From NCBI RefSeq assembly GCF_012516375.2, contig NZ_CP051204.2, positions 4,216,001-4,280,000 of the forward strand: a stretch of DNA of 64,000 nucleotides, given 5' to 3'. The notes under the pieces were generated by a model. The model was not told the origin of the DNA and ran no database searches. It saw only the letters and a program-made list of their open reading frames with translations. This DNA comes from Chitinophaga oryzae. Lineage in GTDB: Bacteria; Bacteroidota; Bacteroidia; Chitinophagales; Chitinophagaceae. A program made the position numbers and the translations under genes. Shown here in pieces: positions 1 through 64,000 of the stretch (positions are counted from its first letter, which is position 1; each line of letters begins with the position of its first letter).

Positions 1-1863
1 GGGTGACTGGTCCAGCGTAAGCACCAGCGGTCCCGGTACATGGTGAACAGAATTGAAGTGAAAATCCCGCACCACGCCGATGACGGTCCTTCTTCCGTGG
101 CCGTCCGAGTAGTCAAATGATTTTCCGACCGCTTCTTCCGGCGTCCAGCCAACGGCTTTGGCAGCCGTTTCATTGATCACCGCAAGGGGCGCGCCCAGGG
201 TATCGGCGCCAAAGTCGCGGGAGAAACCGCGGCCGGCCACAGTACTCAGACCATATACCTCCTGGAAGTCATAATCTATGCCCGTTGTACGGGTAGACAA
301 TCTTTCGCCGTTGCTGCCGGGCCAGTTCATCATGCTCTGGTTGGTATGAAACTCGGTGGGAAGATACAGGGAGTAGCTCATGGACAAAATACCGGGGTGA
401 CTGAGCAGTTCTTTGCGGAGCGTGTTGTAATGGCTGCTGACCGCTTCGTCGTTTACCCTTATGGCGAGCACATGTTCGCGGTTATATCCCAGGTTCTGAT
501 GCTGCACCAGCTGCATTTGCCGGTAGATGATAAAACTGCCGGCCACGAGGATGATGGACACGGCATATTGTCCTACGATCAGTATCCGTTGCAACGAGAA
601 GCTGCCGGCACGGACGCCCTGTTTGCCTTTAAGCACCTGTGCCGGGCGCAGGGACGTCATCAGGAAAGCAGGGTAACTACCGGACAGGAGGCTTACCATC
701 AATACGAGCAACAGCAATCCTGGCAGCAGGAACGGGTTACCGAAATAGTCGATGCGGAGGGTGCGGTCCATCAGCTGGCTGAAAAACGGCAGCAGCAGAT
801 GTACCAGCCCCAATGCCAGTACCAGCGCCAGCACCGTCGTGATCAGCGATTCTCCCAGGAACTGGGCAATCAGCTGGCCGCGCATGGCGCCAGCCACCTT
901 GCGCATCCCTATTTCCTGCGCCCTGCGGGCAGAGCGGGCCACGGCCAGGTTGGTATAGTTTACGCAGGCCAGCAGCAGGATGACAAAACCGATGGCAAGA
1001 AACAGGTATACGTATTTATCGCTGCCGCTTTTTTCAAATTCAAGTGTATCGAGGTGCTGGGAGCGCAGGTGGATGTCTTTGAGCGGCTGCAGCAGGAACC
1101 GGAGGCGGTCTTCCGGACGCCAGCGGGACAAGTTTCCGTCGATATAGGCGCGTAATCGCTGCTCCAGCTGCGGCGCCGAGGCCGGATTTTCCAGCAGGGC
1201 GTAGGTATAGACGCCGTTGTTCATCCATGGCTCTTTCACCGAGCAGTCCACATAGTGTGGGTCGGCGGTGACGGGGAGGATATATTGAAACTGCAGGTGG
1301 GATGCTGCGGGGATATCCGCCATGACACCCGTAACTGTATGCGGCTGATGTTGTTGGTACAGGATGGTTTTTCCCATAGCGTCCTGTTCGCCAAATATTT
1401 TTCGTGCCATAGATGCTGTCAACACAATGCTGTTAGGCATCTTCAGCGCCGTTTGCGGATCTCCTTCGAGAAACGGGAAGTTGAACAGGTGCAGGAAAGC
1501 AGTGTCAGCGAAAATACCCTGTTCCTTAAAGTGGTTGTCACCCACGCTCAGCAACGGGTTAAAGGTTGGCTCCACGGTAGTGGCGTCCTTCACTTCCGGG
1601 AACTCCCGCCGCAGCGCACCGGCCAGCGCCGGAGAAGTGGTAGACCAGTAGGATTGTCCTTTGGAGACAGGGCGTTGCTGTATAACGCGGACAATCCTTT
1701 CTGCATGGGCATGGAAACGGTCGAATGACCATTCATGCTGCACAAACAGCAGGATGAGGATAAAACAGGCCAGTCCTGTGGCCAGGCCAAAGATATTGAT
1801 AAAGGAATATCCCGGGTTGCGTAACAGATTGCGCCAGGCGATCTTGAAATAATTCCTTAACAT
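1..1863 (-). CDS. MacB/FtsX-family ABC transporter permease, 3' end cut by window edge
   Basis: The minus strand is open from an ATG at 1863 to base 1, giving 621 codons with no stop in the window. The start MLRNYFKIAWRNLLRNPGYS is the classic opening of the large Bacteroidota FtsX/MacB-type permeases, followed by a first membrane helix (about residues 20-42) and a periplasmic MacB-PCD-like domain. An FtsX core then begins near residue 285, with helices and the conserved stretch RSARRAQEIGMRKVAGA. A second periplasmic domain starts after about residue 430. Family members run to about 790-800 residues, so roughly the last 170 residues, including the final FtsX domain, lie outside. By family these proteins work with an ATPase in efflux or envelope stress; the partner is not visible here. 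Confidence 0.9.
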   Translation of the reverse strand, partial: MLRNYFKIAWRNLLRNPGYSFINIFGLATGLACFILILLFVQHEWSFDRFHAHAERIVRVIQQRPVSKGQSYWSTTSPALAGALRREFPEVKDATTVEPTFNPLLSVGDNHFKEQGIFADTAFLHLFNFPFLEGDPQTALKMPNSIVLTASMARKIFGEQDAMGKTILYQQHQPHTVTGVMADIPAASHLQFQYILPVTADPHYVDCSVKEPWMNNGVYTYALLENPASAPQLEQRLRAYIDGNLSRWRPEDRLRFLLQPLKDIHLRSQHLDTLEFEKSGSDKYVYLFLAIGFVILLLACVNYTNLAVARSARRAQEIGMRKVAGAMRGQLIAQFLGESLITTVLALVLALGLVHLLLPFFSQLMDRTLRIDYFGNPFLLPGLLLLVLMVSLLSGSYPAFLMTSLRPAQVLKGKQGVRAGSFSLQRILIVGQYAVSIILVAGSFIIYRQMQLVQHQNLGYNREHVLAIRVNDEAVSSHYNTLRKELLSHPGILSMSYSLYLPTEFHTNQSMMNWPGSNGERLSTRTTGIDYDFQEVYGLSTVAGRGFSRDFGADTLGAPLAVINETAAKAVGWTPEEAVGKSFDYSDGHGRRTVIGVVRDFHFNSVHHVPGPLVLTLDQSP

Positions 1864-2220
1864 GACAGTATTGTTTTGCGTTACAATGCAACAAGAATGC
1901 TGCCGCTTCCCGAAAATACGCTATTGTAGCCAATTCCAGGCAATTCCCGGGTCATGTGTCCGTCCACATATGAACGACAGTTGTCCGAAACCGGACAGCA
2001 AAAGCGGTCCGCCCGGTTGTTCTACAAGCAAGGGCATCAGGCCACCGGTATCAACCCGCTGCCGGACGAGGCCGGCGTGGCAAAAATCTGTATAAGCATT
2101 TCGGTTTGGCGCAGGTGCAGTCCACCTTGTCCGCCTGACCGGACTACACGCCTTCTTTACATCGGACTACAGCCGCGGACCTGTTTATCTGTATACTTGC
2201 AGGGAAACAGTATTGAAACC
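1864..2220. other. Divergent intergenic region, no gene seen
   Basis: The stretch separates the minus-strand permease from the plus-strand acetyltransferase and should hold both promoters. An open frame continues upstream of the acetyltransferase into this region, but its translation is low-complexity and lacks family character, so I do not count it. A short dyad TGTCCG-aaac-CGGACA lies near 1982-1997. No convincing TAnnTTTG element with a -33 partner was found. Confidence 0.5.
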
Positions 2221-3018
2221 ATGAAACCATCAGACCCAACCGCCTATCCCGAACTGGCGGCATCGCTGAAATCTGCCCCCATCAACACCCTGTTTGCCCA
2301 GGCGGTCGTAGAAGGGAAAGTTAACGGGAAAGTATATACGGACAATCCCGCTGATCCCGGCGCCTTTTACATTATACACCCATATGGTATGTCACTGCTA
2401 TGGGGAGAAAGCAACGACAAAGCATTTCACGACGAGATCAGGGATTATGCCTTCAACGTCCGGGGACACCGGAAGGGGGACGAATGGCTGCAGGCATTTC
2501 CCGGCAGCTGGGACTCTTTGCTGGAGGGGCTTTTCCGGGAGGAACCCAAACGCGTGGAAACAGACCGCCGGCTCAATTTCAAATTCAACGCCGACAAATA
2601 TTCTGCACAACGCAAAGCTGTTCCGGCAGATGCGCCCATACAGATTACCACCGTTACCCGAGAAGCATTTAACAGCATGACCGGTACCGTTATCCCCGCT
2701 TCTTTCTGGAACAACGCCGACGAATTTGTCAGCCGTAGTATAGGCTACAGCGTATATTATGACCAGGCGCTCGCCGCTATCGCTTTTGCCGCTTTTATTG
2801 ATCCCGAAGTATTGGAAATAGGCATCGAGACCTGCGCGCCCTACCGCGGAAAGGGCCTGGCTTACCACGCCTGTGCCGTGCTGATTGATTATTGCCTTGA
2901 GAAAGGACTGGAACCGATATGGGCCTGCCGCGGCAGTAACACTGGTTCACGTAAACTGGCGCAGCAACTGGGGTTTGAAGTATCGAAAGAACTACCCTTT
3001 TATAGGCTGCGGATATAG
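2221..3018 (+). CDS. GNAT-family N-acetyltransferase
   Basis: Predicted protein of 265 residues from the ATG at 2221 (MKPSDPTAYPELAA). The frame is open further upstream to 1954, but that extension looks non-coding. The C-terminal half carries the GNAT acetyl-CoA loop: YRGKGLA at residues 208-214 after a beta strand (EVLEIGIETCA), then the helix HACAVLIDYCLEKGL and the later strand/loop WACRGSNTGSRKLAQQLGF, which is typical of GNAT motif A/B. The N-terminal half resembles the GNAT_acetyltran (PF12746-like) group, in which a divergent N-terminal GNAT half precedes the active one. The substrate cannot be inferred. It stands alone between divergent and co-directional neighbours. Confidence 0.85.
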   Translation: MKPSDPTAYPELAASLKSAPINTLFAQAVVEGKVNGKVYTDNPADPGAFYIIHPYGMSLLWGESNDKAFHDEIRDYAFNVRGHRKGDEWLQAFPGSWDSLLEGLFREEPKRVETDRRLNFKFNADKYSAQRKAVPADAPIQITTVTREAFNSMTGTVIPASFWNNADEFVSRSIGYSVYYDQALAAIAFAAFIDPEVLEIGIETCAPYRGKGLAYHACAVLIDYCLEKGLEPIWACRGSNTGSRKLAQQLGFEVSKELPFYRLRI

Positions 3019-3110
3019 CCTGCTGCATCAGAAAACGATCCTCGCCCACCAAAAGTGATTACCTTTCCTGCCGGGGTAAAAAAGGCCCTTTCTTATAAAA
3101 TTCAGTCCAG

Positions 3111-3142
3111 TTGTGCTTTTTAAATTAAAATTAGTACATTTG
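3111..3142 (+). promoter_or_regulatory. Bacteroidota-type promoter of the flavin monooxygenase
   Basis: TACATTTG at 3135-3142 is a perfect match to the TAnnTTTG -7 element of Bacteroidota housekeeping promoters. A TTG at 3111-3113 sits 21 bp upstream as a -33 element. The start codon follows at 3160 in a very AT-rich leader. Confidence 0.55.
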
Positions 3143-3159
3143 GCCTAAATTTATATTTT

Positions 3160-4305
3160 ATGAAAGCAATCATCATCGGTGGCGGCATAGGCGGCCTCAC
3201 GACTGCTATTGCCTTACAGCAAAGGGGTTGGCATTATGAGGTATATGAAGCCACGCCGGAATACAAAGCAGTCGGCGCCGGCCTGTTACTGGGCGCCAAC
3301 GCCATGAAGGTATATCAGCGGCTGGGCATAGCAGGAGAACTTGCGGGCCGCGGCGGATACCTGGAAAGGGTATATATCAAAGATTACAAGGGAAAAGTAT
3401 TACAACAGATCGACAACAACCTGCTGGAACGGCAGTACGGCTCCCGTAGTTTGCCGATTCACCGGGCTGCTCTGCAGGCAGCGCTGCTGGAACAGCTACA
3501 ACAGCCGGTCAGCACCAGCAAAAAATGTATCGCCGTAACCGAAACCCCGGACAGTGTTATCGCCCGCTTTGACGACGGCAGCGAAGCCGTGGGAGATATC
3601 CTGATTGCGGCCGACGGCATCAGGTCCGCCGTACGGGAGTACTACATCGGCAGCCAGGGTTATCGTTATTCCGGGCAGACCTGCTGGCGCGCTACCGTTA
3701 ACATGGAACTGCCCAACGCTGAACGGCTGAACAGCGCCGAAGTATGGGGCAAAGGCAATGGCGTAAGAGCTTCGTTTATGCATGTAGGTGGTAACGAAGT
3801 GTATTTCTGGTTCACCAAAAAGCTGCCCGAAGGTACCGCCTTCACCGGTGAAGAAGCATTAGCGCTGATACAGCAGGACCTGGCTGACTTCAGCGGTCAT
3901 ATGCAGGAAGTTGTGGCACACCTCACTCCTTCCCTACTGATACGCTCGGATCTTTACGACCTGGCGCCCATCCGCCAATGGCATAAAGGGCGGGTAGTAT
4001 TACTGGGCGACGCAGCGCATGCCACTACGCCCAACCTGGGACAGGGCGCCAGCCAGGCCATCGAAGACGCCTATGTGCTGGCAGACTGCCTTTCTTCCCA
4101 TCCTGATCATGAGACTGCCTTCCGGCACTATGCCGCCAAACGGCTGGCACGCACCCACAAGATCGTCCGCATATCCTGGCAGCTGGCACAAGTCACCAAC
4201 TGGAAAGGTTCCTGCACAGTGGGTATCCGCAACTTTCTCCTGCGCAGTGTTCCTCCCGGCGTCGCCAAAAAGCAGCTGGATTTCATTTATAACATTGACC
4301 TGTAA
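3160..4305 (+). CDS. FAD-dependent monooxygenase (PHBH/UbiH-like aromatic hydroxylase family)
   Basis: The protein has 381 residues, the usual length for single-component group A flavin monooxygenases. It starts with a Rossmann FAD-binding motif GGGIGG (residues 7-12). The second FAD motif is at GDAAH (283-287), followed by TPNLGQGASQAIEDA, which binds the flavin pyrophosphate and ribityl parts. A middle DG-type motif, AADGIRSAVREY, follows the standard GADGxxSxVR pattern. Such enzymes use NAD(P)H and O2 to hydroxylate or epoxidise small, often aromatic, substrates; TetX-like and salicylate-hydroxylase-like enzymes are relatives. Nothing in the context identifies the substrate. It appears to be a single-gene unit with its own promoter. 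Confidence 0.9.
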   Translation: MKAIIIGGGIGGLTTAIALQQRGWHYEVYEATPEYKAVGAGLLLGANAMKVYQRLGIAGELAGRGGYLERVYIKDYKGKVLQQIDNNLLERQYGSRSLPIHRAALQAALLEQLQQPVSTSKKCIAVTETPDSVIARFDDGSEAVGDILIAADGIRSAVREYYIGSQGYRYSGQTCWRATVNMELPNAERLNSAEVWGKGNGVRASFMHVGGNEVYFWFTKKLPEGTAFTGEEALALIQQDLADFSGHMQEVVAHLTPSLLIRSDLYDLAPIRQWHKGRVVLLGDAAHATTPNLGQGASQAIEDAYVLADCLSSHPDHETAFRHYAAKRLARTHKIVRISWQLAQVTNWKGSCTVGIRNFLLRSVPPGVAKKQLDFIYNIDL

Positions 4306-4378
4306 ATGATTATTCCCGGTACAGCGTCGTGGGAATGGTATCAGTATTGCATGGCAGGATGATGGCGTGATGAGACGC

Positions 4379-5338
4379 CTATCGCCATGTCATCAGGTCA
4401 TTACAGTTTTCCTGCAGCATATCGCTGCCCTTCACCTTCAGCTGTACAACCCGCTTGTCTGCACCGTCTGTAACATTATATTGCTGGCCGTCCGCCGGAA
4501 TGATCGTCAGCTCCCAGTTTTGTATGGCATTGCCTTCCCCGTCATAGTTAGTACCCACCAGCAGGTATTTTCCATCCGGGGAGAACACCGGGTAGCCTTC
4601 TTCTTCATTACTGGTGGTGACCTGTACCCTGTTGCTCCCATCGGCATTCATCATCCAGATGTGTTTTCCTCCTGCAAACGCCAGACGCTGGCCGTCATGG
4701 CTGGCGGCCAGGTGGTTCCAGTCGTTGAAATTCATCTGCGTCACCACGTCGCCCCAGGTGTACTGGTTATTGAGCCGGTATACGGTACTCCCCGCCACAC
4801 AGACGATACTGTTGTCCGGCATCCAGGCGATACTGCCATTGACTCTTTTTCCGCCGATGGTAACCACCTCCTTTAACAGCCGTCCCTGTAAATCCATTAC
4901 CAGCAAGCCTCTGTCAGACACCGGCGGTACTGCTATCCTTGATTTGTCGGGGGATAGTTGCGGTTGCGTAAAATTGCTGACTTCTGAATTTCTCTTCCGG
5001 AATTCCGAAAGGGTTTCCCCGCTCTGCGGGTTGATGATACGGTATACTTCTCCGTCATAATCATTGGGGTCTTCCAGCGACTGGACCATGATACTGCCGT
5101 CGCGGCTGATGTCCCAGGCGTGACGGTCACCATTGTACCCCAACGCCTTGGAACGTACGCCACTGCCCAGGTCCAGCCGGTAGGTCACCGCCAGCCCCAT
5201 TCCTTCCGCCCAGTCATAATAGATGTTCCCCGAAGCCTGCCAGCCACCATCTCCCGGACCGGCATTGTCTTTTTTGCTGCAACCCGTGCCCAATAGTACG
5301 GCTGTCAGGCACAACAGGGAAGAGAAAATTCTTGTCAT
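4379..5338 (-). CDS. Beta-propeller (TolB/WD40-like) lipoprotein
   Basis: The start is placed at the ATG at 5338 because MTRIFSSLLCLTAVLLGTGC is a typical lipoprotein signal with the lipid-bearing Cys at residue 20; an upstream start at 5365 would only add nine residues. The mature 300-residue part contains repeated TolB-like blade motifs such as LSPDKSRIAV, ASHDGQRLAFAGGKHIWMMNADGSN and FSPDGKYLLVG. This is the pattern of PD40 propellers, which bind proteins or peptides at the envelope. It converges with the monooxygenase to its left and is divergent from the histidine kinase to its right. Function beyond an envelope propeller is unknown. Confidence 0.8.
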   Translation of the reverse strand: MTRIFSSLLCLTAVLLGTGCSKKDNAGPGDGGWQASGNIYYDWAEGMGLAVTYRLDLGSGVRSKALGYNGDRHAWDISRDGSIMVQSLEDPNDYDGEVYRIINPQSGETLSEFRKRNSEVSNFTQPQLSPDKSRIAVPPVSDRGLLVMDLQGRLLKEVVTIGGKRVNGSIAWMPDNSIVCVAGSTVYRLNNQYTWGDVVTQMNFNDWNHLAASHDGQRLAFAGGKHIWMMNADGSNRVQVTTSNEEEGYPVFSPDGKYLLVGTNYDGEGNAIQNWELTIIPADGQQYNVTDGADKRVVQLKVKGSDMLQENCNDLMTWR

Positions 5339-5487
5339 CGTGATAGTTTTTTGAGTGGTTAACAACTGTTAGTCCTGATACAAATTTCATACACCCTTCT
5401 ATAGAAGACAATCAGGTAAAATATTGATTTTCCCGTATCCATAATTTCCCTGGTATGGAAGTCCGGTATTCTTGCTATTTTAGTTGT

Positions 5488-7443
5488 ATGCAACCATTAC
5501 CCGGTTTTCCATTGTACCGCTGTAGGCGGCTGTTGCTATGCATGCTGGTGTCGCTCCCTTTTGTGAGCCCCGCACAACAGCCTTCCGGACAACCTTATCC
5601 GGACAGCCTTCTGCAACTACTCCACTACCAGTCAAACAAAGCGGAAAAAGCGGAAATACTCTTCCAGCTATCACAATACTGGGCCGATCTGGACAGTGGC
5701 CGGGGCGTGACATATGCGAGGGAGGCGTTGAAATATATCCCGCATGATCCTTACCACGAAGGCCGCGGGCATTACTTCCTGGCCGGCGCTTTTTTTGAGT
5801 ATGATATTCCGCGGGCGCAACAGGAGTACCAGCAGGCCATACACCGGCTTGAACAGCGCAAGAGCAGAGAAGCTGTCCTGTTGCTTTCAAAAGCATGGCA
5901 CAACTACGGCGCCCTGGAACAACGTCAGGGCCGCGAAAAAAATTTCGCAGCAATACTGCTGAACAAGGTCGTACCGCTGGCCACACAGGCGGGCGATACG
6001 CTGCGCCTGGGCAATTACTACCTGAGCCTCAGCACCGTCTTTGATAATATTTTCGACTACAAGCGTGCCGCAACATACGCACTGCAGGCAGCCGCTGTTT
6101 TCAACCGGCAGCAGCCGGGCAGCGAATACCTGATAGCGTGTTACACTGCCGCCGCCACCAGCTGCCTGTCGCTCAACGATGCGGCTGCCTGTAAAATATA
6201 TCTCGACAGCGCCGCCGGTTATGTAAACCGGTATCCGGACTCTCGCCTTGGCCCTGCTTATTACCGCACTACGGGCAGGTATTACAATCATCAAAGGGCG
6301 TGGCCGCAGGCGTTGTCCCATCTTCGACAAGGCATACTACTCGCAGAGAACGTAAACCGGCCCTACGATGCGACCACCATCAAAATGGAGTTGTACCAGA
6401 CCTATAAGGCACAGGGGGCGTTGGATACCGCCCGGCAAATATTACTGGATATCTACCGCCGGCCTTATGTAAGAGAAATGCCGGAGAATATGCGGCTGAT
6501 ACTGCGGGAACTGGCCAGCACTGATTCTGCCCTGCACCGTCCGCAGGCAGCATATGACTGGTTACTGCAATACTCCAGCTTGACGGACACCCTGACGGAA
6601 CGCCAAACGCGACAACAAATCAGTGAACTGGAAGCGAAATACAATTATGCGGAGAAAGAAAAAGCGTTGTTGCTGGTGAAAGCCCATGCAGTCCGTCAGA
6701 AAATGTTGTTGTGGGGCATTATCTTCCTGTTGGTTCCCTTCTGTGTGGTATTGATATTTCTCTACCGGTCCCTAAGGAGCAAAGCCCTGCAGGCGCAACA
6801 GATAGCTATCGCGAAAGCGCTGTTATACGGAGAAGAGCGGGAACGAAGCCGGCTGGCGCGCGACCTGCATGACGGATTAGGCGGCACGCTGGCCAGTATC
6901 AGTATCCGCTTGTCGGAAGTTTCCGGCATTCCCGCCGGTCCGCTTGCACCCATCAGCCGCCAGTTGGACCTGGCAGTGAGTGAACTGCGGCGTATCGCGC
7001 ATAACATGGCGCCGGAGGCTCTTTTCCGGCTTGGGCTGCAAGCGGCATTACAGGACCTGAGCGAAACGCATTCCAACAGTCGTACGACGGTCACACTGCA
7101 GACGATGGATATCCGGGATGACCTGCCTCAACAGGTACAACTTATGATTTACCGTATTGTGCAGGAACTACTGACCAATATCACCAAACATGCAGCAGCC
7201 GGAGAAGTACTGATACAATGCAGTCAGCTGGATGACATGTTCTACATTACCGCAGAAGACAACGGCAAAGGCTTTTCAATGGCCGGGATACCGGCCGGCA
7301 AAGGTATCGGTATACAGAACATCCGGAACAGGGTAGCGTTCTTAAACGGTAAAATGGAGATACAATCCTCCCCGGGTAAAGGCACCATCATCAATATTGA
7401 ACTATCATGCAAACCAACAACACCATCTCCGTCATCGTTATAG
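5488..7443 (+). CDS. TPR-containing sensor histidine kinase (NarL/LuxR-type system, HisKA_3)
   Basis: I prefer the ATG at 5488 (MQPLPGFPLYRCRR), which begins a clean signal peptide ending near PAQQ; an in-frame ATG at 5455 is also possible. The periplasmic part is a string of TPR-like helical repeats, followed by one membrane helix (LLWGIIFLLVPFCVVLIFLY). The HisKA_3 dimerisation domain has phospho-acceptor His461 in RLARDLHDGLGG, and the HATPase domain shows the N box (ELLTNITKHA) and G boxes (DNGKGFS, GKGIGIQNIRNR). The 3' end overlaps the response-regulator gene by 37 bp, so the two form a translationally coupled two-component pair. The signal sensed is unknown. Confidence 0.9.
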   Translation: MQPLPGFPLYRCRRLLLCMLVSLPFVSPAQQPSGQPYPDSLLQLLHYQSNKAEKAEILFQLSQYWADLDSGRGVTYAREALKYIPHDPYHEGRGHYFLAGAFFEYDIPRAQQEYQQAIHRLEQRKSREAVLLLSKAWHNYGALEQRQGREKNFAAILLNKVVPLATQAGDTLRLGNYYLSLSTVFDNIFDYKRAATYALQAAAVFNRQQPGSEYLIACYTAAATSCLSLNDAAACKIYLDSAAGYVNRYPDSRLGPAYYRTTGRYYNHQRAWPQALSHLRQGILLAENVNRPYDATTIKMELYQTYKAQGALDTARQILLDIYRRPYVREMPENMRLILRELASTDSALHRPQAAYDWLLQYSSLTDTLTERQTRQQISELEAKYNYAEKEKALLLVKAHAVRQKMLLWGIIFLLVPFCVVLIFLYRSLRSKALQAQQIAIAKALLYGEERERSRLARDLHDGLGGTLASISIRLSEVSGIPAGPLAPISRQLDLAVSELRRIAHNMAPEALFRLGLQAALQDLSETHSNSRTTVTLQTMDIRDDLPQQVQLMIYRIVQELLTNITKHAAAGEVLIQCSQLDDMFYITAEDNGKGFSMAGIPAGKGIGIQNIRNRVAFLNGKMEIQSSPGKGTIINIELSCKPTTPSPSSL

Positions 7444-8045
7444 AAGACCATAGCATTTTCATCGAAGGCCTGCGCACCGTCCTGGAGCATGCCCCGCAGC
7501 TCGACGTCGTGGCGGCATTTACCGATGGAGAAACAGCGCTGCATTATTTGAAGGAACATCCGGTAGATATCGCCCTGCTCGACATCAGCCTGCCGGGCGT
7601 ACAAGGCCCGGAGGTCTGTCGCACTATAAAACGGGTATGCCCTCATACCGCTGTCATCGTACTCACCAACCATGCGGAGAAAAGCATGGTACTGGACATG
7701 CTGAAGAACGGAGCCGACGCCTACCTGTTAAAAAATGCTCCGAAAGAAGAGCTGTTACAGGTGATCACCCAGGTGCTCCGCCATGAGTATCAGTTACCGG
7801 GACCTTTACAACAACTTCTTTTTAAACCGGCGGCCAACCATAACGCCCCCTTCCCCAAACTTACACAACGGGAAAAAGAAGTCCTGCTGCTGGTCAGTGA
7901 AGGAGCCACCACGAAAGAGATCGCAGGCAAATTGTTTATCAGCCGCCAAACGGTGGAGTCGCATCGTCAGCACCTGATGCAGAAACTGGGGGTCAGTAAT
8001 GCCGCCGCCTTAATCAAAAAGGCCGGGGAGTATGGATTGTTGTAG
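7407..8045 (+). CDS. LuxR/NarL-family response regulator
   Basis: The protein has 212 residues. An N-terminal receiver domain has the acidic pair in VIEDHS, phospho-acceptor Asp59 in ALLDISLPG, the Thr/Ser position in VIVLTNH and the Lys in YLLKNAP. A C-terminal GerE helix-turn-helix follows (LTQREKEVLLLVSEGATTKE, then SRQTVESHRQHLMQKL). The gene starts inside the last codons of the upstream kinase gene, so the partner is clear. Targets are not evident; the next gene is on the opposite strand. Confidence 0.93.
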   Translation: MQTNNTISVIVIEDHSIFIEGLRTVLEHAPQLDVVAAFTDGETALHYLKEHPVDIALLDISLPGVQGPEVCRTIKRVCPHTAVIVLTNHAEKSMVLDMLKNGADAYLLKNAPKEELLQVITQVLRHEYQLPGPLQQLLFKPAANHNAPFPKLTQREKEVLLLVSEGATTKEIAGKLFISRQTVESHRQHLMQKLGVSNAAALIKKAGEYGLL

Positions 8046-8072
8046 AAGTTCAACTTATTATACATCCTCTTG

Positions 8073-8630
8073 CTACCCTGCGTAAAACCGCTGGGGGTAA
8101 CCTTCCGGATATCGTTCCAACGTAAAAAACTCATCAAAAGTCGCAGGATCGGTACCGGCATAATATTGATTGATCAACTGTAAAAAGGCCTCCAGTCCGG
8201 GCGCGATCACATTCCTGTCACCGTCGGTATGCCAGAACTCCAGCAGTTGCCCTTTGTCTCCGGTGAAAAGCCCTTCCGCATCATAACAGATATAATCGCC
8301 ACCGCCATTGTGAAAAAGCGGTATCCAGGCGGCATGCCACCAATTCTCTGCTTCAAAGTCATACCCGATCATGCCTGTCAGTTCTTTGGCGATCTCCAGT
8401 GCTTCCTGCAAGGGCACAAATGCTGAATTATTGACAAATGCTTCGTAACAGTCATCCCGCTGACCGTTCTTCCATTGGTACAAGGCTTTCACGTCAGCAG
8501 GCAACGTGATGCCGTAGCTCTTTTCCAGTGCGGCGATAGCTTCTTCTGTCAGCGGTGCATTGAGGCTGGCATAAAATTCCGGTCTTAACTGTGACAGGTG
8601 TTGGTCCAGTGTGGTTAACGTGTGATGCAT
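8073..8630 (-). CDS. SMI1/KNR4-family protein
   Basis: The protein has 185 residues. The segment APLTEEAIAALEKSYGITLP followed by DVKALYQWKNGQ is the hallmark opening of SMI1/KNR4 (SUKH) domains, and EAENWWHAAWIPLFHNGGGDYICYD gives the conserved W-IP-F-GGGD-C-D core. In bacteria many SUKH proteins are immunity proteins against polymorphic toxins, and others are housekeeping; no toxin gene is nearby. It lies only 10 bp after the thioredoxin-fold gene on the same strand and is probably co-transcribed with it. Confidence 0.85.
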   Translation of the reverse strand: MHHTLTTLDQHLSQLRPEFYASLNAPLTEEAIAALEKSYGITLPADVKALYQWKNGQRDDCYEAFVNNSAFVPLQEALEIAKELTGMIGYDFEAENWWHAAWIPLFHNGGGDYICYDAEGLFTGDKGQLLEFWHTDGDRNVIAPGLEAFLQLINQYYAGTDPATFDEFFTLERYPEGYPQRFYAG

Positions 8631-8640
8631 GGCAAACCTT

Positions 8641-9879
8641 TTATTGTCTTTTATTGTCTTTTTTCTTTTCCAGTTCCTGTATCAAATCTGCCAGTCCTTT
8701 GATTTCAGGCATCAGCTCATTACACCGCCTGGCCCATTGCAGGGCGTCTGCCAATGCTTGTTTTTCCGATGCCGGCAGCTGCGCAAAGGCATGGGCAGCT
8801 GTATACAACTGGTCGCTGATTTCTCTTGAATAAATTTGGGCGACGATTTTCCGCTCCTCCGCAAACCCCGGCATTTTGGTGCTGTCTTGCTCCCCGCTCA
8901 AAAAAGGCTGCATGATTTTATCATAACGCCGTTTGTCTTCCCGGCGGATAGAATCTATGGAAACGCTGAAGGCTTTCTCAGTCATCGTGTAACCTGCCTT
9001 TTTCAGCAGGCTGTAGTCCCTCACCAGTGTACTGTAGAGGAGATCGAGACGGTTCAGGAACTTATATTGGCCGGCATTGAGGCCGTATAACTGCTTCCCG
9101 AATGCCAGCAGCGCATTATACTCCACCAGCCGCCGGTCTGTGAACGCGGTGCCGGCACCCTTTCTGACCAGTTTTTCGAAAAGACGGCCTGTCACCTGTG
9201 CTTTGGAAGCGTCGCTGAGAAGATGATAGTGGTCCATCAGGTACATCAAAGTGGCTGATCGTGTCCCGTTGACCTGGCGGGCCAAAAACAACAATGTACT
9301 GTCGTTGTTCAATACCTGTGCTGGGATAGCGGCAAAATAGGCGTCCAGCACTTCGCTGTTGTCCAGATCGGCCGCTGCAAGGCGGGAAAGATAGTTCCTG
9401 AGAAACCCCGGCTCCCGGTTCCCTTCGTTGAACATCTTTTCAAGATTGCCCGGGTTATTCCTGTCAGCGCCCGCTTGTACCGCCACATCCGCCAGTTGGG
9501 TAAAAGGCATCTTTTCTCTTTCGCCGACTGCCTTATGCACCAGGTAACCGTCACTGTTCAGGAACAGAAACGTCGGATAGGCGCCTACGTTATACTTACG
9601 GGCCAGCGTCACGCCCTCTCCTTTTTCAGCGTCCAGTTTATAGGCAATAAACTGGTCTGCGTATTTCCGGGCCACGCCGGGATCGGTAAACACTTCCCGG
9701 TCCATGTATTTGCAGGGGCCGCACCATTCGGTATACACATCTACAAAGATCATCCTGTGCTGCAGGCGGGCCTCCTCCAGTAGTTCTTTCCAGGAGCCTT
9801 TAAAGAAAGCAATACCGGTTTGGGCAGAGGCAGCGGAACAAACAAGTATCAGGGAGCAAAAGGAGATCAGTTTTTTCAT
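8641..9879 (-). CDS. Exported thioredoxin-fold protein with long C-terminal domain
   Basis: The start is set at the ATG at 9879 because MKKLISFCSLILVCSAASAQ is a clear signal peptide; an upstream in-frame start would bury it. The mature N-terminus is a thioredoxin domain with active site WCGPC (in FVDVYTEWCGPCKYMDREVF) and a cis-Pro region GAYPTFLFLNSDG. About 250 helical residues follow without a recognised family. It is likely a periplasmic thiol reductant or isomerase. The C-terminal codons and stop lie in a 10-bp tandem repeat (see findings). Confidence 0.87.
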   Translation of the reverse strand: MKKLISFCSLILVCSAASAQTGIAFFKGSWKELLEEARLQHRMIFVDVYTEWCGPCKYMDREVFTDPGVARKYADQFIAYKLDAEKGEGVTLARKYNVGAYPTFLFLNSDGYLVHKAVGEREKMPFTQLADVAVQAGADRNNPGNLEKMFNEGNREPGFLRNYLSRLAAADLDNSEVLDAYFAAIPAQVLNNDSTLLFLARQVNGTRSATLMYLMDHYHLLSDASKAQVTGRLFEKLVRKGAGTAFTDRRLVEYNALLAFGKQLYGLNAGQYKFLNRLDLLYSTLVRDYSLLKKAGYTMTEKAFSVSIDSIRREDKRRYDKIMQPFLSGEQDSTKMPGFAEERKIVAQIYSREISDQLYTAAHAFAQLPASEKQALADALQWARRCNELMPEIKGLADLIQELEKKKDNKRQ

Positions 9880-9955
9880 GGTAAATGAGTAACAGGTGGC
9901 GGAATGATGGTAAATATAGAAAAAACCGGATCTTGCACCAATAACTGCTATTGTC

Positions 9956-10816
9956 ATGAGGCGCGGGAAAACAGTTATTCCGATTCATACGCTGGAAACA
10001 GCCCACGGTCACGGCGTCGTGCTGCGGCGGTTGCACGCGGCCGGCACCGGTGATATCCTTCAGCCGGAGGCACACCGGGACGACCATTATCTTTTTCTGC
10101 TGGTAACAAGCGGCAGCTGCCGGTTTATGATCGACTTTAAACAGCACGACCTCCGGCAAAATGAAGTTATCTACGTATACCCGGGACAGGTACATGTCTG
10201 CACCCGTGCCGATCAGGTACAGGCGGTAGCGTTATCCCTGGCCCCTTCATTGATACCGGCTATTTACAGCGGAGCCCTTGAAACCGTTAACGGCATGCAG
10301 CAGCCGGCTTCCCTCGACACCGCTGCTACCGGCATATTGCTTCAGGGACTGCAATTACTGGAACAGCTGCTGGAACAGCCGGCAGACATGTTTTTCCGCC
10401 AGCAGATGCTGGCCGGCGCCATCGATGTGTGCACCGGTATCTTTACCGGCGCGTATAAAGACGGTCAACAAGCAGACACCAACAGCAACCGGCCTGAAAT
10501 GATCATGCGCCAGTTCAGGGCGTTGCTGGTCAATCATTACCTTACGTTACGGACCCCTTCCGCATACGCAGCGGCCTTGCATATATCGGCCGCTTATCTG
10601 AGCGAAACGGTAAGCGCCCAGTCGGGGTTTACGGTCCACCATTGGATACATGAGCAACTGATGCTCGAAGCCCGGCGGCGGTTGTACCATACCGACGAAA
10701 CGATCAAAGAAATAGCACATGGGCTGGGATATGAAGACCATGCTTACTTCTCCAGGCTATTCCGGAAAAAAACAGGGCTAACGCCACAACAATTTCGTGC
10801 CCATTCCCGAAAATAG
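9956..10816 (+). CDS. AraC-family transcriptional regulator
   Basis: The protein has 286 residues. The N-terminal cupin-like sensor includes GDILQPEAHRDDHYLFLLV and NEVIYVYPGQVH. Two C-terminal helix-turn-helix units follow; the second, IKEIAHGLGYEDHAYFSRLF followed by RKKTGLTPQQFR, is the AraC signature. The gene is divergent from the thioredoxin-fold gene with 76 bp between the start codons. It is followed 75 bp later by a flavin monooxygenase that it probably controls (inference from order and strand). Confidence 0.92.
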   Translation: MRRGKTVIPIHTLETAHGHGVVLRRLHAAGTGDILQPEAHRDDHYLFLLVTSGSCRFMIDFKQHDLRQNEVIYVYPGQVHVCTRADQVQAVALSLAPSLIPAIYSGALETVNGMQQPASLDTAATGILLQGLQLLEQLLEQPADMFFRQQMLAGAIDVCTGIFTGAYKDGQQADTNSNRPEMIMRQFRALLVNHYLTLRTPSAYAAALHISAAYLSETVSAQSGFTVHHWIHEQLMLEARRRLYHTDETIKEIAHGLGYEDHAYFSRLFRKKTGLTPQQFRAHSRK

Positions 10817-10891
10817 TACCAGGCATCCCGGTGTTTGTCCATTTTTCAGTATGCGTTTGTGCCGGAGCTTTGCCGGTAAAACATACAACAC

Positions 10892-12046
10892 ATGAAAGTA
10901 ATTATTGCAGGCGCCGGCCTGGGCGGCCTTTGCCTGGCACAGGGATTAAGCAAAGCCGGAATCGGTTTTGAAGTATATGAAAGAGATGCTGCTTTCGACA
11001 GCAGGACACAGGGCTACCGCATCAGGATAGACCATAGCGGCCAACAGGCGCTGGCTGCCTGCCTTCCGTCCGATTTATATAATGCCTTTGAGAACACTGC
11101 CGCCCTGCCGGCGCCCGTGTATACGCTCGATACCCGGATGCAGACGATGGAAGACAAATGGGTGGACCAATGGATAAGAGACGAGCGGGAAATACCTGCC
11201 GACCTGAAGGCTGACCGGCACACGTTACGGCGGGTGCTGATGCAGGGCATTGAAGACCATGTACATTTTGGCAAGGAGCTTACCGCATACAGTGAACAGC
11301 CCGACCAGACGATACAGTGCCTGTTCGCCGATGGAGAGACTGCCACGGCAGATGTGCTGGTAATAGCCAATGGCGCTGCTTCCACGCTGGTGGCCGGCTG
11401 TTTTCCCGGCACTTCCCTGCATGATACCGGCGACATCTGCATCTATGGTAAAGCTCCATGGAACGGGGAACTTCAGCAGTTGCTCCGGGAGGGCACCAAT
11501 GTTATTTTCGGAGAAAACATTGCCGGTATTATCGACGTGATGCAGTTTAACCGGACCACGCGATCTTCCGTTATGCCTCCGGAAGATTATCTCTATTGGG
11601 CACTGATTGGTCAGCGCAGCAGTTTCGGGTTGCAGCCCGGCCAGTCGCTAAGGCTCTCTGTTCCGCAGTTACAGGAGGCCGTTGCGCAGGCTACCAGCAC
11701 ATTTCCTGATGCGCTGAGCCCTTTGTTTACCGGAGCGGCAGTCACCGCCGGCGCTATTGTGCCTGTGCGGCACTCGGTGCAGGGAGGTCGCTCTCAGCAG
11801 GTACGTGTAACCGTTAGCGGTGATGCCATACACACCATGAGTCCTGCTGCCGGGCTGGGCGCCAATACCGCTTTACGGGATGCCGCCGCGCTGGCAGCAC
11901 ACCTGAAAAAGTCGGCAGATGGTCATCTCCCCCTGATGGAAACATTATTAAATTATGAACAGGAGATGCTGTCATACAGCGCTGCGGCCATCAGCGCGTC
12001 CAAAAAGGGCAGTGCCTTACTTTACAACAGCGGAGATAATCCTTAA
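10892..12046 (+). CDS. FAD-dependent monooxygenase, second copy type
   Basis: The protein has 384 residues. FAD motifs are GAGLGG (residues 7-12) and the C-terminal SGDAIHTMSPAAGLGANTALRDA. The middle motif reads ANGAAS where most relatives have ADGxxS, so the usual Asp is Asn. Catalytic group A flavin monooxygenases of this type (TetX and related) hydroxylate small molecules with NADPH and O2. It differs clearly from the 3160-4305 enzyme in the middle third. It follows an AraC regulator, a pairing often seen for inducible detoxification enzymes. Substrate unknown. Confidence 0.88.
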   Translation: MKVIIAGAGLGGLCLAQGLSKAGIGFEVYERDAAFDSRTQGYRIRIDHSGQQALAACLPSDLYNAFENTAALPAPVYTLDTRMQTMEDKWVDQWIRDEREIPADLKADRHTLRRVLMQGIEDHVHFGKELTAYSEQPDQTIQCLFADGETATADVLVIANGAASTLVAGCFPGTSLHDTGDICIYGKAPWNGELQQLLREGTNVIFGENIAGIIDVMQFNRTTRSSVMPPEDYLYWALIGQRSSFGLQPGQSLRLSVPQLQEAVAQATSTFPDALSPLFTGAAVTAGAIVPVRHSVQGGRSQQVRVTVSGDAIHTMSPAAGLGANTALRDAAALAAHLKKSADGHLPLMETLLNYEQEMLSYSAAAISASKKGSALLYNSGDNP

Positions 12047-12141
12047 ATTTAGTATATTAGAAGTAAAACCGGCAAACCGTGTCGCAGCGCGGTGCGCATC
12101 CATATCGACAGATGATTCCTCGCCGACAGCATGTCCAACGA

Positions 12142-12177
12142 ATAGGTTTTAACTATCAGATTATAGAACTAATTGAT
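12142..12177 (+). promoter_or_regulatory. OxyR-like binding site upstream of katG
   Basis: The tract reads ATAG-N7-CTAT-N6-ATAG-N7-TGAT. The OxyR consensus is four ATAG/CTAT elements spaced by seven bases, with inner T and A positions; the first spacer, gttttaa, matches the ntnnnan pattern. The central spacer is one base short and the fourth element is poor. A candidate -7 element TACTTTTA follows at 12201-12208, so an activator bound here would sit just upstream of RNA polymerase. No oxyR gene is in the window. Confidence 0.45.
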
Positions 12178-12225
12178 TTTTCCTATATCCCTAATGCCTT
12201 TACTTTTACCGGACCGCATCTGTAA

Positions 12226-14538
<2,313 letters not shown>

Positions 14539-14554
14539 CGGTATGAAATAAAGG

Positions 14555-14593
14555 AAAACAAAACAGCCTCCCTGAGGGAGGCTGTTTTGTTTT
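14555..14593. terminator. Bidirectional terminator between katG and the YdeI-like gene
   Basis: A perfect 18-bp inverted repeat (arms 14555-14572 and 14576-14593) has a three-base loop. The GC-rich core GCCTCCC/GGGAGGC is flanked by A-rich and T-rich ends on both strands, so it can end transcription from both convergent genes. It reaches into the stop codon of the minus-strand gene. Confidence 0.9.
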
Positions 14594-15182
14594 AGTCGTT
14601 CAATCCTTTTCCATCAAGGATATGTTCCATATATTTTTCGATCCTCGACATCCGTGTTTTGGCTTGTTTGGCTGCCGAAAAATAAAGCAGGTAGCCCCGT
14701 TGCCGCCCGGGCGTTAGCGCCTCAAAGGCTTTTTTCAACGCCGGTAATTTATCCAGCTTTTGCCGGAACTCTTCCGGCATGTTAAATTCTTCCGTCTTTT
14801 TATATTGCACCTGGTAACCGGCTTTCTCTATTTCGATGGCTTCAAACACGTAAGATTTCAACATACGTGTCATCTTTACAATCTCCTTTACATTGGTAAA
14901 ACGGACCTGACGGGTAGCCTGCACGTTCTCCGACTGTATCACGAGGATGCCCTCCGGATCGGCCATCAGTGCGCCTTTAAAGAATAACAATGCGCAGTAT
15001 TCCTTAAAGCCGTGCATCAGCACCACGTTGGTACCGTTGTACGTGTAACAGGGAACACCCCATTTTAATTCTTCTGTCAACTGACAATCGAGTAGAATGT
15101 CTCTCAGTTTTTCAAACTCCTCCCGCCATTTTTCGGAACGCTCCATGAACGCATCTACTTTTTCTGCACCGGTTTTTGCCAT
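14592..15182 (-). CDS. YdeI/OmpD-associated-like protein with DUF1801 domain
   Basis: The protein has 196 residues. The N-terminal half (EKWREEFEKLRDILLDCQLT, then EELKWGVPCYTYNG and FKEYCALLFFKG) is a DUF1801 / iron-chaperone-like fold. The C-terminal half (MPEEFRQKLDKLPALKKAFE, ALTPGRQRGYLLYFSAAKQA, then KTRMSRIEKYMEHILDGKGL) is the YdeI/OmdA family signature. Its role is not established; E. coli YdeI is linked to porin levels and peptide resistance. It stands alone, convergent with katG. Confidence 0.85.
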   Translation of the reverse strand: MAKTGAEKVDAFMERSEKWREEFEKLRDILLDCQLTEELKWGVPCYTYNGTNVVLMHGFKEYCALLFFKGALMADPEGILVIQSENVQATRQVRFTNVKEIVKMTRMLKSYVFEAIEIEKAGYQVQYKKTEEFNMPEEFRQKLDKLPALKKAFEALTPGRQRGYLLYFSAAKQAKTRMSRIEKYMEHILDGKGLND

Positions 15183-15409
15183 AGAAATATAGTTTTTGGC
15201 TGATTTTTTAGCTGGTTATCGCCTTGGTTTTCGCCTGCAATATATACCGTATTCGTTAATTTATCGTGCTTTACCCTGTTTCGTCAACAGGTTTGCGTTT
15301 GTAAATTTTCCGGCAAGTATTATCTTTATTCAGGGTCATGTGCGCCGTCTCCGGCGATCCAACAACAAGTTGCTATCCACGACAAACATATCTTTATCAA
15401 ACGAATGCT

Positions 15410-16894
15410 ATGGAAAAAATCACCCCGCAGGATATACGCTATGCCGATCTTGCAGAAAAGCGGTTCAACAAACGTTTTGCCGGAAAACCTGAATACATTG
15501 TTTTACCAGCATCCACGGAAGAAGTAACAGCGGCCGTGCAGGAAGCGGTCAGCAGCCGGCGCAGGCTGGTGGTACGCAGTGGCGGCCATTGCCTGGAGGG
15601 CTTTGTAACAGATCCTGCCGTACAGGTATTACTCGACCTGTCGATGATGAGCGATATTTATTACGACGCCGGACGGGCGGCCTTTGCCGTAGAGGCCGGC
15701 GCCACCGTGGGAGAAATGTACAGGAAGCTTTTTCTCGGCTGGGGCGTGGTATTGCCCGCGGGCGAACATCCCGGCATTGGCATGGGCGGGCATGTGTTGG
15801 GCGGCGCTTTTGGTTTTCTCTGCCGGGAATACGGTCTGGCAGCAGATTATCTTTATGCCGTGGAAGTAGTAACGGTCGACGCTTCCGGGAAAGCCCATGC
15901 CGTCATCGCTACACGGGAAACAGATGATCCTGACCGGGAGCTCTGGTGGGCGCATACCGGCGGCGGCGGCGGTAACTTCGGAATCGTTACCCGCTACTGG
16001 CTTCGTGCTGCGGATGCTACCGGCAATGACCCGTACACTGCATTGCCCCTGGCGCCGTCATCCGTGACCACTTTCCGGGTATCGTGGGACTGGCAGCAGT
16101 TGGATGAAAGCGCTTTTAACCGGCTAACGAAAAATTTCGGTGCCTGGTGCCTGGAAAACAGCAGCCCCGACTCCCCCAGCCTCCCTTTATTCAGCATACT
16201 TTTTCTGAACCACCGGAATATTGGTAAAGTAGATATTAAGGGATTGGCCACCGGAGCCAATGCCCGCCAGCTGATAGACCATCATCTGGCCGATGTGGCA
16301 GTACCTGTTGGCGTTCCTTATTCTCTGCAGACCGAAGAAACGCCCTGGTTACGCTTTGCTCTTAATCCGTTTCCGGAACTGTTTCAACCGGGCCTGGACA
16401 ATATACATTCCAAAGTGAAAGACGCCTGGTTCCGTCAGCCGCTGACGGACAGCCAGATGGCGACTGCCTACCGTTATCTCAACGCAGCAGTTCCCATCGG
16501 CGGCGGCCTGGGTATGGCCACCTACGGCGGCAAAGTCAATACTGTTGCACCAGATGCCACCGCCACCGCCCAACGGAGCTGTATCATGGACGTGGCCTGC
16601 AACACGGGATGGATGGATCCCCGGGGAGCGGCGGCCAGCCTCGAATGGGTCCGGCATTTTTACAGGGACCTCTTCCCGGATACCGGTGGTGTACCGGTGC
16701 CGAACGAACAAACCGACGGGGCTATGATCAATCATCCGGACACCGACCTGGCCGATGCCGCCTGGAACCGCTCCGGCACACCGTGGCACACGCTCTATTA
16801 CAAAGACAATTATCCCAGGCTGCAACGGGTGAAAGCCCAATGGGACCCGCTGAACATCTTCCATCATGCCTTATCCATACAGGCAGCCCTGTAA
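15410..16894 (+). CDS. Berberine-bridge-type FAD-linked oxidase
   Basis: The start is taken at the ATG at 15410 (MEKITPQDIRYADLAEK), giving 494 residues. An N-terminal FAD_binding_4 (PCMH) domain has RSGGHCLEGF, in which His60 is the expected covalent flavin ligand, and the loop AGEHPGIGMGGHVLGGAFG. A C-terminal BBE domain ends with YKDNYPRLQRVKAQWDPLNI. In bicovalent members the second flavin link is a Cys in the PCMH loop; here that position is His (EHPGIG), so only one covalent bond is expected. Such enzymes oxidise sugars, alcohols or secondary metabolites with O2. The substrate is unknown. A terminator hairpin follows directly. Confidence 0.88.
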   Translation: MEKITPQDIRYADLAEKRFNKRFAGKPEYIVLPASTEEVTAAVQEAVSSRRRLVVRSGGHCLEGFVTDPAVQVLLDLSMMSDIYYDAGRAAFAVEAGATVGEMYRKLFLGWGVVLPAGEHPGIGMGGHVLGGAFGFLCREYGLAADYLYAVEVVTVDASGKAHAVIATRETDDPDRELWWAHTGGGGGNFGIVTRYWLRAADATGNDPYTALPLAPSSVTTFRVSWDWQQLDESAFNRLTKNFGAWCLENSSPDSPSLPLFSILFLNHRNIGKVDIKGLATGANARQLIDHHLADVAVPVGVPYSLQTEETPWLRFALNPFPELFQPGLDNIHSKVKDAWFRQPLTDSQMATAYRYLNAAVPIGGGLGMATYGGKVNTVAPDATATAQRSCIMDVACNTGWMDPRGAAASLEWVRHFYRDLFPDTGGVPVPNEQTDGAMINHPDTDLADAAWNRSGTPWHTLYYKDNYPRLQRVKAQWDPLNIFHHALSIQAAL

Positions 16895-16895
16895 T

Positions 16896-16945
16896 AGCGA
16901 AGCGGCGCACAGACGTGCACCGCTTCGCTTGTTTGCTTGTTTTGC
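16896..16945 (+). terminator. Terminator of the FAD-linked oxidase gene
   Basis: AGCGAAGCGG (16896-16905) pairs perfectly with CCGCTTCGCT (16920-16929), with four more pairs inside after one mismatch. A T-rich tail (tgtttgcttgtttt) follows. Confidence 0.8.
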
Positions 16946-16994
16946 TATTTATTGTAACAATTATGAAATCAGCTGAACCGCTGAGTTGAACCTA

Positions 16995-17483
16995 TTACTG
17001 ACCTTTGTAAGTAAATTGTTTGTCATGACGCGTTCCTGCTGCAACAGAAATATTCTGAGCATTTGTCTGCACTGTCCCGTTGATTTCTGCCTTATAACTT
17101 ACGATAATCGGCGCACCTTCCCTATTGCTTACAGCTACACTTAAGCTGCCAAAATCGAATGATTTAACAGTTTCAAAAACATAGGTCTTTGTAGCGCCCA
17201 GGAATTTCGTTTCATCTACGTTAACGTCATCGGCATTACCCTGATCTGCACCGTTGATCTTCCATACGGAGGCTCCATACTGGCTGGCATCATGATTGCC
17301 GGCATTTGCCCAGATTTCAACATCATCTTCGGCGGTAACCCCTGTCGCGGTCACTGTATATTTAATCGTAATTTTATTGGCTGGCGCCGGGTCATCTTTT
17401 TTGCTGCAACCGGTAAATACTACACTGGCCATCGCCGCAAGGCACAGTCCCCAAACAATGTTTTTTGCTTTTCTAGTTCCCAT
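16995..17483 (-). CDS. Small secreted lipoprotein of unknown function
   Basis: The protein has 162 residues. The signal NIVWGLCLAAMASVVFTGC ends in a lipobox Cys followed by SKKDDPAP, a usual start for surface-exposed Bacteroidota lipoproteins. The mature part, about 135 residues, is beta-rich with a single-domain Ig-like look (KITIKYTVTATGV, FGSLSVAVSNREGAPIIVSY). I recognise no family. It is convergent with the oxidase gene to its left and lies downstream of the deaminase gene on the same strand, 131 bp away. Confidence 0.75.
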   Translation of the reverse strand: MGTRKAKNIVWGLCLAAMASVVFTGCSKKDDPAPANKITIKYTVTATGVTAEDDVEIWANAGNHDASQYGASVWKINGADQGNADDVNVDETKFLGATKTYVFETVKSFDFGSLSVAVSNREGAPIIVSYKAEINGTVQTNAQNISVAAGTRHDKQFTYKGQ

Positions 17484-17614
17484 TTATGTGTATTGAAGGT
17501 TAAAATGAATGACCCAAAGGTAGGATGGTATGCTACCCATGACAATACCGGGAAACCAGCATTTTGAACTAAGGGTTTTGGAAACGATTATCTGTAAAGG
17601 ATTCTACAGGGCCA

Positions 17615-19093
17615 TCAACGGATTACCTTTCCGGTACCGTAACGGAGCAACTGCTGCTCAAACCGTGCGAAGGCAATATCCAGTTGACGCAACTTTTCTT
17701 CCTTCAGTGCAGCAGGCCGTATAAAGCTATACCGGATGCTGTTGCTGACTATCTGCCTGATATCTGCATACCGCAATGACGGGTAGCGGGTGGCCAGTAA
17801 TACATATTGCCGGGTAAGGTCTGTCCGGAGCACGCCGGCATCATCTGTACTGATAACAACGGGTACTTTGTGGGTAAAATACAACAATACCGGATGCAGT
17901 TCATTTTGCACTTTCAGGATAAATTCATTACTGCTCAAATTGATTTCGACCGGGATCTTCTTGCGGGCCATATGGTCCAGGACAGTTTTCCAGGCTGATT
18001 CATAAGCGATGTCAACCCCGTGTCCTATCCTTCTGGCGCCGGCAACCATCACCGCCTCCGTGATATGGGAGCGCAGCTGTTCCGGCCTGACCATACCGGC
18101 AGTCAATTCCCCGGCATGCAGCGAATAAGGTACCCGTCCGTGATAGTTGCGGTCCAGATGAGCGAACATGAGCATGTGCAACTGATAATCCCTCATCGAC
18201 ACTTCCCCGTCTTCCCGGGACACCAGGTTTACGCCCACTACCAGCGAATCCCGGCTGGCCACCTCGAAAGCCAGCATTAACCGCCGGTACACGCTTAACG
18301 GAGCGCCGGCCCTGGAAGCGCTGAGCTGATACCGTAATATAAACGTACTATCGTCCACGTTAGCATTGCGGTGTATCTCCGCCATCCGGCGGCGGCAGCT
18401 GTCCGCCCAATGGACTGCCCCATGTGCGAGCAGCGAATCCCGTACTTTGTCCAGGATGCCGAATACCACGAGGCTGTCTTTCAGGGAGACGCCTGTCAGC
18501 GATTTCTCCCAGTCAGCGCTTTCCGGCTGGTCGATACGCATATCCGGCTGGCCCGTCTGGGTTTCTATATACTGAACGTTTTCACTGACCGCCCGCTGCT
18601 TCAGTTCGCGTAACCCTTCCTCCATGCCAAATGAGGCAACGAAAGACATCTTCCCGAAGGTGGCAAAAAAATGCTCGTCCGATGGGCGCAGCGATGCTTC
18701 GTAATCTTTCGCGGACACTGACCGCAGAAACGCCTGTTTCAGTGAGTCAAACCGTGCATCGCGCGGCAGTGCCGCAAAACGTTTCCAGGGCAGGGCGTGC
18801 TCAGTGCCGGGCGTGTCGACATCCATTGTTGAAGTGTTGATCCAGCCGTTATGGTCAGCAAGGATCTGCCAGTAGGTCTCTCCATACATCGACCCTGAAA
18901 AATGGTGATGAAGATCTCCCCCTTTAGGCATCGCCGTAAAAAAGGCAGTCAGTAACAGCGGATCACGGCGGATCTGTTCAAAATAATCGCCTGCCCGGCG
19001 GGAAAGGTCTTTGTCTTCAGGTACAGGGCTCAATGCCATCAGGCCGGCTACACCGGCCGCAACAGCAATAGTTTGCAGCGTTTTTTTCTTCAT
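17615..19093 (-). CDS. Exported adenosine deaminase-family protein (ADGF-like)
   Basis: The protein has 492 residues. An N-terminal hydrophobic signal (residues 5-22) suggests export, which is unlike cytoplasmic Add. The zinc site motifs of the amidohydrolase family are present: HxH at His62/His64 in GGDLHHHFSG, the His of YSLHAGEL, the RIGHGVDI loop, and the STDDAGV loop with catalytic Asp. Length and the MPKGGDLHHHFSGSMY start fit the secreted ADGF/ADA2 branch. It likely deaminates adenosine or a related purine nucleoside outside the cytoplasm. Start at MKKKTLQ. Confidence 0.88.
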   Translation of the reverse strand: MKKKTLQTIAVAAGVAGLMALSPVPEDKDLSRRAGDYFEQIRRDPLLLTAFFTAMPKGGDLHHHFSGSMYGETYWQILADHNGWINTSTMDVDTPGTEHALPWKRFAALPRDARFDSLKQAFLRSVSAKDYEASLRPSDEHFFATFGKMSFVASFGMEEGLRELKQRAVSENVQYIETQTGQPDMRIDQPESADWEKSLTGVSLKDSLVVFGILDKVRDSLLAHGAVHWADSCRRRMAEIHRNANVDDSTFILRYQLSASRAGAPLSVYRRLMLAFEVASRDSLVVGVNLVSREDGEVSMRDYQLHMLMFAHLDRNYHGRVPYSLHAGELTAGMVRPEQLRSHITEAVMVAGARRIGHGVDIAYESAWKTVLDHMARKKIPVEINLSSNEFILKVQNELHPVLLYFTHKVPVVISTDDAGVLRTDLTRQYVLLATRYPSLRYADIRQIVSNSIRYSFIRPAALKEEKLRQLDIAFARFEQQLLRYGTGKVIR

Positions 19094-19190
19094 AGTGTTT
19101 TGCTAAAAGGTCGGTAAGCCTTTGCTTACCCAAAAGAAAGACAATTCACGGAAATACGGTTACAGCATAAGCAGGAAAACGGGCAGGCCG

Positions 19191-21017
19191 CTACAGGTTT
19201 TTATGCTGTGCTATGTTCTCCATCAGAAAGGTACTGATTTCATCAAAGGAATAGGGCTTGGAGAGGAACCCTTTTATATTGTTGAGCAGCACCTGTTCTT
19301 CCGGGCTTAGTTCTTCCCTGATACTCTCCCTTGATGCACCGGAAGTGAGCACGATGGGCGCCTGTTGTCTTTCTTTGGAGAAGGCTGATATCAGGTCGGC
19401 CAGTCGTATGTCAGGAAGATAGGCATCCAGGAAAATAACAGCATAGTCGCTGTTGCGGCTCATTTCCAGCGCCTTAGCTCCGGTACCTGCTATCTCCGCT
19501 TCAAAGCCGAGGTAGGTTTCCAGGAATTTGCTGAGGTATTTCTGCGTAAAGGAATCGTCTTCGATGACAAGTGCTTTTAATCCCCTGCCATCGAAGTAGT
19601 CGTTGTACCTGCTATGTTCTTCCTCTTCATAAGTGGGATGCAGCGGGAACACGAGGGTGAAGGTGGTTCCTTTTCCCGGCTTGCCGGAGGCCTGAATAGT
19701 ACCTCCCAGCAGCGTGACCAGCTTTTTGGTGACATAGAGGCCTATGCCGCTGCCGGTACCGGGATTGCTGGTAGCGTAGAGATCAAAGATCCGGTCAGCC
19801 TGTTCGGCGGACAGTCCCGGCCCCTGGTCTTCTATAACGATCCTGAAAGTGGCGGCCGTCTCCTGTATCCGGACGAAAATGTTACTTCCTTCCCGGTTGT
19901 ATTTGATAGCGTTTTCAATGAGGTTGCCCAGTATCTGTTTCAGCTTGACTTTATCCGTAAGGATGTTATTCGGGAATGAGGCAGTTACCGAATAATCAAT
20001 ATGGATATTGCGCTGTTTTCCGTAGTACTGGTAGATAGTGCGGATATCAGCGATGAACCGCCTGATATTGAGCGGCTGGCTATTGGCTGGATTAGGCAGG
20101 CCCTGTTCCAGCTTGGAAAACACCAGCCCATTGTTGATAATGCTTCTGGCATGGTCTACCGAGATATGCAGATCATTTACCAGTTCCTGTGCAGACAGGA
20201 GCCCGGCTTTGCCCATCACCTTCGCTTTCAGCATTTCACTGATGGTGAAGATTATCTGGATGGGGCTTCGGAGCTCATGAGAATTTTCGGCGATAAAGGC
20301 GTTCTTGAAACGGTCCAGTTTTTCCAGCTGCTGCGTTTTCTCATACAGTTCGTTCGTCTGTAACCGCTCTTTCTCCACCAGTTTATGGTTCACATCCGCA
20401 TACAGGTTGAATACGATGAGGATATGCAGGAAAATAACCGGGTAGATAATATACGTCAGCAGGTTGTTCGCACTAGGGATCACTACCGGTACGAACCGGT
20501 AGGCGTAGTTCAACACCATGATAAAAAAAAGGATCCCGACCACCGTCCATGCGAGCCAGCGGTCCCGCCGGGACGTATACAGGATGATGACGATCCCCGC
20601 GTTGAACAGGCACATGATATGTACACCGGCGGCCGGTTCCAATACCAGTCCGAAATACAGCGTGGCTATATTCTGCAGCGTAAAATAGAGCAGGGAAGTT
20701 ACCCGGTAGTCTGTTTTTTCGTTGATACGTAATATGATGAGAAATCCCAGGCATTCGATGATAGCAGGAATCAGAATGGCCAGTGAAGGTTTTACCACAA
20801 GATAAATCATCAATCCGGCTGAAATAGCGACAACAGCGGTGATCTGGCTAAAGATACGGATTGCCTTTTTCACGGATGCTGCCTTAAGATCGTCTGTTAT
20901 CACATTTACCGGTTTAGTCGCATCAACATATGATGAGGGTATCATAACATCAGCGTTCAAAAATGGTGGAAGGTAAGCCTGGTGAGGCGGGCCGCGGCCA
21001 TTACTTTTACTTGACAT
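19191..21017 (-). CDS. Membrane hybrid histidine kinase with C-terminal receiver
   Basis: The start is taken at the ATG at 21017 (MSSKSNGRGP); a TTG at 21029 is less likely. The protein has 608 residues. The first 200 residues hold about six membrane helices. A coiled stretch (HKLVEKERLQTNELYEKTQQ) leads to the HisKA domain with His247 in AENSHELRSPI. An HATPase domain follows (N box LIENAIKYN, G boxes EDQGPGLS and GSGIGLYVTKKL). A receiver domain at the C-terminus has phospho-acceptor Asp531 in IFLDAYLPD. No DNA-binding output or partner regulator lies next to it. It sits 94 bp downstream of the terpene synthase gene on the same strand. Confidence 0.92.
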   Translation of the reverse strand: MSSKSNGRGPPHQAYLPPFLNADVMIPSSYVDATKPVNVITDDLKAASVKKAIRIFSQITAVVAISAGLMIYLVVKPSLAILIPAIIECLGFLIILRINEKTDYRVTSLLYFTLQNIATLYFGLVLEPAAGVHIMCLFNAGIVIILYTSRRDRWLAWTVVGILFFIMVLNYAYRFVPVVIPSANNLLTYIIYPVIFLHILIVFNLYADVNHKLVEKERLQTNELYEKTQQLEKLDRFKNAFIAENSHELRSPIQIIFTISEMLKAKVMGKAGLLSAQELVNDLHISVDHARSIINNGLVFSKLEQGLPNPANSQPLNIRRFIADIRTIYQYYGKQRNIHIDYSVTASFPNNILTDKVKLKQILGNLIENAIKYNREGSNIFVRIQETAATFRIVIEDQGPGLSAEQADRIFDLYATSNPGTGSGIGLYVTKKLVTLLGGTIQASGKPGKGTTFTLVFPLHPTYEEEEHSRYNDYFDGRGLKALVIEDDSFTQKYLSKFLETYLGFEAEIAGTGAKALEMSRNSDYAVIFLDAYLPDIRLADLISAFSKERQQAPIVLTSGASRESIREELSPEEQVLLNNIKGFLSKPYSFDEISTFLMENIAQHKNL

Positions 21018-21111
21018 GAATTTAACCAAATGAGGGAAGGAAATTGTTAATCACATGTTAACACAGACGCTATTAACAAATAGCATAAGCGAAATGAGGG
21101 AGCGGCGGCGG

Positions 21112-22038
21112 TTAGTATCTGAGGGTGTGGTCATACCATTCGATGTGTCCTGACAAGAGCAGGCCGATGGCATCGACATACCTTCTCACCGCTGCCCCAT
21201 AGGGCCCATAGTTACCGGGGAGGTTGTTGGAAAGCTCCAGGAAGGCCGACAGGTCCCGCTCATGGATATCCACCGCCCGGTCGATCGCCTCTTCCGTGGA
21301 ACAGTTGAACTCTTCTTTAATTACGAGCACCAGGTTCATGGCCTCATGATCTTCCAGCTCCTTTTTCAGTGAGTAGACATCGTTGCTCCAGGAGACGAGC
21401 CGGCAGGCCAGCTGGCGGAGGCGGCGAAGCACGGGATCGTTGATCACGGGAGGCGGCAGGATGGCATGTACTTCAATCTCCGCAAAGTCGAGTAACGGGT
21501 ACGTGGCTACGATTTTCTCCCGCAGCACGAGGTACTCTTTCAGCCGGGGATATCTTACTTCTTCCCGGTAACTGAAAGCGGTATCTGCCTTCATCCCTTC
21601 GAAGAACAGTCCCATACTGGCGTTGAACTGGTCCATCCAGAAGAGATTGCCTTCGACATGCGGCAATATCTCTTTTCTCATGATGAACATCTGCCGGAAA
21701 ATCTCATTATCGTCTTTCGTCAGCGGAGCGCCCTGTAAAATCTCCATCGCCCGTTGTATTTTGGCGCTCAGCTCCCCGAGCGGCAACGGGCCATAGAAAT
21801 CATCAAAGACAAAGAAGGTGAGGTTCCAGCGCGTCATCCAGATGAGCTGGGGAAGAGATGCCAGCGGGAAAAAATGCGCGGCGAGGTTGCCGAATTTACC
21901 ATTCAGCATCTTCTTTTTTTGGTTTGCATCTAAACAATCATATGCTGATAACCACTCATTTACCAGGTTATCAAGGAAGTTTGCATGCTCGCTTACCCTT
22001 ACAGGCAGTGGGTAATAGAATTTGGTTAAGGTGGACAT
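21112..22038 (-). CDS. Class I terpene synthase (canonical motifs)
   Basis: The start is taken at the ATG at 22038 (MSTLTKFYYPLP), giving 308 residues, the normal size for bacterial single-domain terpene cyclases. The aspartate-rich motif is FVFDDFYG (Asp79, Asp80). The second metal motif is fully intact as NDVYSLKKE (Asn219, Ser223, Glu227), and the C-terminal RY pair (Arg307-Tyr308) that contacts diphosphate is present. It should ionise a linear prenyl diphosphate (FPP or GGPP) and cyclise it. Chitinophaga is known for such enzymes, but the product cannot be read from sequence. No prenyltransferase or P450 gene is adjacent; a hybrid kinase follows downstream. Confidence 0.93.
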   Translation of the reverse strand: MSTLTKFYYPLPVRVSEHANFLDNLVNEWLSAYDCLDANQKKKMLNGKFGNLAAHFFPLASLPQLIWMTRWNLTFFVFDDFYGPLPLGELSAKIQRAMEILQGAPLTKDDNEIFRQMFIMRKEILPHVEGNLFWMDQFNASMGLFFEGMKADTAFSYREEVRYPRLKEYLVLREKIVATYPLLDFAEIEVHAILPPPVINDPVLRRLRQLACRLVSWSNDVYSLKKELEDHEAMNLVLVIKEEFNCSTEEAIDRAVDIHERDLSAFLELSNNLPGNYGPYGAAVRRYVDAIGLLLSGHIEWYDHTLRY

Positions 22039-22228
22039 GGGAGGTAGTTTTTGTGTGAGGAGAAAGATGAAAGGCGGCACTCAACTAAATTTAACAAAAA
22101 ACAGGAAAACAGGATAGTGATGGCCGTCACTAAAGGGGTAAAGCACGGCGACCGGAGCCGCCATGCTCAAATAAAGGAGGTTTAACGGGAAACGGGCAGG
22201 GATAAACGTTTCTATCGGTCCGGCAGCA

Positions 22229-22969
22229 TCACCCGCCGGTCAGCACATCTTTCAGGCACTCCGCAAACTCAGCGGCGGTAATTTCTTCCCCGAAATGATA
22301 AAAGCGGTCTTTGTCTTTCGCTATGGTGACATTGGTGTCCACAGTCTCAAACGTGGCGTAATCGGCATTTGCCAGCGCCTGTTCCTGGAAGAACACGGCA
22401 GCTGCATCTTTACCGTAGTTGGTATTGAAAGCTGTAAAGGTCCCGGGATCGGCTTTCTTCAGTTTTTTACCCCGCCACAGCACATAACGGCTGTCTTTGG
22501 CGTAGCTGCCGTTGATCCGGCTGAAAGCAGCAGTGTCTATCCCTTTGATGGCGACAGGCTGCTGCGAATAGTACTCCATCATCCACAGGCCGTTTTTGTC
22601 TTTCGCATAAGACGTGGTCTTTTTGGGTTGCCCGTGTTCATTCAGCTGAAAGCCGGTATCCAGCACCTCAAACGTGTCATAATCCACTTTTTTATCGGCG
22701 CCGCCGATGTTGTAAATATGATGTTTGTCCTTGGCGAAATAGTAGTTCAGCACTTCAAAGGACGTGGGGTCTGCTCCTTTAAAAGGCTCTCCCATGCGGT
22801 AGCACCGGGCTTTATCCTTTGCAAAGTCAAAGCGGCATACAAATGTTTCCGCATCGGCATGTTTAACAGGGTATGTATTGTAGCAGACACCCTGACCGTC
22901 GATGAAATAGTAGCCGTTGCCACCGGGAAGGTTTTGGGCAGATGGCCATGCTGTTGGTTTTTCCCACAT
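22229..22969 (-). CDS. DKNYY-family repeat protein
   Basis: The protein has 246 residues built from repeats of the form FxVLxxxFAKDKxxxYxxG: FAKDKARCYRMGE, FAKDKHHIYNIGG, YAKDKNGLWMMEY, YAKDSRYVLWRGK, YGKDAAAVFFQEQ and IAKDKDRFYHFGE. This is the DKNYY domain pattern, common in Bacteroidota and in genes near polymorphic toxins; its biochemical role is unknown. No signal peptide is seen. It lies 8 bp downstream of the next gene (22978-23634) and is probably co-transcribed with it. Confidence 0.8.
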   Translation of the reverse strand: MWEKPTAWPSAQNLPGGNGYYFIDGQGVCYNTYPVKHADAETFVCRFDFAKDKARCYRMGEPFKGADPTSFEVLNYYFAKDKHHIYNIGGADKKVDYDTFEVLDTGFQLNEHGQPKKTTSYAKDKNGLWMMEYYSQQPVAIKGIDTAAFSRINGSYAKDSRYVLWRGKKLKKADPGTFTAFNTNYGKDAAAVFFQEQALANADYATFETVDTNVTIAKDKDRFYHFGEEITAAEFAECLKDVLTGG

Positions 22970-22977
22970 AATTCCGT

Positions 22978-23634
22978 TTATAAAGTAGCTGAACCGATCA
23001 GCTGATTGATACTGCGCAGGTCTTCTGCCCTGTTGCGGCGGTTTCTTTCAGAGTGATTGCGGTTGATGGCCCAGCCGGTATCCGGCAGGTGTTCAAATAT
23101 ATCGCTTTCTTCCTCCCCGAAGATAAGATGGCTGCCCAGGAACCGGGTGAGGATTTCCAGCTGGTCAGCCGGCAGTTCCAGCGCCATCTCCTTCAGGTGA
23201 TCAGTTATCGCTGCCGTTATCTCAGCGAGCTCTGACCGGTTTCCCGCCACCAGTGGCAGCAACATAAAAAACAGGAGCGACGGGTCTGTTTCGTCTTTGC
23301 TGATGATAGCCTGCAGCTCTGTCCACCTCAACAGGGAGAGGTGAAAATTACCGCCGGTATTACCGAGATAAGTATCGTTGAAGAAGTAGATGGTTTCGTT
23401 AGGATGAAACTCCGCGAAAAAAGTTACGGCCTCGTTGAGACGATGTACATAGGTATATCCGTCCCATGGCGCTTCTGTTTTACCGGTCAGTTCTTCCCAC
23501 CATTCACCAGGCGGCATGGAAAAATGTTCCGGCAGATAGTCAGTCAGCATGGTTTCCAATTCATCGTCGGAGGCAAAAGGGAATTGGGTCAGCAGGAACA
23601 GGCAGAAATTTTTATCTGATAAATTGAGTTGCAT
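22978..23634 (-). CDS. Hypothetical cytoplasmic protein, immunity-like neighbourhood
   Basis: The protein has 218 residues with no signal peptide or membrane helix. It is acidic and helix-rich, with an opening NLSDKNFCLFLLTQFPFASD and a W-rich segment MPPGEWWEELTGKTEAPWDG. I recognise no family. The tight link to the DKNYY gene and the general composition resemble immunity or contact-dependent accessory genes, but that is inference only. Confidence 0.65.
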   Translation of the reverse strand: MQLNLSDKNFCLFLLTQFPFASDDELETMLTDYLPEHFSMPPGEWWEELTGKTEAPWDGYTYVHRLNEAVTFFAEFHPNETIYFFNDTYLGNTGGNFHLSLLRWTELQAIISKDETDPSLLFFMLLPLVAGNRSELAEITAAITDHLKEMALELPADQLEILTRFLGSHLIFGEEESDIFEHLPDTGWAINRNHSERNRRNRAEDLRSINQLIGSATL

Positions 23635-23700
23635 TCGTCGTACATTTTTTGGGTAACCGGATCAACAATGCCGTTTTTTTATATGGCAGCCATAAAGGTA

Positions 23701-23739
23701 TAAAAAAAAGTAAAGCCCGCGCGATTGCGCGGGCTTTAC
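23701..23739 (-). terminator. Terminator of the susC-susD pair 1
   Basis: GTAAAGCCCGCGC (23710-23722) and its perfect complement (23727-23739) form a 13-bp stem with a GATT loop. On the minus strand it is followed by a run of eight T (23702-23709), so it ends transcription coming from the SusD gene. Confidence 0.92.
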
Positions 23740-23759
23740 ACTATTATCTGAAAAACAGC

Positions 23760-25211
23760 TTATTTGTAAGCCGGGTTCTGTTCCAGGTGGCTGATGTCGA
23801 TCTCACGCTGCGGGATAGGCAGTATGTTGCGGCCGTTGCCGGAAGCCTGGGTGATGGGTTTCCAGTGGTCAGCAGCAGTTCTCTCCAGTGTTTTCTTGCG
23901 TCTGATGATATCGAAGAAACGGAAACCTTCGCCGTGCAGTTCTTTTCTGCGTTCGTTTTCGATTTCGGTTTTCAGTGCTTCGCCGGTGTTGATGGATTTC
24001 ACCGCACCGGTGATCGCTCTTTTCTGTACTTCGAACAGGGCTGTTTGTGCAGCCGCGTCGTTATTCAGTTCAGACTCGGCTTCTGCTTCGATCAGGTACA
24101 TTTCAGCAGAGCGGATCAGTGGCATGTCCAGGTCCAGAGTGCTTCTGTAGTAGAATTTGTTCATCAGGTAACCGTCTCTGGTTTCCACTACGTCATCCCG
24201 TTGCAGTGCATCGCCGACGGTAGTTTCTACCTTGTCCAGGTTCACGTAGAACTGTTTTTTGCGGATATCATTGTCTGCAAAAAGCGCAAAGAAAGATTTG
24301 GAGGCACGGAAGGTGCTGTAACCGATATCATACGGTTCCTGGAAGGATGCCAGCATCAGGAAGGCGGTATTGTCATCTGTGCGGTAGTCCAGGCCCCATA
24401 TCCACTCCGGTGTTTTATCCACAAAGCCGCCCAGCAGTGTGGCAGCGGGGTCCAGCGGATATCCCACGCGGGCTTTTTTAGCATAGTTGCTCGCTTCCGC
24501 CCAGTTGCCCATATCGAGGTACAGGCGCGCCTGCAAAGCATATACAGCGTTGATGGTAATACGGAAAGCGTTGGTACGGCTTTTCTTCAGGTTCTGTTCC
24601 GCGAACTTAAGGTCTTCCAGCATGAAGGCATAGATTTCCTTCACGGAAGAGCGGGCTGGCGTAGGATCATCTGCTTTCAGCGGTTTGTCCACTTTAGGGA
24701 TACCCAGGCCATCAGGGCTTACAGCATACGGCTGCGCGTACAGGCGTATCAGTTGATGATTGGCCCAGGCCCTTAATACCCTGGCTTCCGCGAGGTAATC
24801 GGCCTTTACGTCTTCCGCGATGGGGGACTTTGGCAGGTTGACGATCGCCTGGTTACAGCTGGAGATCATTTCAAAGGCTCTTTTCCAGAAAATAAAGGAA
24901 AGTGCGGCTGTACCGCCGTTAGCTACTTCCGTGAACTGGTATTCAGTAACGAAGCGGTTATAGTTGCCGGTGCTTTTAATCAGCTGGTCGCCGCCTTTTA
25001 CATCTACGGTCAGGAAGATGTGGTTGGTAAACTGGCTGGGCTGCATCAGATCATAGAGGCCGATCATAGCAGCGTTTACGCGTGACGGTGAGCCGAATGC
25101 GTCCTGGGACTCTACCGACAGCACAGGTGCCGTATCGAGGTAAGATTTCTTACAGCTGGAGAATGCAAAGCCAGCAGCCAGTATATACGTAATATATAAG
25201 TTCTTCTTCAT
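23760..25211 (-). CDS. SusD/RagB-family outer-membrane nutrient-binding lipoprotein
   Basis: The start is taken at the ATG at 25211, giving 483 residues, because MKKNLYITYILAAGFAFSSC is a standard lipoprotein signal; an ATG at 25229 would add six residues. The mature protein starts with KKSYLDTAPVLSVESQDAF, the usual SusD N-terminus. The C-terminal region EIENERRKELHGEGFRFFDI followed by IRRKKTLER is the SusD signature before the carboxy end IPQREIDISHLEQNPAYK. SusD proteins form the lid of the paired SusC channel and bind the imported glycan or peptide. No glycosidase is adjacent, so the ligand is unknown. Confidence 0.95.
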   Translation of the reverse strand: MKKNLYITYILAAGFAFSSCKKSYLDTAPVLSVESQDAFGSPSRVNAAMIGLYDLMQPSQFTNHIFLTVDVKGGDQLIKSTGNYNRFVTEYQFTEVANGGTAALSFIFWKRAFEMISSCNQAIVNLPKSPIAEDVKADYLAEARVLRAWANHQLIRLYAQPYAVSPDGLGIPKVDKPLKADDPTPARSSVKEIYAFMLEDLKFAEQNLKKSRTNAFRITINAVYALQARLYLDMGNWAEASNYAKKARVGYPLDPAATLLGGFVDKTPEWIWGLDYRTDDNTAFLMLASFQEPYDIGYSTFRASKSFFALFADNDIRKKQFYVNLDKVETTVGDALQRDDVVETRDGYLMNKFYYRSTLDLDMPLIRSAEMYLIEAEAESELNNDAAAQTALFEVQKRAITGAVKSINTGEALKTEIENERRKELHGEGFRFFDIIRRKKTLERTAADHWKPITQASGNGRNILPIPQREIDISHLEQNPAYK

Positions 25212-25232
25212 TATTAAACTTTTTTGCATGGT

Positions 25233-28200
25233 TTATAATCCAATGTTAACACCTACTGTAAATGTTTTTACGTTAGGGATATCATTGCCGTAGAAACCGT
25301 CCACTTCAATTTCGGGGTCCATACCTTTATGTTTGGCCCATGTGAACAGGTTCTCAGCAGCCAGATAAATTCTGGCGCGCTGGATATGCGCCCTGTTCAG
25401 GATGGATTTAGGCAGGCTATAACCCAGGTTTACTGTTTTCAGACGCATATAGTTGCCATCGAACAGGAAGCGGGAAGAAGTACTGGAACCCTGGTCGGTA
25501 TTGTTTTCCATGAAGCGCGGTACGTCTGTAACGTCGCCTTTTTTCTGCCATGCAGCGGCCGCCACATCGCTGGCAATGTTGGTACCTTTAGCGGAACCAT
25601 CGTTAGAGATAGCCTGCAGGTATGAATCATAGATTTTGTTACCGTAGTTAAAGAACAGCATCGCAGTCAGGTCAAACCCTTTATAGGTAGCTTTCAGGTT
25701 GAAACCGCCATAGAACTTAGGCAGGGAGCTGCCCATTTTGTAACGGCTCGCCTGTGTGTACTGTTTGGTAGTGATACGTTTTCCGGTGAGGTTACCGTTG
25801 TTGTCAGTTTCGTTTCTGTACCACTGCGGTCTGCCGTCTTCAGGATCTACGCCTGCGTATTCCGGGATAAAGAACTCATAACGATCGCCTCCCACTTTCC
25901 AGAGTTTGCTGCCGGTAGGCGCAATGATGGAATCAACGCCTCCGAGATCAACAATTTTGTTCTTGTTGGTGGTGATGTTAGCGCCCAGATCGAGTGTAAA
26001 GTCGTTGTTACGTATTACATTCGCTTCTACTACCGCCTCAAAGCCGGTATTATTCAGTTTAGCGAGGTTGGTTATCACAGACTCAAAACCGGTGGTCATG
26101 GACAGCGGCTTCTGAAACAGCAGCCTGTCAGAGCCACGACGGTAGTAACCTGCTTCCACGCGGATTCTGTCGATAAAATATGCTTCAATACCCACATCGG
26201 TAGTGATGGCGCCTTCCCAGCGCAGGAGCGGGTTACCCAGCTGGGCGTATTTCGTACCGGCCTGACCGTTATAGTTAGCGCCTGCATCATACAGGTCCAG
26301 ACGGTCATAACGGCCGATATTATCAGCACCACTTACACCATGGCTGCCTTTGATTTTCAGTTCTCTTAACCAGCCGGCCGTGCTGCTCATGAAGTTCTCT
26401 TTAGAGATCATCCAGGCTCCACCTACGGACCAGAAAGTACCATATCTTTTCTGCTCACCGAAGACAGAAGATCCGTCTGTACGGAGGCTGGCAGACAGGA
26501 TGTACTTATTATCGAAGTCGTAGTTAACACGGGAAAAATAAGAGTTAAATTTCTTCTGTGTGCGGTCTGAAGTAGGGTTGCTGGCAGTAGATCCTGCGCC
26601 CAGTTCGGAGATACCCTCAAACGGAAACCCAGTAGAACCGGCGGTCAGGTTGGTATAAACATAGTTAAATGCTTCCTGGCCCACCAGTACGTTCACATGG
26701 TGTTTATTGAAGTTGTTGTCAAATGTCAGGGTATTCACGATGGTTGTTCTGGTATCTCTCGGCGCATATTTATTGCTACGGCCGTTTACGGCCTTACCGT
26801 CGCCATTCAGCGGGTTGTAGTAGCGGCTTTCCCGCAGGTCCACCACGTCAGCGCCCACTTGTGATTTAAAGGTCAGGTATTTCAGGAAATACACCTCGGC
26901 ATAGGCGGAGAGGATAGCTCTCAGCGTTTTAGCATTGTGTATATTGGATTTGCTCAGGCCTACCGGGTTATAATCCTTCATCACAGGGTTGATGTAATTG
27001 TAAGCAAGGCCTTTGCCTGAAGGGTCCAGGACGGGGTTACCGCTGGCATCCCGCTGATATAGGGAATATACCGGAGAGATTCTGTCCGCAAAATAGATAG
27101 GGTTAGCAGAACCTGTAGCACCCGGAGGGGTGTTTTGATCCGTAGAAGAGAACGTGGAGAACACACCAAATTTCAGGAAGTCGGTAGCCCTGGTTTCCAG
27201 GTTCAGTTTGGCATTATAACGTTTAAAGTCTGATGCCAGTATTACGCCTTTCTGGTTGAAATAACCAGCACCGAAATAATAAGTGGTTTTGTCTGTACCG
27301 CCGGCAACACTGATACCGTAATCCTGGGTCACACCAGTCCTGGTCACCGCGTCTCTCCAGTCCGTATCATAATACTTAACGGTACCGGAAGTCAGCCTGC
27401 CGTCTGCGCCATAAGGATTGGCGTTGTTGAACGGATTGGCCTGCAGCGCCGCGATGGTGGATGCATTGGCCTGTTTAGCCGCATCAGCAGGCGTAGCGCC
27501 ACCGGCAACGCCTTTTTTGTAGTAGGAATCCCACCAGTATTTGAAGTATTCCTCACTGCCCAGGAAGTCATGCCTGTCAACAGCGATACCGGACCAGCCA
27601 TTGCTGCCGGTCACGTTCACGCTCATTCTGCCGGCTTTACCTTTTTTGGTCGTGATCAGGATCACGCCGTTGGCAGCGCGGGAGCCATACAATGCAGCAG
27701 CGGAAGCATCTTTCAGCACCGTTACGGTTTCAATATCTTTAGGATCGAGGGTAGCCAGTACGTCAGCAGTAGTGGAAGCCTGTGTAAAGTCGCCGGTAGC
27801 GATGGCGATACCGTCCACTACATACAAAGGAGCACTGTTGGCGTTGGCGTTAGTGCTGGTACCAAAGCCGCCAACACCGCGGATGCGGATAGTGGTGGCG
27901 CCGCCGGGCTGACCGGATACGCTTTGTACTGTTACGCCAGGCACATTACCTTGTAAAGCTTTTTCAAAAGAGGTTACCGGTCTTTCTGCCAGCACTTCTG
28001 CTTTTACCACAGAGGCAGCACCGGTAAAGGTGGCCCTCTTCTGTGTACCATAAGCCACTACCAGTACTTCGTCCAGTACCTTGTCGTCGGGCTTCAGTGC
28101 CACACGGATGTCTGAGCCTGCGCCCAGTGCCACTTCCTGTTCTTCGTAACCTACAAATGAAAACCGAAGTACCTTGTTCTGACCCTGCACTACCAGGGTG

Positions 28201-28379
28201 AAAGTACCAGATGCAGTGGTCACGGTGCCGGTTCTTTCACCTTTGACTTGTACCGTTACGCCTGGCAACGGGTTACCGCCCTTGGCGTCTGTAACCGAAC
28301 CTGTAATCGTCCTGTTTTGAGCCTGCAGTCCGGCTATCCCCGAACATAGCAGCATCAATAGAAGTAGAACTCTCTTCAT
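25233..28379 (-). CDS. SusC/RagA-family TonB-dependent outer-membrane transporter
   Basis: The protein has 1048 residues. The signal peptide MKRVLLLLMLLCSGIAGLQA is followed by a carboxypeptidase-regulatory-like domain (RTITGSVTDAKGGNPLPGVT), then the plug with the SusC motif region GSRAANGVILITTKKGK, and a long barrel ending in a C-terminal NVGINIGL. There is no N-terminal STN domain, so no direct anti-sigma signalling is expected. Its stop is followed after 3-21 bp by the SusD start, giving a standard two-gene import unit. Its promoter lies upstream at about 28512-28548. Confidence 0.96.
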   Translation of the reverse strand: MKRVLLLLMLLCSGIAGLQAQNRTITGSVTDAKGGNPLPGVTVQVKGERTGTVTTASGTFTLVVQGQNKVLRFSFVGYEEQEVALGAGSDIRVALKPDDKVLDEVLVVAYGTQKRATFTGAASVVKAEVLAERPVTSFEKALQGNVPGVTVQSVSGQPGGATTIRIRGVGGFGTSTNANANSAPLYVVDGIAIATGDFTQASTTADVLATLDPKDIETVTVLKDASAAALYGSRAANGVILITTKKGKAGRMSVNVTGSNGWSGIAVDRHDFLGSEEYFKYWWDSYYKKGVAGGATPADAAKQANASTIAALQANPFNNANPYGADGRLTSGTVKYYDTDWRDAVTRTGVTQDYGISVAGGTDKTTYYFGAGYFNQKGVILASDFKRYNAKLNLETRATDFLKFGVFSTFSSTDQNTPPGATGSANPIYFADRISPVYSLYQRDASGNPVLDPSGKGLAYNYINPVMKDYNPVGLSKSNIHNAKTLRAILSAYAEVYFLKYLTFKSQVGADVVDLRESRYYNPLNGDGKAVNGRSNKYAPRDTRTTIVNTLTFDNNFNKHHVNVLVGQEAFNYVYTNLTAGSTGFPFEGISELGAGSTASNPTSDRTQKKFNSYFSRVNYDFDNKYILSASLRTDGSSVFGEQKRYGTFWSVGGAWMISKENFMSSTAGWLRELKIKGSHGVSGADNIGRYDRLDLYDAGANYNGQAGTKYAQLGNPLLRWEGAITTDVGIEAYFIDRIRVEAGYYRRGSDRLLFQKPLSMTTGFESVITNLAKLNNTGFEAVVEANVIRNNDFTLDLGANITTNKNKIVDLGGVDSIIAPTGSKLWKVGGDRYEFFIPEYAGVDPEDGRPQWYRNETDNNGNLTGKRITTKQYTQASRYKMGSSLPKFYGGFNLKATYKGFDLTAMLFFNYGNKIYDSYLQAISNDGSAKGTNIASDVAAAAWQKKGDVTDVPRFMENNTDQGSSTSSRFLFDGNYMRLKTVNLGYSLPKSILNRAHIQRARIYLAAENLFTWAKHKGMDPEIEVDGFYGNDIPNVKTFTVGVNIGL

Positions 28380-29102
28380 TGTTATGGATTTTGGTTTAGA
28401 TAAATGTTCACCCGTCTCATCCGGGAGGTTGAGTCACGATATTGGCGCTGTGCTGTAAATTGATTTAGATTTTAATTATCCTCTCTAAGCGGTTTAAATT
28501 TTGGCAGGGACCAAATATACTTCTCTTCTGCTGTTTCATCGTGAAAACAGCCAGCAAAAACCATCTACAGTATTTTAAAATTCCTGCCGGGAAATGCTAA
28601 ATAATGCTCTAAATAATTCGACTGAAAAAATTTGCACAAGGTCACTTCAGGAAGAAAGTTAGTTATACCAACAGAGGCCAGGGATAAAGCACACTCTTGG
28701 AGTTTAGTCAACACAGTTGGCTATTTCAAACATAAGCAAGTCAACATATATCTGGTTGCTACAGCAAACAACTTCTCACAAAAAGATCTCAAAATGCACT
28801 CGTTCTACTTTACGACTGCAAGATAATTTAACAAAACTATAATTTCCAAATTTATTTATGATTAGTTATAAAAAAACGAGCACCACTATACGAAGAGGCG
28901 CCCGTTCCTAGCGAGCTACATAGTAAACCAATATGTCTATTTTCATTGCCCAATAGCGATGTTTAAATGGGAGTCCATCCTCAAAATACAGGAGAATATT
29001 TGCTGAAGCCGTAGTTAATATACGGTCATCATTCATCAATAACCGCTAACACCTGCCCGCAGCGATCACTATATTTATGCGTGAAAAGCATACGACAGAC
29101 AT
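28380..29102. other. AT-rich gene-free region between susC 1 and the peptidase gene
   Basis: This 723-bp stretch is distinctly more AT-rich than its surroundings. It carries the SusC promoter (28512-28519 and upstream) near one end and a weak TATATTTA element at 29069-29076 near the peptidase start at the other. A 64-codon open frame at 28632-28826 has no family character. An imperfect hairpin ACGAGCACC/GGCGCCCGT occurs at about 28877-28906. No RNA gene or mobile-element end was recognised. Confidence 0.5.
28512..28548 (-). promoter_or_regulatory. Promoter of susC pair 1
   Basis: On the minus strand TATATTTG (28519-28512) is a perfect TAnnTTTG -7 element. A GTTTTC at 28548-28543 sits about 23 bp upstream as a weak -33 partner. 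The leader to the SusC start at 28379 would be about 125 nt. Confidence 0.45.
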
Positions 29103-31244
29103 ATGAAACATCGCCTATTTTGGAGTGTAGTTACGGCCTGCAACCTTTACGGGGCTGCGCTTTCGGCGCAACAGCTTTCCCGGAAGCCTTACCTGCCGGA
29201 CCATGCAGCGGTCATGGAACGTTACCGTAAAGTACAACTTCTGGACAGCCTTACACGCAGAAAGGTATTCCGGCATAACGTGGAGGCCGGCTGGCTCCCC
29301 GGCGGAGAACAGTTCTGGTATACCGTCGGTAACAGTAAAGACACTACGAAGACTTATTACCTGGTACAAGCCGCTACAGGACGCAAAAAAGAAATAAAAG
29401 ACACTGCAGCACAAAACCGCCTGATCGCTGCCGGCACACCGTCATCCCAGGTAGCACAAAGAGGACCGTCCAGATGGCAGGACTTCGAAACAGATTCCGT
29501 ATCTCCCGATAAACAATGGATAGCCCGGATCATTAACGGTAACGTATATATTCAATCTACCCGTGACAGCGCGCTGACGCGGCTGACCACCAACGGCGCC
29601 GACACTGCCCGGGCAGCCCGCTATGAAGCGTTGGCATGGTCTCCCGACAGCAAATATGTGGTAGGGTATCTTACCCGGCCGGTTACCGATTCGGCGGCCT
29701 ATTACGTGCTGACGGACGTCGCCGGCACTACCCGCGGACAGCTTCGCTCCCATCCTTATAAACAACCAGGAGATCCTTTCCCCGCCTATCAGATGTATAT
29801 ATTTTCGATCGCGGATAAAAAGGTGGTGCGTACTGATGCGGAAGCGCTGGATTTTTTTGGTCCGCCTGTATTACATTGGCGGCATAAGGCCCCCCGCTAT
29901 TTTTTATATGAAAAGGTGGACCGCGGCCACCAGCGTTTCCGGGTGATTGAAGTGGACGCACTTACCGGCGCCACCCGTACCGTTTTAGATGAACAGGCGC
30001 CCACTTTTATCTATGAGTCACGCCTCTATACCCATTATCTGCCGGAGACCAACGAAATGTTGTGGACGTCCGAAAAAGACGGCTGGCGGCATATTTACCT
30101 CGTCAACACCCTCACCGGGGCGGTAAAGAACCAGGTCACCCGCGGCGAATGGGTGGTACGTGGCATCGACAGCGTGGATACAGCCAAAAGGGAGGTATGG
30201 TTTCGTGCAGGTGGCATGGAGCCGGGAGAAGATCCCTACTTCATTCATTACTATCGTATCGGTTTCGATGGGCAGCACCTCCTCAAACTTACACCGGCGG
30301 CAGGTAACCACCAGGTATCCTTTTCGCCCGACAGGAAATATTATATTGATAAATACTCGCAGGTAAATGTTCCCCCGGTGAATGAACTGCGCCGTACTGC
30401 CGATGCCAAACTCATTACGATAGCAGAACGGGCCGATGTCAGCGCCTGGCGGTCTACCGGCGTTCCTTTCCCCGTACCGTTCCACGCAAAAGGCCGGGAC
30501 GGGCAAACAGACATATGGGGCATTATGTGCCGCCCTTCTGATTATGACAGCACACGGCGATATCCCATTATCGAGAATATCTACGCCGGTCCGCATGATG
30601 CATTTGTGCCGAAAAGTTTTATGAGCTACTATACAGACATGCAGCGCCTGGCGGACCTGGGCTTTGTAGTAGTCCAGATAGACGGTATGGGTACTGCCAA
30701 CCGCTCCAAGGCATTTCATGACGTATGCTGGAAAAAACTGTCAGATGCCGGTTTTCCCGACCGTATCCGCTGGATCAAAGCACTGGCAGAAAAATATCCC
30801 TTCGCAGACACAACACGTGTAGGGCTATACGGCACTTCTGCCGGCGGCCAAAATGCACTCGGCGGCCTGCTCTTTCATCCGGAGTTTTACAAAGCGGCGG
30901 TGGCTTCCTGCGGCTGCCACGATAACCGCGTGGACAAACAGTGGTGGAACGAACAATGGATGGGTTATCCGGTAGGGAAACATTATGAAGAACAGTCCAA
31001 CGTCACCAATGCCGGCAAGCTGAAAGGCGACCTGTTGCTGGGCGAAGCAGATACCAATGTGCCGCCGGAGTCTACTTATCGCGTTGTCAACGCGCTGATC
31101 AAAAGCAACAAAACGTTCGAATTCCTTCCCATACCAGGAATGGGGCACAGCGACGGCGGTCCGTATGGACGGACTAAACGCAATGACTTCTTTGTGCGGC
31201 ATCTGCTGAAAGCCACACCGCCGGACAGGAACAACAATGAATAG
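29103..31244 (+). CDS. S9-family prolyl oligopeptidase / dipeptidyl peptidase IV-like
   Basis: The protein has 713 residues. A signal peptide ends near ALSAQ, so the enzyme is periplasmic or surface-located. The N-terminal half is a DPP-IV-type beta propeller (SPDKQWIARIINGNVYI, WSPDSKYVVGYL). The C-terminal alpha/beta-hydrolase has Ser579 in GTSAGGQ, Asp650 in GEADTNV and His682 in GMGHSDGG, forming the catalytic triad. It should remove dipeptides or cleave after Pro/Ala in peptides. It stands alone, flanked by an AT-rich gap and by a regulator gene on the same strand. Confidence 0.93.
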   Translation: MKHRLFWSVVTACNLYGAALSAQQLSRKPYLPDHAAVMERYRKVQLLDSLTRRKVFRHNVEAGWLPGGEQFWYTVGNSKDTTKTYYLVQAATGRKKEIKDTAAQNRLIAAGTPSSQVAQRGPSRWQDFETDSVSPDKQWIARIINGNVYIQSTRDSALTRLTTNGADTARAARYEALAWSPDSKYVVGYLTRPVTDSAAYYVLTDVAGTTRGQLRSHPYKQPGDPFPAYQMYIFSIADKKVVRTDAEALDFFGPPVLHWRHKAPRYFLYEKVDRGHQRFRVIEVDALTGATRTVLDEQAPTFIYESRLYTHYLPETNEMLWTSEKDGWRHIYLVNTLTGAVKNQVTRGEWVVRGIDSVDTAKREVWFRAGGMEPGEDPYFIHYYRIGFDGQHLLKLTPAAGNHQVSFSPDRKYYIDKYSQVNVPPVNELRRTADAKLITIAERADVSAWRSTGVPFPVPFHAKGRDGQTDIWGIMCRPSDYDSTRRYPIIENIYAGPHDAFVPKSFMSYYTDMQRLADLGFVVVQIDGMGTANRSKAFHDVCWKKLSDAGFPDRIRWIKALAEKYPFADTTRVGLYGTSAGGQNALGGLLFHPEFYKAAVASCGCHDNRVDKQWWNEQWMGYPVGKHYEEQSNVTNAGKLKGDLLLGEADTNVPPESTYRVVNALIKSNKTFEFLPIPGMGHSDGGPYGRTKRNDFFVRHLLKATPPDRNNNE

Positions 31245-31253
31245 TTTCCCGCA

Positions 31254-31287
31254 GAGAAGCGCTCCCGCTTCAGAAGCAGCGCTTCTC
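31254..31287 (+). repeat. Nested inverted repeat after the peptidase gene, possible terminator
   Basis: GAGAAGCGCT (31254-31263) pairs perfectly with AGCGCTTCTC (31278-31287), and the spacer holds a second small hairpin GCTTC-a-GAAGC. No T-run follows, so intrinsic termination is uncertain. Confidence 0.55.
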
Positions 31288-31341
31288 CGTGTTGACGTAA
31301 AAGTCTTATTCATTATATTTATCCTGTCTTAATGTGCGCCC

Positions 31342-33453
31342 ATGAAAAAAGAAAAATTACAGGGACCGGAGCAGCCTGTTCTTTCCAAAGCCGTGCTGGA
31401 ACAGGAAAGGAAGATGTTACTGGACCTCGGTAATGACATCACCCGCGTCAGGGATAAAAATGATCTGCTGCTCCTTTTCTCCAGGCGGCTCAAACGATAT
31501 TTCTATTTCACGCACACGATCGTCACCCTCATCGATGAAAAGGGCGGCACCTACACGCCTTTCCTGCTGGACAATGAATACTCTCCTATCCGCACCCACC
31601 CGAAATACACACAACTCGCCACTGCCCGTTTCCCGTTGAATGAACCTTTTATACAGGCGGTATTACAGGCCGACGGCCCTATCTCGTTTCTGCTGGAAGA
31701 CGTGATGGACCGGCCGGGCAGCCCAGTCTTCCTTAAAGTGAATTATGAGGAAGGCGTGCGGGAAATACTGATGACGAAGATCATGATGGAAGACAAGCCT
31801 GTGGGCTTCATCCACCTGTATACCGACAAACCCGGAAGTTTCACCCGCGAGTTCCGGAGTGTGATCAATGGTATTATTCCCCAGTTATCGGGCGCTGTCT
31901 CCAACATCCTTAAAAACGAAGAGATCTATAGGACAGAGAGGGAGAAATCCTTTCTGCTGGACTTCAGCAATGAAATAGCCCAGGTCCGGTCCAAGCCGGA
32001 GCTGCAGGCTGCTATCTTCAAGGTGTTGGATAAAACCATGCACACTCAGCTGGCCATGATCCGGGTAATTGACGACGACGGCATTCACCTTTCGATGTTT
32101 ATGTGCGATCCCACGTTGTTTGGCGGCGCCAGGGCTTTTGAACAGATGTCCGGCACACAGATTACGGTAGACGAACCTTACACCTCGAAGGTACTGGCCA
32201 GTAAAGAAGGACTGGTCTTCAGCGTTGCGGAGGAAATAAAAAACGGTAACGACTATGCGAAGCTATGGGCTACTACCGGCCGGAAAAATATGTACAGCTT
32301 TCCCCTGCGGGTGGGCGACCGCAATATAGGCACCATCTGGATGCTGGCCAACCAACTCAGCAAGTTGCTGCTGAGAGGTATCTGTGCGCAGATATCGATC
32401 GCTATTGCCAACATTCAGGCCAACGAAAAACTGCTGGCCTATAAAAAACAGCTGGAAAATGAAAACGACTATCTGAAAGAACAGATCAGGACAATCTATA
32501 ATTTCTCCGAAATAGTAGGCAACGGGGCTGCCATGCAGGAGGTTTACCGGCTGATATCACTGGTGGCGACATCGGGAACCACGGTACTGGTGCATGGTGA
32601 AACAGGCACCGGCAAAGAGCTGATTGCCCGCGCCATTCACAATGCATCTGCCCGGAAGGACAAACTGATGGTAAAAGTCAATTGCGCTGCCTTACCAGCC
32701 AATCTGATAGAGAGCGAACTGTTCGGCCACGAACGGGGCGCCTTCACCGGCGCTACGGAAAAACATATCGGCAAATTTGAGCTGGCGGACAAGAGCACGC
32801 TGTTTCTCGACGAAATCGGCGAACTGCCGTTAGAAGCACAGGCTAAACTGCTGCGCGTTATCCAGGAGCGCGAGCTCGAAAGAGTGGGCGGTAAACAAAC
32901 CATCCGGGTGGACGTGCGGTTGATCGCAGCTACTAACCGGAACCTGGAAGAAGCCGTCAGAGCGGGCCAGTTCCGGGAAGACCTCTACTACCGGCTGAAC
33001 GTATTCCCTGTCCGGTTACCACCGCTGCGGGAACGGCCGGAAGACATCGAACCGCTGGCAAATTTCTTCGTGAAAAAATACGCCCGGAATGCCGGCAGGA
33101 AAATAGCCCGGATCTCCGTCAAAGCGATACAACAGCTCCGTCATTACAGCTGGCCTGGCAACGTGCGTGAACTGGAGCACATGATAGAACGCAGCGTACT
33201 GCTAGCCACTGATGGGGTACTGAATGACATTTTCATTCCCCCGAAAATTACAGCAGAAAAACAAAGCCCCGCACCTGCTGCCAACCGGTCGCTCGAAGAA
33301 GTGGAACGCAGCTATATCATAGAAGTCCTCAAACGCTGCCACGGAAAGATCTCCGGCATCGGCGGCGCAGCAGAAATTCTACGGGTGCCCGGCAATACCC
33401 TTCACTCCAAAATGAAAAAACTGGGTATCACCAAAGCAGATTACTTCTCCTGA
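31342..33453 (+). CDS. GAF-GAF-AAA+ sigma-54-dependent transcriptional activator
   Basis: The protein has 703 residues. Two GAF-like sensor domains (about residues 20-190 and 200-360) are followed by a short coiled linker and an AAA+ domain with Walker A GETGTGKE (419-426) and the sigma-54 contact loop GAFTGA (466-471). Walker B is in TLFLDEIGELP, and the arginine-finger region is FREDLYYRLNVFPVRLPPLR. A C-terminal Fis-type helix-turn-helix includes GGAAEILRVPGNTLHSKMKK. Such proteins melt RpoN promoters from upstream enhancer sites. Paired dyad sites lie just downstream, before the NAD(P)-binding protein gene, making that gene the best target candidate. Confidence 0.93.
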   Translation: MKKEKLQGPEQPVLSKAVLEQERKMLLDLGNDITRVRDKNDLLLLFSRRLKRYFYFTHTIVTLIDEKGGTYTPFLLDNEYSPIRTHPKYTQLATARFPLNEPFIQAVLQADGPISFLLEDVMDRPGSPVFLKVNYEEGVREILMTKIMMEDKPVGFIHLYTDKPGSFTREFRSVINGIIPQLSGAVSNILKNEEIYRTEREKSFLLDFSNEIAQVRSKPELQAAIFKVLDKTMHTQLAMIRVIDDDGIHLSMFMCDPTLFGGARAFEQMSGTQITVDEPYTSKVLASKEGLVFSVAEEIKNGNDYAKLWATTGRKNMYSFPLRVGDRNIGTIWMLANQLSKLLLRGICAQISIAIANIQANEKLLAYKKQLENENDYLKEQIRTIYNFSEIVGNGAAMQEVYRLISLVATSGTTVLVHGETGTGKELIARAIHNASARKDKLMVKVNCAALPANLIESELFGHERGAFTGATEKHIGKFELADKSTLFLDEIGELPLEAQAKLLRVIQERELERVGGKQTIRVDVRLIAATNRNLEEAVRAGQFREDLYYRLNVFPVRLPPLRERPEDIEPLANFFVKKYARNAGRKIARISVKAIQQLRHYSWPGNVRELEHMIERSVLLATDGVLNDIFIPPKITAEKQSPAPAANRSLEEVERSYIIEVLKRCHGKISGIGGAAEILRVPGNTLHSKMKKLGITKADYFS

Positions 33454-33459
33454 CAGTCA

Positions 33460-33507
33460 TTCACTTTATATCGTGAGTGTTTTCGTGTTTTCACGATATA
33501 AAGTGAA
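33460..33507 (+). promoter_or_regulatory. Paired dyad sites, probable enhancer/operator
   Basis: TTCACTTTATATCGTGA (33460-33476) and its exact reverse complement (33491-33507) form a 17-bp perfect inverted repeat. Each arm is itself a small dyad TCAC-N8-GTGA, and the two centres are 30 bp apart, about three helical turns. A third partial copy, ACGATATAA, is at 33532-33540. No T-run follows, so a terminator is unlikely. The position about 100-130 bp before the likely transcription start of the next gene suits an enhancer for the AAA+ activator encoded directly upstream. Confidence 0.55.
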
Positions 33508-33571
33508 AAAGAAAATGCATCAATCGACACAACGATATAATTATCAATATTTTACATTTTCGGCATATGGC

Positions 33572-33588
33572 TGGCGTTACTGACTGCA
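33572..33588 (+). promoter_or_regulatory. Possible sigma-54-like -24/-12 element (non-ideal spacing)
   Basis: TGGCGTTACTGACTGCA resembles the RpoN pattern TGGC...TGCA, but GG and GC are 11 bp apart instead of the usual 10. It lies 18 bp before the start codon at 33607. Weighed alone it is weak; its value comes from the enhancer-like dyads upstream. Confidence 0.25.
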
Positions 33589-33606
33589 AACTAAAAATTC
33601 AAACTT

Positions 33607-34362
33607 ATGAAAATCGTAGTCATCGGAGGCACAGGTCTCATCGGCAGCAAAGTAGTCGCTAAAATCCGCCAGGCAGGTCACGAGGTGATAGCAGCATCAC
33701 CGGCAACAGGTATCAATACCATCACCGGCGAAGGGCTGGACGAAGCGCTGGCCGGCACAGACGTGGTGATAGACCTCGCCAACTCCCCTTCCTTTGAGGA
33801 CAAAGCGGTGCTGGAATTTTTTCAGACCGCCGGCCGAAACCTGATGGCAGCGGAAGTGAAAGCCGGGGTGAAGCATCACCTGGCATTATCTATCGTTGGC
33901 GTGGAGCTTATGCAGGAAAGCGGCTATATGCGCGCCAAGAATGTGCAGGAAGAGCTGATCAGGCAATCCGGCGTACCTTATACCATTATCCGCAGCACAC
34001 AGTTCTTCGAATTCATTGGTGGCATCGCCCAACAGGCAACGGACGGCAATGTGGTACATATATCAGATCTTCAGTTCCAACCTATCGCAGCTGAAGATGT
34101 GGCCACCTTTGTAGCTGAAGCAGCACTGTCAGCGCCTGTCAACGGTATACAGGAGATCGCCGGCCCCGGCCGTTTTACCATGCCCGAACTGGTGACCCGC
34201 TACCTGGAAGCCACCAATGATCCCCGCCAGGTAGAGGCCAATCAAAACCTGCAATACTATGGCGCCCGCATTAGTTATGCAGCGCTGGTCCCCGCAGGAC
34301 AGGCTAAACTGGGCGCCATTGATGTTGAGCACTGGATGAGCAGCCAGCTGGCCAAAGCCTAA
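33607..34362 (+). CDS. NAD(P)-binding atypical SDR (NmrA-like)
   Basis: The protein has 251 residues. The dinucleotide-binding motif is GGTGLIG at residues 7-13. The following segment (DVVIDLANSPSFED, then KHHLALSIVGVEL) and the IIRSTQFFEFI strand are typical of NmrA-type or epimerase-like NAD(P)-binding proteins, which often lack the YxxxK catalytic pair; I see none at the usual site. It may be a redox sensor or a reductase. It follows the sigma-54-type activator and the paired dyads, which probably regulate it. Confidence 0.85.
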   Translation: MKIVVIGGTGLIGSKVVAKIRQAGHEVIAASPATGINTITGEGLDEALAGTDVVIDLANSPSFEDKAVLEFFQTAGRNLMAAEVKAGVKHHLALSIVGVELMQESGYMRAKNVQEELIRQSGVPYTIIRSTQFFEFIGGIAQQATDGNVVHISDLQFQPIAAEDVATFVAEAALSAPVNGIQEIAGPGRFTMPELVTRYLEATNDPRQVEANQNLQYYGARISYAALVPAGQAKLGAIDVEHWMSSQLAKA

Positions 34363-34410
34363 AGGCACACTATGCTCCGGTTGCGTCCTTTTCCGGTATT
34401 CTCCGTCATA

Positions 34411-34431
34411 GGTTAAATACATTTTTTAACC
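34411..34431 (+). promoter_or_regulatory. Palindrome in front of the PAP2 gene
   Basis: GGTTAAA-N7-TTTAACC is a perfect 7-bp dyad ending 8 bp before the start codon at 34440; its spacer together with the first base of the right arm forms TACATTTT, one mismatch from a TAnnTTTG element. The overlap suggests a repressor operator over the promoter. Confidence 0.35.
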
Positions 34432-34439
34432 ACTAAATC

Positions 34440-35363
34440 ATGACGAAAATGAAACACCGGAAAAGGACTTTGTACTTCCTGCTGATTATTGCCGCTACAG
34501 GCTTCCTGTTGAGCGCATTCCGGATCACCTCCGGCCGTATCCATCCTCTGGAAGCGGTCGACCATCACTATAAAACACTCGCCGCACTGAATCCGCGCCC
34601 CAACGATAGCCGCGCATGGATGGATACGATCAGGTATCCCTGGCCGGAGTACGGCAAAGGCGCCATCAGCAATATGCTGTGGCGGACCACTTATCTCAGC
34701 CCGGAGGAAGAATCAAAACTGGCGGTCCTGATTCATGCACCAGCCAACAGCTCAGACCAAACGCGCGCTGAACTGGATTATATGCTGCAGCTGCAGAAAA
34801 ACAGAACGCCCGAAGAAACGGAACGCGCCCGATACATCGCCAACATTGGCTCCTGGCCGAACATACTAAACCCGGAGGATCCCGACTATCAGTTGAACCG
34901 GCAACAGCTATTTTATATTGCCTCCCCTGTCGGAGAATGGTATAACGACAGGAATTTTCCGGCTACCGCAGCATTGCTGTTGAAGTGTATCCAGGATATA
35001 CGGGTAACGGAGTTCCGGTTAAAATGGACCTTCAAACGTCCACGCCCTTATCACCTGGAACCGGCATTAAAACCGCTGGCCCGGATCAGTTCACCCTCCT
35101 TTGCCAGCGGTCATTCGCTCTGGGCATTTTCGGAAGCATTTGTATTCGCAGAGATTATCCCGGAAAAAAGGGCCGCATTTCTTAAAATGGCGGAAGAAGT
35201 GCGCTGGTCACGGGAACTGATGGGGATACACTATCCCAGTGATAACGAAGCATCACGGGTCGTTAGCTGGCATCTGCTCAATGCCTGGCATAAAAATCCC
35301 TTGTTCGTAGCAGATCTGGAAAAGGCACGAAAAGAATGGAAGGAGAAGAAAGAGACCTTTTGA
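34440..35363 (+). CDS. PAP2-superfamily phosphatase (class A acid-phosphatase-like)
   Basis: The protein has 307 residues with one N-terminal membrane or signal segment (YFLLIIAATGFLLSAF). The three phosphatase motifs are complete: KX6RP at Lys195-Pro203 (KWTFKRPRP), PSFASGH with His225, and SRELMGIHYPSD with His264 as nucleophile. This soluble, single-helix layout resembles periplasmic class A non-specific acid phosphatases rather than the six-helix lipid phosphatases. It likely hydrolyses phosphomonoesters in the periplasm. A terminator hairpin follows; the 3' end overlaps the tail of the convergent sigma-factor frame. Confidence 0.88.
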   Translation: MTKMKHRKRTLYFLLIIAATGFLLSAFRITSGRIHPLEAVDHHYKTLAALNPRPNDSRAWMDTIRYPWPEYGKGAISNMLWRTTYLSPEEESKLAVLIHAPANSSDQTRAELDYMLQLQKNRTPEETERARYIANIGSWPNILNPEDPDYQLNRQQLFYIASPVGEWYNDRNFPATAALLLKCIQDIRVTEFRLKWTFKRPRPYHLEPALKPLARISSPSFASGHSLWAFSEAFVFAEIIPEKRAAFLKMAEEVRWSRELMGIHYPSDNEASRVVSWHLLNAWHKNPLFVADLEKARKEWKEKKETF

Positions 35364-35975
35364 TACTAACGTATACGACCAAACGCGCCTTCCTGGCAGA
35401 AGGCGCGTTTTTACTTCAACAAAACTTACCCCGGGGGATGAATGATCGCAACAGGACAGGATATTACCGTACTTGTCAAATTCATATTCACAACATTGCA
35501 GAATCATCTCCTTTAGCCGCTGCCTGGCCCGCTGTACCCTCGATTTAGCACCGGATGCAGATATGCCCGATATTTCAGCGTATTGTTTCTGCGTGTAGCC
35601 GTTGAGGTCCGTCAATGTCAGGGCTTGCCGGTATATTGGCGGCAACGCAGCCACCATAGGCCTGAGGCAATCAGCCAGTTTGTACTCATCTCCGGGATGC
35701 ATAATTTCATCTGCAGCTTCCGGCCCGTACACCGCTGATACCTGCCGGCCATTCTGCCTGCGCCGGTGATGATCTGTAATGACATTGCTTGCCACACGAT
35801 ACAGATATGCCCTGATATTATCGGCAGCACTCACTTTAGCAGAATTGACATACACCTTCATAAATACTTCCTGTAGCAGGTCCTTGCATACGGAATCGTC
35901 TCCGGTCTGCCTGCAGATGAATTTTTCCAGCTCGTTGCTGAACTGTTGCCATATGGCGGTTACCGGCTGTTGCAT
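35253..35975 (-). CDS. SigZ-like RNA polymerase sigma factor with C-terminal extension
   Basis: The protein has 240 residues. Region 2 (DDSVCKDLLQEVFMKVYVNS, then AYLYRVASNVITDHHRRR) and region 4 (LPPIYRQALTLTDLNGYTQK, then QYAEISGISASGAKSRVQRA) identify an ECF-type factor. The tail CCEYEFDKYGNI is typical of the SigZ branch, whose proteins are usually about 180 residues. Here about 55 further residues follow, running through the terminator of the convergent PAP2 gene and 111 bp into its coding end, so a normal stop may have been lost. The start ATG overlaps the arsC stop as TAATG, which places it as the last gene of the arsenic operon. Confidence 0.85.
   Translation of the reverse strand: MQQPVTAIWQQFSNELEKFICRQTGDDSVCKDLLQEVFMKVYVNSAKVSAADNIRAYLYRVASNVITDHHRRRQNGRQVSAVYGPEAADEIMHPGDEYKLADCLRPMVAALPPIYRQALTLTDLNGYTQKQYAEISGISASGAKSRVQRARQRLKEMILQCCEYEFDKYGNILSCCDHSSPGVSFVEVKTRLLPGRRVWSYTLVSKGLFLLLPFFSCLFQICYEQGIFMPGIEQMPANDP
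35381..35412 (+). terminator. Terminator of the PAP2 phosphatase gene
   Basis: AAACGCGCCTT (35381-35391) and AAGGCGCGTTT (35400-35410) form an 11-bp perfect stem with an eight-base loop, followed by further T. The opposite-strand sigma-factor frame reads through this hairpin. Confidence 0.88.
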
Positions 35976-36388
35976 TACAGGTTGGTTGCTACGAAATTTT
36001 GCGTGTAATCTTTGATAATTTGCCTTACCGTTCTGAACTGCTGCATGATCTCTTCTTCCGTCCCTGTAGCTTTGGCCGGATCGGGGAAGTTCTCATGGAA
36101 TTTCTGTGCAGTGGAGGGAAAGAAAGGACATCTTTCCTTCGCGTTGTCGCAGACGGTGATCACATAGTCAAAGGGGATATCCCGGTATTCTGCGATGTTA
36201 TTGGAAGTATGGCCGGAAATATCGATACCGTCTTCCGCCATGGTGGCGATGGCCCGTGGATTGACCCCATGCGTTTCCACGCCGGCGCTGTAAACTTCCG
36301 CCTTTTCCCCGGCGAAATGTTTTAAATAGCCTTCCGCTATCTGGCTGCGGCAGCTGTTGCCGGTACAAAGGACCAGTATTCTTTTCAT
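35975..36388 (-). CDS. arsC: Arsenate reductase, low-molecular-weight phosphatase type
   Basis: The start is taken at the ATG at 36388 (MKRILVLCTGNSCRSQ), giving 137 residues; an upstream in-frame start would overlap acr3. The P-loop CTGNSCRS starts with nucleophile Cys8. The pair VCDNAKERCP supplies the two further Cys of the thioredoxin-coupled ArsC mechanism. It reduces arsenate to arsenite in the cytoplasm for export by the Acr3 pump encoded 29 bp upstream. Confidence 0.95.
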   Translation of the reverse strand: MKRILVLCTGNSCRSQIAEGYLKHFAGEKAEVYSAGVETHGVNPRAIATMAEDGIDISGHTSNNIAEYRDIPFDYVITVCDNAKERCPFFPSTAQKFHENFPDPAKATGTEEEIMQQFRTVRQIIKDYTQNFVATNL

Positions 36389-36417
36389 GTCTTGAGAGAT
36401 ATTAATGTCTGAAAATA

Positions 36418-37491
36418 TTAAGCGTTTATACTGTTGGCAGCAGGGTACCATTTTCTGCGAAGCCAGAAGGCTACGTTCACCAGGGCGATGAGTGCGGGGA
36501 CTTCCACCAACGGCCCGATCACTCCCACGAAGGCCTGACCTGAATTGATGCCGAATACGCCTATCGCCACAGCGATAGCCAGTTCAAAGTTATTTCCGGC
36601 AGCGGTGAATGCAATGGATGTATTCCGGGAATAGTCGGCGCCCATCGTCTTCCCCAGCAGAAAACTCACCAGGAACATGATGATAAAATAGATCATCAGC
36701 GGGACCGCTATCCTGATGACATCGAAAGGTATCTGCACGATCAGCTCTCCTTTAAGGCTGAACATTACCACGATGGTAAACAAAAGGGCGATCAGCGTGA
36801 CCGGCGAAATGAATGGAACATATTTTTCCCGGAACCACTTCTCTCCTTTCCATGCGATCAGGCCATACCGGCTGATGATACCGGCGGCAAACGGAATACC
36901 CAGGTAAATGCCAACGCTTTTTGCGATCTCTCCGATGGACACCGCCACGGTGATCCCTTTCATGCCGAAAACACCAGGCAACCAGGTGATAAAGATATAG
37001 GCATAGACACTGTATAACAATACCTGGAAAATGCTGTTCAACGCCACCAACCCTGCAGCATACTCCCTGTTGCCTTCTGCCAGTTCATTCCAAACGATCA
37101 CCATCGCTATACACCTGGCGAGCCCGATCAGAATAAGTCCTGTCATGTATTCAGGGTAGCCGCGCAGAAACAGTACCGCCAGCACGAACATGAGTATAGG
37201 ACCTATCACCCAGTTCAGCAGCAGGGAAACGGACAACACCCTCGTGTTGCGGAATACCTCGCCCATCTGCTCATATTTCACTTTAGCCAGTGGAGGATAC
37301 ATCATCAGGATCAGTCCAATGGCCAGCGGAATGTTGGTGGTACCGGATGAAAAGGAATTGATGAATCCTGATGATGCCGGAAAGAAATAGCCGATGCTGA
37401 CGCCAAGCGCCATCGCAAGGAATATCCATAATGTAAGATACCGGTCTAAAAAACGCAGCTCTTTACGTTGAGCCGGGTGACAGTTTTGCAT
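36418..37491 (-). CDS. acr3: ACR3-family arsenite efflux permease
   Basis: The protein has 357 residues and about ten membrane helices. The conserved functional Cys is Cys127 in [13 protein letters not shown], and the region [20 protein letters not shown] is the second ACR3 signature. It exports arsenite using the proton motive force. Its position between arsM and arsC in one operon fits. Often called arsB in Bacteroidota annotation, but the sequence is of the Acr3 type. Confidence 0.96.
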
Positions 37492-37546
37492 GTTGTTATT
37501 ATGTATTTGGTTTCAGGTACCCACAGGTAATATAAATTGGAATCGG

Positions 37547-38386
37547 TCAGCAGCAGCCCGGAGGACAGCAGGCAGCATCCGCCGGCTTTTCAGCATAAAC
37601 GGTAATGCTGTATATGCCTGTAGTGCCTGAACGGAATGCAGCGATTTCTTCCGCGCTCAGGTAGTTGGCCAGGATATCATCCGGAATGGTGATGGTCTTC
37701 TCTTTCTGGATGGTGATGTTTTTAAACCCGTTGTTTTTGATCATGTCCAGGTATTCCTGCTGCTGTACAGCGCCGGATACGCAGCCGGCATACATTTCCG
37801 CAGCCTGTTGAATAGTGGCCGGCAAAGTCCCCTGCAATACGATATCTGAAATACTGAAATGACCACCGGGCTTCAGTACCCGGAATATTTCCCTGATGAC
37901 GCCGTTTTTATTGGGCACCAGGTTCAGCACACAGTTGCTTACCACTACGTCCGCAGTGTTTGCGGTGACCGGCATTTTCTCAATATCCCCCTGGCGGAAC
38001 TCCACGTTATTGAACTGCAGTTTCTCCGCATTCGCCCGGGCCTTATCAATCATGGCCGGCGTAAAATCAATACCGATTACCTTTCCTGTTTCACCGGTTT
38101 CCTGCCGGGCGATAAAACAGTCGTTGCCCGCTCCGGAACCAAGATCGATCACCGTATCACCTTTTTTAATTTTTGCAAATTGTGTTGGCAGTCCGCAGCC
38201 CAGGCCCAGGTCGGCGTCCGGGTTGTAACCTTGCAGCGAGGAGTAATCGTCACTCATGATATTGTACACCTCCGTGGAGCAGCATCCGGAACCGCAACAG
38301 GAAGCCGCGTTGGTGGCCTTGTCCTGCAAAGCGATCTCACTGTATTTCTGTCTCACGATCTCCTTCATTTGTTCATCGGTAGTCAT
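37547..38386 (-). CDS. arsM: Arsenite S-adenosylmethionine methyltransferase ArsM
   Basis: The start is the ATG at 38386 (MTTDEQMKEIVRQKY), giving 279 residues. The SAM fold has VIDLGSGAGNDCF. Arsenite-binding Cys residues lie in LGLGCGLP, SNCVLN and AGCVSG, matching the three conserved Cys of ArsM. Extra Cys clusters ASCCGSGCC near the N-terminus and CCPPGCC at the C-terminus may add metal binding. It methylates arsenite. An ArsR-type palindrome lies directly upstream of its start codon. Confidence 0.95.
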   Translation of the reverse strand: MTTDEQMKEIVRQKYSEIALQDKATNAASCCGSGCCSTEVYNIMSDDYSSLQGYNPDADLGLGCGLPTQFAKIKKGDTVIDLGSGAGNDCFIARQETGETGKVIGIDFTPAMIDKARANAEKLQFNNVEFRQGDIEKMPVTANTADVVVSNCVLNLVPNKNGVIREIFRVLKPGGHFSISDIVLQGTLPATIQQAAEMYAGCVSGAVQQQEYLDMIKNNGFKNITIQKEKTITIPDDILANYLSAEEIAAFRSGTTGIYSITVYAEKPADAACCPPGCC

Positions 38387-38397
38387 CACTTATAAAT

Positions 38398-38423
38398 TAT
38401 CGTATTATTGCAATATTGCGATA
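38398..38423 (-). promoter_or_regulatory. ArsR-type operator upstream of arsM
   Basis: The dyad ATCGTATTATTG / CAATATTGCGAT is centred between 38410 and 38411, 12 bp before the arsM start codon. It is 22 of 24 bases identical to the palindrome upstream of arsR, so both are probably bound by the same repressor. Confidence 0.75.
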
Positions 38424-38441
38424 TATAAAAGCAAAAAAATA

Positions 38442-38771
38442 TCAGCAGCAGGTATTCTGCAGGTCGACGTCTTTAAAGAACGCATTAAAAAGCTCCTTGT
38501 ATTGCTTCCAGATTTTGGGGTTGATGCAATAGCACACGCTCGCTCCTTCTATGGAACCCTGTATGATGCCGGCTGTCTTCAGCTCTTTCAGGTGCTGGGA
38601 AGTAGTGGCCTGTGCCAGGCCCAGTTCTTCTACCAGGTCGCCGCACACACAGGCATTCTTTTTCACGAGGTACTGCAGGATCGCAATACGTGCCGGATGC
38701 GCCAAAGCCTTGGCCATGGCAGCCATTTCGTTCTGCTGTTGCGTAAAAAGATCTGTTTTCGTTGCACCCAT
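38442..38771 (-). CDS. arsR: ArsR-family arsenic-responsive repressor
   Basis: The protein has 109 residues. The winged helix-turn-helix is complete (HPARIAILQYL, then GLAQATTSQHLKELKTAGII). Cys41 and Cys43 in ACVCGDL form the classic arsenite-sensing pair near the recognition helix, and a terminal CC may add a third ligand. It is the first gene of the arsenic operon. A palindrome starting 4 bp upstream of its start codon is the probable autoregulatory operator. Confidence 0.96.
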   Translation of the reverse strand: MGATKTDLFTQQQNEMAAMAKALAHPARIAILQYLVKKNACVCGDLVEELGLAQATTSQHLKELKTAGIIQGSIEGASVCYCINPKIWKQYKELFNAFFKDVDLQNTCC

Positions 38772-38774
38772 AGA

Positions 38775-38804
38775 TTAATTGTATTATTGCAATATTACGA
38801 TTAA
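38775..38804 (-). promoter_or_regulatory. ArsR operator upstream of arsR
   Basis: TTAATTGTATTATTG (38775-38789) and CAATATTACGATTAA (38790-38804) form a 15+15 palindrome with two mismatched pairs. It contains a TAATATTG element that could be the -7 of the arsR promoter, so bound repressor would block polymerase directly. Confidence 0.75.
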
Positions 38805-39113
38805 TTTCGTTTTTAAAGAAAAATTTTTCAGGAAACCCATGCATGATAAGATTATAAAAAAACATAGAAGAAATGTGTGCCCGGATGAGAAAAAATGATA
38901 AGATTGCACAGCCATCGCCGGCGAACATCAACTTACTCCTTTAATCGCAGGGAAGCATCCAACGGATGCCAACCTGTTAATCAAAAAAGAAGGCACGGGA
39001 GTGGAAAAATGTTTTTGACGACTGGTTGGAGCGGCGTGGCGACTAAATACCGGTAAAATACAGGGATGGCATCAAAGCCAACGGAGATGAACATTTTAAA
39101 TCATTAGCGCAAT
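38805..39113. other. Divergent intergenic region, arsR to Imm51-like gene
   Basis: No complete gene is seen. A short frame at about 38985-39045 ends in a protein-like tail (FDDWLERRGD) after an in-frame stop, which could be the remnant of a lost gene or chance. It should carry the promoter of the plus-strand gene at 39114. Confidence 0.4.
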
Positions 39114-39464
39114 ATGGAAACAACCAATTTTGAAACGGCGATACAGCCATTTTTCTGGGTAGAACACGAAGGCAGCGTGTCCATCTGTCTGAATGTTGGC
39201 ACGTACAAAGCAGAGGTTTTCCAGGTCCGGGAGGAAGAAGGTTTTGAGGGAAACGGATATGACTGGGCGTCTTTAGCCCATGTTTTCTTACAAGAACAAA
39301 AACCGGCATTAGCCGGCATTGTTAAATTTGACCCCGAAGCGGATATGTTTTGCGCCTATTCGCTCAACAAAGAGGCCTTGAAAGAATTTGCGCTTTCCTT
39401 CAAAGAGGCATGTGAAAACAACACGCTGATAAAGGATTTGTTTTCACGGGCTGAACTGGACTAG
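39114..39464 (+). CDS. Imm51-like immunity-family protein
   Basis: The protein has 116 residues without a signal peptide. The pattern PFFWVEHEGSVSICLN, then EGNGYDWASLAHVF, then VKFDPEADMFCAYS and ALKEFALSFKEAC fits the Imm51 immunity family as I know it (GNGYDW core, FDPE strand). By family it would neutralise a polymorphic toxin, but no toxin gene is in the window. It converges on the ABC permease gene with a gap of only 7 bp. Confidence 0.7.
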   Translation: METTNFETAIQPFFWVEHEGSVSICLNVGTYKAEVFQVREEEGFEGNGYDWASLAHVFLQEQKPALAGIVKFDPEADMFCAYSLNKEALKEFALSFKEACENNTLIKDLFSRAELD

Positions 39465-39471
39465 CCATCCG

Positions 39472-40239
39472 CTACCCTCGTTTATTATACACCCGCATGG
39501 CGAAGGCATAAGCTACAAGCATAATTCCCAGGCACCACGCCAGCGCCACCCATATTTCACCGTTGACCGGCTGATTGGAAAGCAGCGCCCTGATGGCATT
39601 CACCATCGGCGTCAGCGGCTGGTTTTCAGCAAAGGCCCGTACGCCCGCCGGCATAGTGCTGGTAGGCACAAATGCCGAACTGATCAACGGCAGGAAGTGG
39701 ATCGGATAAGCGATGGCGCTGGCGCCATCCACCGATTTGGCGGACAGTCCGGCGATAGCGGCCACCCAGGTCAGCGCCAGTGTGAACATGGCGAGTATCC
39801 CTGCGACGGCCAGCCATGACAGTACCCCTGCGGAGGAACGGAAGCCCATCAGCAGCGCCACCAGCACGATCACGGACACCGAAATCACGTTGGACACCAG
39901 CGAGGTCAGCACATGCCCCCATAAGGCAGCGGAACGGGCGATAGGCATGGAGTTGAAACGTTCGAATATTCCCCGTTGCACATCGGTAAACAGGCGGAAA
40001 GATACGTACCCGATACTGTTGGCCACCGCGATGAGCATGATGCCCGGCAACAGGTAGTTGACATAGTTGTCAGCACCGCTTTGAATGGCGCCGCCCAGCA
40101 CGTATACAAACAACAGCATGAGTGCAATGGGCATGATGGTCACCGTAATGATAGTGTCCATGCTGCGGAAGATATGGCGCATGGAACGCCCCAGCATAAC
40201 GCCCATATCCATGAAATAGTAGTTTTTTGTCGCTTCCAT
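39472..40239 (-). CDS. ABC-2-type exporter permease (DrrB-like)
   Basis: The start is the ATG at 40239 (MEATKNYYFMDMGVMLGR), giving 255 residues; upstream starts would overlap the ATPase gene. Six membrane helices and the segments LPGIMLIAVANSIGYVSF and PIHFLPLISSAFVPTSTMP are typical of the daunorubicin-resistance DrrB branch. With the ATPase encoded 1 bp upstream it should form a drug or lipid exporter. It is the last gene of a three-gene operon with an XRE-pentapeptide regulator. Confidence 0.92.
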   Translation of the reverse strand: MEATKNYYFMDMGVMLGRSMRHIFRSMDTIITVTIMPIALMLLFVYVLGGAIQSGADNYVNYLLPGIMLIAVANSIGYVSFRLFTDVQRGIFERFNSMPIARSAALWGHVLTSLVSNVISVSVIVLVALLMGFRSSAGVLSWLAVAGILAMFTLALTWVAAIAGLSAKSVDGASAIAYPIHFLPLISSAFVPTSTMPAGVRAFAENQPLTPMVNAIRALLSNQPVNGEIWVALAWCLGIMLVAYAFAMRVYNKRG

Positions 40240-40240
40240 T

Positions 40241-41008
40241 TTATACAACCTCCTTTTTACCAACGATACTGAGGAAGATCTCTTCCAGCGTCGGCTGTTT
40301 TTCAATGTATTCTTTTTGGGCAGGCGGAAACAGCTGCTTCAGCTCTGCGAGCGTACCATTTACAATAATGCGGCCCTTGTGAAGAATGGCGATCCTGTCG
40401 GCCAGCTGCTCTGCTTCTTCGAGATACTGAGTGGTCAGGAAGACGGTGGTGCCGCTGTTGGCCATCTCTTTGATGATCTTCCACACCTCAATGCGCGCCT
40501 CGGGGTCCAGCCCTGTGGTGGGCTCGTCCAGGAAAATGAGCCGGGATTGTCCCACCAGGCTCATGGCGATATCCAGCCGGCGTCGCATTCCTCCTGAATA
40601 AGTGGATGCCCTGCGGTTGGCAGCATCGGTAAGACCGAAACGTTGCAGCAGATCGTCAGCCACCTGGTGTGGCTGCGCGAGGTGCCGCAGCTGCGCGATC
40701 ATCACCAGGTTCTCCCGGCCGGTCAGGATCTCGTCCACGGCTGCGAACTGGCCGGTCAGGCTGATGGACCGACGCACCCCTTCCGGCTGCGACGCCACAT
40801 TGAAACCGTTTACCAGGGCAGTTCCTCCATCTTGCCGGAGCAGCGTGGTCAGGATTCTGACGATGGTCGTTTTGCCGGCGCCGTTAGAACCGAGCAAGGC
40901 GAAGATGGTGCCCGCCCTGACCTGGAAATCCACGTCCGTAAGTACCGGTACGTTCTTGTAGGATTTCTTCAATCCTCTTACTGAAATAGCGAATTCATTT
41001 TGTAACAT
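40241..41008 (-). CDS. ABC transporter ATP-binding protein (DrrA-like)
   Basis: The protein has 255 residues. Walker A GSNGAGKTT, the Q loop SLTGQFAAVDE, the signature YSGGMRRRLDIAMSL and Walker B LIFLDEPTTGLDP are all intact. The length and the short C-terminal tail (PTLEEIFLSIVGK) match the DrrA branch of drug exporters. It starts 11 bp after the stop of the XRE-pentapeptide gene and abuts the permease gene. Confidence 0.95.
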   Translation of the reverse strand: MLQNEFAISVRGLKKSYKNVPVLTDVDFQVRAGTIFALLGSNGAGKTTIVRILTTLLRQDGGTALVNGFNVASQPEGVRRSISLTGQFAAVDEILTGRENLVMIAQLRHLAQPHQVADDLLQRFGLTDAANRRASTYSGGMRRRLDIAMSLVGQSRLIFLDEPTTGLDPEARIEVWKIIKEMANSGTTVFLTTQYLEEAEQLADRIAILHKGRIIVNGTLAELKQLFPPAQKEYIEKQPTLEEIFLSIVGKKEVV

Positions 41009-41019
41009 GTATACTGGAT

Positions 41020-41901
41020 TTATAAAGTGATTAGCGTGATGCCGCTCATATCTGCTTTGCCGTTTTTCAGGAATTCGTACGTCATCCGGTCAGCCTCACA
41101 GTTCACAAACCGGAGCGGCTTTAACGTCTTACATTTGAAGAAGGTATTGAAGAGCCTGGCATCCTGGAAGGTCACCCTGGAAAAAGAACAGTTGTCGAAA
41201 TAACAGTCCTCCAGCGTGCTGCCTTCGAACACCATATCCGCCAGGGATGTATTCACGAAGGAAGTCCGGTTCAACACGGCGTTTGTCATCGTATTTTTTG
41301 CGCAGCTGGCAGAATGGAAGCTGGCCCCGGTGAAATCCGCCCCTGAGAAATTGCAGCTTTTAATATGACTTCCGGAGAATTCGGCTTCTCTCAGCGAACA
41401 TTCTTTAAAGAGGTTGGTATCTATATGGGATTTTTGAAAATGGCTGCCGCTCATATCGGAACCGGAAAAATCGCAACTGCTCACATGATTGCCTTTCAGC
41501 AGCAATCCCGCCATGTCTGAGCCGATGAACCTGCAACGCTGCATATTAGACGAGCTGAATTTCTCATGCAGATGCTTCAGGCCGGAAAAGTCAGCATCCA
41601 CCCAGTTGCCGAGCGACATATCCCAGGCACGCTTTGGTTCGTGCTCCACCGCTGTGGATTCCGCCAGCGGCTGATCCGACTCACCGGCAGCAGAAGGGAA
41701 GCCTTCGGAAAAATAGTTGAGATCGACTCCCAGCACTTGTGCCAACCGGTTCATAGTAATAATGTCCGGAATAGACTCACCCCGCTCCCATTTTCCTACC
41801 GCCTGCGGACTGATAAAAAGTAATTGAGCCAATTGCGCCTGCGACATGTCTGCCTGTTTTCTTGCTCTGGCAATCTTGCTGCCGATGATTTTAATGTCCA
41901 T
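41020..41901 (-). CDS. XRE-type HTH regulator fused to pentapeptide repeats
   Basis: The start is taken at the ATG at 41901 (MDIKIIGSKIARARKQ), giving 293 residues. Residues 4-60 are an HTH_3 domain (MSQAQLAQLLFISPQAVGKW). After a short linker, residues about 95-270 are pentapeptide-like repeats with the A(D/N)LXX rhythm: CRFIGSDMAGLLLKGNHVS, CDFSGSDMSGSHFQKS, CNFSGADFTGASF. Pentapeptide proteins fold as a right-handed beta helix that can mimic DNA. The gene leads an operon with an ABC exporter, so it is probably its regulator. A hairpin and a direct repeat lie upstream. Confidence 0.85.
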   Translation of the reverse strand: MDIKIIGSKIARARKQADMSQAQLAQLLFISPQAVGKWERGESIPDIITMNRLAQVLGVDLNYFSEGFPSAAGESDQPLAESTAVEHEPKRAWDMSLGNWVDADFSGLKHLHEKFSSSNMQRCRFIGSDMAGLLLKGNHVSSCDFSGSDMSGSHFQKSHIDTNLFKECSLREAEFSGSHIKSCNFSGADFTGASFHSASCAKNTMTNAVLNRTSFVNTSLADMVFEGSTLEDCYFDNCSFSRVTFQDARLFNTFFKCKTLKPLRFVNCEADRMTYEFLKNGKADMSGITLITL

Positions 41902-42283
41902 CTGTACTGTTTTGTTTTTCGATAATGCAAAGATATCCGGGTTCATTACAGGACCATCAAAAGCATCGCTACTGTTAGTTGTATGATCGCTACTCCCGGT
42001 TGTTTTTCGACAACCGGGAGTAGTAACCATTGATAATCAGTCAGTTTAAATGCTTCCCCTCTTATCGTATAACCGCCGGCCACGGCCGTTCGCCCCCGGG
42101 GAATACTATTTGAAGACCTATATATTAAAAACAAAGACACTATGACAACTGCCGGTTGTCCCTGCTGAGGCCATATTGCAGTCTGGAAAGATAACTTAGC
42201 CATCGACCCGTCATGTTTGCATGCCTGTTTTATCTATTCCTGTGATCTGTACTCAGTAACCATTTATTAAATCACCTGTCCAA
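41902..42283. other. Divergent intergenic region, XRE operon to terpene synthase 2
   Basis: No gene is seen in these 382 bp. They hold the hairpin at 41990-42023, the direct repeat ATCGCTACT at 41965-41973 and 41986-41994 (21 bp apart), and presumably both divergent promoters. No clear TAnnTTTG element was found for the terpene synthase. Confidence 0.5.
41990..42023. repeat. Perfect 14-bp inverted repeat upstream of the XRE operon
   Basis: CTACTCCCGGTTGT (41990-42003) and ACAACCGGGAGTAG (42010-42023) form a 14-bp stem around TTTTCG. No T-run follows on either strand, so an operator or an RNA leader structure is more likely than a terminator. Confidence 0.7.
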
Positions 42284-43228
42284 ATGGAAATTCCTTTATT
42301 GGTATCCCGTTTTCCCGGGATGGAACACCCTCAGAAAAACGAAATCATCGCCGACACCAAACAGTTTTTCAGCACGGAAGCTTTCGATATTCTCGATGAG
42401 AATACGCGGCAATACGGAGACTATGTGGCGGCCGGCGCCCTGTATTCTATTTACATTTACCCGCTGGGAGACACCCGGAAGCTGAAGGCAGTGGCCCGCT
42501 TTTTTGCCTACTGGGCGCTGATAGACGATCGGTATTTTGACAATTCCACCGACCTGGACGATATCCGCAGGCTGATGGAGCAGTTTGTAGCAGCGATGGA
42601 AGGAACGTCCGACGACGAACGCTTTGCACCGGTGCATGCGTTCTGCTCCCGCCCTGACTGGAACGAAGGGACCCTGGCCCTGTTCAGGAACGAGATGAAG
42701 AAATACCTCGACGGTATGATGCGCCTCCGCATAGCAGAAGTACAGGAACAGCTGCTTACGGTGGACGAATACCTCCGTTACCGGCATTATAATATCGCTA
42801 TGTGGGTCATCTTCTCGATATTGTATGATACGCAGGACGACCTGGAGCTGTCTACCTTCCGGCATCCCGGGTTTGCGCACATTTTCGATTGCTCCAGCAG
42901 GTGCATCGCTGTGCTGCTTGACCTGTACAATTTAAAAGCGAGAAAAGCAGAGAAATCCGACTACACCAATCTTCTCCGGGTAATGCAGCGTGCCGAAGGG
43001 TTGGACGAAGACGCCGCCATCCGCAGGTGTATCCAGTTGTTTTATGATTATGAGCTGGAGATGGAAGAGGCCTGCAACAAGCTGGAGGCTGATTATCCGC
43101 GGGAAGTGCTTTATTTTAAGTACGTAGAGTCCGGCTCTGTCAGGTATTGTACCGAGAGCCGCAAAATGCGGTACCGGCAGCTATCGGACGCCGATGAGGA
43201 CCTGGTCAACGGCCGGACCGTCCTGTAA
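42284..43228 (+). CDS. Terpene synthase-family protein with degenerate second metal motif
   Basis: The protein has 314 residues and the all-helical terpene cyclase layout. The aspartate-rich motif is strong: IDDRYFD with Asp81, Asp82 and Asp86. The terminal arginine-tyrosine feature is present as MRY. The second metal motif, normally NDxxSxxxE, aligns with LDLYNLKAR at residues 212-220, so Asn is Leu, Ser is Asn and Glu is Arg, leaving only Asp213. It may bind fewer metal ions, act on an unusual substrate, or have lost ionisation activity. It is unlike the canonical enzyme at 21112-22038. No other terpene gene is adjacent. Confidence 0.85.
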   Translation: MEIPLLVSRFPGMEHPQKNEIIADTKQFFSTEAFDILDENTRQYGDYVAAGALYSIYIYPLGDTRKLKAVARFFAYWALIDDRYFDNSTDLDDIRRLMEQFVAAMEGTSDDERFAPVHAFCSRPDWNEGTLALFRNEMKKYLDGMMRLRIAEVQEQLLTVDEYLRYRHYNIAMWVIFSILYDTQDDLELSTFRHPGFAHIFDCSSRCIAVLLDLYNLKARKAEKSDYTNLLRVMQRAEGLDEDAAIRRCIQLFYDYELEMEEACNKLEADYPREVLYFKYVESGSVRYCTESRKMRYRQLSDADEDLVNGRTVL

Positions 43229-43233
43229 GCTGG

Positions 43234-43542
43234 TTAGTTACCAAAAACCGACCAGCAGATGTCATTCCGCAGCCGCTGATCATCGACCACGAGGGCCCGG
43301 ATTTTTCCCGGCAGCTGGTCCAGTTGCCATTGGCGTTCTTTAACACGGGCTTCTTCCTTTTGATTTTCCGGCGCTGCAGCCACAGCAGCCCTGATGGCAT
43401 AGGCAGCTGCCCCGAGTTCATGCGCCGCCACATGGGCCACTGCCACCGCCCAGATGGCCAGCAGATGATGGTCTTCATCAGACAGGGTGCCTCCCCGGCG
43501 GACAGTAATAAACCTTTCATCCCTGATTTTAGGAAGGATCAT
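43234..43542 (-). CDS. Imm-5-like putative immunity protein, apparently internally deleted
   Basis: The start is taken at the ATG at 43542 (MILPKIRDERFITVRRGG), giving 102 residues; the longer frame upstream would overlap another gene. The opening RRGGTLSDEDHHLLAIWA and the later block HVAAHELGAAAYAIRAA are both hallmarks of the Imm-5-like family, where roughly 50-60 residues normally separate them. Here they are joined directly by VAVA. The C-terminus (ENQKEEARVKERQWQLDQLP) is normal. The gene is in frame and may still be expressed, but a pseudogene-like deletion is probable. Confidence 0.7.
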   Translation of the reverse strand: MILPKIRDERFITVRRGGTLSDEDHHLLAIWAVAVAHVAAHELGAAAYAIRAAVAAAPENQKEEARVKERQWQLDQLPGKIRALVVDDQRLRNDICWSVFGN

Positions 43543-43558
43543 ATATAGATAGCTGTGT

Positions 43559-44065
43559 TTACAAAGGAGCCGGTACCAGCGCCATAATAGGGTGCAGAAT
43601 GGTTTCTTCAAACTCCGCTGCAAGCTGCTCCTGGGCTTTTCCGCCGCCAAAAGCGGGACTGACTTTGTAGCTTCTGATGAGGTGCTGTTTCTTTTTGCCC
43701 ATGGCATAGTGCCACTCGCCGGACGAGGATCTGGTGAAGATCACGATCTCGTCCAGCGCCATAAGCCGCTTTCTTCCAAAAGGCGGATTTTCCTTGTACA
43801 CCGCGTTGGTCTCTCTGTCGAATTCATAACGCACGTTGAACCGGAACATATAGTCGACCAAACCGTGGCCCACGAAATAAATCATCAGGGCATAACACAC
43901 GATCCTGCCAGCTTCACCGATCCGGACATAAAAGATGGCCAGGAAGATGGCAACAACAGCAATGATCCCTGCGTACCAGGCCAGGCTCGATACCAGTCTC
44001 CGGTTGGGCTGTAACGAAATCCTGCCGGGTGAGATCACCACATTTAACTTATCCTTTAGACCCAT
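43559..44065 (-). CDS. Two-helix membrane protein, unknown family
   Basis: The protein has 168 residues. Two membrane helices (about residues 28-46 and 52-70) are followed by a cytoplasmic domain of about 95 residues with strands such as VRYEFDRETNAVYKENPP and HYAMGKKKQHLI. The layout resembles bacterial PH-like membrane proteins, like its neighbour at 44049-44510, which it overlaps by 17 bp. Function unknown; probably co-expressed with both flanking genes. Confidence 0.7.
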   Translation of the reverse strand: MGLKDKLNVVISPGRISLQPNRRLVSSLAWYAGIIAVVAIFLAIFYVRIGEAGRIVCYALMIYFVGHGLVDYMFRFNVRYEFDRETNAVYKENPPFGRKRLMALDEIVIFTRSSSGEWHYAMGKKKQHLIRSYKVSPAFGGGKAQEQLAAEFEETILHPIMALVPAPL

Positions 44066-44510
44066 CTGTTGCGATTATTTCCTCGATGTCATTTAAAATA
44101 CCCTGTATGCCTCTGGCGGTAAACCCTTGCACCAGGGATACTGATTTCTCTTTACCGTCCTTCAGGTAGTATACGTTCAGGGTGGTATTGGTGGTAATAA
44201 AATTCTGGCGGAGAGAATACAGTTCAAAATGTTGTATCGCCGAAATCGGTATGGTATAACCGGATTTGATCAGTGCCATCCTTCCACTGATCTCTTTTTT
44301 GTCCATGTCGATGACCAGCGATTTTGTAAAAGCACTCAGGACAAAGATGACAGCGCAGGCGGCAAAGATCCATATTACGCCGGGCGATTTTATGTAGATG
44401 CCAAGGGCGACGAAAAGCAGCGCCAGTCCTATCACTACAATATTGAACCCTAACTGGGGTTTCATTTTGTACACGTTACCTTCTCTGGTAAAATTTTTGG
44501 GTTGTTCCAT
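44049..44510 (-). CDS. Two-helix membrane protein with bacterial PH-like domain
   Basis: The protein has 153 residues. A short N-terminal strand region is followed by two helices (NIVVIGLALLFVALGIYIK and VIWIFAACAVIFVLSAF) and a beta-rich C-terminal part (SLVIDMDKKEISGRMALIKS, YTIPISAIQHFELYSLRQ) typical of small bacterial PH-like domains. Its role is unknown. It leads a three-gene minus-strand group with the next membrane protein and the deleted immunity-like gene. Confidence 0.72.
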   Translation of the reverse strand: MEQPKNFTREGNVYKMKPQLGFNIVVIGLALLFVALGIYIKSPGVIWIFAACAVIFVLSAFTKSLVIDMDKKEISGRMALIKSGYTIPISAIQHFELYSLRQNFITTNTTLNVYYLKDGKEKSVSLVQGFTARGIQGILNDIEEIIATDGSKG

Positions 44511-44720
44511 TGATGAACTATTCAGGTTTAATACAGGTATTTCAATTGGTCCGGATTTGGGTTACCTCCCACGGTTTAGTTTATCCATTCCCGTTGGGAG
44601 CGGCAAATTTAAGCATTTCGCAGCGTAATGGATATTTTTTTTCCGATAGGACGCTCCTCAGAAAATAGCTTTCATTTATAACTTCCGGCGGTTATATTTG
44701 TTTACCTGACATGTCCACTT

Positions 44721-45863
44721 ATGAACAACAAGCTAAAAATTGCCATCGGATGCCTCTTTGCCACGTTCCTTGTTCACCGTACCGGAACAGCGCAAAACCA
44801 AAGCGCCACCTATAAAAACCCGTTGCCCATAAAATTCGGCGACCCCTATGTGCTGCAGTTAAAGGGCGGCCAGTACTATATGTACGGGACGGGCGGCGGC
44901 GCCAAAAACGGCTTTGCCGCTTATTCATCTCCCGACCTGGTCCACTGGAAAGAAGAAGGACAGGTATACTACGCCGGCAACAGGAACGGCTGGAGTGATT
45001 CCACCGCCGCCTGGGACGGCGCCTATTGGGCGCCGGAGGTGTATGCCCACCAGGGTAAATACTACCTGTTCTACAGCGCACAATGGAAAAACAATCCTGG
45101 CAGGGAACTCGAAAATTTTCGTATAGGTGTAGCCGTTGCCGACAGTCCTGCCGGCCCGTTCACCGACCTAACAGACAAACCCATCTTCGATCCCGGCTAT
45201 CCTGTCATCGATGCCAACGTGTTATTTGACAAAAGCGGGAAGATTTATCTCTACTATTCCCGCTGCTGTTACAAACATCCGGTAGAAAGCGAAGTGGCTG
45301 ACTGGGCCCGGAAAAAAGGATGGTTCGACAGTATAGAAGAAAGCTGGGTATACGGAGTGGAACTGAAACCTGATTTCAGCGGCGTTGTCGGGGAACCGGT
45401 ACTGCTGTTGCGTCCACCGGTAAAAATGGGCGATCAGCAGACAGAATGGGAAAGCCGCTCCGTTACCTCGAAAGAAGTCAACCGCCGCTGGACAGAAGGT
45501 TCGGCCATCTTCCGGAAGGGCGATACTTACTACATGATGTACTCCGCCAACTATTTTGGCGGTAAGAACTACGCTGTAGGATATGCCACCTCCAAAAGCC
45601 CGCTGGGGCCTTTTGTGAAAGCAGCCAACAATCCGGTATTGCAGAAAAACAATGATAAAGGCGGCGTAGTGACCGGCACAGGGCATAACAGCATCACCTG
45701 GTCGCCGGACGGCAAAGAGATGTTTTGCGTATATCACGCCCGTACCCTGGCCACCGGCGATGAACGCGTGGTTTTTATCGACCGGGTGAAGATCTTAAAA
45801 GACGGGAAGCTGATGGTAGAAGGACCTACTACCACCCCACAGGTAGCGCCTAAACGAAAATAA
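44721..45863 (+). CDS. Glycoside hydrolase family 43-like enzyme
   Basis: The protein has 380 residues with a signal peptide ending near TGTAQ. The five-bladed propeller catalytic triad of GH43 is visible: general base Asp41 in KFGDPYVL, the pKa-modulating Asp164 in VIDANVLF, and general acid Glu259 in WTEGSAIF. Blade motifs such as SSPDLVHWKEEG and ATSKSPLGPF support it. GH43 enzymes release arabinose or xylose from plant polysaccharides, so a periplasmic hemicellulose role is likely. It is 262 bp upstream of the cytochrome/DUF1501 operon on the same strand but has a separate promoter between them. Confidence 0.93.
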   Translation: MNNKLKIAIGCLFATFLVHRTGTAQNQSATYKNPLPIKFGDPYVLQLKGGQYYMYGTGGGAKNGFAAYSSPDLVHWKEEGQVYYAGNRNGWSDSTAAWDGAYWAPEVYAHQGKYYLFYSAQWKNNPGRELENFRIGVAVADSPAGPFTDLTDKPIFDPGYPVIDANVLFDKSGKIYLYYSRCCYKHPVESEVADWARKKGWFDSIEESWVYGVELKPDFSGVVGEPVLLLRPPVKMGDQQTEWESRSVTSKEVNRRWTEGSAIFRKGDTYYMMYSANYFGGKNYAVGYATSKSPLGPFVKAANNPVLQKNNDKGGVVTGTGHNSITWSPDGKEMFCVYHARTLATGDERVVFIDRVKILKDGKLMVEGPTTTPQVAPKRK

Positions 45864-45924
45864 CGGACTTCCGATTTTCCATCTCTTCACGCCTGCCGTT
45901 CGTCAATAAAATTATTTCCTGCTA

Positions 45925-45953
45925 TTGATTTGTAAATAGAAATACTATATTTG
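45925..45953 (+). promoter_or_regulatory. Promoter of the cytochrome/DUF1501 operon
   Basis: TATATTTG (45946-45953) is a perfect TAnnTTTG -7 element. A TTG at 45925-45927 lies 18 bp upstream as the -33 partner. The leader to the ATG at 46126 would be about 170 nt. Confidence 0.6.
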
Positions 45954-46125
45954 TTTATGTTCATACATATGAACGAATTGTTGGATAGCTAAGAAAGGCA
46001 AAAAAAGCATCAATCAGGATCAAAATAGCATAGATAGTCCCGGCTCCGGGCCTGTTTTTCTATGCACAGGAAGTGGCGTGCCATCCAGCCTAGTAAGTGA
46101 ACAATTGTACACGAATAATCAGATT

Positions 46126-48447
46126 ATGTTCCAACGTTATGTAAAAGCAGCTGCCTGCATGCTCACTATCCTTACGGCCTGTAATCACCAGGACACGCAG
46201 GACCAGTCGCAGGAAAAGATGCCGGACATCGTGGATTACAACTTCCACGTACGGCCTATCCTGTCCGACAAGTGTTTCGCCTGTCACGGTCCCGACGCCA
46301 ACAAACGCGAAGCCGGCCTGCGTCTCGACATCGCTGACAGCGCCTATAAAGCCCTGCGGGATGATCCTGGCGCACATGCGCTGGTACCCGGCAATCCCAT
46401 AGCGTCAGTATTATACCAGCGCATCAGCACCGCCGACACTTCCATGCGTATGCCGCCGCCCTCCAGTAACATGGTACTGAGCAGTTTTGAAGTAAAACTC
46501 ATTGAGAAATGGATTAAACAGGGCGCTAAATACAAACCCCACTGGGCGTTTGTACCACCGGTATCCCCCGCACTGCCACAGGTAGAAGACCGCAAATGGC
46601 CGCGTAACGAGATCGACCTTTTCACGCTGGCACAGATGAATGAAAAAGGGCTCTCGCCAAATCCCGCGGCCGATCGCGAACGGCTGCTGAAGCGCCTCAG
46701 TCTGGATCTTACCGGTCTGCCTCCTACGCTCGCCAGGATGGAACGCTTTGCCAAAGACACCAGCGACAAAGGCTATGAGCTGATGGTGGATGAACTGCTG
46801 CAGGACAGCGCCTACGGCGAAAAAATGGCCGTCCACTGGATGGATGTGGCGCGTTATGCGGATTCCCATGGTTACCAGGACGACAACTACCGCAGCATGT
46901 GGCCCTGGCGCGACTGGGTGATACACGCCTTTAACAAAAATCTCTCCTATAAAGATTTTGTAACCTGGCAACTCGCCGGCGATATGGTCCCTAACGCTAC
47001 CCGCGAACAGCTGCTGGCATCAGGCTTTAACCGTAACCATAAGATTACGGAAGAAGGTGGCGTCATAGACGAAGAATACCGCATTGAATATGTGACTGAC
47101 CGCACCAACACCTTCGGTAAAAGTATGCTGGGCATCACGCTTGAATGCGCCCACTGCCACGACCATAAATACGATCCCTTCTCCCAGAAAGAATATTATG
47201 AGGTCTTCGCGTTCTTCAACAACGTCAAGGAAATAGGGCTGGAATCCACCGTCGGCGGCCCGGAAACGTATGCTAAAAAACCTTACATGGAGATCACCAG
47301 GGAAGATCTCAACGGCATACTGCATTTCATCAACAAACAGGACACGTCCAGGCTGATCGTATCAGTGATGGGCGAAAGAGACAGCACGCGAAAGACCTTT
47401 ATCCTGGGCCGCGGCAACTACGACAATCCCACCACGGAAGTGACACCGGGCACGCCGCAGGCCATATTACCTTTCAGCACCGGCAGCTACGCCGCCAACA
47501 GGCTGGGGCTCGCCAACTGGCTGTTCGATGCGAAGAACCCGCTTACCGCCCGCGTATTCGTCAACCAGGTATGGCAGGAATTTTTTGGCAGGGGCATCGT
47601 CAAAAGCACCGGCGACTTTGGCATGCAGGGCGACCTGCCCAGCCACCCTGCGTTGCTGGACTGGCTGGCGACAGATTTCGTGCAGCACGGCTGGAATATT
47701 AAAAGACTGGTGAAACAAATCGTGATGTCGGCCACCTACCGGCAGTCAGCCGTCATCTCCCCGGAGAAACTGAAAGCAGATCCGGAGAACGTATATCTAT
47801 CAAGAGGGCCACGTTTCCGGCTGCCGGCGGAAACCGTACGTGACCTTGTATTACAAAGCAGCGGCCTGCTGGTGCCCGAAGTCGGCGGCCCCAGCGTAAA
47901 ACCGTACCAACCTAAAGGGCTGTGGGAAATGGCTACCTCCGGCCGCGGACAGCTGTCCACCTACCGCCAGGACCATGGCGCCAGCCTTTACCGCCGCGGG
48001 CTGTATACCTTCATCAAAAGAACCGTACCACCGCCATCGATGATGATCTTCGATGCCAGCAACAGGGACCAGTGCGAAGTGAAACGCGCGGCCACCAATA
48101 CACCGCTGCAAGCGCTCATTATGCTCAACGACCCGACAGTGCTGGAAGCCTCCAGGGTACTGGCCTCCCGCCTGTTGCAACAAAACAGCAGCGGCATACA
48201 ACAAAACATACAACAGGCTTTCCGCCTGATCGTATGCCGTACGCCGCAGGCACAGGAGACCGCTACCCTGCTGAAATACTATGAACAGCAGCAAGCGTAT
48301 TATAAACAACAACCGGCCAATGCCTCCAAACTGTTGCACCACGGCGAATATCCCATGGCGACCAATCTGGACCAGGCCTCCTGGGCGGCCATGATGCAGG
48401 TGATCACCACTATTTATAACCTGGAAGAAACACTTTCCAAAACATAA
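46126..48447 (+). CDS. PSCyt1-DUF1549-DUF1553 cytochrome c-type lipoprotein
   Basis: The start is taken at the ATG at 46126 (MFQRYVKAAACMLTILTAC), which gives a lipoprotein signal with lipid Cys19 and a 773-residue protein; a GTG at 46078 is less likely. Residues 50-54 are a haem c site CFACH in the planctomycete cytochrome C domain (DKCFACHGPDANKREAGLRL). DUF1549 follows and includes a second CxxCH, CAHCH at 341-345, in ECAHCHDHKYDPF. The C-terminal DUF1553 has LANWLFDAKNPLTARVFVNQ. These proteins are abundant in Planctomycetes and poorly understood; electron transfer outside the cytoplasm linked to polymer breakdown is suspected. Confidence 0.92.
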   Translation: MFQRYVKAAACMLTILTACNHQDTQDQSQEKMPDIVDYNFHVRPILSDKCFACHGPDANKREAGLRLDIADSAYKALRDDPGAHALVPGNPIASVLYQRISTADTSMRMPPPSSNMVLSSFEVKLIEKWIKQGAKYKPHWAFVPPVSPALPQVEDRKWPRNEIDLFTLAQMNEKGLSPNPAADRERLLKRLSLDLTGLPPTLARMERFAKDTSDKGYELMVDELLQDSAYGEKMAVHWMDVARYADSHGYQDDNYRSMWPWRDWVIHAFNKNLSYKDFVTWQLAGDMVPNATREQLLASGFNRNHKITEEGGVIDEEYRIEYVTDRTNTFGKSMLGITLECAHCHDHKYDPFSQKEYYEVFAFFNNVKEIGLESTVGGPETYAKKPYMEITREDLNGILHFINKQDTSRLIVSVMGERDSTRKTFILGRGNYDNPTTEVTPGTPQAILPFSTGSYAANRLGLANWLFDAKNPLTARVFVNQVWQEFFGRGIVKSTGDFGMQGDLPSHPALLDWLATDFVQHGWNIKRLVKQIVMSATYRQSAVISPEKLKADPENVYLSRGPRFRLPAETVRDLVLQSSGLLVPEVGGPSVKPYQPKGLWEMATSGRGQLSTYRQDHGASLYRRGLYTFIKRTVPPPSMMIFDASNRDQCEVKRAATNTPLQALIMLNDPTVLEASRVLASRLLQQNSSGIQQNIQQAFRLIVCRTPQAQETATLLKYYEQQQAYYKQQPANASKLLHHGEYPMATNLDQASWAAMMQVITTIYNLEETLSKT

Positions 48448-48501
48448 ACCGGCATTGATCATTTATCATCTCTCATTTTTTCTCTTTAAAATAATAACAA
48501 G

Positions 48502-49956
48502 ATGAAAAACGAATTCCTGGAGCGTCACCTGAATATGAACCGCCGGAAGTTCCTCTCCCGGCTCAGTCTGGGCGTCGGCAGCGTAGCGCTTGGCTCCCTG
48601 CTGATACCGGACCTGTTCGGAAAAAGCAGCGCCAGCGAGGCGCCCTTCATCCCCGGCATGCCGCACTTCGCCCCCAAAGCTAAAAGGGTCATTTATTTGT
48701 TTCAGAACGGCGCTCCTTCACAGCTGGAGAGCTTCGACTATAAACCCAAACTGCGGGAGATGATGGGCCAGGAACTGCCGCCCTCCATCCGCATGGGACA
48801 AAGGCTTACCGGCATGACCGCCGGACAGTCGTCATTCCCGCTGGTAGGTTCTCATTATGACTTCCAACAGTATGGCCAGGCCAGGGCATGGATAAGCGAT
48901 CTCTTTCCGCATACCGCACAAATAGTAGACGACATCTGCATCGTGCGTTCCATGTTCACCGAAGCCATCAACCACGACCCCGCGCTTACTTTCTTCCAGA
49001 CGGGCGCACAACAGGGAAACCGCGCCAGCTTTGGCTCCTGGATGAGCTACGGCCTCGGCAGCGAAAACAAAAACCTTCCCGCTTTCTGCGTGCTGCTCTC
49101 CCGCGGCAAAGGCAACGGCCAGGGGGTATATTCCAAATTGTGGTCCAACGGGTTCCTCGACAGCATCCACCAGGGAGTGCAATTCAGCAGCGGCGACAGC
49201 CCCGTGCTGTACCTCAACAATCCCGAAGGCATCGATATGTCCAACCGCCGACAGATGCTGGACCAGCTGGCAGCACTCAACGATCAGTCCTACAAAGACT
49301 TCGGTGATCCGGAGATCAGCACCAAGATCCAGCAGTATGAAATGGCCTACCGTATGCAAACGGCTGTGCCGGAGCTGACCGACCTGTCCAAGGAACCGGA
49401 CGACATCATCAAACTATATGGCCCGGAATGCCTTGTTCCCGGCACGTTTGCGGCCAACTGCCTGCTGGCGCGCAAGCTCTCCGAAAGCGGCGTGCGTTTC
49501 GTACAGCTCTATCACCAGGGATGGGACCAGCACGGTAACCTGCCCAATGAAATGGCCGGACAGGCAAAAGATGTGGACCGCGCCTCCGCCGCGCTTATCA
49601 CCGATCTGAAACAACGCGGCCTGCTGGATGAAACGCTGGTAATATGGGGCGGTGAATTTGGCCGAACCAACTATTGCCAGGGTAAGATGACCGCAGATAA
49701 TTATGGCCGCGATCACCACCCACGCGCTTTTTCCATCTGGATGGCCGGCGGTGGCGTAAAGCCGGGCATCGTTTACGGAGAGACAGACGAGTTCGGCTAC
49801 AATATTGTGAAAGATCCCGTGCACGTACATGATTTCCATGCCACCGTTTTACACCTGATGGGGCTGGACCACGAAAAACTAACATTCAAACACCAGGGCC
49901 GCCGCTACCGTCTTACCGATGTGGCCGGGAAAGTCATTCCCGGATTGATGGCCTGA
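48502..49956 (+). CDS. DUF1501-family Tat-exported protein
   Basis: The protein has 484 residues. The N-terminus NRRKFLSRLSLGVGSVALGS is a twin-arginine signal. The rest is a complete DUF1501 (sulfatase/alkaline phosphatase-like superfamily): AKRVIYLFQNGAPSQLESFD, HPRAFSIWMAGGGVKPG, and the metal-like region WGGEFGRTNY. DUF1501 genes are the usual partner of DUF1549/DUF1553 genes. It begins 54 bp after that gene. Its reaction is not established. Confidence 0.93.
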   Translation: MKNEFLERHLNMNRRKFLSRLSLGVGSVALGSLLIPDLFGKSSASEAPFIPGMPHFAPKAKRVIYLFQNGAPSQLESFDYKPKLREMMGQELPPSIRMGQRLTGMTAGQSSFPLVGSHYDFQQYGQARAWISDLFPHTAQIVDDICIVRSMFTEAINHDPALTFFQTGAQQGNRASFGSWMSYGLGSENKNLPAFCVLLSRGKGNGQGVYSKLWSNGFLDSIHQGVQFSSGDSPVLYLNNPEGIDMSNRRQMLDQLAALNDQSYKDFGDPEISTKIQQYEMAYRMQTAVPELTDLSKEPDDIIKLYGPECLVPGTFAANCLLARKLSESGVRFVQLYHQGWDQHGNLPNEMAGQAKDVDRASAALITDLKQRGLLDETLVIWGGEFGRTNYCQGKMTADNYGRDHHPRAFSIWMAGGGVKPGIVYGETDEFGYNIVKDPVHVHDFHATVLHLMGLDHEKLTFKHQGRRYRLTDVAGKVIPGLMA

Positions 49957-49970
49957 TAAAAATATTACAC

Positions 49971-50996
49971 ATGGAGAGAAGAAAATTCGTACAATCGTCT
50001 GCGTTACTAGCCGCCTCTTTTTACATTTCCCGCGACCTGTTTGCCCGTCCCAAAGGACCGGTATACGGCCACCAGGACATGCGTTATACCCTCGACACAC
50101 GATGGGGCACGCTCGACAGCAGCCGCCATCCGGTGAAGGACTGTCACGAAATGGTGCAGGACAAAAAGGGCCGTATTATCCTGCTCACCAATGAAACGAA
50201 GAACAATATCCTCGTTTACAGTAAATCCGGTAAACTGCTGGATTCCTGGGGCCACGCGTTTCCCGGCGCCCACGGGCTGACGCTGGCCAATGAAAACGGT
50301 ACCGAATACCTGTTCATCACCGACACCGACAAACACGAGGTCTATAAAACCACCATGGACGGCAGGATCGTGATGACGATCAGCTACCCGGCAGAAACAG
50401 GGCACTACAAAAAGAAAGAAGAATTCGTTCCTACCGAAACCACCGTTACCGACGAAGGTGATATCTATATCGCTGACGGTTATGGTGCACAGTATGTGAT
50501 GCATTACGACCGCCAGGGTAAACTGTTAAATACTTTCGGCGGCCGTGGCGAAGGCGATGCTCACCTGGACAATGCCCACGGCATCTGCGTCGACCGTCGC
50601 CAGGGCGCTCCTTCCCTGCTGGTGACAGATCGCACCCGTAACTGTTTCAAACGTTTCAGCATGGACGGCAAGCTGCTGGAAGTGATCTCCCTGCCCGGCG
50701 CCTGCGTATGCCGCCCCGTGATCAAAGGCGACCATCTCTATGCAGCCGTATTGCGTTCTCCCGATATGAACGTCAGCGGCAGCGGCTTTGTGACCATCCT
50801 CGACAAAAACAACAAGGTTGTTTCCAATATCGGCGGCACTGCGCCGGTATACAACGGACAGCAGTTGCAACCCATGCAGCAGGCGGAGAAGATCTTCGTT
50901 CACCCGCATGATGTATGTGTAGATAACGATGACAACGTGTACGTGGCCCAATGGGCCGCCGGCAAAGTGTACCCCTATAAACTCAGGAGGATATAA
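49971..50996 (+). CDS. Tat-exported NHL-type six-bladed propeller protein
   Basis: The protein has 341 residues. The start MERRKFVQSSALLAASFYIS is a twin-arginine signal. NHL-like blades follow: MVQDKKGRIILLTNETKNN, DEGDIYIADGYGAQYVMHYD, DNAHGICVDRRQG, VHPHDVCVDNDDNVYVAQW. Enzymatic members of this fold include peptidyl-amidoglycolate lyases; here the fold alone can be named. It lies 14 bp after the DUF1501 gene. Its stop overlaps the next start as TAATG, so expression is coupled. Confidence 0.88.
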   Translation: MERRKFVQSSALLAASFYISRDLFARPKGPVYGHQDMRYTLDTRWGTLDSSRHPVKDCHEMVQDKKGRIILLTNETKNNILVYSKSGKLLDSWGHAFPGAHGLTLANENGTEYLFITDTDKHEVYKTTMDGRIVMTISYPAETGHYKKKEEFVPTETTVTDEGDIYIADGYGAQYVMHYDRQGKLLNTFGGRGEGDAHLDNAHGICVDRRQGAPSLLVTDRTRNCFKRFSMDGKLLEVISLPGACVCRPVIKGDHLYAAVLRSPDMNVSGSGFVTILDKNNKVVSNIGGTAPVYNGQQLQPMQQAEKIFVHPHDVCVDNDDNVYVAQWAAGKVYPYKLRRI

Positions 50997-53152
50997 TGAA
51001 GTGGAATCGTATCCGATGGCAGGACGCCGGTAACCAGTTTTTATTTGCCGCTAATATTTTTGTGCTGGTGTTATTCATCGCCGGCAGCAGTCTTACGGTG
51101 CCTGCGTGGTTGCAGGTACTGGGGCGTATGCACCCGCTGGTGCTTCATTTTCCGATCGTACTGCTTCTCCTGGGCAGCCTGCTGCTTTTTATTCAGCTGC
51201 GCGAGCCGGAAGCCAACCGCTGGAAAAACTGCTTTACCGAACTGCTGCTGCTGACCGCAGCGCTTACTACAGCCGTTACCGTTATTATGGGCCTGCTGCT
51301 TGCCCGCGAAGGAGGTTATACCGACAACGGCAGCATACAATGGCACAAATGGGGCGGCGTGGCCGTGCTGTGGGCTTCTTCCGCGCTGTACTGGCTGCGC
51401 GCCACAGCGAAGCCCTGGCTGCCGAAAACAGGCGCGCTCGTCACCGTGGCGTTATTGCTGGTTACCGGCCACTATGGCGCCGACATCACCCATGGCAACA
51501 ATTTCGTGCTGGCGCCGGTGACCCCGCGCAATACCCCAGTGCCGTTAGACAAAGCCCTGGTGTACGACCACCTGGTAAAACCTATCCTCGAAGAAAAATG
51601 TATGAACTGCCACAATAATGGTAAAGCGAAAGGCGGTTTATCCATGGAGTTACCGCAACAGCTGCTTGCAGGGGGTAAGAGCGGGAAGTTGTTCATTCCC
51701 GGCAATCCGGCTGTCAGCCTGCTGATGGAAAGACTGCACCTTCCGGCGGAAGACAAAAAACACATGCCGCCTGCCGGCAAGCCGCAGCTGACGGAGGAAG
51801 AAACAGCGCTGCTCCACTATTGGATCAAAGGAGGCGCCGACTTCAAAACAGCCGTAGCCACGCTGCCGGCCCGCGACAGCCTGTACCTGCTGGCTGCACA
51901 ACGCCTGCAGCCTGCCACGTCCGAAGCGCCGGTATATGATTTTTCTGCCGCCGATGAGAAACTGGTGCAACAGCTCAGCAATAACTACCGCGTCGTATAC
52001 CCGATAGCGTTACACGCCGCGCCCCTGGTAGCCAACTGGTATAACAAAGACAAGTTCAATATCCAATCCGTCAGCGAACTGCTGCCCGTCAAACAACAGC
52101 TCATAGAGATGCATCTGCAGAAGATGCCCGTGAAGGATGCTGACCTGGAGGTATTGTCGCAGTTTAAGCAGTTGCGGGTGCTCAACCTGAGCTTTACCAA
52201 TATCACCGGGCAGACATTGGCCACACTTGCCAGGCTGCCCCATTTACAGCGTCTTTCGTTATCAGGCACGCCGGTAACGCTACAGCAGCTGACCAGCCTG
52301 AAATCAGCCCCTGCGCTGAAAGAGCTGTATGTATGGAACACCGGCTTGTCACCCGCGGACCTGCAACAGGCAGAAAAAATTCTCCCCAGGGCTACCCTCG
52401 TAAAAGGCTTTACCAATGACAAAGGCGAGCAACTGAAACTCAATCAGCCTGTTGTGCTCAACGCTGTAGCAGTCTTCAAAAACAGTTTACAACTGAAAAT
52501 GCAACATCCCGTAAGAGGGACTGAGATCCGCTATACGACCGACGGCAGCGTACCCGACAGCCTGCATTCTCCTGTATTCAAGGACAGCCTGCTGATCACC
52601 GGTAATACCGTGGTTCGCGCCATCGCCTGCAAACAGGGATGGTATGCCAGCGATCCCATACAGCTGTCGTTCAGCAAAACCACCTATACGCCCGACAGTA
52701 TCAGGCTTACCAACCAACCCGAAGGATCTTATATCGCTAACGGTGGCACCAGCCTTACGGACGGCCAAAAGGGCGGAACAGACCATAACAACGGCAAATG
52801 GCTCGGCTATACGAAAAACAGCCTGGAGGCTATTGTGCAATTTCCTGCGCCCGTACCGCTAAAAGCTGTTACCATCGGCGCACTGCGTAACACCGGCGCC
52901 TATATTTTCCTGCCGCGCCAGGTTGAAATATGGGGCGGCAACGATCCGCGGCATCTTAAATTATTAAAGAAAGTCACGCCTCCCGCAGACAAAAAAGACG
53001 ATCCTGTTACCACGATGGACATCAATTGCGACTTCCCGCTCACACAGGTATCGTATGTTAAAATAATGATGACACAAACCACGCTGCCACCGTGGCATCC
53101 CGGCAAAGGCAACCGCGCCTGGCTTTTTGTGGACGAGCTGCTTTTCAACTAA
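50996..53152 (+). CDS. DUF2231 membrane cytochrome with LRR, chitobiase-like and discoidin-like modules
   Basis: The protein has 718 residues. Four membrane helices of a DUF2231-type domain (about residues 10-160) are followed by a cytochrome c site CMNCH at 202-206 in the PSCyt1-like segment EEKCMNCHNNGKAKGG. Next come LRR-like repeats (LEVLSQFKQLRVLNLSFTN, LARLPHLQRLSLSG), a chitobiase-type beta module (GTEIRYTTDGSVPDSLHSPV) and a C-terminal discoidin-like module (NNGKWLGYTKNSLEAIVQFP). The combination places a membrane-anchored haem protein with carbohydrate-binding-like domains in the periplasm, a likely electron acceptor for the operon's lipoprotein cytochrome. Its ATG overlaps the upstream stop. 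Confidence 0.9.
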   Translation: MKWNRIRWQDAGNQFLFAANIFVLVLFIAGSSLTVPAWLQVLGRMHPLVLHFPIVLLLLGSLLLFIQLREPEANRWKNCFTELLLLTAALTTAVTVIMGLLLAREGGYTDNGSIQWHKWGGVAVLWASSALYWLRATAKPWLPKTGALVTVALLLVTGHYGADITHGNNFVLAPVTPRNTPVPLDKALVYDHLVKPILEEKCMNCHNNGKAKGGLSMELPQQLLAGGKSGKLFIPGNPAVSLLMERLHLPAEDKKHMPPAGKPQLTEEETALLHYWIKGGADFKTAVATLPARDSLYLLAAQRLQPATSEAPVYDFSAADEKLVQQLSNNYRVVYPIALHAAPLVANWYNKDKFNIQSVSELLPVKQQLIEMHLQKMPVKDADLEVLSQFKQLRVLNLSFTNITGQTLATLARLPHLQRLSLSGTPVTLQQLTSLKSAPALKELYVWNTGLSPADLQQAEKILPRATLVKGFTNDKGEQLKLNQPVVLNAVAVFKNSLQLKMQHPVRGTEIRYTTDGSVPDSLHSPVFKDSLLITGNTVVRAIACKQGWYASDPIQLSFSKTTYTPDSIRLTNQPEGSYIANGGTSLTDGQKGGTDHNNGKWLGYTKNSLEAIVQFPAPVPLKAVTIGALRNTGAYIFLPRQVEIWGGNDPRHLKLLKKVTPPADKKDDPVTTMDINCDFPLTQVSYVKIMMTQTTLPPWHPGKGNRAWLFVDELLFN

Positions 53153-53156
53153 AAAT

Positions 53157-53190
53157 AAGGAAGAGCGTTGCCGTGGCAACGCTCTTCCTT
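53157..53190 (+). terminator. Hairpin ending the cytochrome/DUF1501 operon
   Basis: AAGGAAGAGCGTTGCC (53157-53172) and its exact complement (53175-53190) form a 15-16 bp stem starting 5 bp after the stop codon. There is little T tail, but position and stability suggest the operon end. Confidence 0.75.
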
Positions 53191-53360
53191 AACAAGGAGG
53201 ATTGATCTGGTTGATTAATGTGTCAGGCCAATGAAGCCATCCTCATTACCGCTGTCAAAAGGAGAAATAGTATATTGAATTGTCATTTTTTCTACCCAAA
53301 GCATGACAAAAGGCAACAATGGCACGGTTCTGGTAATTACATGTGAAGAAAAATTACTTT

Positions 53361-53531
53361 ATGAAAAAAATACATCTACTTTTAACCGCTGTCGCCCTGA
53401 TTCTTTTCAGTTCCTGCTATACGGTGCACACTGCGGGTAACAGCGGGAAAATACCTCCGGGCCAGGCGAAGAAAATGACCGGCTCCCAATCCGCCAAACC
53501 ATATGCGCCCGGACAGCAGAAAAAATACTAA
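53361..53531 (+). CDS. Small lipoprotein (often annotated quinol oxidase subunit 4 in Bacteroidota)
   Basis: The start is the ATG at 53361, giving 56 residues. The signal MKKIHLLLTAVALILFSSC ends in a lipobox Cys19, and the tail GKIPPGQAKKMTGSQSAKPY followed by APGQQKKY is the PPGQAKK...APGQQKK pattern of tiny Bacteroidota lipoproteins. The oxidase-subunit name is a database habit without evidence here. A single gene between the cytochrome operon and a convergent methyltransferase. Confidence 0.75.
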   Translation: MKKIHLLLTAVALILFSSCYTVHTAGNSGKIPPGQAKKMTGSQSAKPYAPGQQKKY

Positions 53532-53557
53532 GTAGTTAAAACGGACCTTGCAACGGT

Positions 53558-54196
53558 TCATTTTTTCTCCGCCCAGATATAGGCTCTCCTCGTTGGATAC
53601 TCTACTCCTTCATAGGGGTGCCTTTCTATGGCATCAATAACATCAAAGCCCGCCTCGTTCAGCAACGCGATAATAGCATCTGTCTTAAAAAAGAACAGAT
53701 CTACATCCACTTCCTTCTCATGTGCCTTATCAAAATGAACGACTTCTTCTCCTACGTGAAAAGAAAATAAAAAGCCTCCTCCTGTTTTCAGCACCCGGTG
53801 AACTTCTTTGAAACAAGCCCCCACCTGTTCACTCGTAAAATGCACGATAGCATAAAACGCCAGCGCACTACCCAGGTATGCCGAGGGGTAACCGGTGTTC
53901 AGCAGATCGCTGGTCTCAAATTTTATATGAGGAGAAAGCCTGCGGGCGGTATCTACCATAGCAGGTGACAAATCCGTACCGATAAGTTCCTTCATACCGT
54001 TGTCATGCAGAAAACGTGTTGTTTGCCCGGGGCCACAGCCAAAGTCCGCACACAGCCCCTTTTCCTTGTTGGCAAATGCAAATTCCTTCAGCAACAAACG
54101 GTCAAACTGTTTTTTGGAGAGCTCATCCCAGCGTTCCGCCGCATAGTCTTCGGCAACCTGGTTATAACAGTGCAGTACTTTTTCCTGTGGGTTCAT
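53558..54196 (-). CDS. Class I SAM-dependent methyltransferase
   Basis: The protein has 212 residues. SAM-binding motif I is CADFGCGPGQTTRFL, motif II is IGTDLSPAMVDTAR, and FYAIVHFTSEQV with EVHRVLKTGGGFLFSFHVG gives the post-motifs of the methyltransferase-11/25 group. The substrate is unknown. It is divergent from the SusC pair 2 genes and converges on the small lipoprotein gene. Confidence 0.9.
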   Translation of the reverse strand: MNPQEKVLHCYNQVAEDYAAERWDELSKKQFDRLLLKEFAFANKEKGLCADFGCGPGQTTRFLHDNGMKELIGTDLSPAMVDTARRLSPHIKFETSDLLNTGYPSAYLGSALAFYAIVHFTSEQVGACFKEVHRVLKTGGGFLFSFHVGEEVVHFDKAHEKEVDVDLFFFKTDAIIALLNEAGFDVIDAIERHPYEGVEYPTRRAYIWAEKK

Positions 54197-54526
54197 ATGA
54201 AAGCTGAGTTTCCGGTATTAACAAATTTTGTTTACTGAAAATATGCTTTAAAAATGATATAGAGAAATGTGCCCGCTTACATTTTTTTAAGCCGGGGGCA
54301 AGCCAGTGCCGGATTTTAGCGCTTGGTTTTATTATCTTTAGAAAGAAGACTGTAATCCTCCGACCCACTTTACGAGCCAACGGCGGTAAGCCCAAACCAA
54401 TGCCACAATGATCGATTTATGAAACCCAGTTAAACGGCCCATTTTACTTAACGAAAACCCAATGACAATTATGAACCAGGCATAATGACCGGCCCCTCTA
54501 TATTTTTCAACCAAATCTGAACCATC
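54197..54526. other. Divergent intergenic region, methyltransferase to susC 2
   Basis: No gene is seen in 330 bp. TATATTTT at 54499-54506, one mismatch from TAnnTTTG, is the best -7 candidate for the SusC gene and would give a short leader. Nothing resembling an anti-sigma or sigma gene, common beside SusC units, is present. Confidence 0.45.
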
Positions 54527-57500
54527 ATGAAAAAGACGTTCTGTCTTATTGCCATTCTCATGGCAATCACCCTCCTATTGCCTGCACAGCAGCGGCAGGT
54601 AACCGGGAAAGTGACGGGCAACAATGCGCCTGTCCCTTTTGCCACCGTCCAGCTTAAAGGAGCTGTTACCGGCACCACTACAGACCAGCAGGGAAATTTC
54701 AGGATATCCGTAACCGGTAAAGACGCCGTGCTCGTCGTCCGAAGCCTCGGCTACCTGTTGAAAGAAATACCTGTCGGAGAGGCTGCCACTATCAGCATCG
54801 ACCTGCAGCCGGATGACAAGACCATGCAGGAAGTAGTGGTGACTGCGCTCAACGTAAAGCGGGAAAAGAAATCACTGGGCTACTCCGTCCAGGAAGTAAA
54901 AGGTGCAGAACTCACCCAGTCGAAAGACGCCAATTTCATCAATGCACTCAGCGGAAAAGTAGCAGGCATACAGGTTACCGGATCTTCCGGCAATATGGGA
55001 GGATCTGCCAGGATCACCATCCGCGGTATCAACTCCATCTATGGCAACAACAACCCGCTGTTTGTGGTCGATGGCGTACCGATGGACAACAGCTTCTTTA
55101 CCGGCAACAATCCTACCAGCAGCCTTGACCAGGAACGCGGCCGCGGCGGATATGACTATGGCAACGCCATACAGGATATCAACCCCGCTGACATCGAATC
55201 CCTGTCCGTACTCAAAGGCGCTGCTGCTTCCGCCTTGTACGGCACCCGCGGTTCCAACGGCGTGATCGCCATCACCACCAAAAAGTCCAAATCAGGCGCC
55301 GCCAGCGGCATTGGCGTCACCTATAATTTTGGCGCACAGATGGAAAAAGTGTACATCATGCCGCAATACCAGGATGAATACGGTGGCGGTTATAAATTCA
55401 CCAAACTGTATGTAAAGGAACACCCGGAAGGATTCAAAGACGGCAAAGCCACCTATGACGATAACGATGGCAAAGGTCCGTACGACCTCGTTCCGGACTA
55501 TGAACCCGACGTATCCTGGGGACCACGGCTGGATGGCAGGCTCGTACGCCACTTCTGGTCATGGGACAAAAACAAACAAAACCCTGACTTCGGCATATCT
55601 GCCCCCTGGGAACCACATCCCAACAATAACCGCAGTTTCTTCGAAACCGGCCTGACGCTCACCAACAGTGTAGCCGTCACCGGTAGTAATGAGAAAGGCG
55701 CTTTCCGCCTGGCTTACACCAATCTTGACCAGAAATTCGTTCTACCCAACTCCAAACTCAAACGCAACTCTCTCAGCTTCAATGGCAACTATGCCATCTC
55801 CAGCCGGCTGGAAGCCTTTATCGGCGTCAATTACGCCAGCACCAATACCCTCGGCAGGCCCGGTACCGGCTACCACGGCAGGAACGTTATGCAGGGTTTC
55901 ACTGAATTCGGGCACCGCGACTGGGACATGGAGAAGATGAAAGACTACGCCTATGCATACGACGGGTCCCAACGTTCGTGGAACCGCGGCGCATGGGATG
56001 ATCAGCCGCCACGGTATACCGACAATCCCTACTGGACACGGTATAAAAACTACCAGACAGACCGGCGCGACCGCGTATTCGGCAACGCAGGCATCAACTT
56101 TAAACTCACCGACTACCTTACCGTTACCGGTAAATTTATGACCGACTTCTATACCGACAGCCGCCAGGAAAGAGTGGCCATCGGTTCCCAGGGCATCCCC
56201 TCTTACGTTGAAGCCACCCGTTTCGTAAAGGAAAACAACTACGAAGGACGTATCAACTTCAACAAATCCATCGGCACCCGCTTCTCCCTGACAGCCTTTG
56301 CAGGCATCAACAGAAGGGAAAACTATTTCAAATTCACCGGCGGTGAAAGCAAAGACGGGTTAAACATCGATGGCTGGTATAATCTCGCCAACTCACGCCA
56401 ACCCGCCCGTACGTACGACCGCGTGGAAAGGCTGCGTGAGAACGCCGTCTTCGGCAGCGCCTCGCTGGGCTACCAGGGCATGCTTTACCTTGACGTTACC
56501 GGCAGGAACGAATGGTCCAGCACCTTGCCGGCAGCCCACAACGCCTACTTCTTTCCATCTGTATCCGGGTCATTCGTCTTCTCCGAACTCAGCGGCCTGA
56601 AAAACACCCGCTGGCTGTCTTTCGGTAAACTCCGGCTGGGATGGGCGCAGGTAGGTAAAGGCACTATTCCTTACAGCACTGCGCTGGCCTACCTGGCAGA
56701 AGAGAACTTCGGTTCCACCGCCCACATCACCGTACCCGATCAACTGAACAATGCAAACATAAGACCTGAGATCACTACCGAAGTGGAAGCCGGCCTTGAA
56801 TTACGTTTCCTGCATAACCGGCTGGGCGTGGATTTCAGCGTATACGACAAAAAATCAAAAGACCAGATCATCCCGCTGACCATCTCCGCCTCTTCCGGTT
56901 ATACCACTGCCATCATCAATGCGGGGCTGATCAGGAATAAAGGGTTTGAACTGGCGCTCACAGGCACACCCGTGCAAACAAAGAGCGGGTTCACCTGGGA
57001 CCTGGGTTTCAACATCGCCCGCAACAAAAACAAAATCGAAAAACTGTACGACAATCCGGAGAAAGGCATCCGCGTGACCAACCTGCTGCTGGCCAACGCG
57101 CCCTTTGCCGTATCTGTGAATGCCCGCGAAGGCGAAACCTACGGCTCTATCGTTGGCTACGCCATTAAACGGGACGCCAACGGCAACAAACTGGTAGGCG
57201 CCGACGGCTTCTATATCAGGGACGCCAGCCAGTCGGTGCTGGGCAACGCGCTACCCGACTACACCGGTGGCTTCTCCTCCATGTGGAGCTATAAAGGTGT
57301 TTCACTGGGCGTCAATTTCGATTTCCAGATCGGCGGCCAGTATTTCTCCACCACCACCATGTTCGGCCGGCAATCCGGCCTCCTGGCGGAAACAGCAGAA
57401 AATGGCATCCGCGAAAACGGCACGGTGGCAGACGGGTATACAGAAGACGGCAAGAAAAATACGAAAGTCATATCCGCCTATGACCACTTCAATAACAACA

Positions 57501-57781
57501 ACGGATACGTGGTACAGGAACTCGACATGTGGGACGCCGGTTATCTCTATCTCAAAGAGATCAACCTGGGGTATACATTTGAGAAATCATTTGTGTCCGC
57601 CCTGCGGCTGCAGCACCTCCGCCTCTCCTTCTCTGCAAGGAACGTATGGCTGATCAGCACTGCCAACCCGCACCTCGATCCCACCAGCCTGGCCATATCC
57701 GCGGGCAACGTACAGGGCATTGAAGCCGCTGCGCTTCCCTCTGTACGCTCCTTCGGTGTTAACTTATCCGTTTCCTTCTAA
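54527..57781 (+). CDS. SusC/RagA-family TonB-dependent outer-membrane transporter, second pair
   Basis: The protein has 1084 residues. A signal peptide ends near LPAQQ. The carboxypeptidase-regulatory-like domain (RQVTGKVTGNNAPVPFATVQ), the plug (QEVVVTALNVKREKKSLGYS, then SALYGTRGSNGVIAITTKK) and the long TonB barrel with C-terminal FGVNLSVSF are complete. No STN domain. It pairs with the SusD gene 11 bp downstream. No glycosidase follows; instead a RiPP-like precursor and a metalloprotease do, so a peptide or protein ligand is as possible as a glycan. Confidence 0.96.
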   Translation: MKKTFCLIAILMAITLLLPAQQRQVTGKVTGNNAPVPFATVQLKGAVTGTTTDQQGNFRISVTGKDAVLVVRSLGYLLKEIPVGEAATISIDLQPDDKTMQEVVVTALNVKREKKSLGYSVQEVKGAELTQSKDANFINALSGKVAGIQVTGSSGNMGGSARITIRGINSIYGNNNPLFVVDGVPMDNSFFTGNNPTSSLDQERGRGGYDYGNAIQDINPADIESLSVLKGAAASALYGTRGSNGVIAITTKKSKSGAASGIGVTYNFGAQMEKVYIMPQYQDEYGGGYKFTKLYVKEHPEGFKDGKATYDDNDGKGPYDLVPDYEPDVSWGPRLDGRLVRHFWSWDKNKQNPDFGISAPWEPHPNNNRSFFETGLTLTNSVAVTGSNEKGAFRLAYTNLDQKFVLPNSKLKRNSLSFNGNYAISSRLEAFIGVNYASTNTLGRPGTGYHGRNVMQGFTEFGHRDWDMEKMKDYAYAYDGSQRSWNRGAWDDQPPRYTDNPYWTRYKNYQTDRRDRVFGNAGINFKLTDYLTVTGKFMTDFYTDSRQERVAIGSQGIPSYVEATRFVKENNYEGRINFNKSIGTRFSLTAFAGINRRENYFKFTGGESKDGLNIDGWYNLANSRQPARTYDRVERLRENAVFGSASLGYQGMLYLDVTGRNEWSSTLPAAHNAYFFPSVSGSFVFSELSGLKNTRWLSFGKLRLGWAQVGKGTIPYSTALAYLAEENFGSTAHITVPDQLNNANIRPEITTEVEAGLELRFLHNRLGVDFSVYDKKSKDQIIPLTISASSGYTTAIINAGLIRNKGFELALTGTPVQTKSGFTWDLGFNIARNKNKIEKLYDNPEKGIRVTNLLLANAPFAVSVNAREGETYGSIVGYAIKRDANGNKLVGADGFYIRDASQSVLGNALPDYTGGFSSMWSYKGVSLGVNFDFQIGGQYFSTTTMFGRQSGLLAETAENGIRENGTVADGYTEDGKKNTKVISAYDHFNNNNGYVVQELDMWDAGYLYLKEINLGYTFEKSFVSALRLQHLRLSFSARNVWLISTANPHLDPTSLAISAGNVQGIEAAALPSVRSFGVNLSVSF

Positions 57782-57792
57782 AAAGCTAAGCC

Positions 57793-59271
57793 ATGAAAAA
57801 AACAATATTTAAAGCGCTGTGCTTCGCGTCGGTAGTGGTGCTCCTGCTGGCAGGCTGTACTAAAAAATTCGATGAGATCAACCTGGACCCGAATAACCCG
57901 AAAACAACCGACCCCGGCTACCTGCTGGTCTCCGCCGAGAAAAAAGCCGTAGACAACATCTGGAACGAATGGAACAACGGCCGTACCGGCATGCACTACG
58001 CCCAGTACTGGTCCGCCACCACTTACTCCAACGAAAGCCGCTACCAGATCCGTGAAAACCAGAACAACAACTTCTGGAACATCCTGTACGCCGGCACCAT
58101 CAAAGACCTCAACGAGATCATCAGGATCAATACCGAAAAACCTTTCGATTACTCCCCCAACCAGATAGCCATCGCCGAAATCTTAAAAGTGTGGACCTAC
58201 CATATGCTGGTGGACGTATATGAAGACATTCCCTACAAATCTTCCCTGGGCGGCCTCGACCGGCCTAATAGTCCATACGACAAGGCTATCACCATCTATA
58301 CTGATCTGCTGAAAATACTCGGTGAGCAGGCGGCAAAACTGGACCCGTCCAAAGGTTCTTTCCCCGCCAAAACAGATATCATCTACAACGGCGATGTCAA
58401 TAAGTGGAAACGTTTTGCCAACTCTCTCCGGCTGCGTATAGCGATCCGCGTGAGTGACGTTCCCTCTTTACAGCCACTCGTCAAACAGGCTATCAACGAC
58501 GCCGTGGCCTCCGGGGTATTTACTTCCAACGCAGACAATGCCCTGTTCCGGTATGTGGAAGCGCCGCCGAACAATAATCCGCTGAACGAGGCTTTCAAAT
58601 CGCGTATTGATTTCTGTATGTGCAAAACCATGGTAGACTACATGCTCGATATCAAAGATCCCCGGCTGCCTGTTTACGCAGCGCCGGCGAAAGACAACGG
58701 CAGGTATATCGGTAAGGCATATGGCCTGAACCAGCAAAACGGGGAAACCATCCCCAACAGCGCCATATCCCTGCCCGGCAGCGCTGTGCTGGACGCCAAA
58801 GCCCCGGCTGTTTACATGGATTACGCCGAAGTGGAGTTCATCCTTGCCGAAGCCATAGAACGCAACATCATCAGCGGTTCCGCCGAAGAGCATTATAAAA
58901 AAGGAATCAGGGCTTCCCTGGAAGACCGCGGCGTCGCCGCTTCCGCTATCGATCCTTATATTGCCGGCGTTCCCTATAACGGGGGCGACTGGAAGAACGT
59001 GATCGGTACGCAAAAGTGGATCGCTCTGTACATGCAGGGCCTGGAAGGCTGGTTCGAAAGGCTGCGCCTCGACTTCAAAAAGCCGGATGGACAAGCACTG
59101 TTCGTAGCGCCCGTTGATGGCTCCCTCGACCGCGAAGTCACTGTTGTGCCTACCCGCATGACCTACCCCGTAGACGAACAACAGCTGAACAAAAGCAACT
59201 ACGACAAAGCGGTCCAGTCCATCGGCGGCAAAGACAGCAAGGCCGCAAAACACTTCTGGGACCTTTATTAA
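57793..59271 (+). CDS. SusD-like outer-membrane lipoprotein, second pair
   Basis: The protein has 492 residues. The lipoprotein signal ends VVVLLLAGC with the Cys at residue 22. The mature start TKKFDEINLDPNNPKTTDPG and inner motifs (AEILKVWTYHMLVDVYEDIP, YAEVEFILAEAIERNI, QKWIALYMQGLEGWFERLRL) identify the SusD-like_2 / SusD-RagB group. It should cap the SusC channel encoded directly upstream and bind its ligand. Confidence 0.94.
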   Translation: MKKTIFKALCFASVVVLLLAGCTKKFDEINLDPNNPKTTDPGYLLVSAEKKAVDNIWNEWNNGRTGMHYAQYWSATTYSNESRYQIRENQNNNFWNILYAGTIKDLNEIIRINTEKPFDYSPNQIAIAEILKVWTYHMLVDVYEDIPYKSSLGGLDRPNSPYDKAITIYTDLLKILGEQAAKLDPSKGSFPAKTDIIYNGDVNKWKRFANSLRLRIAIRVSDVPSLQPLVKQAINDAVASGVFTSNADNALFRYVEAPPNNNPLNEAFKSRIDFCMCKTMVDYMLDIKDPRLPVYAAPAKDNGRYIGKAYGLNQQNGETIPNSAISLPGSAVLDAKAPAVYMDYAEVEFILAEAIERNIISGSAEEHYKKGIRASLEDRGVAASAIDPYIAGVPYNGGDWKNVIGTQKWIALYMQGLEGWFERLRLDFKKPDGQALFVAPVDGSLDREVTVVPTRMTYPVDEQQLNKSNYDKAVQSIGGKDSKAAKHFWDLY

Positions 59272-59434
59272 TAAACTTTTGAGGATATAGAGACGGTCAT
59301 GAAAAAAGGTCGGTTTTCGCAGGAAGGCCGGCCTCTTGTTTTCAGCAAGCATTAACCTCTCAGAAATTACGATGCGCTGAAAATCACCCATGGCGCGGAA
59401 GACAGGGTGGAATCATCTTTTAAATCTTAATGTT

Positions 59435-59608
59435 ATGAAAAAGAAAATGTCATTGAACAAAAAACTAACACTGGCCAAAAACACCGTAGGAGTTATGACC
59501 GGCTACCAGCAGGCAGCCATCAAAGGGGGCCGTCTCACCACTATCGGGAGAACATGCCAGGTGACTACCGGCTGCCCGGTAGCGCCTGAATACCCGGGCC
59601 TCGGCTGA
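59435..59608 (+). CDS. Putative class I lanthipeptide precursor peptide
   Basis: The ATG at 59435 gives 57 residues. The first part, MKKKMSLNKKLTLAKNTVGV followed by MTGYQQAAIKGG, is the Bacteroidota lanthipeptide-type leader: a lysine-rich LNKK start, the QQ/AAIKGG end and a double-glycine cleavage site at residues 31-32. The 25-residue core (RLTTIGRTCQVTTGCPVAPE, then YPGLG) holds two Cys (41, 47) and five Thr, suitable for lanthionine rings. No LanB, LanC or peptidase-containing transporter gene is in the window, so any maturation enzymes are elsewhere or absent. It is followed at once by its own terminator. Confidence 0.75.
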   Translation: MKKKMSLNKKLTLAKNTVGVMTGYQQAAIKGGRLTTIGRTCQVTTGCPVAPEYPGLG

Positions 59609-59613
59609 CAAAA

Positions 59614-59663
59614 CAACGGAAACCGCCGCCTGCGTGGTTTCCGTTGCATTATTTTCTTTCTTA
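59614..59663 (+). terminator. Terminator of the lanthipeptide precursor gene
   Basis: CAACGGAAACC (59614-59624) and GGTTTCCGTTG (59636-59646) form an 11-bp stem starting 5 bp after the stop codon, followed by a T-rich tract (cattattttctttctt). Confidence 0.85.
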
Positions 59664-59696
59664 AAATAATATACCCGACAAATAGAAACTATTCCT

Positions 59697-59704
59697 TATT
59701 TTTG
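59697..59704 (+). promoter_or_regulatory. -7 element upstream of the metalloprotease gene
   Basis: TATTTTTG is a perfect TAnnTTTG match, 193 bp before the start at 59898. No clear -33 element was found. The leader would contain a 12-codon frame and a small ACCGGC/GCCGGT hairpin. Confidence 0.4.
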
Positions 59705-59897
59705 AACGGAACAATGAATACCAGTCATAGCAAAAGACCGGCTGGCCGGTAAACGCCCGCTTTCTGTTATTGGCTATTTACCCTTCCTCCTGTGTTTCAC
59801 GCTAACAGATTTTCCCATTACACAACAGAAAAACCCTTTGGTACGATGTAAACATACTATCTGATAAACCTTTATTCTTCATCCAAAACAGTAAACA

Positions 59898-61481
59898 ATG
59901 ACCAAAATCGCTCCTCTCCTGGTGGTGGCCACCGTATTGGCCATGGCAATCACCAGCTGTCAGAAACAACCCGAATCCACTCCCCTTGAGAAAATGGACG
60001 CCAAAAAATCATCGGTGGCCGTCAATGGCGTAGCCAATGGCACCTATATGCTCAACGTTGTCTATTTCGTTCCATCCGACCTCGATACCGTTCCGGGATA
60101 CCGGGAAAGGCTAAACGGGGTATTCCTGTATATGCAGCAGTTCACCACCAAATGGATGAACCAGTGGGGATATGCCGGCAGAACAATAGGACTGCAGACA
60201 GATTCCGCCGGCCGGTTGAAAATATCGCTGGTCCGCGGACAGCAGGGCAAAAGCAGCTATCCTTACGAAGGCGGTTCCGGCGCCGTGATGAATGAAGTAA
60301 ACGCCTATTTCGCCGCTCATCCGGCCGAGAAAAAAAGTGACCATATCATGGTGATCATTCCCACCTATTCCTATGGCGCCAACGGAGATCCCAGCGGCGG
60401 GCCATTCTACGGAATCGGCCGCTGGTGCTTTGCGCTCGACTACACCGGCCTGGATACGATCAACCTGGGAAAACCGGATGATAAATTCTCTACCAAATGG
60501 ATAGGCGGCATGGCACATGAGATGGGCCACGGTATTAATCTCCCGCACAACGGCGGCGCCCAGTCGCAAAATATCCTGTATGGCACCACGCTGATGGGTT
60601 ACGGCAACGGCACTTTAGGTAAAGCGCCTACTTATTTTTCACCGGCGGATGTCGCCATCCTGGCCAATGGCCAGCTATTCAGTCCCGTTACGCGGAGCGA
60701 CTGGTACACAGATCCCGGCTGCCAGGTGAAACGGGTATATGCGGAGTATAACAGCGGTTCCGCCAGTATTATCGTCTCCGGCAAATTTTCGGCTGCCAAA
60801 GCGGTGAAGGATATCGCTTATTACAACCGCAACACCGGTAACGATAATGGCGGCTACAACTCGGTTACCTTTGCCTCCAAGCCGATAGGCACCGACAGTT
60901 TTCGTATCGCCATGCCCGTGAGCGACTTCAGGGACAAGGGCAATACAAACTATGAATTTACTATCCGGCTATGCCATGAAAACGGTAGTATCACCAGTTA
61001 TGTGGCCTCCTACAGCTTTGTCAACGACGTCCCTGTTGTCAACTTCGGGGATAAAGTGGTATACGATAAAACCGGGTGGACAGTAACCGCTTTCAGTTCG
61101 GAGGAAACAGCCGCGGAAAACGGCGCCGCCGCCAATATCATCGATGGCTCCGGCAGCAGCTTCTGGCACTCGCGGTGGTCTTCCGCTGCGGCCAGCTATC
61201 CGCACACCATCACCATCGATATGGGACAGGCGCTGGACGTAAACCGGTTTACATTTAAACAGCGGAGCAGCAGAATGGTAAAAGACATACAAATCCTGAG
61301 CAGCAATAACAACACCACCTGGACGCCGATCGGCACTTTCACGCTGGCGGCCACCACCAACCCGCAGAACATCGTTCTTCCTTCCACCAAAAACTTCCGT
61401 TATTTCAGGCTGAATATGACCAGTTCCTATGATGGCGAACAGTTTGCCGCCATGTGTGAGGTGGGCACCTATAAAGACTGA
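59898..61481 (+). CDS. Metzincin-like zinc metalloprotease lipoprotein with C-terminal discoidin domain
   Basis: The protein has 527 residues. The signal MTKIAPLLVVATVLAMAITSC ends in a lipobox Cys. The protease half has HEMGHGINLPH at residues 207-217: HExxH with zinc ligands His207 and His211, Glu208 as base and His217 as third ligand, a metzincin layout, although the usual Gly is Asn. A Met-turn candidate is TTLMGYGNG. The C-terminal 130 residues (HSRWSSAAASYPHTITIDMG, then QRSSRMVKDIQILSSNNNTT) are an F5/8-type C (discoidin) module that binds glycans or surfaces. It is likely an outer-membrane-anchored protease. It lies one terminator away from the lanthipeptide precursor. Confidence 0.85.
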   Translation: MTKIAPLLVVATVLAMAITSCQKQPESTPLEKMDAKKSSVAVNGVANGTYMLNVVYFVPSDLDTVPGYRERLNGVFLYMQQFTTKWMNQWGYAGRTIGLQTDSAGRLKISLVRGQQGKSSYPYEGGSGAVMNEVNAYFAAHPAEKKSDHIMVIIPTYSYGANGDPSGGPFYGIGRWCFALDYTGLDTINLGKPDDKFSTKWIGGMAHEMGHGINLPHNGGAQSQNILYGTTLMGYGNGTLGKAPTYFSPADVAILANGQLFSPVTRSDWYTDPGCQVKRVYAEYNSGSASIIVSGKFSAAKAVKDIAYYNRNTGNDNGGYNSVTFASKPIGTDSFRIAMPVSDFRDKGNTNYEFTIRLCHENGSITSYVASYSFVNDVPVVNFGDKVVYDKTGWTVTAFSSEETAAENGAAANIIDGSGSSFWHSRWSSAAASYPHTITIDMGQALDVNRFTFKQRSSRMVKDIQILSSNNNTTWTPIGTFTLAATTNPQNIVLPSTKNFRYFRLNMTSSYDGEQFAAMCEVGTYKD

Positions 61482-61504
61482 TCGAAAAACAGATAAGCAT
61501 ATAT

Positions 61505-61539
61505 AAAAAATCCGGGTAGATGTACCCGGATTTTTTTTT
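61505..61539 (+). terminator. Terminator of the metalloprotease gene
   Basis: TCCGGGTA and TACCCGGA flanked by A6 and T9 form a 14-bp stem with a GATG loop, ending in a nine-base T-run. A textbook intrinsic terminator. Confidence 0.95.
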
Positions 61540-61589
61540 GCTGCCGTCCTCTCGGAAAAAAGTTTCAACTTCGCAGTTTATACCAGTAT

Positions 61590-62495
61590 ATGGCAAAAGC
61601 GACTGCATCGCTGGAAGCGTTTTACCGGGATAAGTTCGGCACCCTGTCTGACGACTTCCAGAAAAACATAGGACAATTCAATGCCTTCAGGATTGAGGAC
61701 AGGGTGCGGACAGGCGCCACTTCCCCCACCTTTGTGCGCAGGGATTTTTTTAAGATCATGTTGTACCGGGGAGATAATATTTTTCACTATGGCGACCAAA
61801 GTATTCCGGTAAGCGGCAATACACTGCTGTTCTTCCACCCGCAGGCGCCTTATACCTATGAACCGCTGACCGCCGGTACCGGCGGTTATTTTTGTGTGTT
61901 CCGGGATGAGTTTTTCAGGGAAAACCTCCGGCTGGAACTGGGCAAACTGCCTTTGTTCACCATAAGCGCGCCGCCGGTATTCAGCCTGGACAAAGAAAAA
62001 GCGGAGGAGGTAACTACCATCTTTGAGAAAATCATCCGGGAGCTGCATTCAGATTATGCTTATAAATATGAACTGATCAGGGCTTATGTAAGCGAACTGA
62101 TCTACCTGGCCATGAAACTCCGGCCAGCCGGCAACAGGTATGCGCATCCCGATGCCGCGTCACGGATAACGGCCGTTTTCACCGAGCTGCTGGAGCGACA
62201 GTTCCCTATTGAATCGGTGTCCCAGCGTTTTGAACTGCGCTCGCCGAAAGCCTTTGCAGACAGGCTCTCCGTTCATGTAAATTCACTCAACCGCGCCATC
62301 AAAAAAACCACCGGACATACCACCACCGACCTTATTTTCGAGCGGCTGACGGCGGAAGCCAAAGCGCTGCTGAAACACACCACCTGGAACATCGCAGAGA
62401 TCAGTTATGTGCTGGGATTTGAAGACCAGGCGCATTTCAACAATTTTTTCAGAAAACAGACCACTATGAGCCCTTCCGATTTCAGGCAGGTTTGA
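61590..62495 (+). CDS. AraC-family transcriptional regulator
   Basis: The protein has 301 residues. The N-terminal cupin-like half includes ARYSD-type features such as RGDNIFHYGDQSIPVSGNTL and FFHPQAPYTYEP. The C-terminal HTH pair ends with WNIAEISYVLGFEDQAHFNN followed by FFRKQTTMSPSDFRQ, a clean AraC signature. It sits 74 bp before the SDR gene on the same strand and probably controls it, as is common for AraC-SDR pairs of Bacteroidota. Confidence 0.93.
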   Translation: MAKATASLEAFYRDKFGTLSDDFQKNIGQFNAFRIEDRVRTGATSPTFVRRDFFKIMLYRGDNIFHYGDQSIPVSGNTLLFFHPQAPYTYEPLTAGTGGYFCVFRDEFFRENLRLELGKLPLFTISAPPVFSLDKEKAEEVTTIFEKIIRELHSDYAYKYELIRAYVSELIYLAMKLRPAGNRYAHPDAASRITAVFTELLERQFPIESVSQRFELRSPKAFADRLSVHVNSLNRAIKKTTGHTTTDLIFERLTAEAKALLKHTTWNIAEISYVLGFEDQAHFNNFFRKQTTMSPSDFRQV

Positions 62496-62546
62496 ATTTG
62501 ACAAATAATGGTTTGTATACGACAAAAATACTGTCCGGCAGCGGGG

Positions 62547-62554
62547 TAATTTTG
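62547..62554 (+). promoter_or_regulatory. -7 element of the SDR gene
   Basis: TAATTTTG is a perfect TAnnTTTG match, 15 bp before the start codon at 62570. No well-spaced -33 element was found, which fits a promoter that needs an activator such as the adjacent AraC protein. Confidence 0.45.
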
Positions 62555-62569
62555 CTTAAAAAACAGATC

Positions 62570-63403
62570 ATGAGCCAAACAAAAACCTGGTATATCACCG
62601 GTGCATCAAAAGGAATGGGGTTGTCCCTTGTAAAACAGTTGCTGGAAAAAGGCCAGCGTGTAGCCGCTACCTCGCGGTCAATAAGCGCGTTTGACGCATT
62701 CAGGGAAAATGACAATTTCCTGCCGCTGGAAACAGACCTGAAAAGCGAGCCTGCTGTTGCAGCGTCGATAAGACAAGCCGTCGGGAAATTCGGCCGGCTG
62801 GACGTTGTAGTCAATAATGCAGGGTATGGACTGGGCGGTGCGCTGGAAGAACTTACCGCAGAAGAGATCAACGAAAACTTTGAGATTAATTTCTTCGCAG
62901 TAGTACGGGTGATACAGCAGGCATTACCCTATATGCGACAACAGCGGTCCGGCCATATCATTAACATTTCCTCCATCGCTGGTTTTGCGCCCGGCCTGGG
63001 CTGGGCGGTATACTGTGCGGCCAAATTCGCGGTGAGCGGCCTGAGTGCCGCGTTGACCAACGACCTGAAGCCGTTGGGTATCCATGTGACCAATGTTATG
63101 CCCGGCGCCTTCCGGACCAGTTTTGCCGCAGCAGACTCCATCGCCTTCAGCCGGCAAACCATTTCCGATTATGAACATTTGCGGGCGTCTCATGCCAAGC
63201 TGAGCAGTATGGACGGCGCGCAACCGGGTGACCCGGATAAGATGGCGGACATCTTCCTTCAACTCACTTCCAGTCCGGACCCCGCCACAGATCTTTTCCT
63301 GGGGAGCGATGCGTACCATCGGGCCACTGCCAGGATAGCGCAGTTACAGGCGCAGATGAATACATGGAAAGCAGCTTCCTTCGCCACCGATTTTAGTGCG
63401 TAG
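62570..63403 (+). CDS. Short-chain dehydrogenase/reductase (SDR)
   Basis: The start is taken at the ATG at 62570 (MSQTKTWYITGASKGMGLSL), giving 277 residues. The cofactor motif is TGASKGMG (residues 10-17), the NNAG strand motif is VVNNAGYG, and the catalytic Ser-Tyr-Lys are in NISSIAGFAPG and VYCAAK. It is a classical SDR of the type often induced by an AraC regulator, which is encoded just upstream. It probably reduces a carbonyl with NADPH; the substrate is unknown. Confidence 0.94.
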   Translation: MSQTKTWYITGASKGMGLSLVKQLLEKGQRVAATSRSISAFDAFRENDNFLPLETDLKSEPAVAASIRQAVGKFGRLDVVVNNAGYGLGGALEELTAEEINENFEINFFAVVRVIQQALPYMRQQRSGHIINISSIAGFAPGLGWAVYCAAKFAVSGLSAALTNDLKPLGIHVTNVMPGAFRTSFAAADSIAFSRQTISDYEHLRASHAKLSSMDGAQPGDPDKMADIFLQLTSSPDPATDLFLGSDAYHRATARIAQLQAQMNTWKAASFATDFSA

Positions 63404-63408
63404 GCCAG

Positions 63409-63819
63409 TTAAGCGCCAAAGTATTCGTGAAATACGAAATAGCCGCCGCCAATCAGCAGCAGGTCTATTGCCACCGCCAACAGCGTTAGCGGCCACCAGA
63501 AAATTGTTCCGTAATTGAGGAACCAAACCGTCTCCGGCCTGCCGGGATGAAATATAAAAGCGGCGGTCTCGCCTACCTGCCATTTTGCAGTAGAAGAGCC
63601 TGTCAGATGCTTATAAGTGATGACTTCATGCCGGCGGGTGGGGATATTGAAAACGGGATAGTAAAACGTACCGTCGTCCTCATTTTTCTCTACCAGCTCC
63701 ACAACGGTGCCCACGGCGCGCTCACCATTCTTCATAAATGCGAGCATGCGCCTGAGGCTTTTCAGGGCAAAGACTAACAGTAAAGCGCCAACGATGATAT
63801 AAATGGAATGTATGGTCAT
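63409..63819 (-). CDS. DUF3592-family membrane protein
   Basis: The protein has 136 residues. One N-terminal helix (SIYIIVGALLLVFALKSL) and one C-terminal helix (WPLTLLAVAIDLLLIGGGY) flank the DUF3592 beta domain (AVGTVVELVEKNEDDGTFYY, then YPVFNIPTRRHEVITYKH). Function is unknown. A shorter paralog, cut by the window edge, lies directly upstream on the same strand. Confidence 0.85.
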   Translation of the reverse strand: MTIHSIYIIVGALLLVFALKSLRRMLAFMKNGERAVGTVVELVEKNEDDGTFYYPVFNIPTRRHEVITYKHLTGSSTAKWQVGETAAFIFHPGRPETVWFLNYGTIFWWPLTLLAVAIDLLLIGGGYFVFHEYFGA

Positions 63820-63834
63820 AAGAATGTTATTGGG

Positions 63835-64000
63835 TTAATTCAGGGTATAGCTTTCCTGCGGCATTTCTATGAACCGGCGAAGCCAATAGTATCCTCCTCC
63901 CAGTATAATTAGCGGCATCCCAAGTGCCATGAAGACGATACTCCAGTTGAAAATCCAGAAATAACGCATCATCCGTACAGCGCCCGGATTAGCGGGATCG
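63835..64000 (-). CDS. DUF3592-like membrane protein, 5' part outside window
   Basis: An open frame from the right edge to a stop at 63835-63837 encodes 54 residues: FWIFNWSIVFMALGMPLIIL followed by GGGYYWLRRFIEMPQESYTLN. The C-terminal helix with the GGGYY turn matches the end of the DUF3592 protein at 63409-63819 (LLLIGGGYFVFHEYF), so the two are probably tandem paralogs. The start lies beyond 64000. Confidence 0.7.
   Translation of the reverse strand, partial: DPANPGAVRMMRYFWIFNWSIVFMALGMPLIILGGGYYWLRRFIEMPQESYTLN

Follow-up and report, generated by a model that had tools for sequence, protein, structure and literature searches.

A probable class I lanthipeptide precursor of Chitinophaga oryzae, likely modified in trans by an unlinked enzyme set and preceded by a candidate cis-regulatory pseudoknot

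We analyzed a 64,000-nt stretch of the genome of Chitinophaga oryzae (hereafter, the window; C1:4216001-4280000 of a single 8.36 Mb contig), in which a small gene lies between a SusC/SusD pair and a protease gene (Table 1). The original prediction, made from the sequence, described this gene as a lanthipeptide-type precursor of 57 residues, with an AAIKGG leader end, a Thr/Cys core and a terminator of its own, following SusC/SusD and preceding a metzincin. The open reading frame and its translation (leader, MKKKMSLNKKLTLAKNTVGVMTGYQQAAIKGG; core, RLTTIGRTCQVTTGCPVAPEYPGLG) are as described. SusD upstream is supported by its domain match, and the protein encoded downstream contains, along with an F5/8 type C domain, an HExxHGxxxxH motif, which we take to be that of the metzincins. 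The hairpin behind the gene is real as well (13 pairs, -21 kcal/mol, z -4.46), although its T-tract is weak. The leader matches the NCBIfam family NF038153 ('class I lanthipeptide', lant_leader_L1a) with 31.2 bits (E 1.9e-7), over the curated cut-off of 22 bits, in agreement with the predicted lanthipeptide leader; the ortholog P0003 scores slightly under this cut-off (20.6 bits).

Table 1. Features of the peptide locus and related precursor loci (positions refer to the window unless a locus or contig is named)
Feature	Position	Strand	Basis or remark
Class I lanthipeptide precursor, 57 aa: leader 1-32 (ends KGG), core 33-57 = RLTTIGRTCQVTTGCPVAPEYPGLG	59435..59608	+	NF038153
Conserved upstream element, candidate cis-regulatory RNA, H-type pseudoknot	59373..59413	+	covariance models R1, R2
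Pseudoknot stem S1, 5' strand (GCGCU), pairs with 59392-59396	59374..59378	+	covariation
Pseudoknot stem S1, 3' strand (GGCGC), pairs with 59374-59378	59392..59396	+	covariation
Stem S2, 5' strand, pairs with 59405-59410	59384..59389	+	covariation
Stem S2, 3' strand, pairs with 59384-59389	59405..59410	+	covariation
Intrinsic-terminator-like hairpin of the peptide gene, T-tract weak	59614..59646	+	13 pairs, folding
Terminator-like hairpin between SusD and the peptide gene	59307..59334	+	hairpin scan
SusC/SusD and protease locus	54527-61481		precursor cassettes at differing places in five species
Two more GG-type precursors	L009:6565-6741, 6800-6985 (C1:4280564, 4280799)		beginning 0.56 kb beyond the window
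Array of nine GG-type precursors	L011:9903-12027		no LanB, LanC or C39 nearby; no element copy

The leader motif of Bacteroidota class I lanthipeptides, LxLxKx5L, as given in the available part of the source (PMC7268733), is fitted by L11-T-L13-A-K15-NTVGV-M21 except for the final Leu, which is replaced by Met. The core contains five Thr and two Cys; the lipid II motif of nisin and gallidermin, SxxxCTP(G/S)C (PMC7268733, available part), is absent from the peptide core, TTIGRTCQVTTGC. An alternative in-frame ATG at 59390 would yield 72 residues, but we place the start at 59435 because the relatives P0002-P0004 begin there and because 59390 falls within the upstream element. Besides the window's own sequence, a protein search returned these three relatives, P0002 at 84%, P0003 of Chitinophaga eiseniae at 77%, and P0004 at 68% over 72% of the query, and a scan of named genomes with the peptide (P0001) returned one record, from Chitinophaga fulva. 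Pfam produced no match over cut-off for the peptide or for eight relatives, and PF28317.1, a precomputed domain of P0004, was set aside, the Pfam scan of P0004 not having returned it. As judged from these sequence features, the small gene probably encodes the precursor of a secreted, ring-containing peptide.

In another Chitinophaga genome (G013), the orthologous gene comprises 57 codons with 33 base differences, without indel or stop. Estimated from this one species pair, dN is 0.156, dS 0.483 and dN/dS 0.32 for the whole gene, and these values, along with the intact frame of the ortholog, support its coding status. The dN and dS are 0.190 and 0.836 for the leader and 0.112 and 0.246 for the core, whereas dN for the neighboring SusD, protease and AraC genes is 0.024-0.047. 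On this comparison of sequences, the reading frame is constrained, yet evolving faster than the neighboring genes. The start of the core, RLTTIG(R/K)TC, is retained in our genome (G000) and in G013, G050, G019, G077 and G076, while the leaders diverge; the same start occurs in P0002, with H for R, and in P0004, after a leader end without GG, and the remainder of the core varies among the genomes and relatives that share it. A precursor from a second genus (G300, L087) has ATIGRIC after GG. In the ortholog comparison, Thr44 is retained where Thr45 is not. Ring B of nisin is a TxxC ring, and by analogy a similar ring is possible in the peptide core; Thr44 would likely pair with Cys47, and Thr35 or Thr36 with Cys41.

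These data bear directly on the reading that the peptide is a stray precursor, no longer modified and heading for loss, the conservation of which reflects recent common descent. Such a fate would be compatible with the 77% identity of the peptide to its ortholog, compared to 90-97% for SusC, SusD, the protease and AraC, and with a dN several times that of the last three. However, given that dN/dS is 0.32 with the frame intact, that the core (dN 0.11) is more constant than the leader (dN 0.19), that the first core motif persists in six genomes, and that the ortholog retains both the upstream element and the terminator stem (in the alignment, with a diverged loop), we consider this very unlikely.

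Because a terminator-like hairpin separates SusD from the peptide gene, the latter looks like a separate cassette; the stretch containing this hairpin (59307-59334) aligns with two species whose SusD-protease junction has no peptide gene, as the alignment shows for G019 and G077. The gene order in G013 is identical to ours (SusC-SusD-peptide-protease-AraC-SDR-two precursors). In G019, G077 and G076, the same SusC has a peptide relative 4-6 kb before it and the other two precursors directly before it. Since precursors sit at different places around the same SusC/SusD pair, the cassettes seem to move locally. The persistence of precursors within about 10 kb of this pair in five species despite differing gene order could mean that the peptide serves the adjacent SusC/SusD-protease locus, for example, as cargo or signal, rather than being a general secreted lanthipeptide. 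Yet, in a sixth species (L081), the relative resides at another site, and in two species, as noted, the SusD-protease junction lacks the peptide gene. SusC/SusD pairs are very common in such genomes, so nearness to one is weak evidence, and we regard a role tied to this locus as highly improbable.

The original prediction further held that no lan enzyme is encoded in the window, and suggested that the peptide might be modified in trans by an unlinked enzyme set. A whole-genome check for lanB, lanC and C39 genes and for precursors with the same leader, set beforehand, found both elsewhere: all matches to LanB (PF04738), LanC (PF05147) and C39 (PF03412) fall outside the window, with LanB N-terminal domains at about 2.87-2.88, 5.85 and 6.46 Mb, LANC_like matches at six places in the genome, and C39 matches at nine. 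NF038153 has 28 matches in the genome at E below 1 (a 29th, with E 3.9, is left out of the count), 27 of them over the cut-off. Eighteen closely similar GG-type precursors, aligned as set A1, are distributed over five loci: five at 5.85 Mb, nine at 4.755 Mb, two at 4.2806-4.2808 Mb, one at 371 kb, and ours at 4.275 Mb. Among these, only the 5.85 Mb locus also carries LanC-LanB-C39 genes, in an operon ordered as five precursors, LanC, LanB and C39-ABC; the other four have no LanB, LanC or C39 match nearby, and neither do three further GG-ending precursors at 3.786 Mb, left out of A1. LanB and LanC are, then, present in the same genome and absent from the peptide's own gene cluster, which lies 1.58 Mb from the GG-type LanB/LanC set at 5.85 Mb. 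Within the genome, the sequences most closely related to the peptide are the two precursors that head the 5.85 Mb operon, with 59% and 47% identity.

The LanB encoded at 5.85 Mb matches NisB and other dehydratases of solved structure, and is 41% identical to the 2.87 Mb LanB. The adjoining LanC matches the LanC-like protein 8byk (E 2.7e-15) and, weakly, NisC (E 8.9e-4); inspection of its sequence by eye revealed the C-gap-CH pattern, described as the zinc triad of LanC in the available part of PMC10352776. Two other loci have different compositions. L016 (about 9.3-11.1 kb) has two precursors and then a LanC-like gene but no nearby LanB match, perhaps another trans system, and L015 (7.6-15 kb) encodes a split LanB (843 aa and a 287-aa ORF), a LanC-like protein and a C39 transporter, with no NF038153 match nearby.

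We examined the co-distribution of precursors and enzymes in 79 congeneric genomes. Twenty of these contain a P0001 match at E ≤ 1e-3; 56 contain a match to the 5.85 Mb LanB at E ≤ 1e-60, but its identity reaches 56% or more in 20, with 43% as the highest value below that. Comparison of the two tables by reading shows that the 20 genomes with this LanB are the same 20 that carry P0001-like precursors. The chance of such agreement, 1/C(79,20) = 3.8e-19, ignores kinship and is not to be taken at face value: because many of the matches are inside the LanB cluster and the genomes are related, the agreement is far weaker than 20 independent cases. The 150 matches listed for the A1 profile (E up to 3.3e-19) all come from genomes with this LanB, 65 of them within 20 kb of it and 85 not. 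Among the matches listed, at least 11 of 19 genomes have an unlinked precursor, with those on another contig than LanB counted as unlinked, draft-genome contigs included, and G061 has no listed match; a real LanB-precursor distance is available for the one-contig genomes G000 and G060 and, on the same contig, for G018 and G030. Six of the 59 genomes without this LanB contain one to four weaker A1 matches each (best E 1.9e-9).

Modification by another lan set of the same genome, either the 2.87 Mb LanB/LanC or the 6.46 Mb split-LanB/LanC/C39, would also account for an orphan precursor: both sets exist, and the one at 6.46 Mb includes a C39 transporter. However, the precursors that adjoin the 2.87 Mb LanB lack a GG leader and a P0001 match at E ≤ 10, and 36 of the 79 genomes carry a LanB at E ≤ 1e-60 but below 56% identity, none of these 36 having a P0001-like precursor (E ≤ 1e-3). 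We therefore deem this alternative distinctly unlikely.

Beyond the genus, in 394 evenly drawn genomes of the family, with at most 15 candidates scored per genome, the A1 profile at E ≤ 1e-8 identified at least four genomes, our own and three of another genus. With up to 150 candidates scored in each of four genomes of this second genus, G300, G079 and G178 yielded 45, 33 and 61 precursor matches (E ≤ 1e-5), respectively, on many contigs, with LanB present, and G250, which has no LanB, yielded 0. Among the second-genus precursors (L087-L116, L131-L190), those read possess cores rich in Cys and Thr, in several cases long. The LanB of G300 belongs to the clade of the 5.85 Mb LanB (56-58% identity); the nearest LanBs of G079 and G178 fall outside it (39-42%, in a quick tree with long-branch warnings), and are adjoined by a C39 transporter 76-77% identical to ours. 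Because these two LanBs lie outside the clade, the link of the precursors may be to GG-serving LanBs in general. Relatives of the leader accordingly occur in other genomes with lan genes, both in the 20 of 79 congeneric genomes and in the second genus, one of the outcomes on which the original prediction had been staked. Its suggestion of an unlinked enzyme set acting in trans is supported by the leader match, the sole locus combining GG-type precursors with LanC-LanB-C39, the 79-genome agreement and the second genus.

Comparison of the regions upstream of the peptide gene, of the first member in the 4.28 Mb pair, and of two 5.85 Mb operon precursors, including the head one, drew attention to a 41-nt element that had escaped the original prediction. 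It ends 21 nt before the start codon of the peptide gene. Its consensus, nCGCUGAAnAnCCGCCCCAUGGCG-variable-AAAGACAGGGGAGG, is fitted by two interleaved helices, S1 (CGCU/GGCG) and S2 (CCCC/GGGG and outer pairs), with five and six pairs, respectively, in the copy before the peptide gene. The first collection, made by a rule that requires pairing, comprised 40 distinct sites, 35 of which precede precursors, with 1 hit in 1.82 Mb of reversed/complemented control; pairing counts on this set would be circular and hence are not used as proof. On the same set, RNAalifold, which cannot draw pseudoknots, returned four S2 pairs only.

Collection by sequence anchors located the element at 51 of 287 precursor-like genes (190 loci), a total that includes operon-internal genes and near-copies from related species; 49 sites are unique, and removal of a spurious one (L107) leaves 48. 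The outer pair of S1 and the first four pairs of S2 played no part in the selection of these sites. The S1 outer pair is C-G in 31, A-U in 8 and U-A in 7 of the 49 sites, and is paired in 98% compared to 59% in shuffles (maximum 76%); the first four S2 pairs are paired in 98% compared to 87% (maximum 91%), the shuffle figures including L107. The next pair outwards is formed in 76% for S1 and 41% for S2. In the 48-row alignment, 41 cells show changes in both partners, compared to 9.4 in shuffles, and sliding the structure by 1-3 columns reduces pairing from 97.4% to 35-56%. The three inner S1 pairs constitute no proof because the anchors fix or nearly fix them, and kinship among the sites inflates all the covariation counts. 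There are 33 distinct loop segments, 24 with 12 nt or more; as a group, these long segments fold with a mean of -1.27 kcal/mol, compared to -0.52 in shuffles (0/200 as low), although 9 of these 24 form no fold by themselves and one reaches -8.6, so that an optional third hairpin in the loop is likely but not certain. The distance from the 3' strand of S2 to the start codon is mostly 28-31 nt. On this pattern of substitutions, the element fits a predicted H-type pseudoknot with compensatory changes.

The element is compact and strongly conserved in sequence, which would suit a DNA site for a regulator as well. A sigma-70 scan yielded a single promoter-like site, on the opposite strand, no more than expected by chance. 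TAnnTTTG is a promoter motif of Bacteroidota, and none was found in the 220 nt upstream of any of the 18 precursors, so transcription of the element is an assumption. Nevertheless, the compensatory changes between the strands of two interleaved helices, the better-than-shuffled folding of the long loops as a group and the restricted distance to the start codon argue for an RNA structure, and we consider a DNA site unlikely.

Covariance models were used to assess the specificity of the element. Model R1 (S2 and sequence, 48 rows, with the peptide-gene copy in the training set) produced a single strong match in the window, at 59373-59413 (44.8 bits; next, 11.8), and model R2 (26 rows), from which both this peptide family and the second genus were excluded, recovered the same position (32.8 bits, E 6.3e-6; next, 12.8) and also detects second-genus copies. 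Across 675 kb in 61 loci, selected for the most part around lan genes, each of the 18 matches with E below 1e-4 precedes a lanthipeptide precursor; in 40 spaced 20-kb stretches of our genome away from lan loci (800 kb), the best score was 14.4 bits. Seven of the 28 precursors in our genome carry the element, namely, ours and those at 4280564 (68.2 bits), 5858249, 5857225, 2039119, 1118388 and 1118650, the last two with another leader type; none of the nine array genes at 4.755 Mb does. Among six genes of the peptide core family with context, the element is full in G000, G013, G019 and G050, partial in G076, and missing in G077. It also precedes orphan non-GG precursors at L018 (9.4-9.7 kb) and L019 (9.0-9.3 kb), two of them of the KKLQLAKxKIAxLN type, and therefore is not tied to the GG leader.

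A search of Rfam 15 (4227 models) identified no family at gathering scores and, for six loci at E ≤ 5, none on the strand of the element; rli40, over one copy, was dismissed as lying on the opposite strand, with 22.2 of 100 bits, far under the gathering score. Three viral-contig matches to a DNA pattern of the element, all the same DNA, are attributed to chance, given that the element model finds nothing there, and a second DNA pattern gave no viral-contig match. The preQ1-I, SAM-II and fluoride riboswitches are H-type pseudoknots, and the element resembles them in its interleaved helices and conserved loop letters shortly before the start codon; unlike these riboswitches, it belongs to no Rfam 15 family and occurs, in the DNA searched, only before lanthipeptide precursors. 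Because it precedes the enzyme operon as well, we propose that it is most likely a cis-regulatory RNA co-ordinating the dispersed precursors with that operon.

Taken together, these observations make it probable that the gene is a working class I precursor cassette, modified in trans by the 5.85 Mb set and equipped with a cis-regulatory pseudoknot. The leader, with its LxLxKx5L-like motif and GG end, would be recognized by the LanB-LanC-C39 set at 5.85 Mb, which would also serve the other 17 closely similar precursors of the five loci. By family knowledge, LanB would dehydrate Thr residues of the core, LanC would close the rings, and the C39 transporter would cut after Gly32 and export a 25-residue product. 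The pseudoknot would govern early transcription or the initiation of translation in concert with the lan operon, so that the dispersed precursors and their enzymes would answer to one signal. More doubtfully, the pseudoknot may represent a new ligand- or protein-responsive class of RNA for lanthipeptide production, which would sense one pathway signal and switch on a scattered subset of precursors along with the LanB-LanC-transporter operon; some Chitinophagaceae might thus process the products of up to about 60 genes, a combinatorial class I library, with one or few enzyme sets.

The available part of PMC7268733 describes Bacteroidota class I lanthipeptides that have C39 and LxLxKx5L leaders, GG-terminated in many cases, and PedA15.2 of Pedobacter lusitanus is one such lanthipeptide (PMC12328550, available part). 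The system described here resembles these in leader type, GG end, C39 protease, LanB and LanC; unlike the clusters covered in those texts, its precursors are spread over the genome, some with a common upstream element. In Prochlorococcus and Synechococcus, scattered precursors of prochlorosins are modified by one promiscuous enzyme, ProcM (PMC10783134, available part). As in that case, there are many precursors here with similar leaders and very different cores, scattered over the genome (18 at five loci), but the prochlorosins, as portrayed there, involve a class II LanM and Nif11-type leaders, compared to a class I LanB with separate LanC, an L1a leader and another phylum here. We infer from the sequences that this system would be a class I counterpart of the prochlorosins, with modification in trans. 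The pinensins of Chitinophaga pinensis (PMC9248904, available part) are lantibiotics from the genus of our peptide, compared with it here by genus and peptide type only. Class I GG leaders with C39 in Bacteroidetes and precursor dispersal for the class II prochlorosins are thus already published, as far as the accessible texts extend; we encountered no account of class I precursor dispersal in Chitinophaga in the literature, which for Pedobacter lusitanus was covered in part. The RNA-like element is the most novel part, its novelty being judged against Rfam 15 alone.

Mining for class I lanthipeptides by proximity to lanB/lanC would miss most such precursors in this genome, including the peptide analyzed here, and the element provides a sequence handle for finding further ones. 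A natural class I set, in which one enzyme system would act on many unlinked substrates, would allow leader-guided promiscuity to be studied beyond ProcM. If the element is a riboswitch, it would offer a direct route to the signal that triggers production of these peptides.
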